Below, piece after piece: positions 1-64,000 of a stretch of DNA of 64,000 nucleotides. The translations under genes and the position numbers were made by a program. The stretch spans positions 19,950,656-20,014,655 of the forward strand of contig CM065710.1 in NCBI GenBank assembly GCA_017654935.2, read 5' to 3'. The stretch comes from Phymorhynchus buccinoides. Lineage: Eukaryota; Mollusca; Gastropoda; Neogastropoda; Raphitomidae. The notes beneath the pieces are model-generated. The model was given only the letters and a program-made list of their open reading frames with translations, did no database searches and had not been told where the DNA came from. How positions within the stretch are numbered: position 1 is the stretch's first letter; every line of letters begins with the position of its first letter.

Positions 1-97
1 AAGCCAGGATATCAGGGTTATTCCTCTTCATCTGATGACTTCATCCATGATGTCATCAGGTCAGTACGTGATACGTTGGTGGCAGTCAAGGGGTTAA
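1..97. mobile_element. TTAA-flanked inverted-repeat element, cut by window edge
   Basis: Ends ...GTGGCAGTCAAGGGGTTAA, matching in reverse the complete copy at 44099-44326 (TTAACCCCTTGACTGCCA). The shared TGATGTCATCAG-type core confirms the family. Left end lies outside the window. Confidence 0.8.
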
Positions 98-404
98 TTT
101 ATTTATGTAGGTATACAACAACAAAAAGTTATCTCAAAGAAATGATTACAGTTTGTGGCAGATGAATAGTTTGTGCAGCAATTTTTTTTATTGTATTAGT
201 TTTTTTTATATAAGTAGACATTCATCAACAAGTTATCAACTATTGATTATATTACATGCGTGTGGATCTAGTCTTAACCCAAAAAACAAAAAAAGCAGAC
301 AGAAGCTGTGATAACACAGTAGAAGTCTTTTGTGCTTGTAAAGCGAGATGCAAGAACTTGCTCAAAACCAAATAACTGTTAAACTACCGTAATTTTCGGA
401 CTAC

Positions 405-850
405 AAGGTATTTGGTATTTTGGGGTATTTGGTATATTCTAGTCACAGAGACTTATCTCTGTGAAACTCGGGCTGTTCTCCCCCGGAGAGCGCGTCGCCG
501 CAAGTGCAGTGCCTACCTTTTGGGGGGGTGGGGGGGGGGGGGGGGGGCACAGGGTGAGTAGGGGGGGGGGGGGGCACACTTGGAAAACCTAGCTATCAAT
601 TTGGCCATACCAGGCAGCAGGATTTCTCCCTGCTCTTACCGACTTTCAACTGCCGTGAGATATTTACGTGCGTAAAGCGCACGGGTCAGACTAGCTTTAA
701 GTCCCCGTCCGAAGGACTCGACGTTCAGTTCTGATTTACCTGTCAAACTAGAAAGAAAGGGCGAGGAGGCCGGGATTCGAGCCCGGGTCACTCACGCTGC
801 AGTCACGCATTGCCTTTGGCAGGCGAACGTCTTAACCACTCTGCCACCCT
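405..850 (-). mobile_element. tRNA-derived SINE, nearly full length
   Basis: Read on the minus strand, a tRNA-like head (about 850-765; GTGGCAGAGTGGTTAAGACG and the B-box-like GGCTCGAATCCC) is followed by a body and a conserved 3' domain (GAGAGCGCGTCGCCGC... in plus orientation). The tail is of GGTATTT type. Related copies occur at 13550-13935, 34035-34125 and 49060-49245. Two poly-G runs (about 522-575) interrupt the body. Confidence 0.75.
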
Positions 851-859
851 TCTCAGTAT

Positions 860-1608
860 TATCTGCTCCAAACTTGACCTCTGCGCTCAAGGCACAAGAG
901 AGCCTCGTTTGTGGACAAGTTGCCTGTGTGAGTCAGCAGTATTGACTGGTAATTGAAAGAACTTCACCCCCCCCCCCCCCCCCCCCCCCCCCCCATTCGA
1001 ATTAACCCTTTCATCGCCAAAGTCGCATTTTAGCACCACAGTGATTTAACACCTGTGTCACTAAAAGGCATCAAATTGGGATATATTATCCAAAGACCCT
1101 ATTGTCTTAGTTTTGATAAGTAAGGATAGACCTTATTATTATACAGCATTTTCTTGTTGTTAGTCTTACCCTGGGATCATCCCAACAGCCGAAGCATTTG
1201 GAACACTGTGGCACAAATGCACCAACTAGACATTACGTGTGTAACTGTTTTTGATTACCCCGCCACATGGGCAGCCACACTCCGACTTTGGTGGATAGAG
1301 CATTGTTTTAAACTATAGATAGGCTGAGACCGCAAACACTATCGCTATAAAAACGAGCTTTTATGTCACATTCTTCAAGTGAGCACTCTTGCTTTTATTC
1401 CCCCCTGAAAATCACTCTCGTGTTGCCGCAGATCTAGAGTCAGGGATCGACTGGCTGTTAGTCTCACGGAGCGTGACTTGTGCAATATTGTGCTTGTAGC
1501 CTGTCTTTCTGTGTGTGTGTGTGTGTATTTAGTATGATTATATAATCATTTGGTATCTAAATTTAGTATTTTTATAGTGATAGATTTTGTGGTGACCAGA
1601 ATGTTTAT
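860..1608. other. No gene seen; partial repeats
   Basis: Contains a poly-C run (about 967-994), a partial TTAACCCTTTC element (1002 to about 1150), and a fragment of the CCCAACAGCCGAAGC repeat (about 1160-1300) also found at 5390, 10970 and 31910. The rest shows no coding signal. Confidence 0.6.
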
Positions 1609-1731
1609 CAGGCATGGGAATTGTCCGCAATTTTTTTTTTGAAATTGTTACTAAATACTTCGTTTTTGTTACTAAATACTTCAATTGGGGGGCTTTTCAG
1701 AGTTTTTTGTCTCTGGCAATTCCCATGCCTG
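1609..1731. mobile_element. Short inverted-repeat element, termini CAGGCATGGGAATT
   Basis: CAGGCATGGGAATTG at the left and CAATTCCCATGCCTG at the right are perfect inverted repeats around an AT-rich core. TTTAT flanks both ends and may be the target duplication. Fragments of the same terminus occur near 42543 and 63656. Confidence 0.8.
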
Positions 1732-1801
1732 TTTATATATATTCAGGTTAAAAAAAAAAAGTGTGTCGCTTAAATGATATGATTATATCAAGAATTCTGT
1801 A

Positions 1802-1851
<50 letters not shown>

Positions 1852-2959
1852 CATGGGCTGTGTGTATGAATATATTGGTACATTCATTCTTGTTGTTTGT
1901 TTACGTTTTCATTAATTTTTGCACATGTCATTGTTGAACTAAGCCTACGATAAAAAATGTTGGGATGTGTGAGTTACACGTTAGTTTTATATTACTCGTT
2001 CTTTTGCCAAAATACCTGTAATTATTTGCGGGCTTGAGTTTGTTTATGTCCATTTGTCAGTTTAAATTTAATTATCCAAAGTACATTAGTTTTGTGAGTA
2101 AGAATTATGTTATTTTTGTTACTTTATTTCTTTGCATTGGAATGTTGGTAGTATGACTATCTTGTTGATTTTAATGCATGTTTTTTAATCTTATAATGTT
2201 GCTTTTGTAAAGCGCATCGAGCATACTACTGTATGGATTTTAGCACTATATGAAATAAAATTATTAATTGCACCAGGACATATTGGATTTATTACAAAAA
2301 CTAATAACTTGTATCAAGCAATGACTGCAGAAATATAAAAAGGGTGTTTGCTTTTTATATTTCAGCACTTTTTTTTCATACAAATTATTAGTTTTCGTAA
2401 AAAGTTCAATAATATGTCAATGGACAGATAGTCTGTTTTGACTCCAAGCCATCGTATTATTAATATTGAAAATCCTTGGACCAGCTGTGACGTTAGAAGT
2501 TGGACAAACTGACAGGTTTATGAACTTTGGGAACTTGTCTAACTAACACGTCACACCTCTTTCGTCTCCGAGCGAGACTTCATAGAAGCAGACAACACAC
2601 AAGCGAAGTGCCACATGTTGTTTTTTTGTGCATATGATAAGCTGTCGACTTGATCGCGTTCAGATTTATGTACGTTTGTGACTTCCGATGAGTTCATGAT
2701 CCAAATCCATTTTGCATCGTTCTGCACACTTTTTTTGTTTTGTTTTGGGGGGTTTCCTTTAAATTGTAATTTGAACCATGTTGTCAGCTTGTGTTTGAGC
2801 ATGTGTTTTTAGATTTTGCTGTGCTCTTTTTGTGTTTGTACAGTTATACTTTTCTTGCCTCTAAACCTGTGTAGTTTGCTTGTTTTATATTTCTCTACTT
2901 CTGTTTTTGCTTGTTTTTATTATTTTTTAGAAGTTTTAAAGATACAAAAATTTCTATTA
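1732..2959. other. AT-rich stretch without a recognisable gene
   Basis: Holds a (GA)n run at 1805-1849 and, at about 2205-2262, a sequence like the 3' tail of a non-LTR retrotransposon (GTAAAGCGCATCGAGC... GCACTATATGAAATAAA). The longest open frame (2802-2551, minus) has no family features. Confidence 0.5.
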
Positions 2960-3229
2960 CAGTGGAACCTCCCTTATAAGACCTAAAAAAAAATCATCCA
3001 AAATGAGGTCTTATAAGGGAGGGGTCTTATAAGGGAGGTAATTTTAATACTTACAAAGAAGGGCAATGTCTCAGAGAAGTAGGTCTTATAATGGGAGGTC
3101 TTACTTATATGGGAGGTCTTACAAGGGAGGGGTCTTATAAGAGGTAATTTTAATACTTACAAAGAAGGGCAATGTCTCAGAGAAGTAGGTCTTATATGGG
3201 AGGGAGTCTTATAAGGGAGGATCCACTGC
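2960..3229. mobile_element. TA-flanked inverted-repeat element, CAGTGGAACCTCCC family
   Basis: Left end CAGTGGAACCTCCCTTATAA, right end TTATAAGGGAGGATCCACTG. The internal ~90-bp block (AAGAAGGGCAATGTCTCAG) is duplicated. Other copies: 5660-5838, 12057-13463, 14672-14844, 32187-32880 and 43487-43660. TA flanks and the CAGT start suggest a Tc1/mariner-type MITE (inference). Confidence 0.85.
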
Positions 3230-3639
3230 ACTCTTTTTAATGTGTGTTTTTTTATGTCATGTGCATGCAGTTGCGCTGTGTGTGTGCGCGCTGAACTTTT
3301 GCATCATAGTATGTGTTTTGTGTAGAGCTGCGAATGTTCTGTGCGAGTTGCTTGAAATCCTATGTACGAGTTTTTATTATAAATTAAGTGCTTTAAATCT
3401 TTTCATGACCAATGTTGTTCTGTTGTTGTCGATATAATGACAAAAAATTATTTGTCGCTTAGATCGTGTTTATAACAATGGAAGTAATAATTGACTTCGT
3501 TCACTTTGTTTAAAATGTATTTATCTGTGGCATTCTGCATTCCCCCGCCTCACCCCACCCCACCCTTTTCGTACACGTCTTCCCACCCTTTTCTTTCCAT
3601 ACTGTTTTCATTTCCCCTCCCACCCCATCCCTCCTTCAG

Positions 3640-4120
3640 CATTATGTGAACCTCCACCAGGCATCAGAATTGTCCGGGGCAGTGGGTGGATGCCTCGTGC
3701 CTCCTTACGGGGAGCTGGACGACCCCACCCCCTCCATCAGTCTCTCCCCTAGGGGATACCGGGGGGGTTGGGGACGTAAAAATAGTTCTCCCACCTTTTG
3801 GAAGTTCTGTGCTTGTAACTTCCTCTAATCTGCCACTCTCTTTGACTCTGCCTTTTTTTCCTTATTACTGTCATCTACTGTCTTTCTGACTTATTGGCCC
3901 CATTCTCCTGCCTTTGTTCCAAAAAAGTCTTCCAAATAACTTTTCTCCTTTGAGCTCCTCCGAAATCGGAATGTGTCGGCTGTACGTTTGAGCTCCTCCA
4001 GAATCAGAATGTGTCGGCTGTGCGCAGCGGGGAGGGAGACCAGTGAAAACTGAAAACCGGACACATACATACCTTATCCATTATGGCCTGGGAACGCAGA
4101 AGAAGAAGAAGAAGTCAGAG
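3640..4120. mobile_element. Interspersed repeat ending in (GAA)n, GTGTCGGCTG family
   Basis: Contains GGAAGTTCTGTGCTTGTAAC, CTCTTTGACTCTGCC, GAGCTCCTCCGAAATC, GTGTCGGCTG and GGCCTGGGAACGCAGAAGAA. The same order recurs at 16605-16885, 26840-27165, 30940-31190, 38800-39090, 45050-45250 and 46670-47145. It may be a SINE-like element; no transposase is visible. Confidence 0.65.
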
Positions 4121-4429
4121 GGTTTGCTAATTTCAGAGGATTCAAAATTGCAGGCAGATAATTTGCTTGTGGTGGCAGAGGTGTTGCTGCTGTTTCTGAG
4201 GTTAATACTCGCGTCAGATAGCAATTCCTTAATGAATCATGCCTTTTGGGACACGTCTGGAAAGGGTTTCAGTGTTGCTCCTCTACACTGTATGGTCTTG
4301 ATGGCCCTTTCACTACGGTTTTCAGAGGATTGGGCCTGACAATTCTGATGCCCGATTCCGCAAAGGTGGGCAGTGGTAGTGAAATCTCTCACTGTCCCTC
4401 TGCCTCTGCGTGTCTCCCTCGCTGTTTTC

Positions 4430-4640
4430 TGTTACTTAGGCTGTGTACACACATATGCGGAGATTCCGTGCGGAAACCTGTGCGCAATCCCCAAATAAGT
4501 AAAAGAAAGAAAAAGACTGGCACATGAGTCCGAATTTCACCTAACTTGTAAATTTTTACCCTTCTTCCACTCATTATGGATTGTGCATGGGATTTCCGCA
4601 CAGAACCTCCGCTTATGTGTGTGCACGGCCTTAGCCAAAA
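4430..4640. mobile_element. Inverted-repeat element, GGCTGTGTACACACATATGCGGA termini
   Basis: The left arm (GGCTGTGTACACACATATGC, GAGATTCCGTGCGGAAA) and right arm (TTTCCGCACAGAACCTCCGC, TTATGTGTGTGCACGGCC) are imperfect inverted repeats. A related, split copy lies at 63150-63645. The open frames here on both strands fall inside the element and are not genes. Confidence 0.7.
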
Positions 4641-5100
4641 CAATATTTCCAAGATACACAAGTCGTTGTTACGTAAACTGCGGGGTAAATGTTCTATTGG
4701 TATGTTGTGTGTGTATTGGAGACACAAAGAGAGAGATGGGGGGATTTGTGTTTATTTAACGCAAACTGCGCTCATTCAGTTTTTTGCTCACAATTAATCG
4801 TTTTGCATCTACTCGAGAGTGTGTGTGAAAAAGCGCTTGTTCTGCGTCCTGTGTGTTTGTGAATCAACGTAATTACTACAGTAAGGTGACCGTGGTATCA
4901 ACATGTGCACACTCTTCTATTGAATCGTTTCTTTTTGTTGCTGTTGTTTTCTAGTTATTGTGCTGCCTTATTGGTGTGTAAGTAAATCCAATGTACAGTA
5001 GAACCTCCTTATTAACACCTTCGCTATCCAGACTCCCTCTAAGATGTGACCCACATTTTTTTCAACGATTTTTTCCACCCTTTTCTACCCGAACTACTGG
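4641..5100. other. No gene seen
   Basis: AT-rich sequence with short GT runs and no splice-bounded coding segment that I recognise. Confidence 0.4.
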
Positions 5101-5104
5101 GATG

Positions 5105-5525
5105 ATCTTTATAATAATTATAATAATAATTAGTATTTATAGCGCCTAATCTTAAAAAAGCCCTTAGCGCTTGCAATAATAAATTAATAAACCAGCAAGC
5201 AATATAAATAAATAAACGTAAAAAATATAATACACACACACACACACACACACACGCACTAAACACACACATACATGAACGCACTACATGCAAACACATA
5301 CACACACACACAAACAACACGCAGGCAGACAAACACGTGGATGGAGGGGGCACAGTACTTTGAAAAGAAATATAGCAGGCTATGATTTGAAGAGAGTAGT
5401 TTTGAGAGAAGACACACGTAATGTTCTCATCCCTGGCTGGTGCATTTGTGCCATAGTGTTCAAGTGCTTCGGCTGTTGGGATGATCCCTGGAGTCTTTAA
5501 GCCAGGGTAAGACAACAACAAATTG
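5105..5525. mobile_element. Non-LTR-type tail (minus) and CCCAACAGCCGAAGC repeat
   Basis: At 5110-5210 the minus strand reads like a retrotransposon 3' end (GCTAAGGGCTTTTTTAAGAT, GGCGCTATAAATACTAATTA). (CA)n tracts follow. 5395-5520 is a copy of the repeat containing AATGTTCTCATCCCTGGCTG and CTTCGGCTGTTGGGATGATC. Confidence 0.6.
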
Positions 5526-5659
5526 GCTATGTCACGAACTGGGCAAACCATTTTGCCCATTTCATGAAATGGGCAATTTGATGGATTGGGCGTAGCAGCT
5601 GCATGGAAAAAGAAATAACTGGTGTTTAATAGAGCAAGTTGTCTTCAATGCTTTGTAAT

Positions 5660-5838
5660 ACAGTGGAACCTCCCTTATGAGACCTTCAAAAGTCATCCAA
5701 AATGAGGTCTTATAAGGGAGGGGTCTAATAAGGGAGGTAATTTTAATACTCACAAAGAAGGGCAATGTCTCAGTGAAGTAGGTCTTAATTGGGAGGGAGT
5801 CTTATAATGGGAGGTCTTATAATGGAGGTTCCACTGTA
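5660..5838. mobile_element. CAGTGGAACCTCCC element, single-unit copy
   Basis: Complete short copy, CAGTGGAACCTCCCTTATGA to AATGGAGGTTCCACTG, flanked by TA on both sides. It shows the unexpanded form of the element amplified at 12-13.5 kb. Confidence 0.88.
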
Positions 5839-5891
5839 ATCATTTGATTTTTATGCTTGCATAACATCCGAGTCCAGTGTTTGTTTAGACC

Positions 5892-6114
5892 TATGCTGAC
5901 AGGCAGAAGTTCTGCACACACGCATTGCAAAAATCATCAAAAATGTAAATCAGATTCAAAATTAATTTTACTTTGGGTAATCCTAAATCATGCTAACTTT
6001 GTACATCATGCAGCATGATTTAGGATTACCCAAAGTAAAATTAATTTTGAATCTGATTTACATTTTTGATGATTTTTGCAATGCGTGTGTGCAGAACTTC
6101 TGCCTGTCAGCATA
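5892..6114. repeat. Perfect 103-bp inverted repeat with 17-base loop
   Basis: Bases 5892-5994 are the exact reverse complement of 6012-6114 by eye; the loop is 5995-6011. The arms begin TATGCTGACAGGCAG. No terminal features typical of a MITE are visible. Confidence 0.95.
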
Positions 6115-6139
6115 CATTTCATCCATCTTGTATTTGCTG

Positions 6140-6345
6140 CCTATTGGCCACTGCAAAGAACACCTTTTGCAAGAGTGAATGCCCTTGGTGGGTGGGGGAA
6201 TAACTCTCGCCAATAACCCTATTTCAGGCCACTTAATGGCTGCTTTTGCAAGAGTGAATGGCCTTTTGGATACTGATCAACAAGGGCTTAACTCTTGCCG
6301 TCAAGGGCGTTAATAGCCCAAGTTGCAGTGGCCAATAAAACGCCA
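6140..6345. mobile_element. Inverted-repeat element, TTGGCCACTGCAA termini
   Basis: TTGGCCACTGCAAAGAACAC at the left and AGTTGCAGTGGCCAAT at the right, with internal GCAAGAGTGAATG repeats. A related copy is at 25593-25823. Confidence 0.75.
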
Positions 6346-6459
6346 GTGAATGTGTGTCGCTGTGTTTGTTTGTTTTTACTTAGTTTATTTTCTCGTCTTC
6401 ATCTCATTGCGTTAGTGTGTAGCGTTTTCAATGTTTTTTTGTTCAATCACATATATGTT

Positions 6460-6870
6460 TTTGTTTGTGGCTCAAGCCACAAACCTATAACTCACTTTGT
6501 CGGTCGGTCGGTCGGTCTGTCGGTCGGTCTGTCGGTCTGTCGTTCCAAAATTGTCGCACATTTTGACAAAATTGTCGCACTTCAAATCGAGGCTACATTT
6601 CTGGCCGCTCTTTAAAATGATGTATTTTAAAAGCGTACAAAATAATAAACATATGTAATACAGACACGACGAGTATGCGGTGCTTCTTTTGATGAGTATA
6701 AGTAGGATACATAGTTTTAAATGTTTTCCAAAAGATATAAAAAGTTACGAAATGGTGCAGAGATAATATTCTGGTTTACAGATTCAAATTATTGAAAATC
6801 CAGGGGAGGTAACTCATGATTGGAGTGGTAAAAATAGACCGCGTGCCACAAACTATTGCGATTTCGCGCT
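6460..6870. repeat. Interspersed repeat with GTCGGTCG tract
   Basis: Begins GTTTGTGGCTCAAGCCACAAAC, a short palindrome, continues with a (GTCG/GTCT)n tract, and ends near GTGCCACAAACTATTGCG. A (CCGT)n-bearing relative lies at 24190-24610. No coding signal. Confidence 0.5.
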
Positions 6871-7126
6871 TGTTTGTCTATACCCAAGTACAAAAAGCAA
6901 CAAAATGCCCATAATTTGAGGCCAATTTTCAAATGTATTTCACATTTTTCATCAGGTCATTCATGTGACCAGCAATATGTAAAACGTTATATAACTGTTT
7001 TTTGGGGGGGGACAAATTTATGATTTCATTTGTGCTGTTTGTGTCGCGCACATTTATTTTGTTGGTGCTATTGTTTATGTGTGCATGTTTTATTTGTTTC
7101 TCTTTATCTACTGGTACATGTCTGTC

Positions 7127-7372
7127 TTAACCCTTTCACTGCCAAAGTCGCATTTTAGCACCACAGTGCTTTAACACCTATGTCACTAAAAAAAGCATCA
7201 AATTGGGGTCTATTATCCAAAGACCCTATTGTCTTAGTTTTGGGAAGTAAGGATAGACCTTGTTTTATATGTCACAGAAGAATCCCCAATACTGCAGATG
7301 GATTTTGTTCTCTACCCAGGTAAATTTAATGGACATTTTGGGCTGAAATATGGGTGGCAGTGAAAGGGTTAA
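7127..7372. mobile_element. Complete TTAA-flanked element, TTAACCCTTTCACTGCCA
   Basis: Left end TTAACCCTTTCACTGCCAAA, right end TGGCAGTGAAAGGGTTAA. TTAA duplication and CCCT termini fit piggyBac-type MITEs (inference). Copies or relatives: 1002, 20284, 44099, 53684 and 59395. Confidence 0.85.
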
Positions 7373-7439
7373 ACATGGTTGTTCAGTTCAGTGAGGAGAG
7401 AGAGAGAGAGAGAGAGAGAACTTATGAGGAGTAGAGATT

Positions 7440-7780
7440 CCGTGAGAAAAAAAAATCCTGAGCTGTGCGTGAGTGTGTGTGTATCACATAAAAAGAATGG
7501 GAACTTATGTTATCCAAGGAGTAGAATTTTTTCAACCTGAATTCCGTGTAGAAAAAAAAATCCTGAGCTGTGCGTGAGTGTGTGTGTATCACATAAAAAA
7601 ATTATGGGATAAGCCTGCTATGTTCCAGGCCCATTGTGTGTGTGTGTGTGTGTGTCAGCATATATGGGATAAGCCTGCTATGTTCCAGGCCCAGTGTGTG
7701 TGTGTGTGTGTCAGCATATATGGGATAAGCCTGCTATGCTCCAGGCCCAGTGTGTGTGTGTGTGCGCGCGCGCAAAGTTT
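7440..7780. repeat. Tandem repeats with GT tracts
   Basis: Two copies of AAATCCTGAGCTGTGCGTGA (about 120 bp apart), then three ~60-bp units of ATGGGATAAGCCTGCTATG(T/C)TCCAGGCCCA separated by (GT)n. Confidence 0.85.
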
Positions 7781-7929
7781 TTATGCTTATCCATTTTTAC
7801 CTTCACTGTTCAACAGGGTTTTATATTTTCCCTATTTTAATCTTTTCCATACAAAGTCATGAATGTGTGTGCGTGTTGTGCACGCTAGTGCATTCGCACG
7901 CATCCTTAGAATCTTGCTGTACCCCATTT

Positions 7930-8640
7930 CTAGGACTATAATATATAATGTGCACCTTACTAATTAGGCGCACACCCCAAATTTTACACAAAATTCATAT
8001 TTTGTTCTTCTATTACTATACTCTTTCAGTCACATTATAAGGCACAGTCTCATAAAATAAAACTATCGCCTTATTGTCAACAAAATACGGTACCGTATTT
8101 TTCGGACTACAAGGCGCACCTGATTATATGGAGCTCTCGCCCCAAATTTTATGTAAAATTCAGATTTTGTTTGTACAGTTTCTTACTCAGAGATGAGATT
8201 TTCCCTCCAACTGGAGGATTGGATCCTTTGTGATGGCCCCAGGGGTCATGTTTGAGATCAGTGTAAATCCATTGAGAAAAGTGGGGGGTGAGGGTAGGGG
8301 TGTTAGGCTTTGTGTTGAATCGTAAATGCGGCAAGAAGTTCGATTAATATTTTGTTCTCGATTGGTTCATTCTCAAATGGACATTTCCGGTTACTGCTTG
8401 GGGCAGCCAAGACTGCTCTATTTATCATTACTCTGCAGTTTGCAAAGCTTAAAGCGGAATTTTTTTCCATTTGTTGATGTAGCCTACACCGGGCCCCGGC
8501 ACCCCCGGCTTCGTTTTTTTCCTCCTTTTTGGTTTTCTGAGAATCTCATGTTACTATATTATGTCATATTGTAAGGTGCAGGGGGCGTCAGTCTGATAAA
8601 ACAAAAATATTGCCTTACATAGTAAAAACAAATATGGTAA
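7930..8640. mobile_element. Two adjoining TACGGTA-ended elements
   Basis: ACTATAAT...GGCGCACACCCCAAATTTTA ends at CAAAATACGGTA (8092), and TACCGTATTTTTCGGACTAC with AAGGCGCACC starts a second, longer member (8091 to about 8640). Family relatives: 18322-18492, 38094-38493, 40140-40290, 59645-59815 and, more distantly, 16895-17265 and 31200-31585. Confidence 0.7.
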
Positions 8641-9160
8641 CATCTTCATTTGACATGGTTTAATCAGGTATCAAAAACAATTTTTTAAGACTTGACTTTA
8701 AAAATGTAATGTAGTCTTCTTCTTTTGAATATACTAACAGCTTTTAAGAATCCTTTTCTTTTGTGTCTGGTTTTTTTTTTTTTTTAAATGTTGAATTTTC
8801 ATGGTGTTCTGAACTCGTGTATCTTTAATTGTAAGCTGACATTTTTGCATAACATTGTTGCCATTAATGTTTCCAAAAATAAAAGAAAGTACAATCATCG
8901 AATTTTCTACAGCGATGGAAAATCAATCGGTCAATCATCTTATTGTCTCGAAATAGACGAAAAAAATGTTGTCGGCATGCGCATAAAATAATAAATAATA
9001 GAAAACATTTCCTTACAATGATCTGTTGCATAGCATTATACAGAATTGGAGAGAATTTCACATAGACATTAGACACAAGTAATTCACATGAAAACAATGA
9101 ATGTTAGCACACACATATACACACACACTCACAAACAACATCTATAGTCACACACACACG
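8641..9160. other. No gene or clear repeat seen
   Basis: AT-rich sequence, ending in CA-rich tracts near 9105-9160. Overlapping 67-77-codon frames on both strands show no family features. Confidence 0.4.
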
Positions 9161-9164
9161 ATTC

Positions 9165-9410
9165 TAGGACACTTTCCCCCTGGACTTTTTCCCCCGGAAT
9201 TCTTCCTCCCGGACTTTTTCCCCCGTATCTCTTTCCCCCTAGGACACTTTCCCCCCGGTACTCTTTCCCCCCGGACATTTTCCTCCCTAGGACTTTTTCC
9301 CCTGGGACACTTTCCCCCCATAGTATCATTGATTGGTGTATCACGAGAGCTATAGTGCATGCCTGCACACACATACACACAACAGATGAGTGACACTTCA
9401 ATACCTTTCT

Positions 9411-9487
<77 letters not shown>

Positions 9488-10430
9488 TTCTCCTGATAAT
9501 ATCGGGGAGGGGTGGGTGGGTGAACGGTGGTCTCGGAGGTGGGAGGGAAGTGTCCCAGGGGCAAGAAGTGATAGGGGGAATAGTACCTGGGGGGAAAGAG
9601 TGTCCTGGGGGGAAAGAGTCCGGGGGGGAAATTGTCCGGGGGGAAATAGTCCTGGGGGGAAAGAGTTCCAAGGGGGAAAAATTGTCCGGGGGGAATAGTA
9701 CCGGGGGTTACCCATATCCTATGGGGGAAATGGTATCAAATGCACGTGCAAATGTGCACGTGCTTTACCGGGGGGCACGTGCATCCTGGGGAAAAGACGT
9801 CCAGGGGGAAATTATTTAGGGGGGAATTGCACGTACATTTATACACGCACATTTTTTGTTTACCCGGGGAAAGAGTTCCAAGGGGAAAATTGTCCGTGCA
9901 TTTTTGCACGTAGCACCGGGGGAAAATGCACGTGTCCTGGGGGGAAAATTCCACGGGGTTTATAAAATCGCCAGGGGTGCAGTTTAGTTAATTGAAAACT
10001 GCGACTGGAATATAACTGAAATATAACTGAAAAATTTCACCAACGAGAAGGCAGATGTGCCAAAAATACTCTTAAACTTGAGAGGGGAGGCTAGTCGTCA
10101 TAATTTACCTGAGGGGGAAATTGTCTGGGGCAGAATAGTACCGGGGGCCATTTTGAAACAAAGACTGGGGGAAATCGTTCTTGGGGGTAATTGTCCCGCA
10201 ATGATTAGTTTCAGAAAGTCTTCCATGTCCTAGGGGAAAGAGTTCTAAGGGGGAAATTGTCATTTTACTATTTTTAGAAAACTGGGGGAAAGAGTTTATG
10301 TACGGGGAAATTGTACACGTGGGGTATAAAAGTAATGGGGGTGAAAGAGTCCTAGGGGGAAAAAATCCACGGGGAAGAATTCCGTGGGGATAAAATCCGG
10401 GGTGAAAAAGTCCACGTGCATTTGAAAGTG
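9165..10430. repeat. Degenerate G-run/C-run repeat field, inverted about a (CT)n tract
   Basis: 9170-9325 carries ~18-20-base units such as TTTCCCCCCGGACACT. After a (CT)n tract at 9413-9484, the same motif runs on the other strand (GGGGGGAAATTGTCC, GGGGGGAAAGAGTCC, GGGGGAATAGTACC) to about 10420. Short GCACGTGCA palindromes are interspersed (9740-9930). The overlapping open frames here are products of the repeat. Confidence 0.85.
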
Positions 10431-10965
10431 TCCGCCATACCCATACACACACGTACACGTACACGCACTGTTCAGTATTGATACATGCTTTGTTGACTTG
10501 ATTGGATATACAGGGTTGATTTTGCCCCCCTGGTTTTGTTGTTGTTTTGGGGGGGTTTAATCATTGTTTGCAAATGATCATCATCACACCATTTTATAAC
10601 AGGGTCAATCATGGAGAAATCATTCTGATTGTTGATTTGGGACAAGTTGTATGTAATGATATCAAGCTACGGTTGTTCAATGGTCGGCTGGCCTCAAGTT
10701 TTTGTCAGTGGGCCGGGGGGGGGGAGGGGGGGGGGGGGGGGGGGGCTAAGTAAATAAAAGAAAAACAATCCTGAAATGAAGCTTATTCATGAATATTGTT
10801 CGATGTTCATTTGTTTGCTTTGAAAAAGCGAGATTTGTTTGGATTTGTAGCTCAATTAAGGAATACATATGGTGTGTACACATGGTTTTTTTTTAGTGTG
10901 CATGTGTGTGTGTGGGGGGGGGGGGGGTTGAGTGGTGGTTGTAAGGTTTGGTGCACATATTTGAG
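10431..10965. other. No gene seen; homopolymer G tracts
   Basis: Contains G-rich runs at about 10713-10745 and 10914-10927. Otherwise AT-rich with no coding features that I recognise. Confidence 0.4.
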
Positions 10966-10967
10966 GT

Positions 10968-11410
10968 AAACCCTCCCGAAGACGGAGTGTGGCTGCCCAC
11001 GTGGCGGGGTAATCAAAAACGGTCACACACGCCGTAATGTTCTCATCCCTAGCATGGTGCATGTGTACCATAGTGTTCCAAGTGCTTCGGCTGTTGGGAT
11101 GAACCCTGGAGTCTTTTAGCCAGGGTAAGTCAACAACAACCAGCGACTATTTCGTCCACTCTCTGTCGACTTCCTTGGAGTGGATGGCTTGGTGAAAGCA
11201 TCTCATTGGCTTCTCCGATTCTTACAAAGATCATGCGACTTCCTTGGAGTGGAGACTTCCTTGGAGTGGATGGCTTGGTGAAAGCATCTCATTGGCTTCT
11301 CCGATTCTTACAAAGATCATGCGACTTCCTTGGAGTGGATGGCTTGGTGAAAGCATCTCATTCGCTTCTCCGATTCTTACGAAGATCATCGAAAAGAGGG
11401 TTGTAGATCC
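10968..11410. repeat. CCCAACAGCCGAAGC-type repeat and ~68-bp tandem units
   Basis: 10970-11145 matches the repeats at 1160, 5395 and 31910 (GTGGCTGCCCACGTGGCGGG, TTCGGCTGTTGGGATGA). 11165-11390 is about three units of GACTTCCTTGGAGTGGATGG followed by CTTGGTGAAAGCATCTCATT. Confidence 0.75.
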
Positions 11411-11464
11411 CTGAAAAATGCCATCACAGACCATATAAAACGTTGAAAATCATGAAATAGACTG

Positions 11465-11495
<31 letters not shown>

Positions 11496-12056
11496 CTAAG
11501 ACACTAGGAATGGAAAGTTAGTGGAAAAACGAAGGAGGCTATTCACATCCGTCTACAAACATCAGTCATGAACAGGGACCAGGGGGGCTTCCTTTTATGG
11601 ATCTACAAACCCTCGTTTCGCTGATCTTCAGAAGATCGGCGGAAAATCCAGAGAATCGGAGCAGCGAGTGAGACGTTCTCACCTCATTCACTCCGAGGAA
11701 TTAAAGTCCACATGAGTGGACGAAACAGTCGGTGAAAAGGTAATCTGTTCTGTGTTGTGAAAAAAAAGAAAATTGTGTGTCGTACTCTGTATCGTGTCGT
11801 TTTTCTCTTCTTTCTTCTGCTGTCTCTGTGAACTTGATTATCATGATGGAGGTGTGTGGAAGTACCATTTTTGTCGCCCTTTCATCTCAAAGTGCTCGGT
11901 GTTATTGACTGTGACACAACTCCACGGTTTCCGTCTTTTCATGCAATACATATTTCATAATTCCCATACTCTTTGCCTTTGTCAACTTGGATCAAAAATG
12001 TTTAACATCGCATGTTGTCATATTGTTCTCAAAAGTGCTTTGTGTTGCTGGTAGTA
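11411..12056. other. No gene seen
   Basis: Includes a poly-G run (11468-11495). A 93-codon frame (11773-12054) has no recognisable features or splice context. Confidence 0.4.
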
Positions 12057-13463
12057 CAGTGGAACATCCCTTATAAGACCTCCCATTATAAGACTCCCTC
12101 CCACATAAGACCTGCTTCTCTGAGACATTGCCCTTCTTTGTAAGTATTAAAATTACTTCCCTTATTACCTCCCATTATAAGACTCCCTCCCACATAAGAC
12201 CTGCTTCTCTGAGACATTGCCCTTCTTTGTAAGTATTAAAATTACTTCCCTTATAAGACCTCCCATTATAAGACTCCCTCCCACATAAGACCTGCTTCTC
12301 TGAGACATTGCCCTTCTTTGTAAGTATTAAAATTACCTCCCTTGTAAGACCTCCCATTATAAGACTCCCTCCCACATAAGACCTGCTTCTCTGAGACATC
12401 GCCCTTCTTTGTAAGTATTAAAATTACTTCCCTTATAAGACCTCCCATTATAAGACTCCCTCCCACATAAGACCTGCTTCTCTGAGACATTGCCCTTCTT
12501 TGTAAGTATTAAAATTACCTCCCTTATAAGACCTCCCTTATAAGACTCCCTCCCACATAAGACCTGCTTCTCTGAGACATTGCCCTTCTTTGTAAGTATT
12601 AAAATTACCTCCCTTATAAGACCTCCCATTATAAGACTCCCTCCCACATAAGACCTGCTTCTCTGAGACATTGCCCTTCTTTGTAAGTATTAAAATTACC
12701 TCCCTTATAAGACCTCCCATTATAAGACTCCCTCCCACATAAGACCTGCTTCTCTGAGACATTGCCCTTCTTTGTAAGTATTAAAATTACCTCCCTTATA
12801 AGACCTCCCATTATAAGACTCCCTCCCACATAAGACCTGCTTCTCTGAGACATTGCCCTTCTTTGTAAGTATTAAAATTACCTCCCTTATAAGACCTCCC
12901 ATTATAAGACTCCCTCCCACATAAGACCTGCTTCTCTGAGACATTGCCCTTCTTTGTAAGTATTAAAATTACCTCCCTTATAAGACCTCCCATTATGAGA
13001 CTCCCTCCCACATAAGACCTGCTTCTCTGAGACATTGCCCTTCTTTGTAAGTATTAAAATTACCTCCCTTATAAGACCTCCCATTATGAGTCCCTCCCAC
13101 ATAAGACCTGCTTCTCTGAGACATTGCCCTTCTTCGTAAGTATTAAAATTACCTCCCTTATAAGACCTCCCATTATGAGACTCCCTCCCACATAAGACCT
13201 GCTTCTCTGAGACATTGCCCTTCTTTGTAAGTTTTAAAATTACCTCCCTTGATGAAAATCTTTTTAACGTCCTCCGGTCTGGAACAGACACATATGGGAC
13301 ATTAGTAGATATAAAGATGGTGGGAACGATCCTGGAGGCAGTGCAACATGAGAAAAGTCCCAAATTTTTAGCAATAAATTATCTCCCTTATAAGATCCCT
13401 CCCTTATAAGACCTCATTTGGGATGATTTTTGAAGGTCTTATAAGGGGAGGTTGGTTCCACTG
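12057..13463. mobile_element. CAGTGGAACCTCCC element expanded into about 13 internal 91-bp units
   Basis: Starts CAGTGGAACATCCCTTATAA, ends GGTTCCACTG, with TA at both flanks. The interior is 13 tandem units, nearly identical and mostly 91 bp (GACTCCCTCCCACATAAGAC, CTGCTTCTCTGAGACATTGC). The last unit is followed by a ~115-bp foreign segment (13250-13365) before the element's right end. Repeated 74-codon minus-strand frames are artefacts of the units. Confidence 0.92.
13250..13365. repeat. Dispersed ~110-bp segment shared with 43190-43300
   Basis: TAACGTCCTCCGGTCTGGAA, CAGACACATATGGGACATTA and GATCCTGGA are almost identical at both sites. No inverted ends are visible. It sits inside the expanded element here and about 190 bp before another CAGTGGAACCTCCC element at 43487. 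Confidence 0.75.
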
Positions 13464-13547
13464 TAACAGTTTTCCAGTTGGTCTGTATTCATGCTATGTC
13501 TTATTCCCCCGCCCTCTCCTCCCTCTTCAATACGATTTCCCTGTGCT

Positions 13548-13940
13548 CCACAGTGCACAGTGGCACAGAGGTAGCGCGTTCGCCTCCTGTCAAGTAAACC
13601 CGAGTTCGAACCTGGCTACAGGGGATTTTTCTTCTCTCACTTTGCACTAGGCCTTACGGTCTGAACGTGGAGTATTTCCGGGATGAGACGATAAACCGAG
13701 GTCCTGTGTGCCCATGCACTCAGCACACGTTACCCAGTGGCAACGAAAAAGTTGTCATTTGGTCAAAATTTACCCCCCCCCTCCCCCCCTTTCCTTCCTC
13801 AGTCACAAAAATCGCATGCAAAATTATTTTTAAATTTGGGTGACGTGCCTCTGGCTGCGACACGCTCTCCAGGTGGGAGCAACCCGAATTTCACAGAGAC
13901 GCCTCTGTGACTATAAAGTACCTAATACCTGTCTGGGATT
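13548..13940 (+). mobile_element. tRNA-derived SINE, full length
   Basis: The tRNA-like head (GTGGCACAGAGGTAGCGCG; B-box-like GAGTTCGAACCTGG) at about 13558-13615 is followed by a body with GTGGCAACGAAAAAGTTGTC, a conserved 3' domain (CTGGCTGCGACACGCTCTCC, AGGTGGGAGCAACCCGAATT) and a TACCTAATACCTG tail. Confidence 0.82.
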
Positions 13941-13944
13941 GCTG

Positions 13945-14670
13945 TATATTCATCACGTACAGGGTGTCTCAACCAAAGATTCTAAAAGGGTAAGATGGAC
14001 TACTTAAGAGCTCGGCGAACCGGGCTGATCGAGTTATCGTTAGTGGGGACAGTACACTATTCACAGTGGAGGCTATCCAAAAACTCGGACTGGAACTTGA
14101 ACGGAGAATTCAACTGGCCTATCGACGTGTAAAATGTGTCCTGTTTAAAAGGGACATAACCAGTGTTTCTGTCCTCACTAATATAGGGAAAAGAGACCGG
14201 ATGCTTATCTTCCCCTATACAGTCTTTGTCTCAACCAAAGTCGTAACCCACAACATTGGTAACATTAAAAAAAAATCAGTAATCAAGTTACCACTTTGAT
14301 TTTTTTAATTTTTTTTAATAAGATTCAATGCATGAAAGATACCAACAATTTGTTTTTAGCAAGAATCCTTCGACTGCTCCAGAAATGAACAGTTTCCATG
14401 GTAACCCATTATTGGAAAAAGCCTTTTTTTTTTCGGGTGCAAAAAAAACCCACTTGCAATTTCAATCTTCCATTGCTATTTCAATTTCTACAGTATCCAG
14501 ACCCGATTGTCGTTCATATGTGGGCTCAAAAAGTTGGGATATATTATAGTACGGTCTTGCATTTCAATTTCAGGGCACAAAAAAAAAAGAAGTCATTTTT
14601 GAGAAACAGTTTGCAGACAATTGCAATTTTTCTGCGAGTGTTTTTACCTCTAAAAGTGACCTTTCTATAT
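13945..14670. other. No recognised gene; possible old repeat
   Basis: 13950-14250 is bracketed by GTCTCAACCAAAG at 13977 and 14230, perhaps ends of an old element. Short frames (77-97 codons) show no family match. Confidence 0.4.
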
Positions 14671-14671
14671 A

Positions 14672-14844
14672 CAGTAGAACCTCCCTTATAGCACCGTCAA
14701 AAACCATCCAAAATGAGGTCTTTTAGGGAGGGGTCTTATAATGGAGGTAATTTTAATACTTACACAGAAGGGCAAAGTCTTAGAGAAGTAGGTCTTATGT
14801 GGGAGGGAGTCTTATAACGGGGTCTTATAAGGGAGGTTCCACTG
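14672..14844. mobile_element. CAGTAGAACCTCCC element, single-unit copy
   Basis: CAGTAGAACCTCCCTTATAG to GGAGGTTCCACTG, flanked by TATA/TATATA. One internal unit. Confidence 0.88.
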
Positions 14845-14849
14845 TATAT

Positions 14850-15329
14850 ATAAACTAGTTCACGAAATAAAGTTGGGGGGAAATTACATAGCCCAAAGAA
14901 GGAAATGTCGGTTTTCAAGGTCAAACTTCAAGGTCAAGGTCAGCACGGTGTTGATTAACGAAAGGAAGCTTCCTTTTCAAGCTGTCTACCCCTCTGCCAA
15001 TTTTAATCAAAATCCAAACAGTATTTAAGATAATCGATACACAGACAGACACACACACAGACACACACACACCGATCGCAATACCTGGCCTCTGGCTGGG
15101 TAAAAAGGGTTACCACAGAAACCTATTTACATTTCTAGAGTTATCCGAGGCATCTTTGAAAGAACAATTTGTTTCAAGCTTTCATGCATCGACTCTTCTC
15201 CATAAACCTGGAAAATCAAAAGGATACCTTCATAATAAACACAATAAATTATTAACCATTTTGTGGGTTACATTTTGTTTTTTCGAGTCACCTTTATGAT
15301 GTGTATGTTCTCTGCTTGCATTCACTTCT
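14850..15329. other. No gene seen; degraded repeat with AAGGTCAAGGTC
   Basis: Includes CTTCAAGGTCAAGGTCAGCA and a (CA)n tract at 15047-15072 ending near CTGGCCTCTGGCTGGGTAAA. This looks like a dispersed repeat tail; no coding signal. Confidence 0.45.
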
Positions 15330-15880
15330 CAGACCCGTTTACTCTACTCTTTTCGAGTAGTATTCTACTCAATTTGGACCTCTACTACTCTTCAAAATTG
15401 AAAATAATGCTCTGATTACTCATTTTTCAGTGACCATTGTTTGATGGTTTAACTTTTTAAGCCCCTGATTCCGCCCATGACATCCATTACTTTCTCCTAC
15501 CAAGCCGTCTAAAACCGCCCCCGTACACCCACTTCGTTATGTATTTTGGAGTTAAAATTGCAATATTAAAAAGTCGATATCACATAACAAAAACATTGCA
15601 GGTTAAACATTCTTCATTTATATACAAACCCTGGACATTTGAAGTCAATCTATCAAGTAGTTATTTTTTAATATTTTTTTAAACAAAGTACCCCATTTTG
15701 GGCCCAGTTTACCAACATTAATTTGGTGGTTACAGGGAGTAGAGTCGTCATTTTAATCGGGATTACAAGCGTTAATGAATAAAACCAAATGTCTTTGATA
15801 AAAGTACACATTTTGAGCCACAGCTACTCATTTCAGCTCTCCAGACTACTCCAGACTTGTGTAGGGGGTGAGCAGGTCTG
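15330..15880. mobile_element. CAGACCTGTTTAC-family element with a nested TTAA element
   Basis: Outer ends CAGACCCGTTTACTCTACTC and GAGCAGGTCTG. The core (TTTTCGAGTAGTATTCTACT) matches the uninterrupted copies at 22095-22304, 44522-44731, 54758-54957 and 59075-59282. The outer element is split at GATGGTTTAA|TGAATAAAA by a ~325-bp insert (15449-15775) flanked by TTAA on both sides. Confidence 0.85.
15449..15775. mobile_element. TTAA-flanked element nested in the previous one
   Basis: Begins TTAACTTTTTAAGCCCCTGA, ends GATTACAAGCGTTAA. A reverse-orientation copy lies at 49540-49876, also between TTAA sites and inside another element. Target choice and size suggest a piggyBac-like non-autonomous family. 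Confidence 0.82.
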
Positions 15881-16019
15881 GTGTCTTCTTCGTTTCCTGT
15901 GAACAATGTGTGCACCTTTTCTGCACTGGGCGTTGTCATTATGGCGATACGAGCAACAGAAATTGATTTGTGATTGTTTATTGATGAATGAATAATAAAG
16001 GCATGAAGATGTTGAGGAC

Positions 16020-16400
16020 TGCGAGTGTGTGTGTTGTTTAATATTTGCTGCCTTTTCAGTTTAAATGTGTGTGTTTGCGTTGTTCATTTGCTAGCTTTTC
16101 AGTTTAAATTATGTGTGTGTGTGTGTTGTTTATTTGCTAGCTTTTCAGTTTAAATGTGTGTGTGTGTTGTTTATTTGCTAGCTTTTCAGTTTAAATGTGT
16201 GTGTGTGTGTGTTGTTTATGTGCTACCTTTTCAGTTTAAATGTGTGTGTGCGTGTGTGTTGTTTATGCGTTACCTTTTCAGTTTAAATGTGTGTGTGCGT
16301 GTGTGTTGTTTATGTGCTACCTTTTCAGTTTAAAAAATGTGTGTGTGAGTGCGTGTGTGTGTGTGAGTGAAGGTGTTCTTTCCTTTCACTTTAACTTAAG
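16020..16400. repeat. ~50-bp tandem repeat with (GT)n
   Basis: About seven units of GTTGTTTATTTGCTAGCTTTTCAGTTTAAAT joined by GT tracts. The 63-codon frame at 16240-16431 is repeat-born. Confidence 0.9.
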
Positions 16401-16604
16401 TGCGTGTGTGTGCGCGCGGATGCATTCATAAAGCTGATCTTCGTTATAAAAAAGTGTTCACAAAGCCATTGGAATGTAAAGTATTGCACATTTCAATGCT
16501 TTAATCACTCAAACAACTGAGATAATTTGATACACAAACAGAACGCTTCTGCCATAACCAAAAAAAAGAAGAAAAAAAGCTCTCTTCACAGACATTTATA
16601 AGAT

Positions 16605-17270
16605 TCTTCTTCTTCTGTGTTCCCAGGCCATATGGCCATAATGGGTAAGGTACATATGTGTCCGGTTTTCAGTTTTCACTGCGTACAGCCGACACATTCT
16701 GATTTCAGAGGAGCTCAAAGGAGAAAAATTATTGGGAAGATTTTTTTTTTAAAGCAGGAGAATGGGCCAATAAGTCACAAAGATAGCAGATGATAAAAGC
16801 AAAAGGAAAAGGCAGAGTCAAAGAGAGTGACAGATTAGAGGAAGCTACAAGCACAGAACTTCCAGAAGGTGGAACTATTTTTTCTGTATTAGTGTATATA
16901 AGCTGCATCCCCTAAATTGACAACATATTAGGTATTTATTCACATATAAGCCACACCAATTTATAAGCCGCAGAGAAAATTGTATGTGCACAAACCAACA
17001 CAAATAGAGAAATTATCCTATCAGAACATTAAGTATTTAATGCTCTCAGACACTTTGAACATGAGATTTGAATCTATTGACTACCAAAACCAGTTTTGAG
17101 TCTAAAGAAGCTCAAAATAGGCTGAAGAATGTGGCCAGAAACAGATTTAATCATACTGATAAATGTAGAATGGAAAAAAATCCACAGATAAGCCGCATCA
17201 GTCTATGGGCCAAAGTTGAGGAAAAAAGTAGCGGCTTATAGTCCGCATTTTACGGGTAATAAAGTAATTT
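16605..17270 (-). mobile_element. GTGTCGGCTG-family repeat followed by a TATAAGCCGC element
   Basis: 16605-16885 is the minus orientation of the family at 3640. It runs into 16895-17265 (TATATAAGCTGCATCCCC... TTATAGTCCGCATTTTACGG). The same pair recurs at 30940-31585. The 3' side ends AATAAAGTAATTTTGACTTT plus (CA)n, a retrotransposon-like tail. Confidence 0.65.
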
Positions 17271-18320
17271 TGACTTTGACGCACACACACACACACACAC
17301 ACAAAGCAAAACACGTACACCAGGGGTGTCTAAAGTCACTTTTTCTCTCGTTTCTCATTATCTAACAAGGCCCATGAACTTGGCAAAGGCGCGCGCGCAG
17401 AATATTGCACATATTTCCAAAGCGAACAAACCAGCTAGATTTCTTGGTATCAACTATCACACATAAAATGAACTGAACTTTTCAAAGTTAACACTGTCAT
17501 GATGTGGGAGGGGGGGGGGGGGGGGGAGGGGGCTGGTGGATAAAAAAGCTTCCAAGATATACAACATAATTATTCTGAAACCCACGCTGGTGGACACACA
17601 CACACGCACGTATGCACACACACACAATGTTCTACTAATAAACAGAATAACATACTGTGAAAAAACATGCTTGCATACAGCTACATAGTTACACACAGTA
17701 ATTTGTACATATTCGAGATTCTCTCATGAAACAGTCATAATTAACTTGCAACCCTCAAAAATACACACACCGCGTAATTCAAATTAAAAAACCTTTAACA
17801 GAAGAGCAGACAACAGAATAAACGTTTGACTGGCAAACTTACAAGCTCATTTAGGCAGTGAGCTTCAACGAGATGCGCATGTGTGTATGTGTGTGTGAGT
17901 GGGTGTGTGTGTGTGTGTGTGTATGTGAGTGTGGGTGGGTGAGAGCATGCCTGCATTGTCAGTGTGACACAACTTTGCACTTTGCATTATAAACTGGAGG
18001 AGCACCAAGTACGGATCTGACTGAAAGATTAGATTCGCTCTCTTTACATTAAGAAAAAGCAGACAGTTCAGAACTAGTAAAACACACACACACTCCCTCT
18101 CCCTCTCCCCCCCCCCTCTCTCTCTCTGTGTGACAAAAACACACATGCATACACACAGAGAGGCTTGCACCGCATTTCTCTCTGCCAGATCACTGAACGA
18201 TGCATTCATTCTCACGCTGGGTTTCACACAATGAACCATTTCAAATCAAGAGGCTAATAATAATAATAATAAAAAAGAAGTCTGTCTTAACCCCTTCACT
18301 GCCAGAGAGAAACTAAGGAA
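17271..18320. other. No gene seen; simple repeats
   Basis: (CA)n at 17281-17303, a G run at 17508-17526, CA/GT tracts at 17600-17630 and 17878-17945, and CT-rich tracts at 18090-18128. Short cysteine- and histidine-rich frames come from these tracts. Confidence 0.5.
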
Positions 18321-18321
18321 G

Positions 18322-18492
18322 TACCGTATTTAACGGACTACAAGGCGCACCTGATTATAAGGCGCACACCCCAAATCTTACAAAATCACATTTTGTTGTT
18401 ATAGCTTCTTACTATATTGTCAGTCACATTATAAGGCGCAGGGGTCTCGGTCTAGGGAAAAAGTATCGCCTTATAGTCCGTAAAATACGGTA
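18322..18492. mobile_element. TACCGTATTTAACGGACTACAAG element
   Basis: Inverted ends TACCGTATTTAACGGACTA and ATAGTCCGTAAAATACGGTA. The core has AAGGCGCACCTGATTATAAG. Complete copy. Confidence 0.88.
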
Positions 18493-18661
18493 CCCTTTTT
18501 TTTTTGTATTATAGCATTGAAAACAGACCTGTTAAAATAATAGTCTAGAGATAATATATCTTTCCTGACTTGTCTGGAAAAAAACAAAAAAACAGCATTC
18601 CACCAGAGTTATTGTGACATCATCAATGACATCATACTGCCCATAGTAGACATGGGGCAGG

Positions 18662-19161
18662 NNNNNNNNNNNNNNNNNNNNNNNNNNNNNNNNNNNNNNN
18701 NNNNNNNNNNNNNNNNNNNNNNNNNNNNNNNNNNNNNNNNNNNNNNNNNNNNNNNNNNNNNNNNNNNNNNNNNNNNNNNNNNNNNNNNNNNNNNNNNNNN
18801 NNNNNNNNNNNNNNNNNNNNNNNNNNNNNNNNNNNNNNNNNNNNNNNNNNNNNNNNNNNNNNNNNNNNNNNNNNNNNNNNNNNNNNNNNNNNNNNNNNNN
18901 NNNNNNNNNNNNNNNNNNNNNNNNNNNNNNNNNNNNNNNNNNNNNNNNNNNNNNNNNNNNNNNNNNNNNNNNNNNNNNNNNNNNNNNNNNNNNNNNNNNN
19001 NNNNNNNNNNNNNNNNNNNNNNNNNNNNNNNNNNNNNNNNNNNNNNNNNNNNNNNNNNNNNNNNNNNNNNNNNNNNNNNNNNNNNNNNNNNNNNNNNNNN
19101 NNNNNNNNNNNNNNNNNNNNNNNNNNNNNNNNNNNNNNNNNNNNNNNNNNNNNNNNNNNNN
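18662..19161. other. Assembly gap of exactly 500 N
   Basis: Fixed-length placeholder; the true distance between the flanks is unknown. The right flank begins with a GCAGTGGGTGGATGCCTCGTG repeat also present at 3675. Confidence 0.99.
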
Positions 19162-19164
19162 AAA

Positions 19165-19995
19165 AGACTTCGAAGGTATGGCAGTGGGTGGATGCCTCGT
19201 GCCTCCACTCAATCAATCAAAGGTATTGTCTTTAAAACATAAAGAAATTCTTTGTGTGGCATGCACATTAAACACATATATAAACATATAAATAATAAGA
19301 CATTCCATAATATACAGAGTAGAATAACATAATAAGAATTACACATGTAGCCAAACAATGGTATGACACACCACTCATCACACCACCCCCTCTCAACACC
19401 ATGAACACACCAACCTGTCCCCTTCCCCACATATATTATTCAAAATCTCCACCCTCAACCACGCATCTCCCCCATCACACACACACAGACACGTCACAGC
19501 TAAACAAACAACAATTGAGCTATAAAAGTAATACAGTAATAGGACAACAAACAAAATTTATAAATATGGGGTACATAAAAACAAAGTTTAGATTATAAAA
19601 ACCAAGTGCTGAATACTCTGAATAATGTAAAATAATGTATGCTAAAGTCAACACACATTCACCACACCTAGCTCTCTCTCTCTCTCTTCGCTCTTCCCCG
19701 CCCATCCCTCTTCTCCCGCCTATCTCTCTCTCTCTCGCTCTCTCTCGTCTCTCTCTCTCTCACCACACACTCTCTCACACACACACGCTTAACACAGGAC
19801 TGGAGCACACAATCTGCATAAAAGTAATAATGGGACAATATGCATAAAACAAAATTAAAATGAATAATATCCCAAGCATAATACATAAAAACAAAGTTTA
19901 GATGTATAAAAACCAATACTGAATACTAGAACAATGAATTAAAATGTATGCTAAAACAGTCAACACACATTCACCCTAGCTCTCTCGGGTGAAGA
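19165..19995. repeat. AT/CA-rich stretch with a ~100-bp direct repeat
   Basis: 19575-19670 and 19885-19980 share ACATAAAAACAAAGTTTAGA, CTGAATACT, TGTATGCTAAA and GTCAACACACATTCACC. CT-rich simple sequence lies between. No gene seen. Confidence 0.6.
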
Positions 19996-19999
19996 CATG

Positions 20000-20283
20000 A
20001 AATCCTTCCTGATTTGTCTGAATGGCTCCCTTCAGTTTGCAAAAGCAGATGTGAGGAGTGCGTTCTGACTGGCATACATATTGGTCACAGCTGTATGACC
20101 CATTCTTATCTTTTAAAGGGAGGGGAAAGACCCCATTGTTTCGCTAGCGACTGTTTTGATACTTTAAAACATGTGCTTACCGAGTGCGACGACCTCAGTG
20201 AAATAAGAGAACAATATTTTACAAAGATGTCACTCGCTAAGCTTTTTAGAGATGTTCAAGTGTCTGTGATATTCCAGTTTTGA
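20000..20283 (+). pseudogene. Non-LTR retrotransposon fragment, C-terminal end
   Basis: The reading frame to the stop at 20283 contains CKSRCEECVLTGIHIGHS, THSYLLKGG and KHVLTECDD, followed by IREQYF. This matches the C-terminal region (post-RNase H, cysteine/histidine-rich) of jockey/I/Nimb-type LINE polyproteins. Only about 90 codons remain; reverse transcriptase and endonuclease are absent, so it is a dead 5'-truncated piece. Confidence 0.8.
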
Positions 20284-20530
20284 ACCCTTTCGCCGCCAGC
20301 CATTTTACATAAGAATTTTCCCATTAATCTTACCTGGGTAGAGAACAAAAAATCATCTTCAATATTGGAAATTCCTCTGTGACGTGCATAGAGCAAGGCA
20401 TATCCTTACTTCCCAAAATTAAGAAAATGGGGTCCTTGGATTAACAGACCCTGGTTTTATGCCCTTTAGCAACATTGGTGTTAAATCACTGTGGTGCAAA
20501 AAATGCGACATTGGCGGTGAAAGGGGTGGC
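20284..20530. mobile_element. CCCTTTCGCCGCCA element, reverse relative of the TTAA family
   Basis: AACCCTTTCGCCGCCAGCC to GACATTGGCGGTGAAAGGGG with the family's internal GGGTCCTTGGATTAACAG. The TTAA sites are eroded. Confidence 0.72.
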
Positions 20531-20681
20531 GTAAAGGAAGTGAATATTTTTTTATAAGATTTAGTTTGATCGTTTTTTAGAAATGTGTTTGTGGTTTAGC
20601 GTGGGAGAGCTGTTCTATTTTGTGCTTTGACACACAGTGAATAGCTCAGATATCACCGTTTATGGTGGCCGGGGCTTGTCT

Positions 20682-21844
20682 CTTTTAACCATCTTATTTT
20701 AACTATCTTATTTTAACTATCGTATTTTAACTATCTTATTTTAACTATCGTATTTCAACTATCTTATTTCAACTATCTTATTTTAACTATCGTATTTTAA
20801 CTATCTTATTTTAACTATCGTATTTCAACTATCTTATTTCAACTATCGTATTTTAACTATCGTATTTTAACTATCTTATTTTAACTATCGTATTTTAACT
20901 ATCGTATTTTAACTATCGTATTTTAACTATCGTATTTTAACTATCTTATTTTAACTATCGTATTTTAACTATCGTATTTTAACTATCGTATTTTAACTAT
21001 CGTATTTTAACTATCGTATTTTAACTATCGTATTTTAACTATCGTATTTTAACTATCGTATTTTAACTATCGTATTTTAACTATCGTATTTTAACTATCG
21101 TATTTCAACTATCTTATTTTAACTATCGTATTTTAACTATCGTATTTTAACTATCGTATTTTAACTATCGTATTTTAACTATCGTATTTTAACTATCTTA
21201 TTTTAACTATCGTATTTTAACTATCGTATTTTAACTATCTTATTTTAACTATCGTATTTTAACTATCGTATTTTAACTATCGTATTTTAACTATCGTATT
21301 TTAACTATCTTATTTTAACTATCTTATTTTAACTATCTTATTTTAACTATCTTATTTTAACTATCGTATTTGTAACTATCTTATTTCAACTATCGTATTT
21401 TAACTATCGTATTTTAACTATCGTATTTTAACTATCTTATTTCAACTATCGTATTTTAACTATCGTATTTTAACTATCTTATTTTAACTATCTTATTTTA
21501 ACTATCGTATTTTAACTATCTTATTTTAACTATCGTATTTTAACTATCTTATTTGTATTTTAACTATCTTATTTTTAACAATCGTATTTTAACTTTCTTA
21601 TTTGAACTATCTTATTTTAACTATCTTATTTTAACTATCGTATTTTAACTATCGTATTTTAACTATCGTATTTTAACTATCGTATTTTAACTATCGTATT
21701 TTAACTATCGTATTTTAACTATCGTATTTTAACTATCGTATTTTAACTATCTTATTTTAACTATCGTATTTTAACTATCGTATTTTAACTATCTTATTTT
21801 AACTATCGTATTTTAACTTTCGTATTTGAACTATCTTATTTGAG
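20682..21844. repeat. 14-bp satellite (TATTTTAACTATCG/T), about 83 units
   Basis: Nearly uninterrupted tandem array of TATTTTAACTATCG alternating with TATTTTAACTATCT variants. On the minus strand it is GATAGTTAAAATAC/A and begins at the ADAM10 stop codon (AGA TAG CTC AAA TAA GAT AGT). If the ADAM10 transcript is read through here, the first ~1.2 kb of its 3' UTR is this satellite. Every frame of the unit contains stops. Confidence 0.97.
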
Positions 21845-22045
21845 CTATCTCATCTGGTGAAGGCTGTACGCACCCTGTCCTGCTCCTCGGCGGTGGCGTC
21901 GTCGCAGGGTGAGGGTGGTGCTCAGCTTGCGGGCCTTGGACTTGCGGGGGTTGGAGCTGGGGGTGTGCACTGCGCACACCTTGATGAACACCGACATCAC
22001 CACGATCAGCCCCAGGCTGATCAGCAGCACCGCCCACCAATGGAT
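21845..22045 (-). CDS. ADAM10: ADAM10 last exon: transmembrane helix and cytoplasmic tail
   Basis: Acceptor GACCTTCCAG|ATCCATTGG; 66 codons and a TAG at 21847-21845. It starts with [20 protein letters not shown], continues [13 protein letters not shown] (human: AHWWAVLL..., [14 protein letters not shown]), then a Lys/Arg-rich tail containing TLRRRHRR and ending AYSLHQMR (human ends SYQMGHMRR). The arginine cluster corresponds to the ER-retention motif described for ADAM10. The stop codon is also the first unit of the 14-bp satellite that follows. Confidence 0.95.
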   Translation of the reverse strand: MHWWAVLLISLGLIVVMSVFIKVCAVHTPSSNPRKSKARKLSTTLTLRRRHRRGAGQGAYSLHQMR

Positions 22046-25000
22046 CTGGAAGGTCAAGGTCATAATTATGCCATGGGACACATCAGCATCACCACAGACC
22101 TGCTTACCCCCTACACAAGTCTTGAGTAGTCTTGATAGCTGAAATGAGTAGTTTTGGTGTGAAATGAGTAGCTTTATTCAATAAACCATCAAACAATGTT
22201 CACTGAAAATGAGTAATTACAGCATTTGTTTCAATTTTGAAGAAAGTAGTAGAGGTCCAAATTGGGTAGAATACTACGCGAAAAGAGTAGAGTAAACAGG
22301 TCTGTCACCACGATCAGCCCCAGGCTGATCAGCAGCACCTCCCACCAGTGGATCTGAAAGGTCAAGGTCAACAAGGTCAAGTAGGTCATAATTACGCTAT
22401 GAGACACATCAACACAACCATGATCAGACCCAGACTGATCAACAGCACCGCCCACCAGTGGATCTGAAAGGCCAAGGTCACGGTCAACAAGGTCAAGGTC
22501 AACAAGGTTATAATTATGCCATGGGACACGTCAACATCACCACAATCAGCCCCAGGCTGATTAATAGCACCGCCCACCAGTGGATCTGAAAGGTCAAGGT
22601 CAACAAGTTTTTGGTGTCCTTTTGTTTGTTGTTGTCGTACAGTGGCGTTGCTCCCACGCCGCTCATTCCTAGGTCCTAACTCGCAGCCACACCCCGGCTT
22701 GTTCAAGTCGCAGAATCCGAAACCAGCAGTCCAAGGGGAGCGAATCTATGTTAGGCCCCCCGTCAGGAGGCAACCAACTGAGGAGACACTGCACCGCTGC
22801 AAGGTCAACAAGGTTATAATCATGCCATGGGACACAACAACATCATCACAATCAGCCCCAGGCTGATTAATAGCACCGCCCACCAGTGGATCTGAAAGGT
22901 CAAGGTCAACAAGGTCATAATTATGCTATGAGACACATCAACCCACAATCAGGCCCAGGCTGATTAGTAGCACCGCCCACCAGTGGATCTGAAAGGTCAA
23001 CAAGGTTATAATTATGCCATGGGACACAACAACATCACCACAATCAGCCCCAGGCTGATTAATAGCACCGCCCACCAGTGGATCTGAAAGGTCAAGGTCA
23101 ACAAGGTCATAATTATGCTATGAGACACATCAACATCACCACAACCAGGCCCAGGCTGATTAATAGCACCACCCACCAGTGGATCTGAAAGGTCAACAAG
23201 GTTATAATTATGCCATGGGACACAACAACATCACCACAATCAGCCCCAGGCTGATTACTAGCACCGCCCACCAGTGGATCTGAAAGGTCAAGGTCAACAA
23301 GGTTAGCTTACTTCTTCTTCTTCTGCCTTCCCAGGCCGCTTGGCCATAATGGATGAGGCGCGTATCGATGACCCGTGAACACTTTCGATGTCTAGTGTAC
23401 GGTGCAGGGCAATCTTTGCCTCCCTCTTCTCATGTTTAGGGCGCCCTCGTATATAAGGCGCATATGTCGAAATTGGAGGAAAATAAATATCACCTTAGGG
23501 CACACACACATATACGCGCAAGTTTCGCGAGGAAAGCCAAGCACAATACGAATTATTTTTTAAAAATCTTGAAGCAAGAAATATGAAAGAGTGTGCCCAT
23601 TACACGTGGAAACCCATGCACTATCACATCCGCTTATTTCTTATATGTGACCCAGCACCACGAAAGGGACATTAAGTCGCTGGGCTAGTTTCTCACAACA
23701 GGCTTGCAAAGTCAAAAATCTAATTTTTTGTCAATTTTGAGTTATGGGTATTTTTGTGTTCTCTAATATCTTATCTTTCGTATTTATAAAGGATAATCTT
23801 TAATATGGTCTCTAAATTGGTCTTATAAGTGTTTTAAAACGAGTAGGTCAATGCATTTTCTACAGCTAGGCTAGACTTTAGACTGTGTTTTCTCAAAATG
23901 GCCGACGCTCACCCTACTAACTTTAAATGCTCATAACTCTGGGAACGGAAAAAAGATACAAGAATGGTTCTTGTATCATTAGAAAGAAAATTGTCTGAAG
24001 TTTTCAAATGTATAATTTTCTCAGAATGTTCAGTTTGTCACTTAATGTCCCTTAAATTATAAGTGTATGGGTTTTCCGCACAGAACCTGCGGATTGTGAA
24101 TCTAATGCGAGTGTGTGCGTGTGTGCCCTATCAGTTCGAAAATTACGGTAATCATTACAAGCCAACTGTCAAATCCATACAACCACAGTGCCTTTTTAGT
24201 CCCAAGCCGAAGGTTCGGGGAGCTATTGTTTTTGTCTGGTCCGTCCGTCCGGTGTCCGTCCAGCGTGCCTCCGTCCGTCCGGCTATTCGTCCGTTTTTCT
24301 CAAAAAACTATTCAGTCTATCATCATCAAATTTGGCATACTAGTTTGCCAAGATGCAAGCTATCCACTGATGTATTTAGTTTTACATTAAGGTCAAGGTC
24401 GCGCCAGTTACGGGGTTCAAACCCCGAAACACATAATCGCTAATATCTCGTGAAGTTTTCCATGTATTTAAATGTAGTTTTTTTCGCAACATTTCTTGAT
24501 GAATGGTCTATAACAGTTGTCATGAATTTTTCTGTGTGCGCATGATCGCGCGCGCTCAAATCACGGGTCCGAACCCCAAGGCTATATATGAAAAACTATT
24601 CAGTTACGTGCTCTTTTGATGCGTTTTTATGTATGTGTACAGCCAACACATTCCGATTTCGGAGTACCTCAGGGATGCTGCGAGGGGACTTTGCAGCCGC
24701 TCGGTGTTGCACTTGTTAGGATTCACATGGGTGCAACTCCCCAAAATGAAAACAAAATGAAAGGCAGGGGTCCAGGGACCCATGGCCCCGCCCCGGCAGG
24801 GTACAGGGGCAGAGCCCCGTCGGACGATTCAGGGGGGCAAGTTAAGAGAGAGAGATAACGAGACAGACAGTTAAAATGATAGACAGAGACAGTTTGAGTC
24901 TGATAAGCCTTGTCAAATTATTACATTGCCTTTGTAAACTTCCAAGATAGAACAACTAAGTTCAAAACGCCCCAAATCGCTTGAGGTCAATTTTTTTTGG

Positions 25001-27233
25001 CGTGTGATAAAAAAAAAAAAAATGAAGTTGTTTCTGGTAAAATTAAAAATACTGAAATCAGTGTAAAAATGAAAGAGTAGCACCTATGTTATCTCTAAAA
25101 TGGCAGCAATAAAAAAAAAAAATAATTTAAGAAAAAACACAAAAAACCACAAAGAGGCGAGACTGACCACGATCCAATCCTTGATGCTCTGCAGCGTTTC
25201 GGGGTCAAAGATCAAGTTCTTGAGGCGAGCCAATGGGCCGTCAGCGTCCACCCCTCGACACTTGTGGAACACGTCGCAGTACCCGCGGAAATTGTTGCAC
25301 GGCGACCCTGCACATCACACAGAGTGAGGCAAAGCATTCAAGTCGTTCCAGCCATACATGTGTGGAATGAATAGATAGCTGTCAATTTGATGCATTTGCT
25401 TCAAGGGAAGTAAATCTGTGTGCACACCATACCTTGGTCACTTCTAAACTCGCTTCGCTCCCTTAGACCACAATTTTGCCTCTGACTTTGCTTTTGTAGT
25501 GGTTTGTTGTGGCAAGTAACCGAATTCCTTCCAGCGGTCGAGGGAGACATTTTGAGTCAATGAATCTCCTTTCAAAGATCACAACACTCTCTCTCATATT
25601 GGCTACTGCAAAGAACACCTTTTGCAAGAGTGAATGCCCTTGGTGGATGGGGAGAGATGGTTGCGCACTGACCAAACAAGGGAATAACTCTTGCCAATAA
25701 CCCTATTTGAGGTCACTAAATGGCTGCCTTTCGCAAGAGTGAATGCCCTTGTGCGCACTGACCAGCAAGGGCTTCACGCTCACTGTCAAGGGCGTTAATA
25801 ACCCTAGTTGTAGAGGCCAATACGCGCGCACACGCACACACACACAGAGCCTCACATGCCGGCAGGTAACTGAATTCCTTCCAGTGGTTGAGGAGTCATG
25901 GGTTTTTATAGAGACGTTTTAAGTCACTGAATCTCCTTCAAAAGATCACAAAACTCTCTTTCTCTCACTCTCTCTCATGAATATGCACGTACGCACACAC
26001 ACACACACAGGGCCTCACATGCCGGCAGGTAACTGAATTCCTTCCAGCGGTTGAGGGAGACATTTTGAGTCACTGAATCTCCTTCAAAAGATCACAAAAC
26101 TCTCTTTCTCTCACTCTCTCTCATGAATACGCACGTACACACACACACACACAGAGCCTCACATGCCGGCAGGTAACTGAATTCCTTCCAGCGGTTGAGG
26201 GAGACATTTTGAGTCAATGAATCTAATTTAAAAGATCACAAAACTCTCTTTCTCTCACTCTCACGTATGCGAGAGCAGCAAACACCCAGGTAGTGGCAAT
26301 TTAAAATTTTCGGTTTATTGTTAAAACCTTTGTCGATAAAACCAAGGACTGCTAAAGAAAGCGAATGGCTGTGCCTTTTTATACCCTTTGTTGTGAGCAG
26401 AAATCAGCACTCACTCGCTGTTTAAAAAATAACACTCACTCACCCAAAAAATACAACAAAACAACCTGTTCACGCTTTTTCTCTCTTTCTCTAAAAAAGT
26501 ACATTAATCACTCAAATTCAAATTATAAAAAAACAAAACAAAAAAACCCACCTTAAATTCAATCACTCAAATTCAAACAATGAAAAAAAATGTGTAAACG
26601 TGTAGTGAAATAACACACACACACACACACACAGGGCCTCACATACCGGCAGGTAACTGAATTCCTTCCAGCGGTCCAGTCAGGTCCATGGGTTTCACCG
26701 GGGACGTCTGACGTCGCTGTATCTCCTTCAGCAGCTCACGGAACTCCCCGTTCTCGCTGCGACCAATCTCGTCCAATGAGAACGAGCTCACGCAGGTCTT
26801 GGTTACCGGGTTACCTGTGGAGCACGGCAACCGTTGTCATTGGTAACCCCCCGTGGGGATACCAGGTGGGTCTTTTGTACAAATAGTTCCCCCACCTTCT
26901 GGAAGTTCTGTGCTTGAAACTTCCTCTAATCTGTCACTCTCTTTGACTCTGCCTTTTCCCTTTGCTTACTCTCATCTGCTATCATTCTATCTCACTGGTC
27001 CATTCTCCTGCCTTTTTTCTATAAATTCTTACAAAGATTTCTTCAGCCGAAGTCGGACATGCTGGGCCTAACTATTTTTCTTAGTTAGGCGCATAACGGC
27101 AGCATGACGCATCTACGCTCATGTGACAGGAAACTGTCTGAACGAACAAAGAAGAAGAAGAAGTCATTGGTAATATGATTGCTGGGTTGGGAACTTGGGA
27201 GGGGGGAGGGGAGGGGAGGGAGTAGAGGCGGTT

Positions 27234-27270
<37 letters not shown>

Positions 27271-30200
27271 GCGTGTGTGTGTGTGCGTGTGTGTGTGTGC
27301 GTGTGTGTGCAACTCCTCAAAATGAAAACAACTGAAAGGCAGGGGTTCAGGGGCCGCCCAGGACCCCGGCGGGGTACAGGGGTGGAACCCTGTTAGACGA
27401 TTCAGGGGGGCAATGTAAGAGAGAGTGATAGTGCAGATCTGTTTACCCTTATAATGAACAACCTGGAATTTGCCACAGAAAAACCCGGAATTTGAGAAGA
27501 AAAAAACAGAATTCACATCGGTACACGACTCGCGATAATTTTGAAGTCCACGTTGCAGTACTTGCAGTGTGCATGCTCGTCTCCCAAACGCGAACTTGTT
27601 ATTCCTGGCACTTTCAAATACTTTTGAGAAAACTTCTGCTTCACTTTTGGCCGTTTCACCCTATCACTGCTGTCGTTTGTCGAAGATTTCTGGCGCTTGC
27701 CGCCTGCGGTTGACTTGCCTGACGACATGTTTGGTTGAGGGGGGGTCCACAGACCAGCACAAGAATACTAGCATAAAAAGAATTGCATGTCAGAAACTTC
27801 CAAAGTTTCGGTCAACCCTTGATACAAACGGAAACAATAATGGACATTGTCATAATTCCGGGAGTGTTTTTCAAGACCGGAAATTTTTAATTTTATCCCA
27901 GAATTTTTTGAAATTCCCGATAATTCCGGCAGTGAAATACTATGGATAAGATCGATCTGGACGACAGAGACAGACAGTTAAAATGAAATGCGCAGTTCCG
28001 TAGAAATCGCTGATTTCATGTGATATCGGATTTTTGTGATAAATTTGTGGGGGGGATGAATGTTTTTTAAAAAACAAACTGAAGTTCAGTTTCTGGAAAA
28101 ATTAAAATAATGAAATCAGTGTGAAACTGAAAGAGTAGCACCCATGTGCGTGTGTGTGTTCAAGCCATATCAGATGTCAGCTTATTTCCAGAACATTTAC
28201 ATGTGTAAAGTCCGTCTTTAACTACTGTCGATTGCTCTGGTGGTGGTAAAAAGGTGTTATTAAATGTAGCTACATTTTTAAGGTTTAGTAAAGTTGTGTG
28301 ACATTTTGGTGTGTTAATTACATTAGAAGTTATCTTTTGTAACCGTTTTCAATTGTTGCATTTGTATAATGCTTGATTTGCTTCAAGTCCTCCATGCCCC
28401 AAAAGGGGTCAAAGGATTAAACAATCTTTGAATCTTTGTGTGAACATTGTTCTATTGCCATGATGAAACCCAAACAAAGGCTTATAAGGCAAATACTATG
28501 TCACTGGTGTGTGTGAACATTGTTCTATTGCCATGATGAAACCCAAACAAAGGCTTATAAGGCAAATACTATGTCACTATGTGTGTGTGAACATTGTTCT
28601 ATTGCCATGATGAAACCCAAACAAAAGGATTATAAGGCAATCATGTATGAAATCTTTGTATGTGACTATTGTTACTATTGCCAATGATGAACCCCCAAAA
28701 CCACAGAGAGCTTATAAAGAGCAAAATACTGATGTCAACTATGTGCTGTGAGACATTGTTCTATTGCACATGATGAAACCCAAACAAAGGCTTATAAGGC
28801 AAATACTATGTCAACTAATGTGTGTGTGAACATTGTTCTATTGCCATGATGAAACCCAAACAAAGGCTTATAAGGCAAACACTATGTCACCATTGAATCC
28901 GAAACAAAGGCTGGGACAAACCATTATGTGTGTGAACATTGTTCTATTGCCATGATGAAACCCAAACAAAGGCTTATAAGGCAAACACTATGTCACTATG
29001 TGTGTGTGTGAACATTGTTCTATTGCCATGATGAAACCCAAACAAAGGCTTATAAGGCAAATACTATGTGTGTGTGAACATTGTTCTATTGCCATGATGA
29101 AACCCAAACAAAGGCTTATAAGGCAAACAGGCTTTATAGAGTTCACTATGTGTGTGTGTGTGTAACATTGTTCTATTGCCATGATGAAACCCAAACAAAG
29201 GCTTATAAGGCAAACACTATGTGTGTGTGAACATTGTTCTATTGCCATGATGAAACCCAAACAAAGGCTTATAAGGCAAACACTATGTCACTATGTGTGT
29301 GTGAACATTGTTCTATTGCCATGATGAAACCCAAACAAAGGCTTATAAGGCAAACACTATGTCACTATGTGTGTGTGAACATTGTTCTATTGCCATGATG
29401 AAACCCAAACAAAGGCTTATAAGGCAAACACTATGTCACTGTGTGTGTGAACATTGTTCTATTGCCATGATGAAACCCAAACAAAGGCTTATAAGGCAAA
29501 CACTATGTCACTATGTGTGTGTGTGTGAACATTGTTCTATTGCCATGATGAAACCCCCCAACAAAGGCTTATAAGGCAACCAACTATGTGTTTTGAACAT
29601 TGATTTATTGCATTGAAACCCAAACAAAGGCTTATAAGGCAAATACTACACTATGTGTGTGTGAACATTGTTCTATTGCCATGATGAAACCCAAACAAAG
29701 GCTTATAAGGCAAACACTATGTCACTATTGTGTGTGTGTGTGTGTGAACATTGTTCTATTGCCATGATGAAACCCAAACAAAGGCTTATAAGGCAAACAC
29801 TATGTGTGTGTGAACATTGTTCTATTGCCATGATGAAACCCAAACAAAGGCTTATGTAATGCAAACACTATGTCACTATGTGTGTGAACGATTGTGTTCT
29901 ATTGTCCATGATGAAAACCCAAACAAAGGCTTATGATAAGGCAAATTGACTAATGTCCACTATGTGTGTGTGAACTTTGTATCTAATTGCCATGATGAAA
30001 CCCAAAACAAAGCCTTATAAAGGCAACACTACTATGTCACTAGTGTGTTTGTGAACAATTGTTCTATTTTGACATAGATGAAACCCAAACAAAGGCTATA
30101 TAAGGGCAACTACTATGTCACTGTGTGTGTGCACATTGTTCGATATGTTGCCATGATGAAACCCCAACAAAGGTCTTATAAGGCAATCCATCGACTATTT

Positions 30201-33200
30201 CACTTTGTGTGGGTGTTAACATTTGGTGTTCAGGAGGTGGGTGGTGTATGTGCCAGTGGTCATGAAGTGACCGCAAAACAACAGGGCTTATGAAGGCGAA
30301 ACACTATGTCACCTATGTGTGTGTGAACATTGGTTTATTGCCATTGAAACCCAAACAAAGGCTTATAAGGCAAACACTATGTCACTATGTGTGTGTTGTT
30401 GTTTTTGTTGTTAAAACGACTAAAAACATACTTGGCGACAAATGGTTGTATGTATTTCATCCTATCTGATGGGATTAGAATGTTAACATTTGAAGTGTGT
30501 GTGTGTGTGCTGTGGTGTGTGTGTGTGGTGTGTGTGTGTGCTGTGTGTGTGGGTATGTTGTGTGTGTGTTAGGTCTCAGGGTTAGTATTCCAAAAAGGGT
30601 ATTAGCTAACAGGTTCAGAAAATACAGCTTATGTCATGTAGAAAGGCTAAAAACGGAAAAATACAATTAACGAGGCAATGCATGGGGGGGTGGCACTCTT
30701 GACCTTTATCAACATTGTACTAGAACAATTCAAGTCATAATTAAACTTTAAAAAAATAAATTCAGTAGATTAATCAATGAAATGCTAAATAAACTCAGAG
30801 AATATACCGAGAAAGCATAACGAAAATGACATAAACGCAGGAGATAAAAATGATAAATTTCTATTTAAAAAAAAAAAATGGGAGATATTAAACAACCCAA
30901 GAGTGATAATAGAAAGAAACAGACTCCATAAAGGGCATAGGGCCTTCTTCTTCTGCGTTCCCCATGCATATGGTGACGATCTATGTGTTCGTTTTTCAGT
31001 TCTCCACTGGTCTCCCCGCTGTATTCAGCCGACACATTCCGATTTCGGAAGAGCTCAAGGGAGACCATTATTTGGAAGATTTGCTGGGAAAAATGGCAGG
31101 CAATGGGCCCATAAGTCAGAAAGATAGTAGACTATAGAAAGCACAGAAAAAAGGCTAGAGTCAAAGTCAGATCAAAGAGAGCGACAGATTAGAGAAAGTT
31201 ACTGTAAACTGGACTATAAGACGACACCTGTATATAAGCCGCATCCTTAAATTGACAGAATATTATTTAGTCACATATAAGCCGCACCATTTATAAGCCG
31301 GCGAGAAAATTGTATGTGCCAAACCAACACAAATTGAAATTCTCCTATCAGAGCATGAGTATTTATGTCCCCACGACACAGTTAAACATGGATTGAATCT
31401 ATTGATGACCAAAACCATTTTTTGAGTCTATAGAGCTCAAAATAGGCTGAAGACTGTGGCCGCAAGCCGATTTAATCATACTGATTAAATGTAGAATGAA
31501 CAATCCACAGATAGCCGCACAGTCTATAAGCCCGCATGGCCAAAGTGAGGACAATACTAGCTGTATAGTCCCGCATTTTACGGTACAGGCACCGTGAACT
31601 TTGGAAATTGGGGTGGGGGGCTATTTGAAAGTATCTTTCATGGGGGGTCGGGGGGTGGGGGGTGGATGAGAAGATTGGGGTGACCTCACGACCGGATCAC
31701 GTAGCACATTGCTTCGCGGAGGTCCGTCTTTTCATCGTTGGACGCAGTAACACTCCTCCCACCCCATGCGGTTACACACCGAGCTGACCATTCCTGACAC
31801 CCACATAGACCGTGAATGCATACTGCTAACAAAAAGAAACGCAACACTTTTTGGATGTGATAGCAGACACCCAACACCCCAACTGATTCTGAAAATGCAC
31901 CTGGACAGGACTTCTCCAAAGTCGGAAGTGTGGCTGCCCACGTGGCGGGTAATCAAAAACGAGTCACACACGTCATGTTCTCAGCCCTGGCCTGCTGCTT
32001 TGTTACCATAGTGTCAAGTGCTTCGGCGGTTGGGATGATCCCTGGAGTCTTTAAGCCATGTAGACACCACACACTCGACAGGTACCATTTGGACATTCTC
32101 GCTTCTTTCATTATTTTCTACTGTTTTGTTTTTCAGTATTGCAGAGTAATAACGATTACCCATGGATCATGTTCATGAGCGTAGGTACAGTGGTACTCCT
32201 TATAGACATTCAAATCATCCCAAATGAGTCTAATAAGGAGGGTCCTGAATGGGAGGTATTGTTAAACTTACAAGAAGGGCAATGTCTCAGAGAGTAAGTC
32301 TTATATGGGAGGGAGTCTTATAAAGGAGTTCCTTATCGGGTGTCCTTATAAGGGGAGGTAATTTTAAAACCTACAAGAAGGCAATGTCTCAGAGAAGTAA
32401 GTCTTGATATGGGGAGGGAGTCTTATAAAAGGGAGGTCTTATAAGGAGGGTCTTATAAAAGGTAATTTTAAAACTTACCAGGAAGGGCATGTCTCAGAGA
32501 AGTAAGTCTTAAATGGAGGAGTCTTTAAGGGAGATCTTATAATGGAGGGGTCTAATGGGAGGTAATTTTAAAACTTACAAGAAGGGCAATGTCTCAAAGA
32601 ATAAGTCATATGGGAGGGAGTCTTAAAGGGGTCTTATAAGGGGGGGTCTATACCGGGAGGAATTTAAAACTTCAAGAAGGTCAATGTCTCAGAGAAGGAA
32701 GTACTATTGGGAGGGAGTCCTTATAACGGGAGGTCTTATAGGGAGGGGTCTATAAGGAGGTAATGTTAACTCACAAGAAGGCAATGTCTCAGATACGTAC
32801 GTCTTATAGGGAGGGAGTCTTATAAAGGAGGTCTTTAAGGAGGGGTCCTTATAAAGGGAGGTCTTATAGGGGGTCCTGTATTGATGCGTGTTTGTACTCT
32901 ATAATTCAAATTTATTTTTGCTGCTACTGTATGTCCATTTTTTAAACAAAATCTTGTTGCACCCTCTTGCCTTCATATTTGTTACAGACAAAACTTCTTC
33001 TGAGGCCTGTATTCACGTTGAGATAGCATGGGAGACTTAGCATCATGCTAACTTAGAAGCTCTTACCAAAAGTCTATTTAAGTTCTACAGGACATTCGTA
33101 AGCTCTAAAGTTAGCGATCATGCTAAGTCTCAGCTATCTCAACGTGAATACAGGGCCCCTGGTCTTCAGATTCGTTCACACATTTTCAGAAAATCGTTCT

Positions 33201-34508
33201 TTTGACACACAGAACGGCCATACAGTTGCCATCACATCACTGCAAGTGAGAGCCTTCTTCATAATAGTGTGTGTATAACAAGCCATAACTTAGTGCTTGA
33301 TGAAAATGCTGTCAGTCGGGGTCTTAGAGCGGGTAAGCTACTGGCGGTTTTGGGCATCTTGATACCAGCGGCAACTCCGTCTGGTCGTACGAGCAAGAAT
33401 AAATAGCAAGAGAGTTAAACCAAATATTATGAGTCCAATATAATGTGTTCTTGCGGTTCCTTCTTTTTCAACAGTAATTAGCCGATGCGGTGACACACCA
33501 AGTGGACGCATTCCCTCAACCCAAACCATCAAGCTTATGCATACTGTCTTGCTTTTGCAAGCTTAGGATGTGCGCGCATGTACCAGACAAACCTCCGTAA
33601 CTTACACCATCCCCGCAATCTGCATATCCCCATCCAGCAAAACTGAACATCGAGTCATTCAGAATTGGGCCCTAACGATCCCCCGACGTCCCGTGTCCAT
33701 TCCCTCTTATGCTAAGAGATTTATCAATAATGCTTACCAGCTATAAGAGGGAAACCGTAAAAATCGTGATTTTGACACGTGACGATGTGGAGCTTAAAGC
33801 AAGTCTGACCCGTACGCGAGTATATACGCAATTAAAACTCCCAACACAGTTAAAAGTTGGTGATCAGCGTAGGATAAATCCCGCTGACTGGGCATGACCA
33901 TTGATAGCTGGTTTCCCATGTCCATCCTGCTCCTCTCTCTCGCACCCACACACCACTACCATGGTGTAACAGTCAAACATTTTCTCAATCCTGAATGCCC
34001 CTTTTCAATATTTCCAGATCTCCCATCCCGAGTGTATGAGGTGTTAGGCACTTTAAAGTCTCAGAGGCGTCTCTGTGACTTCGGGGTTGCTTCCCACCTG
34101 AGACGCGCGCAGCTAGAGGCGCGCCACAATTTTTTTGGGATTTCGTTTTTGGCATGCAATTGACCACATTAAAAATAATTCCAATGTGTGTATGCGGATG
34201 GGTGTGTAGAGCGTTAGAATTGCATATCTATCAGCTTGTTTCTATCTGCCTGTATTATGGCAGAATGTTTGATTTTATGAGACCTTGTTCTAGGTGGAGA
34301 AGTGGCCATACCTGAAGATTCTTTCTACCCCAACTTTTCAATCCTGTTTCAGGACATGCTAGAACTGACTTTCACCCACACACATGCTACGCCACACACG
34401 CACGCGCAGAACACACTCACTCACTCCACCCCCAGCGGCATATCTGTGAGAAGTCGTTGCAGAACGTCCCGTGAGGTTTACGCCAGCCTTGGGACACTGA
34501 GCCTTGTC
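21845..34508 (-). CDS. ADAM10: ADAM10/Kuzbanian-type metalloprotease, C-terminal part, five exons
   Basis: ADAM10 is a type I membrane sheddase that cuts Notch, cadherins and similar substrates at the cell surface. Exons in transcription order: 34508-~34430, 31793-~31685, 26814-26647, 25307-25168, 22045-21845. Readable landmarks are K-P-H-G-T-F-C-N, then [65 protein letters not shown], the membrane helix [16 protein letters not shown], and HTPSSNP plus a basic tail with RRR. These align in order with the end of human ADAM10. The last three exons join in matching phases (1, 1, 0). The two upstream exons contain apparent small frameshifts in an indel-rich stretch. Roughly the first two thirds of the protein is not seen; a 500-N gap starts 90 bases upstream. 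Confidence 0.9.
22095..22304. mobile_element. CAGACCTGTTTAC-family element with perfect 6-bp target duplication
   Basis: Inverted ends CAGACCTGCTTACC and GTAAACAGGTCTG. TCACCA flanks both sides (22089-22094, 22305-22310). It split one unit of the ADAM10 exon array, so it inserted after that array formed. Confidence 0.92.
22305..23305 (-). repeat. Eight tandem partial copies of the ADAM10 transmembrane exon with acceptors
   Basis: Each ~95-120 bp unit carries GACCTTTCAG|ATCCACTGGTGG and about 50 bases of exon reading [15 protein letters not shown], then a short divergent tail and a stop (mostly ...MLLCPMA or MLMCLIA). Units have acceptors near 22355, 22455, 22576, 22894, 22989, 23085, 23184 and 23281. 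All precede the functional exon in the transcript. Several differences from it are synonymous (CTGCTGATC against CTATTAATC; ATC against ATT). The copy nearest the functional exon is interrupted by a transposon at 22095-22304. Confidence 0.93.
22595..22800. other. Unrelated ~200-bp segment inside the ADAM10 exon array
   Basis: A GC-rich block starting near TTTTTGGTGTCC and ending near GACACTGCACCGCTGC separates two array units. It matches no repeat seen elsewhere in the window and has no clear ends. Origin unknown. Confidence 0.4.
23306..24060. other. No gene seen; repeat fragments
   Basis: 23310-23440 is a short piece of the (GAA)n-type repeat (TTCTTCTTCTGCCTTCCCAG), followed by a TATAAGGCGCATATG fragment (23450-23510). 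23640-24060 is AT-rich with GTTGTGAGAAAC-type text and no recognised coding. Confidence 0.45.
24190..24610. repeat. Interspersed repeat with (CCGT)n tract
   Basis: GTCCGTCCGTCCGGTGTCCG, CATCAAATTTGGCATACTAG and TTAAGGTCAAGGTCGCGCC are typical of a dispersed, non-coding repeat. Distant relative at 6460. Confidence 0.5.
24725..25088 (+). mobile_element. GGGTGCAAC...GTAGCACC element
   Basis: GGGTGCAACTCCCCAAAATG at the left, CAGGGGTCCAGGGACCCATG and CCCCGTCGGACGATTCAGGG inside, GAAAGAGTAGCACC at the right. Other copies: 27305-28145 (split), 35812-36160 (reverse) and 63213-63517. It lies in the ADAM10 intron just upstream of the satellite-side exons. Confidence 0.8.
25168..25307 (-). CDS. ADAM10: ADAM10 exon: cysteine-rich end and juxtamembrane stalk
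   Basis: Acceptor GATGTGCAG|GGTCGCC and donor ATCGTG|GTCAGT. After two bases completing a glycine codon come 46 codons: [46 protein letters not shown]. Human ADAM10 has [13 protein letters not shown]...[18 protein letters not shown] in the same place. It joins the next exon in phase 0 (DWIV then IHWW). Confidence 0.95.
25510..26265 (-). repeat. Partial copies of the ADAM10 26.7-kb exon 3' end
   Basis: Copies of the last ~35 exon bases (CTGGAAGGAATTCAGTTACC then TGCCG) plus degenerate exon sequence occur near 25515-25620, 25858-25945, 26020-26100 and 26162-26240. They are spaced by (CA)n and CTCTCTTTCTCTCAC tracts. In the three better copies the donor base is C instead of T (CCG|GCATGT against CCG|GTATGT in the true exon). 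Confidence 0.85.
25593..25825. mobile_element. TTGGC(C/T)ACTGCAA element
   Basis: ATTGGCTACTGCAAAGAACACC to AGTTGTAGAGGCCAAT, relative of 6140-6345, inserted into the region of partial ADAM10 exon copies. Confidence 0.7.
26266..26640. other. ADAM10 intron, no further feature
   Basis: A-rich stretch with (CA)n at 26612-26632, just downstream of an exon donor. A 63-codon frame is not supported. Confidence 0.5.
26647..26814 (-). CDS. ADAM10: ADAM10 exon: cysteine-rich region with lineage insert
   Basis: Acceptor CTCCACAG|GTAACC and donor CTGCCG|GTATGT. It holds 55 codons with phase 1 at both ends. It begins [10 protein letters not shown] and ends [11 protein letters not shown], joined to GSPCNNF in the next exon (human ...STCASTGSVQW...ITLQPGSPCNDF). 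The middle ([20 protein letters not shown]) is charged and longer than the human segment. Partial copies of its 3' end and donor lie downstream in the intron. Confidence 0.9.
26840..27310. repeat. GTGTCGGCTG-family relative and (GT)n tract in ADAM10 intron
   Basis: CCCCGTGGGGATACCAGG, GGAAGTTCTGTGCTTGAAAC and CTCTTTGACTCTGCC, then GCGCATAACGGCAGCATGAC and GAAGAAGAAGAAG. A (GT)n tract follows at 27235-27310. Confidence 0.7.
27308..28145 (+). mobile_element. GGGTGCAAC element split by a nested BED-finger element
   Basis: The outer element's left half (GTGCAACTCCTCAAAATG...) and right half (GACAGACAGTTAAAATG... GAGTAGCACCCATG) are separated by an insert at 27433-27960. Confidence 0.78.
27433..27960 (-). 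mobile_element. CAGATCTGTTTACC element encoding a BED-like zinc finger fragment
   Basis: A 71-codon minus-strand frame (27728-27513) carries [20 protein letters not shown], then [15 protein letters not shown], with a basic N-terminal stretch. C-x2-C followed by a hydrophobic F-x-I resembles the BED-type finger at the start of hAT transposases. The same peptide occurs at 46320-46560. No catalytic domain remains. Confidence 0.68.
28146..28434. other. ADAM10 intron, no feature seen
   Basis: AT-rich; ends in GGGGTCAAAGGATTAAACAA followed by the tandem array. Possibly a retrotransposon tail. Confidence 0.4.
28435..30385. repeat. ~70-bp tandem array, about 27 units
   Basis: Unit: GAACATTGTTCTATTGCCAT, GATGAAACCCAAACAAAGGC, TTATAAGGCAAACACTATGT, CACTATGTGTGTGT. 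Central units are almost identical. Units at 28620-28760 and from 29870 onward carry many one- or two-base indels. It lies in the ADAM10 intron between the 31.7- and 26.7-kb exons. The 88-90-codon frames here are repeat-born. Confidence 0.95.
30386..30935. other. ADAM10 intron, GT-rich and AT-rich, no gene seen
   Basis: (GT)n-like tract at about 30495-30570, then an A-rich stretch. No coding signal. Confidence 0.45.
30940..31585 (-). mobile_element. GTGTCGGCTG-family repeat plus TATAAGCCGC element, indel-rich copies
   Basis: Same pair as at 16605-17265 but with frequent single-base losses. The second element has cleaner ends here (TACTGTAAACTGGACTATAAG to CCCGCATTTTACGGTA). Confidence 0.7.
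31685..31793 (-). CDS. ADAM10: ADAM10 exon (damaged or unpolished): [12 protein letters not shown] segment
   Basis: [14 protein letters not shown] corresponds to human GSICEKYGLEECTC. The match then continues in another frame as [16 protein letters not shown] (human ASSDGKDDKELCHV). So there is an apparent two-base loss, or one-base gain, just after the EECYC codons, and a further discrepancy near the acceptor GTGTCAG|GAATGG. The CxxCC motif expected at the end is not intact, and the donor (after 31685 or 31693) is uncertain. Neighbouring repeats show the same small indels, so sequence error is as likely as gene decay. Confidence 0.72.
31905..32065. repeat. CCCAACAGCCGAAGC-type repeat
   Basis: GTGTGGCTGCCCACGTGGCG, CTTCGGCGGTTGGGATGATC: fourth copy of the family seen at 1160, 5395 and 10970. 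Confidence 0.75.
32187..32880. mobile_element. CAGTGG...CTCC element expanded to about seven degenerate units
   Basis: The same interior unit as at 12-13.5 kb, in the other orientation (AAGAAGGGCAATGTCTCAG), repeated about seven times with many small deletions. Confidence 0.8.
33000..33165. mobile_element. Inverted-repeat element, GGCCTGTATTCACGTTGAGATAG
   Basis: Left arm GGCCTGTATTCACGTTGAGA, right arm TCTCAACGTGAATACAGGGCC, with inner GACTTAGCATCATGCTAACTT repeats also inverted. Confidence 0.85.
33338..33532 (-). other. 65-codon frame with one membrane-helix-like segment, unassigned
   Basis: The frame ends with [19 protein letters not shown], then [16 protein letters not shown] and a stop. 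A 17-residue hydrophobic stretch followed by Arg/Lys looks like a membrane anchor with a short tail. No clear acceptor upstream and no family recognised. It could be a last exon, a dead element or chance. Confidence 0.25.
33533..34424. other. ADAM10 intron with SINE and MITE fragments
   Basis: 33690-33790 matches a CCCTCTTATGC...CTATAAGAGGGAAACC element also at 56940 and 57430. 34035-34125 is a minus-strand fragment of the SINE 3' domain (GCTTCCCACCTGAGACGCG). No exon seen. Confidence 0.55.
34425..34508 (-). CDS. ADAM10: ADAM10 exon (damaged or unpolished): KPHGTFCND segment
   Basis: Acceptor GTCCTCACAG|GACAAGG. The exon begins DKAQCPKAG in one frame and continues [18 protein letters not shown] in another. 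Human ADAM10 reads [27 protein letters not shown] here. One small indel separates the two frames. The donor is either GGGG|GTGGAG (exon end 34430) or GGA|GTGAGT (34425). A 500-N gap begins 90 bases upstream, so the preceding exons cannot be followed. Confidence 0.7.
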
Positions 34509-34597
34509 CTGTGAGGACCGTTAAGGAAAAAAACAAAACAAACACAGCTTGCTGGTCTAGAGGGGAGCTAAACCATCTCAGCAAAAAAAGCCACCTT

Positions 34598-35097
34598 NNN
34601 NNNNNNNNNNNNNNNNNNNNNNNNNNNNNNNNNNNNNNNNNNNNNNNNNNNNNNNNNNNNNNNNNNNNNNNNNNNNNNNNNNNNNNNNNNNNNNNNNNNN
34701 NNNNNNNNNNNNNNNNNNNNNNNNNNNNNNNNNNNNNNNNNNNNNNNNNNNNNNNNNNNNNNNNNNNNNNNNNNNNNNNNNNNNNNNNNNNNNNNNNNNN
34801 NNNNNNNNNNNNNNNNNNNNNNNNNNNNNNNNNNNNNNNNNNNNNNNNNNNNNNNNNNNNNNNNNNNNNNNNNNNNNNNNNNNNNNNNNNNNNNNNNNNN
34901 NNNNNNNNNNNNNNNNNNNNNNNNNNNNNNNNNNNNNNNNNNNNNNNNNNNNNNNNNNNNNNNNNNNNNNNNNNNNNNNNNNNNNNNNNNNNNNNNNNNN
35001 NNNNNNNNNNNNNNNNNNNNNNNNNNNNNNNNNNNNNNNNNNNNNNNNNNNNNNNNNNNNNNNNNNNNNNNNNNNNNNNNNNNNNNNNNNNNNNNNN
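34598..35097. other. Assembly gap of exactly 500 N
   Basis: Second 500-N placeholder. It follows an ADAM10 exon and is bounded on the right by a ~86-bp tandem repeat that probably continues into it. Missing upstream ADAM10 exons could lie here. Confidence 0.99.
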
Positions 35098-35575
35098 TTG
35101 GAATGGAATGAACAGAGAACAGGATGGCAGAGCCATATAAATTGTACTCCCAGTAACTGATGAAAGGCGAGGGAGATAGTTGGATTGGAATGGAATGAAC
35201 ATGAACAGAACAGGATGGCAGAGCCATATAAATTGTACTCCCAGTAACTGATGAAAGGCGAGGGAGATAGTTGGATTAGAATGGAATGGAATGGACAGAG
35301 AACAGGATGGCAGAGCCATATAAACTGTACTCCCAGTAACTGATGAAAGGCGAGGGAGATAGTTGGATTGGAATGGAATGGAATGAACAGAGAACAGGAT
35401 GGCAGAGCCATATACATTGTACTCCCAGTAACTGATGAAAGGCGAGGGAGATGGTTGGATTAGAATGGAATGGAATGGACAGAGAACAGGATGAATTGTA
35501 CTCCCAGTAACTGATGAAAGGCAAGGGAGATAGTTGGAATGGAATGAACAGAGAACAGGATGGCTGAGCATATTC
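35098..35575. repeat. ~86-bp tandem repeat, at least five units, open to the gap
   Basis: Unit: ATTGTACTCCCAGTAACTGA, TGAAAGGCGAGGGAGATAGT, TGGATTGGAATGGAATG, AACAGAGAACAGGATGGCAG. The left edge is the N gap. Long minus-strand frames through the N run are artefacts. Confidence 0.92.
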
Positions 35576-35811
35576 GGAATCAGGCAATGACTGGCGTTCT
35601 CCTGTTCTGAGTATACGCGGAATTCATCCGGAATGAGTTAAGATTGGTTCAATATTTGAGGCCCTATGCATTCAAACCCTTCAACAACAGCATAATCCAC
35701 CCCTGTTTGTGTGTGTGTGTTACTCTGTGTGTGTGTGTGTGTGTTTATTTTGAATAGAATAATTTGTGATTGAATTTGCCCGGTATAATGACTAATGTAA
35801 CCATGGGTGCT

Positions 35812-36165
35812 ACTCTTTCAGTTTTACACTGATATCAGTATTTTTAATTTGACCAGGTGGTTTTTTTATTCATCCACACACAAAATTGACCACAAGCGAT
35901 AGGCGTTTTGAACTTGGTTGTTTTCATTTCTATCTTGGAAGTTTACAAAAGCAATGTAGTAATTTGACAAGGCTTATCAGACTCAAACTGTCTCTGTCTA
36001 TCATTTTAACTGTCTCAGTGTCTGTCTGTCTCGTTATATCTCTCTCTTAAGTTGCCCCCCTGAATCGTCCGACGGGGCTCTGCCCCTGTACCCTGCCGGG
36101 GCCATGGGTCCCTGGACCCCCGCCTTTCAGGGTTTTTTTCATGTTGTGGATTTGCACCCCTGCTG
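35812..36165 (-). mobile_element. GGGTGCTAC...GCACCC element, reverse copy
   Basis: ATGGGTGCTACTCTTTCAG to GATTTGCACCCCTGC, flanked by TGTAAC on both sides. It lies within 200 bp of the OAZ TATA box. Confidence 0.8.
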
Positions 36166-36272
36166 TAACCATTGTTGATGGAGAGATACCCTACAACATA
36201 CGAAGGTGTGTTCCACTTCTCTTAGATTAAAAACAAAGTCCATTGCAGTGCGTTGCGACACACGTTCATAAA

Positions 36273-36350
36273 GGGGGCGGGTCGTACGGGTAACTTTATT
36301 GGTGTTCTACAGCTGCGCAAATAGTGACTCATCAATACCAGCCTATATAA
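36273..36350 (+). promoter_or_regulatory. OAZ core promoter: GC box and TATA box
   Basis: TATATAA lies at 36344-36350 and a GC-box-like GGGGGCGGG at 36273-36281. Transcription would start about 30 bases after the TATA box, near 36375, giving a 5' UTR of roughly 80 bases before the ATG at 36453. The position fits the gene model; the exact start site is inferred. Confidence 0.7.
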
Positions 36351-36452
36351 GACCCGTGTGACAGCCGGAGCCCCCAGAAGAAGCTTCGTTCGTACACGCT
36401 AGCGTCAAGTTTAATTCATTTTTTCTCTTGTTTGTGATTTGAAAGCCGAGAA

Positions 36453-36481
36453 ATGGGTCAGAAAAAGCGTCGTAGAGACAG
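36453..36481 (+). CDS. OAZ: OAZ exon 1 (start codon)
   Basis: Short first coding exon, ATG at 36453 giving MGQKKRRRD plus two bases of the next codon, then the donor AG|GTACAC. The start was chosen because it lies about 80 bases downstream of a likely transcription start, continues in frame into exon 2, and leads directly to the frameshift site. A very short, basic zero-frame leader is plausible for an invertebrate antizyme but its sequence is not conserved, so this exon is less certain than the others. Confidence 0.78.
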
Positions 36482-39400
36482 GTACACTGAGAGATTGATT
36501 TCACCATATTTTGTACACATATTTGACAGAAATATGATATAATATTCGGTAAATGGGGAAAAAATATGGTGAAAACAAATCCAACTTATCATTTTGTATA
36601 CTACATAATATAGCCTGATTCAGGACACTGGTGCACTTTGTGTGTGTGTATGATAGTATCATGTGTGGTTGTTGTTGCAAATTTAAATGGATGACGCTTT
36701 TGACACTGTATTTCTATAGTTATGCAAATGTATGCATGTTTGCTTTCCGTTTTTCAAACTTTCCTGTTGGAGTACTCCTATTTTGTGAAAAATACACTTA
36801 TTTTGGATTTTGAATACACAAAGCCCAATTTCAGGGTAAACATGTCTATATAGATCTTGATACTTGGGTCCCTGTGTTTAGCAGGGCTGTTTAGAACAGA
36901 CTCTATCCTTTGCCCTGATGCTCTCCTTTTCATGTGGCTTTCAAATGCTCGCCTTTTCCATTGTGCGGTTTTACTTTCTTTTTCATTTTTTTTACTTTGT
37001 TTTCTTAGAGGGGCCCATAGTCGAGTGGTTAGAGTGCTCAGCTGTGGTTGTGGGTTTGAGTCCAGCTTGGAGTCGGATTTTTCTGGCCTGAAAACCCTCT
37101 GTGTCCACCCAGCAGTGAATGAGTACCTGATTCGTTCAGGGAAGGTTAACTCATTCGCATTGCAACGATTTTGAATTAATCCACAAAAAAAACCAAATCA
37201 CTCCAGCCATGCACACCTTCCATGATGCCGTGCCCTTGACACGGTGAACCTCTAACAGTTCACTCAGCCCCTACGGCCGATAGGCTGTGGGACACCTTTA
37301 CCTTTACCTTTACCTTTTTCTTGTTAATCTTTTTCTCCTTGGACTTAGTGCTCAAGCCTATTTGGGCTCCTTTTGATTTAGGAAAATAAAACCAAACCAG
37401 TCCTTGAGTTGTGAGGGAGTTACTTGATTAAATATTATGATAAAAATTTCACTGTCTATAATTTCCCTTTGTAGTTTTTATTATTATACTGTTGGTTGCA
37501 GGGCTTAATGTAATGAGGACGTTGTAGTGAACATTGTATACTATTGCTACATTTCACTTTTCGGGTGTATTTGATTTTTTACTATAGTATAAAAACTATA
37601 ATTATGTCTGTGTTGTTGTGTTGCAGTATATATCCAGTAGTCGTTTCATTATAATGATTATTGTTACCATTTTCTCTGTATGTGTGCGGTTTTTTTGTGC
37701 TGCAGTATATCCAGTAGTTGTTTCATAATACGGCTGGGTCCAGGCTCCTGATGTGACAGTGTGTGCGTTGTTTTTGTGCTGCAGTATATCCAGTAGTTGT
37801 TTCATTATACGGCTGGGTCCAGGCTCCTGATGTGACAGTGTGTGCGTTGTTTTTGTGTTGCAGTATATCCAGTAGTCGTTTCATTATACGGCTGGGTCCA
37901 GGCTCCTGATGTGACAGTGTGTGCGTTGTTTTGTGTTGCAGTATATCCAGTAGTCGTTTCATTATACGGCTGGGTCCAGGGCCTCTGTGGTGCTCCTGAT
38001 GTGCCCCACGCCGCTCATGAATCCCAGGTGAGCGCTGCCAGCAGTAGAAGCAGTAGTGGTACATTCATCATGTCATGGGTGAATACCGTAATTCGCGATA
38101 AGCCGCAACTTTTTTTGGGGCACCCTCACCCCCCTTGCGGCTAGTACAGTGCCGCGGCCTAAGCGTTACTGAAAGTGAAAGTAAACTCAACTCAGTGGCA
38201 TCCTTGATTCAGACCTTTGATCTGTGGCCTTCACGGTTGATGACAAAAAAATCACCTTGATTTGGGTATATTTTTCACAAAATGACGATCTGTTTCGCGG
38301 TCCGACACTTTCGTTTTGGCAGTCAACACACCCGCGATCAACTCTAGACTCAACCGGAAGCGGACATCGTGCATCGCCACGCTTCCGCGGCTTATGCTTC
38401 GACGCGGCTTATGCGTTACTTTTTTCAGATTTTTTTTTAAAGTAGGGGGTGCGGCTTATATTACGAAGCGGCTCGTAGTCCGTGAATTACAGTAGTTCAG
38501 GTATGCTCCTGAAATCAGGATTGAAAAAGCTTGTTGAAAGAGTCTTCAGGGTTGCCCATCTTGTCGTCCATGGTCATATAAAATCGAACATTTCTGCCAA
38601 AATTGATGGCAGATTAAAACAAGATGAAAGATACGTGAATCGAACACTATCCCCACCCTTCCTGTATACACAGACACACACACATTGGAAACTATATTTA
38701 CTGTGATCACCACTTCAGGATTGGGAAGATTCAGAGAACATTGAAATGTGTTGTTTCAGGGTTGAGATAATATTTTACTTTCATCCATGAGTAGTAGTAC
38801 ATTTTCTTCTTCGTCGATCACTCACACAGTCTCCTGTCATGAGCGCAGATGCGTCATACTGCCTTTATGCATCTTGCTAAGAAATGTTTAGGCCCAGCAT
38901 GTCCTGTCTTCAGTTGGACAACATTTTTGTAAGAGTTTCTAGAACAAAGGCAGGAGAATGGACCAGTAAGGCAGAAAGATAGTAGATGACAGTAAGCAAA
39001 AGGGAAAAGGCAGAGTCAAAGAGAGTGATTAGAGGAAGTTACAAACACAGCACTTTTCCACAAGGTAGGGGAACTATTTGTACAAAGGTACAAAAGCCAA
39101 GTAATCTCATGCTAATGATATATATATATGTGTGTGTTGACCTTTTGATTGAGAGGTGTCATTGATCGATGACAGAATCAGTGTTAAAAGTTGGCTAAAG
39201 TGATGCTAATGATATGCGTGTTGACCTTTTGACGGGCAGGTGACAGAGGGCAACGGGTTGTTTTTAAAAAAATCGCCCACTGTCCGTAAAAAAAAGAAAG
39301 CGCCCCCTGTCAGTGTTAATGTGATGCTAATGACATGCGTGTTGGCCTTTTTGACGGGCAGGTGTCATTCGTGACAGAGGGCAACGGCGTGGGGGTTTTA

Positions 39401-41945
39401 AAAGCGCCCCCTGTCAGTGTCGAAGGCTTGATTGCCAACGACTCTCTTTTCGCTTCTTCGTCTTCACCCGCAGTGAAAGGCTTCTCTCCGCTGCCATGCT
39501 TGGCAACGGCAACACCGCCGGCAACGGACGGCAACAACGGCAGTGCCGACAAAGGCTTTGTTGCCGAGACTGCCGTCAGTAGTGTCACTGCCGCTTTGCA
39601 CCGCCTTACTCTTCTTGGAAAAGGTGAGTGTATGGATATTTGTTTCTCATGATTGGTCATGGTAGGGCTGCTTTTCTTTTCCCCCGACACACCTGTCTTC
39701 CGGGGTTTTGGAGTGCCCAAAATGTGGTTTCCGTGGGTGTTTTGGAGTGCCCAAAATGTGGTTTCCGTGGGTGCCCAAAATGTGGTTTCCACTTTTTGAA
39801 GTACCCCAAAATATGGTTTCCAGTTTATAGAGTACCCCAAAATGTGGTTTCCTTTTTTTTTTGGAGTGCCCCAAAATGTGGTTTCCACTTTTTGGAATGC
39901 CCCAAAATATGGTTTCCAGTTTTAATATAGTGCCCAAAAATATGGTTTCCATTTTTGAGAGTACCCCAAAATGTTTCCAGTTTTTGGAGTGTCTCAAATG
40001 TGGTTTCCAGTTTTGGGAGTACCAAAAATGTGGTTTCCAGTTTTGGGAGTGCACAGAAATATGACTTCTGGTGTGTTTTTAGAGTACCCCGAAATGTTTT
40101 TGGAGTGTCCAAGAATGTGGTTTCCAGTTATTAATGTATGGACAATGCTTTATTCAGACTATAAGGCGATACTTTTTTCCCAAAGTGAGGGCCTTGTAAT
40201 AATTATGACTAATAGTAATATAGTAACATATGAGAACAAATCTGAATTGTTTGTAAAATGTGGGGTGTGTGCCTTATAGTCAGAAAAACACAACTTTCTC
40301 TCCTGTGGTAAATAGGATGTTATGTTTTTATGTGTAGGGGTACACAGTGTGTGGCTTGTGTAATGTGTGTGTGTGTGGACTCTGTGTGTGTGTGTTTGAA
40401 CAGAACAGAGTGGTAAGAACCCACTGACATCTGAACTGTGTGTGTGTGGACTCTGTGTGTGTGTGTGGACTATGTGTGTGTGTTTGAACAGAATAGAGTG
40501 GTAAGAACCCACTGACACCTGACATCTGTGTGTGTGTGGACTCTGTGTGTGTGTGTGTGTGTGAACAGAACAGAGTGGTAAGAACCCACTGACACCTGAC
40601 ATCTGTGTGTGTGTGGACTCTGTGTGTGTGTGTGTGTGCATGTGTGTGTGTTTGAACAGAACAGAGTGGTAAGAACCCACTGACACCTGACATCTGTGTG
40701 TGTGTGGACTCTGTGTGTGTGTGCATGTGTGTGTATTTGAACAGAACAGAGTGGTAAGAACCCACTGACACCTGACATCTGTGTGTGTGTGGACTCTGTG
40801 TGTGTGTGTTTGAACAGAACAGAGTGGTAAGAACCCACTGACATCTGACCTGTGTGTGTATGTGGACTCTGTCTATGTGTGTTTGCGGACACTGTGCTTG
40901 TGTGTGTGCGTCTGTGCATGTGTGTGTGCTTGCTATGTTGAAATCTGATAGGCTGTAAGTGATAGGCTGTAAGTGTAACCGGATAACCTACTAACCCCCT
41001 TATCTTTACTGGCTGGTTGACAAAAACATGAACCAACCAAAACAACTAAGTCACACTAACAGTACACTGTGCCAGTACTGTATCATTACAGGCCCTTGAC
41101 TCAAATGCATGGGTGCAACTTTTCCTGGTATACAAGGATGTCCTGTTTTTGAATTTTACCAGAAAAGGAAGTTCCTTTCTTTTAAATTTGTCAAACAATA
41201 TCTTTGTGTGTCTACTGTATTTTTCAAACACTTTAAAAATAAAATAAGCATTTGTATAAATTGTGGAAAAAGCAAACTAAAATACCTTCATAAATCAATG
41301 TTTGCTTCAGCTGCAGGGGGACATTACCCCTGGACCCCGGCCTTTCAGGGTTTTTTCATTTTTGTGTAGGTGCACCCATGCAAATATAATGGTGCATAAT
41401 TCGCTCTTTTAAGCAAAAGCCAAAAATAGTCATCCACCCCCAAAATACCAGTTTTCTATTTAGGTTTTCTATTTTAGTTTTCATAGGGCATATTTGTATG
41501 AAATTTGTTTTTACCAGTGTCCACAACATGAAAGACTATTTTGAACGATTCATTTGTTAATTTGATTGTTTTTTTGTTTTTTAATCAAGTCATTAGAAAT
41601 AAAGAGGCAACATTTAGGATTATTTTGTAAGGTTTTATAAGGGAGGTACTGGGTGTTGGTGATATGAGGAGGTTGATAAAGGTGTCTAGTGAGATATAAC
41701 ATGTGTGACGTGACTGATCACAGGATGGCAGTTGTTGCGTGTTGTTATCAGTCCGATTCAGGATGTTGGCTGATCGATCGGGCAAGGTCTTTGGATCAGG
41801 GTCCAACACTTTCTATCTCGATATCTGTATTGTTTACCTCTCTCTGTATCTCACCTATATTGTTTACCAACCCGTTTCGTTTTCCTTTTCTGGATAATTG
41901 GTGTTATCAGGCTGTCTCTCAGTCTTATGCTTGCGCGTGCACACA

Positions 41946-41992
<47 letters not shown>

Positions 41993-44900
41993 GCGCGCGC
42001 ACGCATCCACACAGATAGAAAGGCAGATGCACACGCACATACACGCACTCACACACACACACAGATAGAAAGGCAGATACGCACCCCCACCCCACCCTAC
42101 CAACCCGTTTCTTTATCCTTAATTTCTGGATAATTGGTGTTATCAGGCTGTCTCTGTCTCATGCTTGCGCATGCACACACACACGCACGCACACAGATAG
42201 AAAAGCAGATGGGCAAACACGCACACACACACGCACGCACGCACCCCCCTACCAACCCGTTTCTTTTTCCTTTTCTGGATAATTGGTGTTATCAGGCTGT
42301 CTCTCAGTCTTATGCTTGCGCGCACACACACACACACACAGATAGAAAGGCAGATGCGCCCACATGCACACACACACACACACACACACACAGATTGGCA
42401 TGGGCGCAGACGCATGTATGCAATATCTAGTAGACACACAACACAAACCCCACGCACATAAGGTTTAGGCACACACATTGACTGGGATCTGCCAAGCACT
42501 CCCTTTTGAGCGGAACTTGTTTTGCTCAAACCAACTTTATTCAGGCATGGGAATGTTCAGCTTTTAATCAACTTTCAGCTTTTTTGATGGCCCCAGAGGA
42601 CATTTTTAGAAAAGAAACCAAGTAAGAATTATTTTTTATGAGAGAGAGAGAGAGAATCTGTTTAACGCAGAGATCAATCTTGTCACAGAACATCATAGGT
42701 CATTTGTCCATTTCGAAGAAAATATAGGTCATTTTCATAAAACAATGTCATAATGTAAAAAAAAAAAAAAAAAAAGGAAATGCAACTTGAGCGCAACAAA
42801 TACTGTTTTCTAGGACACTGTTGCAATGAATCACATAGTTTCACAGACTGCATGTTCAAAAAACGACATAAGAACAGGTTTTGATGTGCTTTTTATATAT
42901 ATTATATTTTGCATGAAAAAAGCTAGTACATTGATATGCAATTGATATGCAATGTAAAGTAATAATAGGGCAATTATTTTTAGTCTTTTGTTTCATCTAA
43001 GCCAATCTAATCACAATCTAATCAGTTGCAGCGCACATCAAAATCTTTAAAGTTGCTAATATACATGAAGTAAACATAATAAGTCATATGACCTCTTACC
43101 ACCAAAAACAATATTAATACAAATAATAGGTCATTTCAAAATTTTATCAGTCAATGACTGATGACCGGTGCTAAGAATAATCCCTGTATAACGTCCTCCG
43201 GTCTGGAACAGACACATATGGGACATTAGTAGATATAAAGATGATGGGAACGATCCTGGAGACAATGCCCGGAGGCAGTGCATCACCAGTAAAGTCCGGA
43301 ATTTTGAACAATACAGATATTCTAATGAGTGAATGCAAAATGAACTAAATGCTAATTCTAATGCTGTTGTTTTTGTAGTCCCAGATCTATAAGAACTGTG
43401 TGTGCGTCAGTGTGTAACCCAAATGTGTTCTAGTCCATAGCACCTAACTTCCTAAGCCACTGGACCAATCGTAATACAACTTGGTACAGTGGAACCTCCC
43501 TTATAAGACTTCCCATTACAAGACTCCCTCCTGTATAAGACCTACTTCACTGAGACTGCCATTCTTTGCAAGTATTAACATTACCTCCCTTATAAGACCC
43601 CTCCCTTATAAGACTCGATTTTGGATTATTTTTGAAGGTCTTATAAGGGAGGTTCCACTCTACAATGATTCCCACTATGTCATATTCACAGAACAAGCCA
43701 TATCAAAGTAATCCCAGTGAGTACATTTTGAATATTAAAAAACACTGATTATTGAAAAGATAATGGGTGAATTTAAACCAAAGTATTTTAGTAAGTATAC
43801 TGAAAATGGATTACTTGATACTCTTTTGTTGCAAAATATATTATTTCTAAACAATGTTATGCCAATACAGGAAATTATTAAATACACAATGACCATACAG
43901 TCCAAAATTAACTCCCCCAAATTTCATCAGTTGGTCCTATTTGATCAAGGGAGATCATTTGAAATTTACAAGTGGCATGCAATTATTTTCCCATTTTTAT
44001 TTTGCGTGTGTGTGTGTGTGTCTGGTGGGGAGTATATGTGTGTGGGTGTTGCTGGTACATGTAACTGGGATTACGTTTATAGGGCGTTGCGCTCTTGTTT
44101 AACCCCTTGACTGCCATCAATGTATTACATGCTGACCTGATGACATCACTGATGATGTCATCAGATGAAGAGGAATAACCCTGATACGCTGGCTTTTGCT
44201 CTAACATAATCAAGAGAGTAATATCCCCAGACCTTTTTCTCAGATTGGCTCTATCAGTTGTCTTTTTCATGTCATGATTTGCCCAATTATTTTTTCTTCA
44301 ATTTTCTCTGGCAGTCAAGGGGTTAACTCCGTTGAGGCTTAGATTACGAAATAAGCTTCAGCTTCAGGGGGATTTCAATGCAGGGCTCCCAGGGACCCCC
44401 ATTTGGGGGTCTATGAAGCACTAAAATTCTAAAGGACCCTCTAAAAGAATGTGCAGGGATGCACTAGAAAAATACTTTTTAGCATTTGCAATGCCACTGG
44501 GACCCTCTATCCCTCCTCTAGCAGACCTGTTTACTCTACTCTTTTCGAGTAGTATTCTACTCAATTTGGACCTCTACTACTCTTCAAAATTGAAAGTAAT
44601 GCTCTAATTACTCATTTTTTCAGTGAACATTATTTGATGGTTTAATGAATAAAACTACACATTTTGCACCAAAACTACTCATTTCAGCTATCCAGACTAC
44701 TCAAGACTTGTGTAGTTGATAAACAGGTCTGCTCTAGGACCCTCTATACTGTAAGTGAAGGAGTCCCTGGGACCCCTTGTTTTGCGGGACGATTGGGAGC
44801 CCTGTCCATGATTCCCGAATCCCATGCCTGTCCGTTGTTTTCTCCAGGTGAGGTGGGCCATGACCCAGCATCCGGCTCCTCCCCGGCGGTGAACCTGTGC

Positions 44901-47900
44901 TTCAAGGTGAGCCCCGTGGCTCAGCTGGAGGTGGTCTGGGAGACCATCCTGGTGGACAGCCACAGGCTCTACGTGGAGGTCCCCCCGGGCATCCTGCCCC
45001 AGGGATCCAGAGAGAGGTACTTCCGGCTGTTGGTGCTCATGTTTCTTCTTCTTGTTAACTCGGACAATTTCCTGTCATATGAGCGTAGATGTGTCATGCT
45101 GCCGTTATACGCCTAACTAAGAAATAGCTAGGCCCGGCATGTCCCACTTCGGCTGAGTACTGATGTTTAGTGTTGACACACACACACCCCGTGGGGATAC
45201 CGGGGTTTTTTCTGTGCAAATAGTTCCCCCACCTTCTGGAAGTTCTGTGCTTGTAGCATCCTGCCCAAGGGATCCAGAGAGAGGTCCATTAGTGTTGATG
45301 TTATCGACACCCACTTGTGGGGATACCGGGGGGGGGGGGGGGGGGTCTTCTGTACAAATAGCAGGGGTGCATGTGGCTGTGCCTGAAGCCTGAATTCAGG
45401 CAATTTGATGCTGGTTCAGGCAGTGGTCTGCCTGAAGATAGGGTTCTTCTTGTGCTCTTTTTGCTCTTAAGGTGACACTGCGCGTTCAGAGGAGAATTTT
45501 TGTTTATTTTTGTTTCTCAGGAACTAATAAAGATATCTACATGAAAGTTTGCACACTGATACAATGCATTACTCTGCCCATTTTAAGCCAACTTTGAAGA
45601 CTCTATGTGATGGCATTATGAAAGTATGGAGTCCAACTAAAACAAATTCATATGATGTTTTATCCCCTCAACAGCACTGGATTGAAGCACTGCATAGTGA
45701 TGCTGATCATTTGTCCACTTTCCTTAGACATCAAAGAGTGCAACTAAGACAAAATTCAGCATCTCTGAGTTCTTAACCCGCATTCTTTGTTTCATCAAAC
45801 AATAGTGAAAATTCACTTGATCTTACTTGAGACAAAGAATGCAAGTTAGCTACTCAGAGATGATAAATTTTATGTTACTTGCACTCTTTGATGTCTCAGG
45901 AAAGTGGACAAATGATCAGCATCACTATGCAGTGCTTCAATCCAGTGCTGTTGAGGGGATAAAACATCATATGAATTTTTTTTAGTTGGACTCCATACTT
46001 TCATAATGCCATCACATAGAGTCTTCAAAGTTGGCTTAAAATGGACAGAGTAATGCATTGTATCAGTGTGCAAAATTTCATGTAAATATCTTTATTAGTT
46101 CCTGAGAAACAAAAATATAAAAAAATTCTCCTCCGAACACGCAGTGTGTCACCTTAAATTGACAGACCTGTTTACCCTCCCGGTTTTGCCGGAATTATCC
46201 CGGGAATTTGCAAAAATTCAGGGTAAAATAATAAATTCAGGGTGAATGTTGAAAATCCCGGGATTTCGAAAAAACGTCTATTATTTGTTTCCGTTTGAAT
46301 GAAAAGACGCAAGGGTTGTAGTTTTGCGCCAAACATGTTGTCAGGCACGTCAACCGCAGGCGACAAGCGCCAGAAATCTTCAACAAGCGACAGCAGTGAT
46401 AGGGTGAAACAGAAGTTTTCTCAAAAGTATTTGAAAGTGCCAGGAATAACAAGTTCACGCTTGGGAGACGAGCATGCACACTGCAAGTACTGCAACGTGC
46501 ACCTTCAAAATTTTGCATGGCGGCATAAGCGACATTGCGATAGTTTTTTTCTCAAATTCCGGGTTTTTCTGTGTCAAATTCCAGGTTCATTATAAGGGTA
46601 AACAAGTCTGAATTGACCATTTTAGCAAGGGTTATGTTGGGAAGTTCAGGCAAACGCTTTGGTCACCGCAAGCCCCCATGAAATAGTTCCCCCACCTTCT
46701 GGAAGTTCTGTGCCTGTAGCTTCCTCTAATCTGTCTCTCTCTTTGACCCTTGACTCAAATATGGTGGTGCATAGGAAAAACAGGCATAAGTCGCTCTTTT
46801 GAGCAAAAGCCCAAAATAGTCAACCACCCCCAAAATACCAGTTTTCTATTTAGGGCATATTTGTATGTAATATTTGTATGAATTTTACCAGTGTCCACAA
46901 CACGAAAGACTATTTTGAATGATTTATTTGTTAATATGATTGTTGCCTTTTTCCTTGCTTTGTGTCGTCTACTATCTGACTTTGGCCCATTCTCCTGCAT
47001 TTTTTCCACCAAAAAATCTTCCATATTGTTTTCTCCTTTGATCTCCAAAATCGAAATGTGTCGGCTGACTGCAGCAAGGACACCTGTGAAAATGGACACA
47101 TACGTATGCATTGTGGCCTTATGGCCTGGGAACGCAGAAGAAGATGTTATTGATATAACAGCGCACGCACGGACGCACGCGCGCCACTGCACGCGAGGGT
47201 GTCGGCTTATTCTTTAACCCTCAATAAAGATGATTTTGACTTGACACACACACACCCCTGTTTTCTTTTTGTTTTGTTTTGTTCAAATGCATGCATATTT
47301 TGTTTTCTGTTGCCCTTGTATCATGACATCACATTGTAATTTCTCTTCTTGAGATAATAAAGTGATTTTGACTTTGATTTGACACACCTAATTATTTGCA
47401 TATAACTTCTGTTTGTGAAAACAAACCCCGATTATGTCTCACCCAAAGGGCCCAGAGAAAGGTTCGCTCTCTGTGTCTGTCTTTCTTTCTCTTTTTCTAT
47501 AAACGCATTGTTCTCTGCTTGATGTGGATGATTATGATGATGACTACAAGATGTTGATCAGGGATGTGAGACTTGCGTGTAAATGCGCTTTTTCTATTCG
47601 ACTAAAAGGAAGAGAAATCAAAAACAATACTTACTGAAGCTTCGCTCGGGAACTAAAAACAACTGTAGAGAGAGAAGTTAATACGTGTGTTAGTTTATAA
47701 TCTGTTTTTATCCCCACGCACAAGATGCATTCTTCTTCTTATGAAGCCAATAAACAGATTGAGTGATTGAGATTGTCAAGTTCGCTAGACTTTCTTCTCG
47801 CGCACACGGTGAAAATGAAAGATGTTTGTAGCGCGAGTACATTCCCTTGACTGAATTTCGTAAGCTTCTCTGTGGTTGGCTTTTTACGTCCAATGGCAAT

Positions 47901-50900
47901 GCGCCATTTTCATGTGTTCGACTTATACGTGGTGGAACTTTACGCAGTGACAGTCCTGAGATAACCACAGCTGTTGATGGGACTATAATAGACTAACTAT
48001 GTGTTCGGCTGCTTCCTCGGTGTGATTTCGAAGGAGGATTTGGATGTTTTCAAAGCTGTTGAAAAAATGTTTCATCTTTAACTCTTCCAGCACCAGGGGC
48101 GAATGTATTCGCCCAGTACATCACACTTCACTCCCACCAAGTGCAAAGACATTCGCTGTCATGTGTTTGTTTATTTTCCAAGCTTACGTCAATGATTTGT
48201 TTAGTTGCAGCAACGCATGCGCACTCGAAAAAATAGTTTCCCCACTCTTTTCGGTTAAGATGCATCGGAGATCTGTCCAAGAACGTCAAAAAATACATGC
48301 CCCTAGAAGAATTAACCATGAAAATTATACATTAGACCATATGATATAGATATGGATAGAAGAGGAGATCGACAAAGGAGGCCAACACAAATTTGACAGG
48401 GCTTGGCTGCATGAAACTGTATCAGACAGTAAGTTAGTGAGTAAGATCCTCGCGTGGGCGAGCCGCGGAACATTGGAAGTTTTGTTGAGCACTTTGTCGA
48501 TGCCATTGGCTATGCTTTTTTGTTTGGGGCACATCCCTGGTTGAAAGCATGGTGGTTATGATAATGCTGACAATGTGAATGGCGTGTTTTCAGCTTGATC
48601 ACGCTATTGGAGTTTGCCGAGGAGCAGCTGAAGTGCACGCACGTCATTCTCTGCTTCAAGAAGAGCAGACCTGACCGCGGTAAGTTTGGGATTGATTTCT
48701 TGAACCACCAACATTTCCAGGTTGGTTGGTTGTTTTTCGCACGAGGTTTCCGTGTGTAATCAGGGCTCCCAGGGACCCCCATTTGGGGGGGTCTGTGAAG
48801 CACTAAAATTCTAAAGGACCCTCTAAAAGAATGTGCAGGGGGTCCCAGGGATGCACTAGAAAAAATCTTTTTAGCATTCGCTATGCCACTGGGACCCTCT
48901 ATCCCGCCACTAGGACCCTCTATAATGTAAGTGAAGGAGTCCCTGAGACCCCTTGTTTTGCGGGACGATTGGGAGCCCTGGTATTGTGCATGAAGCCTGT
49001 TTCACAAAAGACTGAACTTCACCTTAATTCATCATTGATAAAGAGAATCATGTATACCGCAGTGGCAACGAAAAAGTTGTCATTTGGTCAAAATTCCCCC
49101 TCTCCCTCATCAGTGACAAAAATCGCATGCCAAAAAAAAATTGGGTGACGCGCCTCTGGCTGCGACGCGCTCTCCAGGTGGGAGCAACCCGAATTTCACA
49201 GATTATAAAGTGACTATAAAGTACCTAATACCTAATACCTAAAAAAAAAGTTGATTCTAGAGTGCGGGATTCCCACATTTATTCCCCCTAGGACGCAGAC
49301 CTGTTTACCATTCCGGTTTAGCCGGAATTATTCCGGAAATTTTCTAAAATTCCGGGTAAAATAGTAAATTCCGGGTGAACGCTGAAAATTCCGGGATTTC
49401 GAAAAACCGTCTATTATTTGTTTCCATTCGTAGGAAAAGATGCAAGGGTTGACCGAAACATGTACCTAACACGCTAAGTCATCAGAAAAGGGGTTGTGCT
49501 TGACGTCACATGCATTATTAAATGCTGCATTTTCATTGGTTAACACTTGTAACCCCGATTAAAATGATGACTCTACTCCCTGTAACCACCAAATTAATGT
49601 TGGTAAACTGGGCCCCAAATGGGGTACTGTGTTTAAAAATATATTAAAAAAATAACTACTTGATGGATTGAATTCAAATGTTCAGGGTGTGTGTATAAAT
49701 GAAGAATGTTTAACTTGCAATTTTTGTTTTTGTTATGTGGTATTTTTTGGATATTGCAATTTTAACTCCTAAATACATAACGAAGTGGGTGTACGGGGGC
49801 GGTTTTAGACGGCTTGGTAGGAGAAAGTAATGGATGTCATGGGCGGAATCAGGCTATAAGGGGCTTAAAAAGTTAAAGGGGTGAAATAATGTTTTTATTT
49901 TGGTCGATCTATTTCGGGACTGAGCAAATGGCGGCCAGACTTTTACTGTCGATTCGAAGAGCTTTCCAGGCAGTTTTTTAATGGTAGAGATTGTAATTAG
50001 GGCTTGAAATGAGTCAATTTAGATTATATTATCACTGGAAAATACGATGATGTGAGAATTTTGAAGTTTTCAACGGAAAATGAAGTCAAAATTGATCGGG
50101 ATGGCGCCGAGTTGCAACTTGGCATCCGCCGTTCCGCGGCCGAGTGATTTTTCTCTGTCCCATCGTGGACATTTCCAGGTATTTTGCTTTTTCCAGCTTG
50201 TTTTATACTAAAATTGACTAAGAATTAGTGACTGAATTTACTAATAAAACTTTTCTGGCAAAATTGAGCCAAGAAATCATCACAATATTGAAAATCGACT
50301 CCGATGTTCGCGGAAAGGAGAAGAACAAGAAACCGCTTTATCGCGAGTCGTGTACAGATCATGTGAATTCCGGTTTTTGTTATCAAATTCCGGGTTTTTT
50401 GGTGGCAAATTCCGGGTTTTTCATTATAAGGGTCCCCTAAGTATTTGATAAAAAATGCTTTAACAAAAGCAAATACATGCTAAACACACATGCTACATGC
50501 ACAGTGAACACACAGGCAAACACATGTGCATAACCCCTGGAAATTGAAGCATAAAATCGCGAACAGTGCGGCCCAACTCACGCAAAAATAATAAAAACAA
50601 ACGCACTTTTACTTGACGAGTGCGTAGTCGCGGCTGCTGTGTCTATAGCCTTCTCGATATTGAATCGAACCGAGCATCCTTTCTGTCAACGTTTCTGATT
50701 GGCCGATGACCTTGGCTTTGTCCAATCACACAAATTTTCACTCAGGAGCACAGCTTTTGAGTCCTCCATTTTTGTTTTGGTGCACACTATCGAGTTCAAT
50801 GCTACAGTCAGCGATTCTCGTTCTGTTGTAGGGCCTCTAAGGCGAAGTGAGCAAAGAAAACAAAGCAAACTTGTTTTATTTCGTGTTTCGTGGCCTATCA

Positions 50901-51374
50901 ACGAAGGATGTTTGTACAACTAAGAATACACGCAATGGGTCAGGAAGTGAAACGGAACTCGCGATGCCGATGTCAACCAGATCCGAGATTGGAACTTCTT
51001 GAAACTGGAAAGACTCGAAAAACAGTCTTTCCAAAGTTTTAGTTGTGTTTCAAGGAAGAGTGCGACCATTGTGGTGCTAAAAGGCGACATTGGCGGCGAA
51101 AGGGTTAATGGAAATTTGTTGCTGAAAAATGGCTGGCGGTGAAAGGGTTAAAGCCTCATACATTTTGTATTAAATTTATTTTGTGCCTTGTTTTGTTTCG
51201 TTTCCAGGTTCGCTGCTGCGCGTGTTCAACTTTTTCGGGTTCTCCATCCTGCCTCCCAGCCACCCCCTGGTCCCCAGCACTGAGGACCTGCTCTTCATGG
51301 CCTACGTCATCGATAGCGGCAGCAGCGATGACGACGACGACGATGACGATGAAGATATCAGCGGAAGCGAGTAG
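36453..51374 (+). CDS. OAZ: Ornithine decarboxylase antizyme, complete gene, six coding exons
   Basis: Antizyme binds ornithine decarboxylase monomers, sends them to the 26S proteasome without ubiquitin, and represses polyamine uptake. Coding exons are 36453-36481, 37942-38027, 39362-39623, 44848-45016, 48594-48679 and 51208-51374. All junctions are GT-AG and the phases agree (2, 0, 1, 2, 1). The product is about 265 residues, against about 228 in vertebrates. The zero frame stops at a TGA in exon 2. A +1 shift at UCC UGA U opens the main frame, and the residues around it (RLGPGPLWCS then DVPHAAHESQ) match the family's frameshift region. The antizyme fold follows in exons 4-6 (ETILVDS, LYVEVPPGILPQGS, LLEFAEEQL, GFSILPPSHPLVP, FMAYV). 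The exon 3 insert is longer than usual and the C terminus is poly-Asp. Polyamines are known to stimulate the shift in this family, so regulation is probably autoregulatory. Identity is very secure. Confidence 0.96.
36482..37626 (+). other. OAZ intron 1
   Basis: AT-rich intron. It holds a tRNA-derived SINE at about 37009-37318 (CATAGTCGAGTGGTTAGAG; B-box-like GGGTTTGAGTCC; (CTTTAC)n tail) and nothing else recognisable before the exon 2 copies. Confidence 0.75.
37009..37318 (+). mobile_element. tRNA-derived SINE in OAZ intron 1
   Basis: tRNA-like head with A-box-like TAGTCGAGTGGTTAGAG and B-box-like GGGTTTGAGTCCAGC, then TACGGCCGATAGGCTGTGGG and a TTTACCTTTACCTTTACC tail. A different family from the 13.5-kb SINE. 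It lacks the features of an intact tRNA gene. Confidence 0.75.
37627..37941 (+). repeat. Tandem partial copies of OAZ exon 2 with acceptors
   Basis: Four partial copies precede the functional exon, starting after acceptors at 37627, 37706, 37785 and 37864 (spacing 79, 79, 79, then 78 to the real exon at 37942). The last three keep the pyrimidine-rich TTTTTGTG(C/T)TGCAG acceptor, the codons for ISSS(R/C)FIIRLGPG, and then GGC TCC TGA TGT, an in-frame UCC UGA U. They lack the 12 bases that encode part of PLWC, and they lack a good donor. The first copy diverges after about 28 bases. Confidence 0.93.
37942..38027 (+). CDS. OAZ: OAZ exon 2 with +1 programmed frameshift
   Basis: Acceptor TTGCAG|TATATCC and donor CCCAG|GTGAGC. 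The zero frame reads SISSSRFIIRLGPGPLWCS and stops at TGA (37997-37999). Skipping the T at 37997 gives DVPHAAHESQ, which runs in phase 0 into exon 3. The pre-shift LGPGPLWCS and post-shift D-x-P-H are the family signature. The exon is the last and only complete member of a tandem series of partial copies upstream (37627-37941). It carries 12 bases (GCCTCTGTGGTG) between CCAGG and CTCCTGATGTG that the copies lack. Confidence 0.95.
37994..38000 (+). promoter_or_regulatory. OAZ: Antizyme +1 ribosomal frameshift site UCC-UGA-U
   Basis: The context TGG TGC TCC TGA TG is the metazoan antizyme shift site: the ribosome stalls at UGA after a UCC serine codon and slips +1. High polyamine levels are known to favour the slip, closing a feedback loop on ornithine decarboxylase. 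A downstream stimulatory pseudoknot, present in vertebrates, could not be judged by eye. Confidence 0.96.
38094..38493. mobile_element. TACCGTAATTCGCGATAAGCC element in OAZ intron 2
   Basis: Ends TACCGTAATTCGCGATAAG and GTAGTCCGTGAATTACAGTA, TA-flanked. It starts 67 bases after the exon 2 donor. Confidence 0.8.
38800..39095 (-). mobile_element. GTGTCGGCTG-family relative in OAZ intron 2
   Basis: TTCTTCTTCGTCGATCACTC, CTGTCATGAGCGCAGATGCG, GGCAGAGTCAAAGAGAGTG and a GGAACTATTTGTACAAA end. Confidence 0.65.
39104..39361 (+). repeat. Degenerate partial copies of the OAZ exon 3 acceptor region
   Basis: Upstream of exon 3, the segment TGATGCTAATGAYATGCGTG through the acceptor and GTGACAGAGGGCAACGG occurs again at about 39200-39317, with GACGGGCAG|GTGACAG at the boundary. 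A worse copy lies at about 39104-39195. The middle copy ends with a form of CGCCCCCTGTCAGTG, also found inside the true exon, so the copied unit spans the acceptor and about 60 bases of exon. Confidence 0.8.
39362..39623 (+). CDS. OAZ: OAZ exon 3 (variable linker)
   Basis: Acceptor GGGCAG|GTGTCATTC and donor AAAAG|GTGAGTG. It holds 87 codons plus one base, in phase with exons 2 and 4. The peptide is rich in Ala, Ser, Thr, Gly and Pro, with runs built from GGCAACGGC-type repeats, and has no recognisable fold. In other antizymes the segment between the frameshift and the folded domain is also variable. Assignment rests on phase, splice sites and position. An ATG at 39335 in the same frame lies before the acceptor and was not used. 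Partial copies of this exon's acceptor lie just upstream. Confidence 0.85.
39690..40135. repeat. ~35-40-bp tandem repeat directly after OAZ exon 3
   Basis: About 12 degenerate units of CCCAAAATGTGGTTTCCAGT followed by TTTTGGAGTG. Begins about 65 bases after the exon 3 donor. Confidence 0.92.
40140..40930. repeat. TATAAGGCG element and ~80-bp tandem array
   Basis: 40140-40290 has ends ATTCAGACTATAAGGCG and GCCTTATAGTCAGAAAAAC. 40330-40920 holds about seven units of GAACAGAACAGAGTGGTAAG and AACCCACTGACACCTGACAT joined by (GT)n. Confidence 0.85.
41107..41381. mobile_element. GCATGGGTGCA inverted-repeat element
   Basis: Perfect termini GCATGGGTGCA and TGCACCCATGC. The interior has TTACCAGAAAAGGAAGTTCC and CCCCTGGACCCCGGCC. 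A longer relative starts near 60578. Confidence 0.88.
41385..43180. other. OAZ intron 3: CA-rich repeats, no exon seen
   Basis: 41390-41530 is a dispersed segment also at 46755-46930. 41870-42400 holds about three ~165-bp units (TTTCTGGATAATTGGTGTTA, TCAGGCTGTCTCT) with (CA)n tracts. 42400-43180 is AT-rich. The minus-strand cysteine-rich frames come from the CA tracts. Confidence 0.6.
43190..43305. repeat. Second copy of the GTCCTCCGGTCTGGAACAG segment
   Basis: Nearly identical to 13255-13350; see that entry. Confidence 0.75.
43487..43660. mobile_element. CAGTGGAACCTCCC element, single-unit copy
   Basis: CAGTGGAACCTCCCTTATAA to GGGAGGTTCCACT, in OAZ intron 3. Confidence 0.87.
44099..44326. 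mobile_element. TTAACCCCTTGACTGCCA element, complete
   Basis: TTAACCCCTTGACTGCCATC to GGCAGTCAAGGGGTTAA; the full form of the piece at 1-97. The core includes a TGATGACATCA/TGATGTCATCA inverted pair. Confidence 0.87.
44381..44804. mobile_element. CAGGGCTCCCA element split by a CAGACCTGTTTAC element
   Basis: Outer ends CAGGGCTCCCAGGGACCCCC and GGGAGCCCTG. An uninterrupted copy at 48761-48980 defines the empty site. The right end is 43 bases from the OAZ exon 4 acceptor. Confidence 0.9.
44522..44731. mobile_element. Nested CAGACCTGTTTAC element, 6-bp duplication CTCTAG
   Basis: CAGACCTGTTTACTCTACTC to AAACAGGTCTG, with CTCTAG at 44516-44521 and 44732-44737. Confidence 0.93.
44848..45016 (+). 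CDS. OAZ: OAZ exon 4 (start of antizyme fold)
   Basis: Acceptor TTCTCCAG|GTGAGG and donor GAGAG|GTACTT. The peptide contains VNLCFKVSPVAQLEVVWETILVD-like strands, then S-H-R-L-Y-V-E-V-P-P-G and ILPQGSRE, matching the family's W-x-x-x-L-x-x-x-x-L-Y-V-E-x-P-x-G-x-L-P-x-G-S. It is far more GC-rich than its AT-rich, transposon-filled surroundings. An inverted-repeat transposon ends 43 bases before the acceptor. The 3' end with its donor is copied at 45255-45285. Confidence 0.95.
45017..45466. other. OAZ intron 4, start: dispersed repeat pieces
   Basis: (GAA)n-type repeat fragments, two GTGGGGATACCGGGG segments (45190, 45318) and the partial exon 4 copy. Confidence 0.6.
45255..45285 (+). repeat. 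Partial copy of the 3' end and donor of OAZ exon 4
   Basis: GCATCCTGCCCAAGGGATCC followed by AGAGAGAGGT repeats the last ~30 bases of exon 4 and its GT donor (44987-45018) with one C-to-A change. It sits about 240 bases downstream, between two copies of a CCCCGTGGGGATACCGGGG repeat. Confidence 0.8.
45467..46157. mobile_element. Fold-back element, ~335-bp arms, TTAA flanks
   Basis: TTAAGGTGACACTGCGCGTT at the left, AACACGCAGTGTGTCACCTTAA (read in two parts) at the right. The arms are near-perfect inverted repeats around a short centre (about 45800-45830). Both arms contain the same ~65-codon frame (HFKPTLKTLCDGIMKVWSPT). No known domain is recognised in it. Confidence 0.88.
46163..46610 (+). 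mobile_element. CAGACCTGTTTACC element with BED-like finger and 6-bp duplication
   Basis: Ends CAGACCTGTTTACCCTCCC and GTAAACAAGTCTG. AATTGA flanks both sides (46157-46162, 46611-46616). The plus-strand frame from 46299 holds [20 protein letters not shown] then [11 protein letters not shown], as at 27.5 kb. It ties the MITE family to a hAT-like source (inference). Confidence 0.8.
46625..48040. other. OAZ intron 4: repeats, no exon seen
   Basis: 46670-47145 has (GAA)n-type repeat pieces and the segment shared with 41390. 47215-47390 has two AATAAAG(A/T)GATTTTGACTT tails. 47400-48040 is unassigned AT-rich sequence with an 86-codon minus frame of no recognised family. Confidence 0.55.
48044..48350. 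mobile_element. Dispersed element, CAAAGACATTCGCTG family
   Basis: Shares CTCCCACCAAGTGCAAAGAC, ATTCGCTGTCATGTGTTTGT and AACGCATGCG with a reverse copy at 56170-56450. Ends not resolved. Confidence 0.6.
48594..48679 (+). CDS. OAZ: OAZ exon 5
   Basis: Acceptor TGTTTTCAG|CTTGATC and donor CGCG|GTAAGT. The first base completes a serine codon, followed by LITLLEFAEEQLKC, then THVILCFKKSRPDR. The LLEFAEEQL motif and the H-V-x-x-C-F-x-K strand are hallmarks of the antizyme domain that binds ornithine decarboxylase. Confidence 0.96.
48761..48980. mobile_element. CAGGGCTCCCA element, intact copy in OAZ intron 5
   Basis: CAGGGCTCCCAGGGACCCCC to TTGGGAGCCCTG. Begins 81 bases after the exon 5 donor. 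Confidence 0.9.
49055..49248 (+). mobile_element. SINE, 5'-truncated
   Basis: GTGGCAACGAAAAAGTTGTC onward, with the CTGGCTGCGACGCGCTCTCC domain and a TACCTAATACCTAATACC tail, matching 13740-13935. Confidence 0.82.
49296..50435 (+). mobile_element. CAGACCTGTTTACC element, degraded, with nested TTAA element
   Basis: CAGACCTGTTTACCATTCCG, TTCCGGGTGAACGCTGAAAA and the closing ATTCCGGGTTTTTCATTATA match the element at 46163. Its right terminus is missing. A TTAA-flanked insert occupies 49540-49876. Confidence 0.75.
49540..49876 (-). mobile_element. TTAA-flanked nested element, second copy
   Basis: Reverse orientation of 15449-15775 (TTAACACTTGTAACCCCGAT to CTTAAAAAGTTAA). Confidence 0.85.
50436..51207. 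other. OAZ intron 5, last part
   Basis: Mostly unassigned sequence. 51075-51150 carries a GGCGGCGAAAGGGTTAA fragment of the TTAA family. Overlapping frames at 50690-50920 on both strands have no family features. Confidence 0.5.
51208..51374 (+). CDS. OAZ: OAZ exon 6 (last coding exon)
   Basis: Acceptor TTTCCAG|GTTCGC; stop TAG at 51372-51374. It encodes SLLRVFNFFGFSILPPSHP, then LVPSTEDLLFMAYVIDSGSS, an eight-residue Asp run and DEDISGSE. F-x-F-x-G-F-x-x-L-x-P-x-H-P-L-V-P and F-M-A-Y are the C-terminal antizyme strands. The acidic tail is longer than the short Glu run that ends vertebrate OAZ1. Confidence 0.96.
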
Positions 51375-53683
51375 TCGGCTTAACCAAGTCTTTGGCACTG
51401 GTCACCTTGCGCCTGATTTTTTTTCCTCCTCCTCTTTTTCGTTTTGTATTCACTCACTCACTACTACTACTCCTCCCTTTCTTCGGTTGGGTTGTTGGTC
51501 AATTTTTTGTTTTCTGGTTTGTGTGTATAGGGCTTGGGGTTGTTTTTTCTTCTTTTCTTCAAACCCCTTGATTATAATTAGTTGGGGTCGAGTTTCAGTG
51601 TTGTGTGCGTTGTTTTCGTTTTGATTTTGTGTGGGTCCGTTGTTTGCATTCACCTGTATTCTTTTTTTTTTATGGGGCTGCGGTTGTTAAGGCTTGTTTT
51701 TTGTTTTTTGTGTTTTTTAAATGTAAAGAGACTTTGTTAAGCTTTAGTGTATTTCACAATAATCGGTATCTTTAATGTGTGAATTACCCTAAACGGGGCA
51801 AAGATATTAGATCGGTGAAAGGTTCCTTTTTTTGTGTGGTAAATGTTAAGCTTTAGTGTATTTCACAATAATCGGTATCTTAAATGTGTGAATATACTAA
51901 CCCTAAACAGGGCAAAGATATCATTAGATCAGTGAAGGGTTCCTTTTTTATTTTCTCCTACAATCTCTTTGATTTGCTGGGTAAGAGAGAGAGAGAGATA
52001 AGGGGAGAGAGAGAGAGAGAGAGAGAGGAAAAAAGAGAAACAAGAAGAAAAAATAGATTGTCATCGGATGATGAAAAAGCGTTGGTTGTCTCATTTTGGA
52101 GTTAAAAAAACGTGCTATAAAGGTTTTGTTTGTGAACGTGTGGTTTTGTCGGATTTCAATCAATCAATCAATATGTTTATTGTCCCCCAGAAGGAAATGT
52201 GTCGTGCAACGATAGAATTACAAACTTAAAACAATAGTAACATATCAACATTTGTCCCTCCCTGAACAGCTTCAATTAAACTGTGATGGAAGTTCTGGTT
52301 CATTATCGAGGGCGGAATTTCTTCTCAACTCCTAAGAAAATCTCAATTTTTATTTTCCTCAGTCTTTCAGTCTTTCCGCTTGATATTCTTTGCAGTTTTT
52401 CCCTTCTTTTTTTCAGTCTTGTGAATAATAAGAGGAGAAGGAAGAAAGGGGAGAGAGAGAGAGAGGAGGAGAGAAAGAGAAGGTAGGGGAGAGAGAGAGA
52501 GAGAGGAGGGGAGAAAGAGGAGGTAGGGGAGAGAGAGCGCTTTTTCTACTTCAAGTTGATATTATTTTCTTCACTTTGTATTCTTTTCCAACTCGCCTGA
52601 CCTCATAATTATCAGCAGTTTTGTAGTAATCACTGTAATTACTTGATCAAGAGATTGGGGGGGGGGGGGGAGGGGCCATTTTTTTTTGTTTTTGTTTCCC
52701 AGTGATCAAATGCACAGCCTTATAGCCCCGTAATTATCGTATTTTATTTGACTTTTTTGTTTGGTGTTTTGTTTTGGTTTCTACATCGAGTATTGTCATA
52801 TATTTCTGCACACAAACGAAGATAACATTGGACTCACTAACCCAGGTTACTTTTGGTGGGGGTTTTTCCGGGGATGGGGATCAAATATTAACCTAAAAAA
52901 AACTCGGGAACAGTTTTTATCTGAGCAAAATTGGTTGGGTCTTGATTTCTAGTGAAAGGTAGCTCTCACTTTGAACTGAACGAAGAATACTGTTTTTTTA
53001 ATGCTTTTTTCATTTTTTTGGGAAAGAAACTAAATTCACCTTCGTGTCAAAGATTGGAATTTCATTTTATTTTATTTTTTTAAAGTTTATTCTGGAGAAA
53101 ATAGATGAGTTTTGTTGTTTTTTGTGTGTGTTTTTCTTCCCCCCGCCGTCTGATTCCCTCTTGATCACCTTGGGTGTGGCAGTACACCGAACATCATCAA
53201 TGTTTTTGAGACCTGGGATTCTTGAAAGTAGAGACTGCACTGTTACACGCTGTATCATTTTTTTTGGTTTCACTCTTTAAAATAACATTTGGTTAAAAAC
53301 CACCAAAAAAAAGATTGTTTTTTAATTTGTGAAACTGATTTCTAATTTTTAGCCGATCTTCAAAAAAACAACTTTGGGCAAGCTTTTTGAAAATGTGATT
53401 TAATTTTTTTTTTATTGAAGTATAAATGCTTTTTTAAATATTATTACTAAACAACAGTGTTGATCTAAAAAAAAAAAAAAAAATGTAATGGAAGGATAGC
53501 TTGTTCAAATTGTGACCGTAACAAGGGTTATGGAAGAGAAAAAAAATGGTATGATAACTATACAAAAAAAACATCAGAAACACTATCATACAACGCTGCT
53601 AAATATTTGGTTTATTCAAGCTGTACGATCGAACTGACAAACACTATTGGGTTGGCAGGCAGAATAATCTTTGATAATGAAGT

Positions 53684-53921
53684 TAACCCTTTCACCGCCA
53701 ACGTCGCATTTTTGCACCACAAGGATTTAATCACCCATGTCATTAAAACCCTTGAAACCGGGGTCTGTTATTCAATGATATTGTGTTCCTAAATTTGGGC
53801 CTATTCTAAATTTCCCTATTCTAAATGTGTCACGAGAAATCCCACAATATTACAGACAAAATCGTTTCTGTAGCCAAGTAAGCTTAATGGAGACTTTTGG
53901 CTCAAAGATGGAAAGGGTTAA
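53684..53921. mobile_element. TTAACCCTTTCACCGCCA element within the OAZ 3' UTR
   Basis: TTAACCCTTTCACCGCCAAC to GGAAAGGGTTAA, complete with TTAA at each end. Confidence 0.87.
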
Positions 53922-54146
53922 TAAGAGTGTCAGAAAAATAGCAACGTTTGGTTTCTGCCTGGACTAAAGAGTGACTTGAAAGTGGTAGGGCGTGTAGCAG
54001 GCGGGTGTGGCCTGGATACCTGTTGGTTCTTTGTAAGGCTGGCTGGCTGTCGAATGTAACAGCCACTCTGTATTTCACTCTTTGTGTTTGTGGCGTTCCA
54101 CTTTTTATTATTCTTTCTCATCTTAGTTCTACTAAACAAAAAAATC

Positions 54147-54152
54147 AATAAA
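54147..54152 (+). promoter_or_regulatory. Poly(A) signal AATAAA, probable OAZ 3' end
   Basis: AATAAA followed about 20-40 bases later by a GT-rich tract (GTCCGTGTTGTGTGTGG, 54171-54187), the usual arrangement of cleavage signal and downstream element. It is the first strong signal on the plus strand after the OAZ stop. Confidence 0.6.
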
Positions 54153-54270
54153 GTTCATTGCGAACGCAAGGTCCGTGTTGTGTGTGGCAAGTTTGAAAGA
54201 AAAGGTGGTGGGTTTTTCTGTGTTCAGGGGTGGGAATTGTCAGCCTTTCGGTTGATTTCAGCTTCTTTTT

Positions 54271-54600
54271 TTTGGTGAAACAGGCTTCGTGCGCAATACA
54301 CACACGCGCTTATCCACAAATAGGTAAAAGACGGTAAGAAAAATAAGCGCATGTGTTACCGCATGCGGCTAATGTTAAGATCAGCTCCCTCCGCTGTTCC
54401 AGGGTGAAGTTGGCCAATCAGCTTAACGGAAAAGGTAAATTGGAGGGAGCTGATTGGCCAACTTCACCCTGGAACAGCGGAGGGAGCTGATCTTAACATT
54501 AGCCGCATGCGGTAACACATGCGCTTATTTTTCTTACCGTCTTTTACCTATTTGTGGATAAGCGCGTGTGTGTATTGCGCACGAAGCCTGTTTCACCAAA
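54271..54600. repeat. Perfect 153-bp inverted repeat with 24-base loop
   Basis: 54271-54423 is the exact reverse complement of 54448-54600 by eye. The outer end (CACGAAGCCTGTTTCACCAA) also occurs singly near 48990, so the palindrome was built on a dispersed repeat. Confidence 0.95.
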
Positions 54601-55540
54601 GACTGAACTTAACGCCTTAATTTATCATTGATGAAGAAGATCGTGTGTTGTGTTTACTGTTGGTCCTGACTTGGGGTTAATGTCATTCAACCCATGATAA
54701 CAGCAACCAGTGAAGAGCAATAACTTGTCATTGACAGTTCACAACATTCTTTAGTACCAGACCTGTTTACTCTACTCTTTTCGAGTAGTATTCTACTCAA
54801 ATTGGACCTCTACTACTCTTCAAAACTGAAAATAATGCTCTAACTACTCATTTTCAGTGAACATTGTTTGATGGTTTAATTAATAAAACTACACATTTTG
54901 CACCAAAACTACTCTTTTCAGCTAACTCAAGACTTGTGTAGGGGGTAAACGGGTCTGCTTTACACATACACACACACACACACGTGAAATGGACAAAACA
55001 GCGCGCGATTGAGAGGTACACAGCTTTTATTTTCTGGTGATGCACACAGAACATACAAAACTGTACAAAAAAGAAAAGAAAAAAACTGAACACATCCGTC
55101 CAATGACTTGACTTGCAATTAATGGGTTATGTACACATTGGTATTGGGCTACGTACGCATAGCGCTTTACCGTGGAATCAAAAAGTGCCCGCATTTACAC
55201 GTGAATACATTTGGGAGTTGAATGTATGAACTGTGGTATTCAACAAAAAACTGAAATAGAACAAAAGATTTATGAAACTATATACAAAACTAAGTTATGC
55301 TACACATACAGGGTTCCTGAAAATGTAGACATGCGTATCTACGCACTAAGAGCTCTCAAATCGCCCCCAAGAATATCAGACCATGCTTGAGATTTACCCT
55401 TTAACCCTCTGGCATTTATTCCGGCCCAAACCGCCCAGCCGGAAGTTGCCTCTGTGTATTCAAGTCGCCCCAAACCGCCCGTAGCTTGCCCCCACTCTGA
55501 GACCCCCTCTGATGGCATTTTTATCACGCACTAACTTCTG
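54601..55540. other. Repeat and unassigned sequence
   Basis: 54758-54957 is a CAGACCTGTTTAC element without a clean target duplication. 55026 has a minus-strand AATAAA with no gene attached. 55339-55527 is a Trp/Gly-rich minus frame of unknown status. Confidence 0.55.
54758..54957. mobile_element. CAGACCTGTTTAC element
   Basis: CAGACCTGTTTACTCTACTC to GTAAACGGGTCTG. Core as in the other members. Confidence 0.9.
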
Positions 55541-55542
55541 GC

Positions 55543-56088
55543 TTGTTCTACACACACTATGAAGAAGCTTCTCACTTGCAGTGATGCGACAGTAACTGTA
55601 TGGCGCTCTGTTGTTCTACACACACTATGAAGAAGCTTCTCACTTGCAGTGATGCGACAGTAACTGTATGGCGCTCTGTTGTTCTACACACACTATGAAG
55701 AAGCTTCTCACTTGCAGTGATGCGACAGTAACTGTATGGCGCTCTGTTGTTCTACACACACTATGAAGAAGCTTCTCACTTGCAGTGACGATAGTAACTG
55801 TATGGCGCTCTGTTGTTCTACGCACACTATGAAGAAGCTTCTCACTTGCAGTGATGCGACAGTAACTGTATGGCGCTCTGTTGTTCTACGCACACTATGA
55901 AGAAGCTTCTCACTTGCAGTGATGCGACAGTAACTGTATGGCGCTCTGTTGTTCTACGCACACTATGAAGAAGCTTCTCACTTGCAGTGATGCGACAGTA
56001 ACTGTATGGCGCTCTGTTGTTCTACGCACACTATGAAGAAGCTTCTCACTTGCAGTGATGCGACAGTAACTGTATGGCGCTCTGTGTG
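55543..56088. repeat. 68-bp tandem array, eight units
   Basis: Unit TTGTTCTACACACACTATGA, AGAAGCTTCTCACTTGCAGT, GATGCGACAGTAACTGTATG, GCGCTCTG, nearly identical in all copies. It contains the small palindrome AGAAGCTTCT. Confidence 0.96.
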
Positions 56089-56169
56089 CTTCAAAAGACA
56101 GATTTTCCCGAAAATGCGTGAAAGAATCTGAACACTAGAAGAAGTTTTGTATGTAACAAATGCGAATGC

Positions 56170-56450
56170 AAGAGGGTTAAAATATGAAGCAGAGGGTGAG
56201 ATGACGCATTAACTCTTCTACTAGCAAGAGTTCCTGGTTGTCCGTAGCATCTCGACCGACAAGAGGGGAGTAACTTCCTTTTTTTGAGAACGCATGCGTT
56301 GCTTTAACGGACAAATCACTGACATAAGCTCTAAAAGTAGACAAACACATGGCAGGGTGCTTGGCAGTGAATGTCTTTGCATTTGGTGGGAGTGCAGAGT
56401 GATTTAGAGCGACTGTATTTAATTTACCCATGGAGTTAAGTTATGATTTG
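56170..56450 (-). mobile_element. Dispersed element, reverse copy of 48044
   Basis: ACATGGCAGGGTGCTTGGCA, GTGAATGTCTTTGCATTTGG and GGGAGTG are the complement of the 48.1-kb text with changes. Confidence 0.6.
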
Positions 56451-56849
56451 TGCGTTAACACAGTTGCTAAATGAAGGGAGCGAACTAAGCGAGTTTAGAA
56501 GTGAGCAAAATGTGGTGTGTACACAAATTAACTTCCATTGAAACAAATTAATTGACAGCTTTATATTAATTCTGGCCATATATGGGTTGAACGACTTGAA
56601 TGAGTTAAACGTAAAAGGAAACTTGAAGACAAAGAAGAAGAAACTGGTTGTTCCGCAAACAAAACTAGGCAGCGATCAAGCTGCAGCGAAAGGGAGATCG
56701 CCCATGTTGTTTAGATCAGAACCGCTGGACGCATTCAGCTGGCCCATATCTTATCTGAATGCAAAGCAGAGCTATGAAATTAAACCTCAAGATTAGCACG
56801 CTGTGTGTGTGTGCGCGCGGAAAGAGGAGTGGAGTGGAGTTTCTCCCAT

Positions 56850-57540
56850 GGTTTGTCTTGAAGGGGGGGGGGGGGGGGGGAATACCCCTTCAAACTGTAA
56901 ACAGGCGGTGAGGATACCCCTTAAAGACATGTCACGTGTCACATTCCCTCTTATGCTTGGAATATTCTGTAAGATTTCTTACCAGCTATAAGAGGGAAAC
57001 CACATGAAAACCATGATTTTGACACGTGACATGCTGGGTCTTTAAGAGAGGAAAATATCAGGAACCCTGACGTATCTGTTAACAATGCCTGTGATCATTA
57101 CTCACTACCAGTTTCAGTCTGTGCATATCCATCCGTGACATTTGTGAAGCATGATTCTCATGAAATACTAGTCTCAATGAATCTGATGAAATCCTACCTA
57201 TTTCGTTCGCTCTATTTGTAGAGCGAACGAATCTGATGAAATATCTGTATGTGTTTCTGTGTCAGACATTTTAGCAGATTCATGCATTGGGGTCTTCATG
57301 AATATATTATACTGAATGAGAATTAGTAGGATTTCTTCAGAATCATGCCTCACAGATGTCACAGTGAATAGCCATGCGACTGAAATTGGTTGTGCCCCCC
57401 TTACAAAGACCCACCACATCACGTGTCAAAACCCACGGTTTTCACGTGTTTTCCCTCTTATAGCTGGTAAGGAATCTTAAGAAATCTTCCTAGCATAAGA
57501 GGAATGTGACACGTGACGTGGGGGGTCTTTAATACAAGAA
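56850..57540. mobile_element. Two CCCTCTTATGC...GACACGTGAC elements and an AT-rich insert
   Basis: 56915-57045 and 57418-57535 share ATTCCCTCTTATGC, CCAGCTATAAGAGGGAAA and TTTTGACACGTGAC. They are in opposite orientation and may be two ends of one larger element with an internal inverted repeat (TTCGTTCGCTCTA/TAGAGCGAACGAA near 57203-57231). Confidence 0.65.
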
Positions 57541-59074
57541 CAAATTTAGAAATATGGGGCTGAATGCAGGAATTGTGACCTAAAACAAAGTCTGAGACTG
57601 GGGAAGATTTTAGGCTCAAACCCCAGACTGATTGTATGCATCTTGCCCCAAGACTAGAATACGCTCACAGACATCCAAACAGTTTTGAAATGATAAACAC
57701 CCGTGAAAGAAAAGGAAAAAACAAAACATTAGAAATATCTGAAAACTTCCATGGAAAATTTCTTTTAACATAATTTTTAATGTTTCAACAAAACAAAAAC
57801 AATCTCATAAACGAAACTCCACAATTATCGTAATAACTGACTTACCAAATGAATAAAACTGTCCTGAACATCATTGGTTTGAATATTAAATATTTTCGGA
57901 CACGAAATGACCATGAGTGCACAAAAACAACTCCATTAATTGCAGTTAAAAAAATCACGTGTTATCCTTAATTCTTGAAAAAGGAAACTTTTGTAGGTGA
58001 GTGAAGCAAAGATTTGTTGAGCACGATGTATCTTCATAAATTATATATAAAAAGAAACTGGACAAATGGACAACACGTTTGCAAAAAAACAACACGTTTA
58101 AAAAATTAAAAAAACGCAGAAATGCCAGCACTGGGAACATTATCAATATAACACTTCTCATTATTCTCTCTCTCCATCACCCCTACCCCCAATCCCCTTT
58201 CAAATTCAACAGAAATGTCATCCTGTGTTGTGAATAAGAAGACCCTTTTGTTCCTTGTTCAGCTCAACCTTGGGGTTTTAAGAAAGGAGCTGCAGTAGTA
58301 CAGCACTAGAATGACTAGATGAAACTTGTTACAGATAAAAGACAAGAAAAGGATGATAGATGAGAAGGAACACAGAGTATTGATGCACCTTTCACTCACA
58401 TATAAGCTTTCTCTTGTTCATTAGTTGTACATGCATTCCTTTTCTCTACAGTATATGTATATTTTCAAACACATTACCAAATTCTAACAGCTCGAGAAAA
58501 TTTAAAACAAGCTAGAATCAACCAATCAAAAACAAACATCAAATAAACACTTTACAAACAGAACTCAACTTAAAGGACTCGTTTAAGCAAATTATTTAGC
58601 TAAAAATATAAATTGCAAATAATCATAGAACAAATTGATTGTAACAATACCTCTGATTTGACAGAATGAGAACTTGAATGATGCAACAATAACCATCACA
58701 ACTATCTGGCTACCACTATCAAGCTTGTTTGCCACGTGAGGACGACCTTGAAATTCACCGAGTTGAATTAGAAAGGTCAGCGTAACTCGGGCAGAACGAG
58801 TGCGGGCAAATAAGTAGTCTAGCATAGAGAACGAACACTCGTGGCAAATGCCCTATTCTTGTGTGGTGGCGACCCAACTTCTATTTACAAAAGTAAAACA
58901 GTGACATTAACTTCCTGACTAAAACATTTTCTTCCTGCATAAATGTTTACATGCTGAAAGTCACCACGCACAACGTAAACCACCTATTGACAAAGAGTTC
59001 ACATAACATTCTTTGTCGCTGATAACTTTGTGTTTGAAAATATGACACATACAAATTGGTTGATCAGTATGAAG
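57541..59074. other. AT-rich unique sequence, no gene recognised
   Basis: About 1.5 kb without a family repeat. It might be a 3' UTR of an unseen gene, but no coding exon or convincing signal supports this. Confidence 0.4.
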
Positions 59075-59282
59075 CAGACCTGTTTACTCTACTCTTTTCG
59101 AGTAGTATTCTACTCAATTTGGACCTCTACTACTCTTAAAAATGGAAAATAATGCTCTAATTACTCATTTTCAGTGAACATTGTTTGATGGTTTAATGAA
59201 GAGGACTACTCATTTCACACCAAAACTACTCATTTCAGCTATCCAGACTACTCAAGACTTGTGTAGGGGGTAAACAGGTCTG
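59075..59282. mobile_element. CAGACCTGTTTAC element
   Basis: CAGACCTGTTTACTCTACTC to GTAAACAGGTCTG; flanks ATGAAG and ATGTAG (five of six match). Confidence 0.92.
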
Positions 59283-59394
59283 ATGTAGGCTAATTTTCAT
59301 CCAAACTTTTAAAACTGAAATCTAAATAACTTTCGTTTGGTTAGGAAAATGGGAATATCCCAGGGAAAAATTATTTTGACGATTGAGATAATGA

Positions 59395-59815
59395 TTAACC
59401 CTTTCGCCGCCAAACATTTTTCAGCAAAAAAATACCATTTAACTTAACTAGGTACAGAAAAAAAGTATCTGCAATATCGTGAATTCCTCTGTGACATAAT
59501 ATGCAACCAGCCATATCCTTACCTCCCAAAATTAAGAAAAACGGGTCTTTGGATAACAGGCCCTGATTTGATGCCTTTTTAGTGACATGGGTGTCAAACC
59601 ATTGTGGCGCCAAAATGCGACATTGGCGGTGAAAGGGTTAATACTGTATTGTACGGACTACAAGGCGCACCTGATTATATTAGGCGCACCCCCAATTTTA
59701 CACAAAATTCAGATTTTGTTACTCTATTTTCTTACTATATTATCAGTCATATTATAAGGCGCAGGGGTCTTACTCTAGGAAAAAAGTATGGACTTATAGT
59801 CCGTAAAATACGATA
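59395..59815. mobile_element. TTAACCCTTTCGCCGCCA element abutting a TACGG-type element
   Basis: 59395-59641 has TTAACCCTTTCGCCGCCAAA and GGCGGTGAAAGGGTTAA. Directly next to it, 59645-59815 runs from TGTACGGACTACAAGGCGC to TAGTCCGTAAAATACGATA. Confidence 0.85.
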
Positions 59816-60575
59816 CTAAATAATAATAATGCCACTCAATTCCAAACACGACTGCCAGATAGCAGAGGGGGCAGTTGCTATTCTGGATGGGTGGGCTAAA
59901 ATTTGTTTACGGCGGTGGTGATGCCTTGCCCAGGGTACATACCCACACTCAATTTTCTGTATTTAGTACACAGTACAGCAACTAACTACCTGGTTTGATT
60001 TTCTGTGAATGGACAATTTGTACAATGCATGAAAGGGTCATTTTCAAAAAGTAAATTTAAAAAACATGGCACATCCTCGCACGGATATGATATACCTATC
60101 CATATCTTTTTTTCCTTCTTTAAAACTGAACATGGCAAAAGCTTCTTTGGGTTTGTTTGCTGCCTGAATCTCCAAACGGAAAACGATGCTTATAAAGAAC
60201 AAAACTACACAAACACAAGAACAGCGACAAACTTCACAAAACTCTCGCTGACTGAGACAATCTATACATTTTTACCACATGAAGGTTTTGTTTCTCATTC
60301 ATATTTCTTCTCACCAAAAATCTTATCCATATTTTTTTAAGCAGTTTTTGACATTACATTTTCTACTGCTTTTTTTTTTTTTTTTTTTTTTGGGGGGGGG
60401 TATTCATTTATTTGTTTATTATTGTAAGCGCTGAGGGCTTGTTTAAAAATAAGCGCATATAAATGCTCATTTAATAATGTTATTATTAAGAAAAGGTCAA
60501 GCACAACACAACTTCAAAGCACAGACGCTCAAAGACATGAGAACACAAAGCGCTGTGCATTCTCAGCCACTGCTT
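59816..60575. other. No gene seen; retrotransposon-like tail
   Basis: 60360-60390 is a T run. 60420-60480 resembles a non-LTR 3' end (GTAAGCGCTGAGGGCTTG, AAGCGCATATAAATGCTC). A 111-codon frame at 60005-60340 has no family features. Confidence 0.45.
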
Positions 60576-60577
60576 CA

Positions 60578-61075
60578 CGGGTGCAACTTTTCCTGCTGTA
60601 CAAGGATTTCCTGTTTCTGTGGATTTTACCACAAAAGGAAGATTCTTATTGTGGTAAATTTGTCAAAACAAGATCTTTGTGTGTCTACTGTATTGTTCAA
60701 ACGCTTTAAAACAAGCATTTGTATAAAATGTGGGAAAAAGCAAACTAAAATACCTTCATAAATCAATTTTTTCTTCAGCTGTAGGGGGACAGTACCCCTG
60801 GCCTTTCAGGGATTTTTCCAGTGATCGCGGTAGGAATTTTGAAAAAGAGTCCCATAAGCGACCATTCACCCAAATACTGGTGTCAAAACTAGTCCCAGGG
60901 AAGCAAAAACCAGCGAAAACTACAGAAACTCACAATATCAAAGTTCCATTTATCAGTTCTAGCAAAACATTGTCAGTCCCTGGGACTGACAGGTCAAAAT
61001 TTTGTCAGTGTTTTGGTTTTGCGATCAGTATTTTACCAGTAAATGCGATCAGTATTTTGTGTAGTTGCACCCATG
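60578..61075. mobile_element. GGGTGCAAC...TTGCACCCATGC element, long relative of 41107
   Basis: GGGTGCAACTTTTCCTGCTG to TTTTGTGTAGTTGCACCCATG. The last ~65 bases are duplicated (61034-61150). Confidence 0.78.
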
Positions 61076-62245
61076 CTGCTTGGTCCCTTCTGTCAGAAGG
61101 GAAATTACCAGTAAATGCGATCAGTATTTTGTGTAGTTGCACCCATGCTGCTTGGTCCCTTCTGTCAGAAGGGAAATTAACATCCAGTGAAAGCCAGAGG
61201 GTACTATTGAACTTCTTTGTTCATTCTGTGGAGGTATCTTCTGGCTTCCAGTTCCACCCTACAAATCATTATCTGTCATATTTCTTTCTGTCAGAAGGGA
61301 AATTAACATCCAGTGAAAGCCAGAGGGTACTATTGAACTTCTTTGTTCATTCTGTGGAGGTATCTTCTGGCTTCCAGTTCCACCCTACAAATCATTATCT
61401 GTCATATTTCTTTCTGTCAGAAGGGACATTAACATCTAGTGAAAGCCAGAGGGTACTATCGAACTTCTTTGTTCATTCTGTGGAGGTATCTTCTGGCTTC
61501 CAGTTCCACCCTACAAATCATTATCTGTCATATTTCTTTCTGTCAGAAGGGAAATTAACATCTAGTGAAAGCCAGAGGGTACTATCAGACTTCTTTGTTC
61601 ATTCTGTGGAGGTATCTTCTGGCTTCCAGTTCCACCCTACAAATCATTATCTGTCATATTTCATTCTGTGGTGGTACGTATCTTCTGGCTTCCACCCTAC
61701 AAATCATTATCTGTCATATTTCATTCTGTGGTGGTACGTATCTTCTGGCTTCCAGTTCCACCCTACAAATCATTATCTGTCATATTTCTTTCTGTCAGAA
61801 GGAAAATTAACATCTAGTGAAAGCCAGAAGGTACTATCATTATCTTCATATTTCATTCTGTGGTGGTACGTATCTTCTGGCTTCCAGTTCCACCCTACAA
61901 ATCATTATCTGTCATATTTCATTCTGTGGTGGTACGTATCTTCTGGCTTCCAGTTCCACCCTACAAATCATTATCTGTCATATTTCATTCTGTGGTGGTA
62001 CGTATCTTCTGGCTTCCACCCTACAAATCATTATCTGTCAATTTCATTCTGTGGTGGTACGTATCTTCTGGCTTCCACCCTACAAATCATTATCTGTTAT
62101 TTCATTCTGTGGTGGTACGTATCTTCTGGCTTTCCACCCTACAAATCATTATCTGTCATATTTCTTTCTGTCAGAAGGAAAATTAACATCTAGTGAAAGC
62201 CAGAAGGTACTATCAGACTTCTTTGTTCATTCTGTGGTGGTGTCT
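61075..62245. repeat. Minisatellite of 129-bp and ~75-bp units
   Basis: Four 129-bp units (TTTCTGTCAGAAGGGAAATT, AACATC, CCTACAAATCATTATCTGTC) are followed by shorter ~60-80-bp derivatives with CATTCTGTGGTGGTACGTAT. As 129 is a multiple of three, a 487-codon frame stays open through it. Confidence 0.93.
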
Positions 62246-62249
62246 TCAG

Positions 62250-62578
62250 GGTCGAGTTTCTCTAGATAATGGTCGCCGCGCGAATAACGCTCACGCCAAA
62301 CGGGGCCTAAGAAACACTTTAGAAAACGTTTGCGGAAAATATTACAAGCTCTTGTCTGATTGGTCAAATTTTTTTTTATTTTAAACAAACTGTAATGGAC
62401 CAATCAACAACAAGAAACGTATTCACCCCCTACTAGTTCCGGATAGTTCGCCGCTTGCTCGGTGTTTGACAAGAACAAAACGCCACGCGAACTATCGGCA
62501 AATGAAGGGTGTTTCTTAGACCGTTTTTGCCGATTTGAGCGAGCGCGACGAAACGTTAGCCCTTGTGAAACGGGCCCC
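62250..62578. mobile_element. Inverted-repeat element inserted in the minisatellite
   Basis: AACGGGGCCTAAGAAACACT near the left and AGGGTGTTTCTTAGACC near the right are inverted. It also has GAAACGGGCCCC and inner GATTGGTCAAATT/GGACCAATC pairs. Minisatellite text (GGCTTCCAGTTCCACCCTAC) resumes after it. Confidence 0.65.
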
Positions 62579-62599
62579 TGGCTTCCAGTTCCACCCTAC

Positions 62600-63149
62600 A
62601 AATTATTATCTGTCATATATCTTTAACAAAAAACAAATATGGAATGCTTTGAGAGAGGTATTATATATTATACTACATAGAGCAACTTTTATTCACATAT
62701 ATTAAGCCATTATTTTTTTAAATTTCCTTTTTAAAAAGAAAAAGAGAAAAAACAAAAACAACTTGCACTGAACTGAAATACAACAACAAACACGAATGAT
62801 GGTTCTCGTCTGTAACTATTTTGAATCACTCACACCATGAAATGACCACAACAGGACAACTTCGATGAAATAAACCTCTTTTCTTTTGTTTTTTTGCGTG
62901 CTTAATGTCACAAATTTCACTATAAGTGTGCATGATTTACAAAAAGCTACACAAAGAAATTCAAACACAGTATCAATAACGCGTATGGTTTTTTTTTTTT
63001 TTACAAATGGCATATATAATAAACCTGTTCGTGATGATTTGATTGACGTTGATCAGATTTTGAGCAATTTGTTCCCACATGAAGAATTCCAAGATGCATC
63101 ATCATCATCAAAATGAACCCACAACGCACAGCGTCTAAAGCTACACTAG
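62600..63149. other. No gene seen
   Basis: AT-rich; short overlapping frames on both strands near 62816-63204 have no family features. Confidence 0.4.
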
Positions 63150-63645
63150 GCTGTGTGCACATTAGATCCGCAATCTGCAGGCTCCGTGCGGAAACTTCAT
63201 TCACTTATGGATGGGTGCAATCCCCAAAATGAAAAAAACTGAAAGGCAGGGGTCCAGGGACCCATGGCCCCAGCAGGGTACAGGGGCAGAGCCCCGTCGG
63301 ACGATTCAGGGGGGCAAGTTAAGACTAAAAGAGAGATAACGAGATAGACAGACAGTAATCTTCCAAGATAGAACCACCAAGTTCAAAACGCCCCAAATCG
63401 CTTGTGGTCATTTTTTTTGTTTTTTTTTGTTTATGAATTTTAAAAAAACAGGTTCAGTTTCTGGTAAAATTGAAGATACTGAAATCAGTGTAAAAATGAA
63501 AGAGTAGCGCCCATGCTTATGTAAGAAATAGGCGGATAGGATTGTGGATGGGATTCTGCATCTGCTTATTTCTTGTGGGAAGATAAAGGGGTCTATGGAG
63601 CCTGCGGAGGATTGCGGATCTAATGTGCATGTAGCCTTGGACACT
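63150..63645. mobile_element. GGCTGTGTGCACATTAGATCCGC element split by a GGGTGC element
   Basis: Outer arms GGCTGTGTGCACATTAGATC and GGATCTAATGTGCATGTAGCC are inverted. The insert at 63213-63517 (GATGGGTGCAATCCCCAAAA to GAGTAGCGCCCATG) is bracketed by CTTATG on both sides. Confidence 0.82.
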
Positions 63646-64000
63646 GCAATTTATACAGGCATGGGAATTGATGATTTTCGGAAAAAAACTAGGGGAGAGC
63701 ACTTCGTGAAAATTAGAGTTGATTACCTCGACTTACTCGGTCAAAACCATAGCAACCATGGCGGCGAAGCTTGAAACCGCAGGATGCCAGTCAGCTACTT
63801 TGCAAATTTTTTTTTAATTTTTAGACAAATAAGGGATGGCCAGTTGCTACAAAGTGATAGAACTTCCAAACTGTGACGTAAAAATATAAATTACATCAAA
63901 TTTAGAAGTGACGCACTGCGTTCTACATGCTGTGTGTCTCCTCAAACACACGAAGCGAGGGCTGGGGATTTACCTGACGGTAGAGTAACTTCCTCTGTTT
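63646..64000. other. Window end, no gene recognised
   Basis: Starts with an ACAGGCATGGGAATTG fragment of the element seen at 1609. The small plus frame ending at 63774 lies in that element. Confidence 0.45.

Follow-up and report, generated by a model that had tools for sequence, protein, structure and literature searches.

The window, a stretch of 64,000 nt, carries, on its + strand, the greater part of an ornithine decarboxylase antizyme gene; exons 2 to 6 lie at 37942..38027, 39362..39623, 44848..45016, 48594..48679 and 51208..51374, the last of them with the stop codon. The true exon 2 has the sequence UGG UGC UCC UGA U at 37988-38000 and ends in the donor CAG/gtgagc. The spliced, +1-shifted product matched PF02100 (ODC_AZ) with E 4.2e-20 (72.2 bits, cut-off 24.2) and solved antizyme 1 structures with a best E of 1.1e-30; the best named homologues were gastropod antizymes, those of Nucella lapillus (68% identity) and Pomacea canaliculata (63%). 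When the whole genome was searched with the Nucella protein, matches fell at this locus and at an exon 1 on another contig, and no further antizyme locus appeared below E 0.3. The junction of exons 2 and 3 reads SQ/VSFVTEGNGVGVLKAPPV; the start of exon 3 was set at 39362 because SQ/VSFVTEGNG is present in nine of the ten first homologues (P0007 starts later). Splicing of donor 38058 to acceptor 39474 would leave an open frame but disagrees with this reading of the homologues, and the junction 38027 to 39362 was kept. A search of Rfam at gathering thresholds returned nothing in the window.

The first exon turned out to be displaced. The first-pass annotation had placed it at 36453-36481 (+ strand; peptide MGQKKRRRD, donor AG/gtacac); the conserved gastropod exon 1 (MLKASDAIVLDENFGPQ...), which tblastn and a motif search did not find in the window, has its coding part instead at 14491-14588 of contig C540, with the donor AT/gtaagc. 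C540 has a length of exactly 25,000 bases, and its end falls within a 92-bp array that resumes at 35098, right after the window's assembly gap of 500 N (34598..35097). Because the same array borders C540 and the gap, C540 most likely belongs in this gap, and scaffolding seems to have cut the antizyme gene in two. With C540 in the gap, the distance from the conserved exon 1 to exon 2 would be ∼13 kb (10,412 + 2,844 bases). With the C540 exon ORF1 has 51 codons, the length given for abalone antizyme ORF1 too (PMC4551804). The conserved exon 1 is in the same phase as the exon at 36453-36481, therefore the frame arithmetic given below stands.

The exon at 36453-36481 was at first favoured for its likeness to a basic N-terminal peptide of the homologue P0006. 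Compared by hand, the peptide of P0006 proved to be a +1-frame reading of the conserved exon 1; the exon itself was found on C540. The MGQKKRRRD exon, unmatched by the homologues read, is thus at most a possible alternative first exon. A TATA-like TATATAAG is present within 36330-36481, followed by the short ORF for MGQKKRRRD with its donor in the right phase. Farther along intron 1, at about 37008-37310, tRNA-like boxes can be recognized by eye (GTCGAGTGGTTAGAGTGCTCAGC ... GGTTTGAGTCC); this sequence is probably a tRNA-derived SINE.

At exon 2, TRF finds a tandem array of period 79 at 37681-37980 (3.8 copies, 97% matches). The first-pass annotation had described three good partial copies and one poor copy of the frameshift exon here, the good ones each with its own acceptor and an in-frame UCC UGA U, spaced by 79 nt and at the last step by 78 nt; TRF, a motif search and the exon-like starts bear out this anatomy. 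The motif CAGTATATCCAGTAG occurs on the + strand of the window only at 37703, 37782, 37861 and 37939. Unit 1 (37681..37759), unit 2 (37760..37838) and unit 3 (37839..37917), all on the + strand, have an acceptor, an exon-2 head starting at 37706, 37785 and 37864, respectively, and the shift core UCC UGA U in frame at 37746, 37825 and 37904; with the true start at 37942 the spacings are 79, 79 and 78, the last being shorter by a single T in a T4/T5 run. Pairwise differences between units 1-3 number 2, 3 and 5 per 79 positions, and two variants are common to units 1 and 2 and absent from unit 3 and the true exon. The degenerate outermost unit, copy 0 (37602..37680, + strand), has an acceptor AG at 37625-37626, an exon-like start at 37627, two extra bases and an exon-like part that is interrupted after TTTCATTATA; transcripts made via its acceptor would stop after nine codons of that part. 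The absence of UGG UGC from the copies, also noted in the first pass, is part of a larger loss of 12 nt (GGCCTCTGTGGT): units 1-3 read GGU CCA GGC UCC UGA, and the true exon 2 reads UGG UGC UCC UGA.

The acceptors of units 1-3 look equal in quality to the true acceptor at 37942. A branch-like CTGAT stands 33-34 nt 5' of the unit 2, unit 3 and true acceptors, and the CTGAT of a unit is its shift site itself; that of unit 3, 33 nt before the true acceptor, fits the branch-site consensus. A query of 501 bases over the array had a single match in the 2.12-Gb assembly, at the antizyme locus.

Scripted translation, with a shift made at every UCC UGA, agreed with the frame chain proposed for the copies. 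Transcripts using the acceptor at 37864 require one +1 shift, those using 37785 two and those using 37706 three, and the frames reached after one, two or three shifts are open to the gene end. A shift in the last copy (unit 3), for which about 30 added codons and an open path into exon 3 had been predicted, adds exactly 30 codons ahead of the true exon's GAU, and the product grows by 26 residues net (314 versus 288). Left unshifted, products of the upstream acceptors have 24 codons when joined to the exon at 36453-36481.

The units are far less complete when considered as frameshift signals. Each of units 1-3 retains the in-frame UCC UGA U; module A (UGG UGC, the conserved codons immediately before the shift site) is absent from all three, and a strict search of each unit found no 3' pseudoknot. 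The strict search gave no match in the unspliced RNA either; the spliced junction of the true exon 2 with exon 3 did match. In the predicted structure the 5' arm of stem 1, CCCCACGCCG (38004..38013, + strand; absent from units 1-3), pairs after splicing with 39385-39394 in exon 3 through 10 Watson-Crick pairs, and stem 2, both arms of which lie in exon 3, joins 39372-39377 to 39411-39416 and crosses stem 1. The strict test, which was defined once the structure was known, was matched by 1 of 3000 shuffles, and a looser one by 113 of 1000. The proteins of homologues are conserved over the stretch concerned. Modelled from one sequence, a 3' pseudoknot across the junction of exons 2 and 3 is likely. 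A nested RNA fold at the same junction was rejected as a signal (z 0.25; 112 of 200 shuffles folded equally well).

Module A and the 3' pseudoknot both matter in the systems described. The strongest effect of the rat 5' stimulator reportedly comes from the three codons before the stop, and a fungal cassette with module A replaced showed 0.6% frameshifting, a 38-fold loss (PMC4505036); a 3' pseudoknot is described as a stimulator in an oyster antizyme (PMC5009743, PMC4505036). The true exon 2 resembles known antizyme +1 frameshift signals in having UCC UGA, UGG UGC and a predicted 3' pseudoknot (PMC5009743, PMC4505036, PMC4551804), and differs from them in that the predicted pseudoknot spans an exon-exon junction. 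Units 1-3, which keep the shift core alone, are to be regarded, as far as their sequence tells, as poor shift sites. The view of the copies as frameshift cassettes therefore lacks support, for want of both stimulators and also because like arrays stand at kinase and chaperonin exons.

The BLAST test for such arrays was applied to 60 loci in the same genome, 30 kinase and 30 chaperonin. Copies of the exon head were found upstream in 13 of the 60 and copies of the tail downstream in 11, so that both acceptor-side and donor-side boundaries are affected; flank controls in the same loci, segments 680-800 nt away that were assumed to be intron, gave 10/60 and 13/60. With matches of up to 350 nt the frequencies were 13/36 for heads, 11/36 for tails, and 10/36 and 11/36 for the controls; with matches longer than 350 nt they were 0/24, 0/24, and 0/24 and 2/24. 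For kinases alone we counted 1/30 heads and 2/30 tails (controls 0/30 and 3/30), for chaperonins alone 12/30 and 9/30 (controls 10/30 and 10/30). All these rates are rough because match ends are not exact exon ends and because all rows were kept, including the near-duplicates L073/L074, L076/L077 and L044-L046 and short cut-out contigs; with head copies in 1/30 of this first kinase set and 0/24 of the longer matches, the rate depends on the sample. The idea that arrays favour exon edges was abandoned, as the boundary rates in the 60 loci showed no enrichment over those of the flank controls. Tandem duplication thus appears to be general in this genome and takes in the edges of short exons as well.

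Twenty more kinase exons, chosen from 142 matches with their flanks not yet seen, had head copies upstream in 4 cases (L051, L060, L062 and L064), the one at L062 being only 16 nt of simple sequence where the match begins; an array at L061 is visible by eye and was missed by the BLAST test. At L035, an exon of a PKN-like kinase, six partial copies of acceptor and head stand upstream (positions 688-1500, TRF unit 124-139 nt), and the same layout occurs at a PLK4-like exon (L051), a CDK4/6-like exon (L060), a receptor tyrosine kinase exon (L061), a GRK-like exon (L064) and chaperonin exons, all gene names having been read from peptides. To our knowledge, no frameshift is known in the sampled kinase and chaperonin genes. 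At a chaperonin exon, L079 (1501-1764), head copies lie upstream and tail copies downstream.

A preference of such spacings for open frames was considered and rejected. Among 50 copies the spacing remainders 0, 1 and 2 occurred 29, 6 and 15 times, and 18 copies were open in frame; 12 of the 18 came from one locus, L069. L069 is a chaperonin exon (match at 1501) with 13 upstream matches, mostly in 69-nt steps, all in frame and open; use of an upstream acceptor there could be tolerated by the protein.

The antizyme gene itself, put through the same BLAST test, showed head copies at exons 2 and 3, two of the five; exon 4 alone had a tail match, and this was short. The second array (39110..39361, + strand) contains two partial upstream copies of the exon-3 acceptor and start, with starts at 39156 and 39240. 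Each of them keeps a branch-like CTAAT, and pieces of the predicted pseudoknot arms are carried along.

Traces of the exon-2 array are present in other records as well. The start of exon 2 is found two times in the N. lapillus protein P0001, as IISNSRYIIRL in the zero frame and as VYPVVVTLYGWVQ in the +1 frame, therefore two copies are implied in the Nucella genome; the public Nucella antizyme model appears to take a boundary copy for an exon, which would be an annotation artefact. P0057, an ORF on a 291-kb contig of another record, has YPVIVM...ADV upstream of the true start, and this looks like a partial upstream copy of the exon-2 start. The two cases suggest that the exon-2 array exists in both of these records.

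We conclude, with a probability of about 0.84, that the array is a 'mirage', as minisatellites of intron-exon boundaries are called, with the terminal acceptor mostly used and one shift made at the intact site. Since the same layout is seen in unrelated genes and at antizyme exon 3, nothing about it is frameshift-specific; it looks like one case of a genome-wide tandem copying of exon edges. The duplicated segment would have comprised the final ∼25 nt of intron 1 and the exon start as far as the shift-site core, minus 12 nt; the differences between units suggest that inner units were multiplied and homogenised and that the outermost unit decayed, the full exon 2 being presumably the last unit of the array. 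Exon 1 would be spliced mainly to 37942, the start of the complete exon with its donor, and antizyme would then come from one +1 shift at the intact site, aided by UGG UGC and the pseudoknot of exons 2 and 3; the pairing is seen in the sequence, and its stimulator function we infer. The upstream acceptors are probably skipped. If used, they would give mainly short ORF1-like peptides, because the shift sites of the units lack both stimulators and small efficiencies in series multiply; multi-shift antizymes would be very rare. Four points speak against the mirage reading: the unit acceptors look as good as the true one, so that skipping of them has to be assumed; the frames form a more orderly chain than this explanation needs; an array at this exon in two further records could have been retained for a function; and the rate of boundary copies at the sampled loci depends on the sample.

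The known counterparts are the mirages of amphioxus (Adh3, TnC, BflGb6/BflGb9 and PGBD5). As described, splice signals are frequent in their units, haplotypes have different numbers of copies (six and three in BflGb6), homogenised inner units contrast with diverged units at the edge, and RT-PCR suggests that regular splicing is undisturbed (PMC3087553); the same pattern is reported for PGBD5, with Adh and TnC cited (PMC3902484). The antizyme array resembles them in placing units of intron end and exon start (other boundaries in some cases) with splice signals beside the authentic exon, in the contrast of homogeneous units 1-3 with diverged copy 0, and in a unit length of the same order (79 nt here, 10-72 and 150-160 bp there). 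It differs from them in belonging to a gastropod-like rather than a cephalochordate genome and in including a programmed frameshift core; many exons were sampled here, where the amphioxus reports concern single genes. Among the matches listed in the open-licence literature, none described mirages in a mollusc. A model in which boundary minisatellites seed new introns has been argued from the amphioxus globins (PMC3087553). The array shares with intron gain by tandem duplication (e.g. PMC4974935, PMC2891723) the copying of splice signals, and differs from it in that exon 2 has acquired no evident new intron or exon.

Other explanations fare worse. Transcripts spliced to upstream acceptors could stop at the first UGA and be lost or left untranslated beyond it, so that array length would tune antizyme output. 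The unit acceptors that match the true one, the branch-like CTGAT sites 33-34 nt before acceptors and the 24-codon unshifted products are in keeping with such unproductive splicing; we consider it unlikely, as amphioxus mirages with duplicated splice signals are described as leaving regular splicing undisturbed (PMC3087553, PMC3902484). One could speculate further that array copy number is a heritable dial on antizyme output, acting through leaky upstream acceptors that lead to early stops or extra shifts. We hold this to be quite unlikely; if true, polyamine feedback would vary between individuals with the length of the array, and boundary arrays in such a genome would keep supplying alternative acceptors and new introns.

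A functional cascade, with upstream acceptors used on purpose and one to three successive +1 shifts giving a steeper polyamine response, would explain why every unit has an acceptor with an in-frame UCC UGA U and why the frames stay open for one, two and three shifts. It is very improbable: the units have neither module A nor the 3' pseudoknot, comparable arrays stand in genes without a known frameshift, and with shifting at the 0.6% observed for the cassette deprived of module A (PMC4505036) two or three serial shifts would be negligible. Least credible of all is an assembly artefact, with units wrongly collapsed or expanded from reads: the array lies 2.6 kb from a gap beside which a 25-kb piece was seemingly cut out, and the difference of 79 and 78 hangs on one T in a T run, but the units have their own substitutions (2, 3 and 5 per 79), the outer unit has diverged, and records of other assemblies (P0001, P0057) contain extra exon-2 starts.

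A frameshift cascade, tempting and in our judgment false, thus gives way to a testable general explanation. A substantial part of the short exons sampled (head 13/36, tail 11/36) have tandem copies of their splice site next to them, and the wider interest lies in how dense such arrays are in a gastropod-like genome. The arrays offer a natural experiment on how the spliceosome chooses among near-identical acceptors and on boundary minisatellites as possible intron seeds. Annotators should be warned, as the Nucella model appears to treat a boundary copy as an exon.

Clear as the exon-2 array is, the window has tandem arrays of period 30-200 in 22 places, and they take up 9,714 of its 63,000 non-N bases. 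A repeat of shorter period, the 14-bp TTTTAACTATCGTA, is present in ∼83 copies at 20683-21849.
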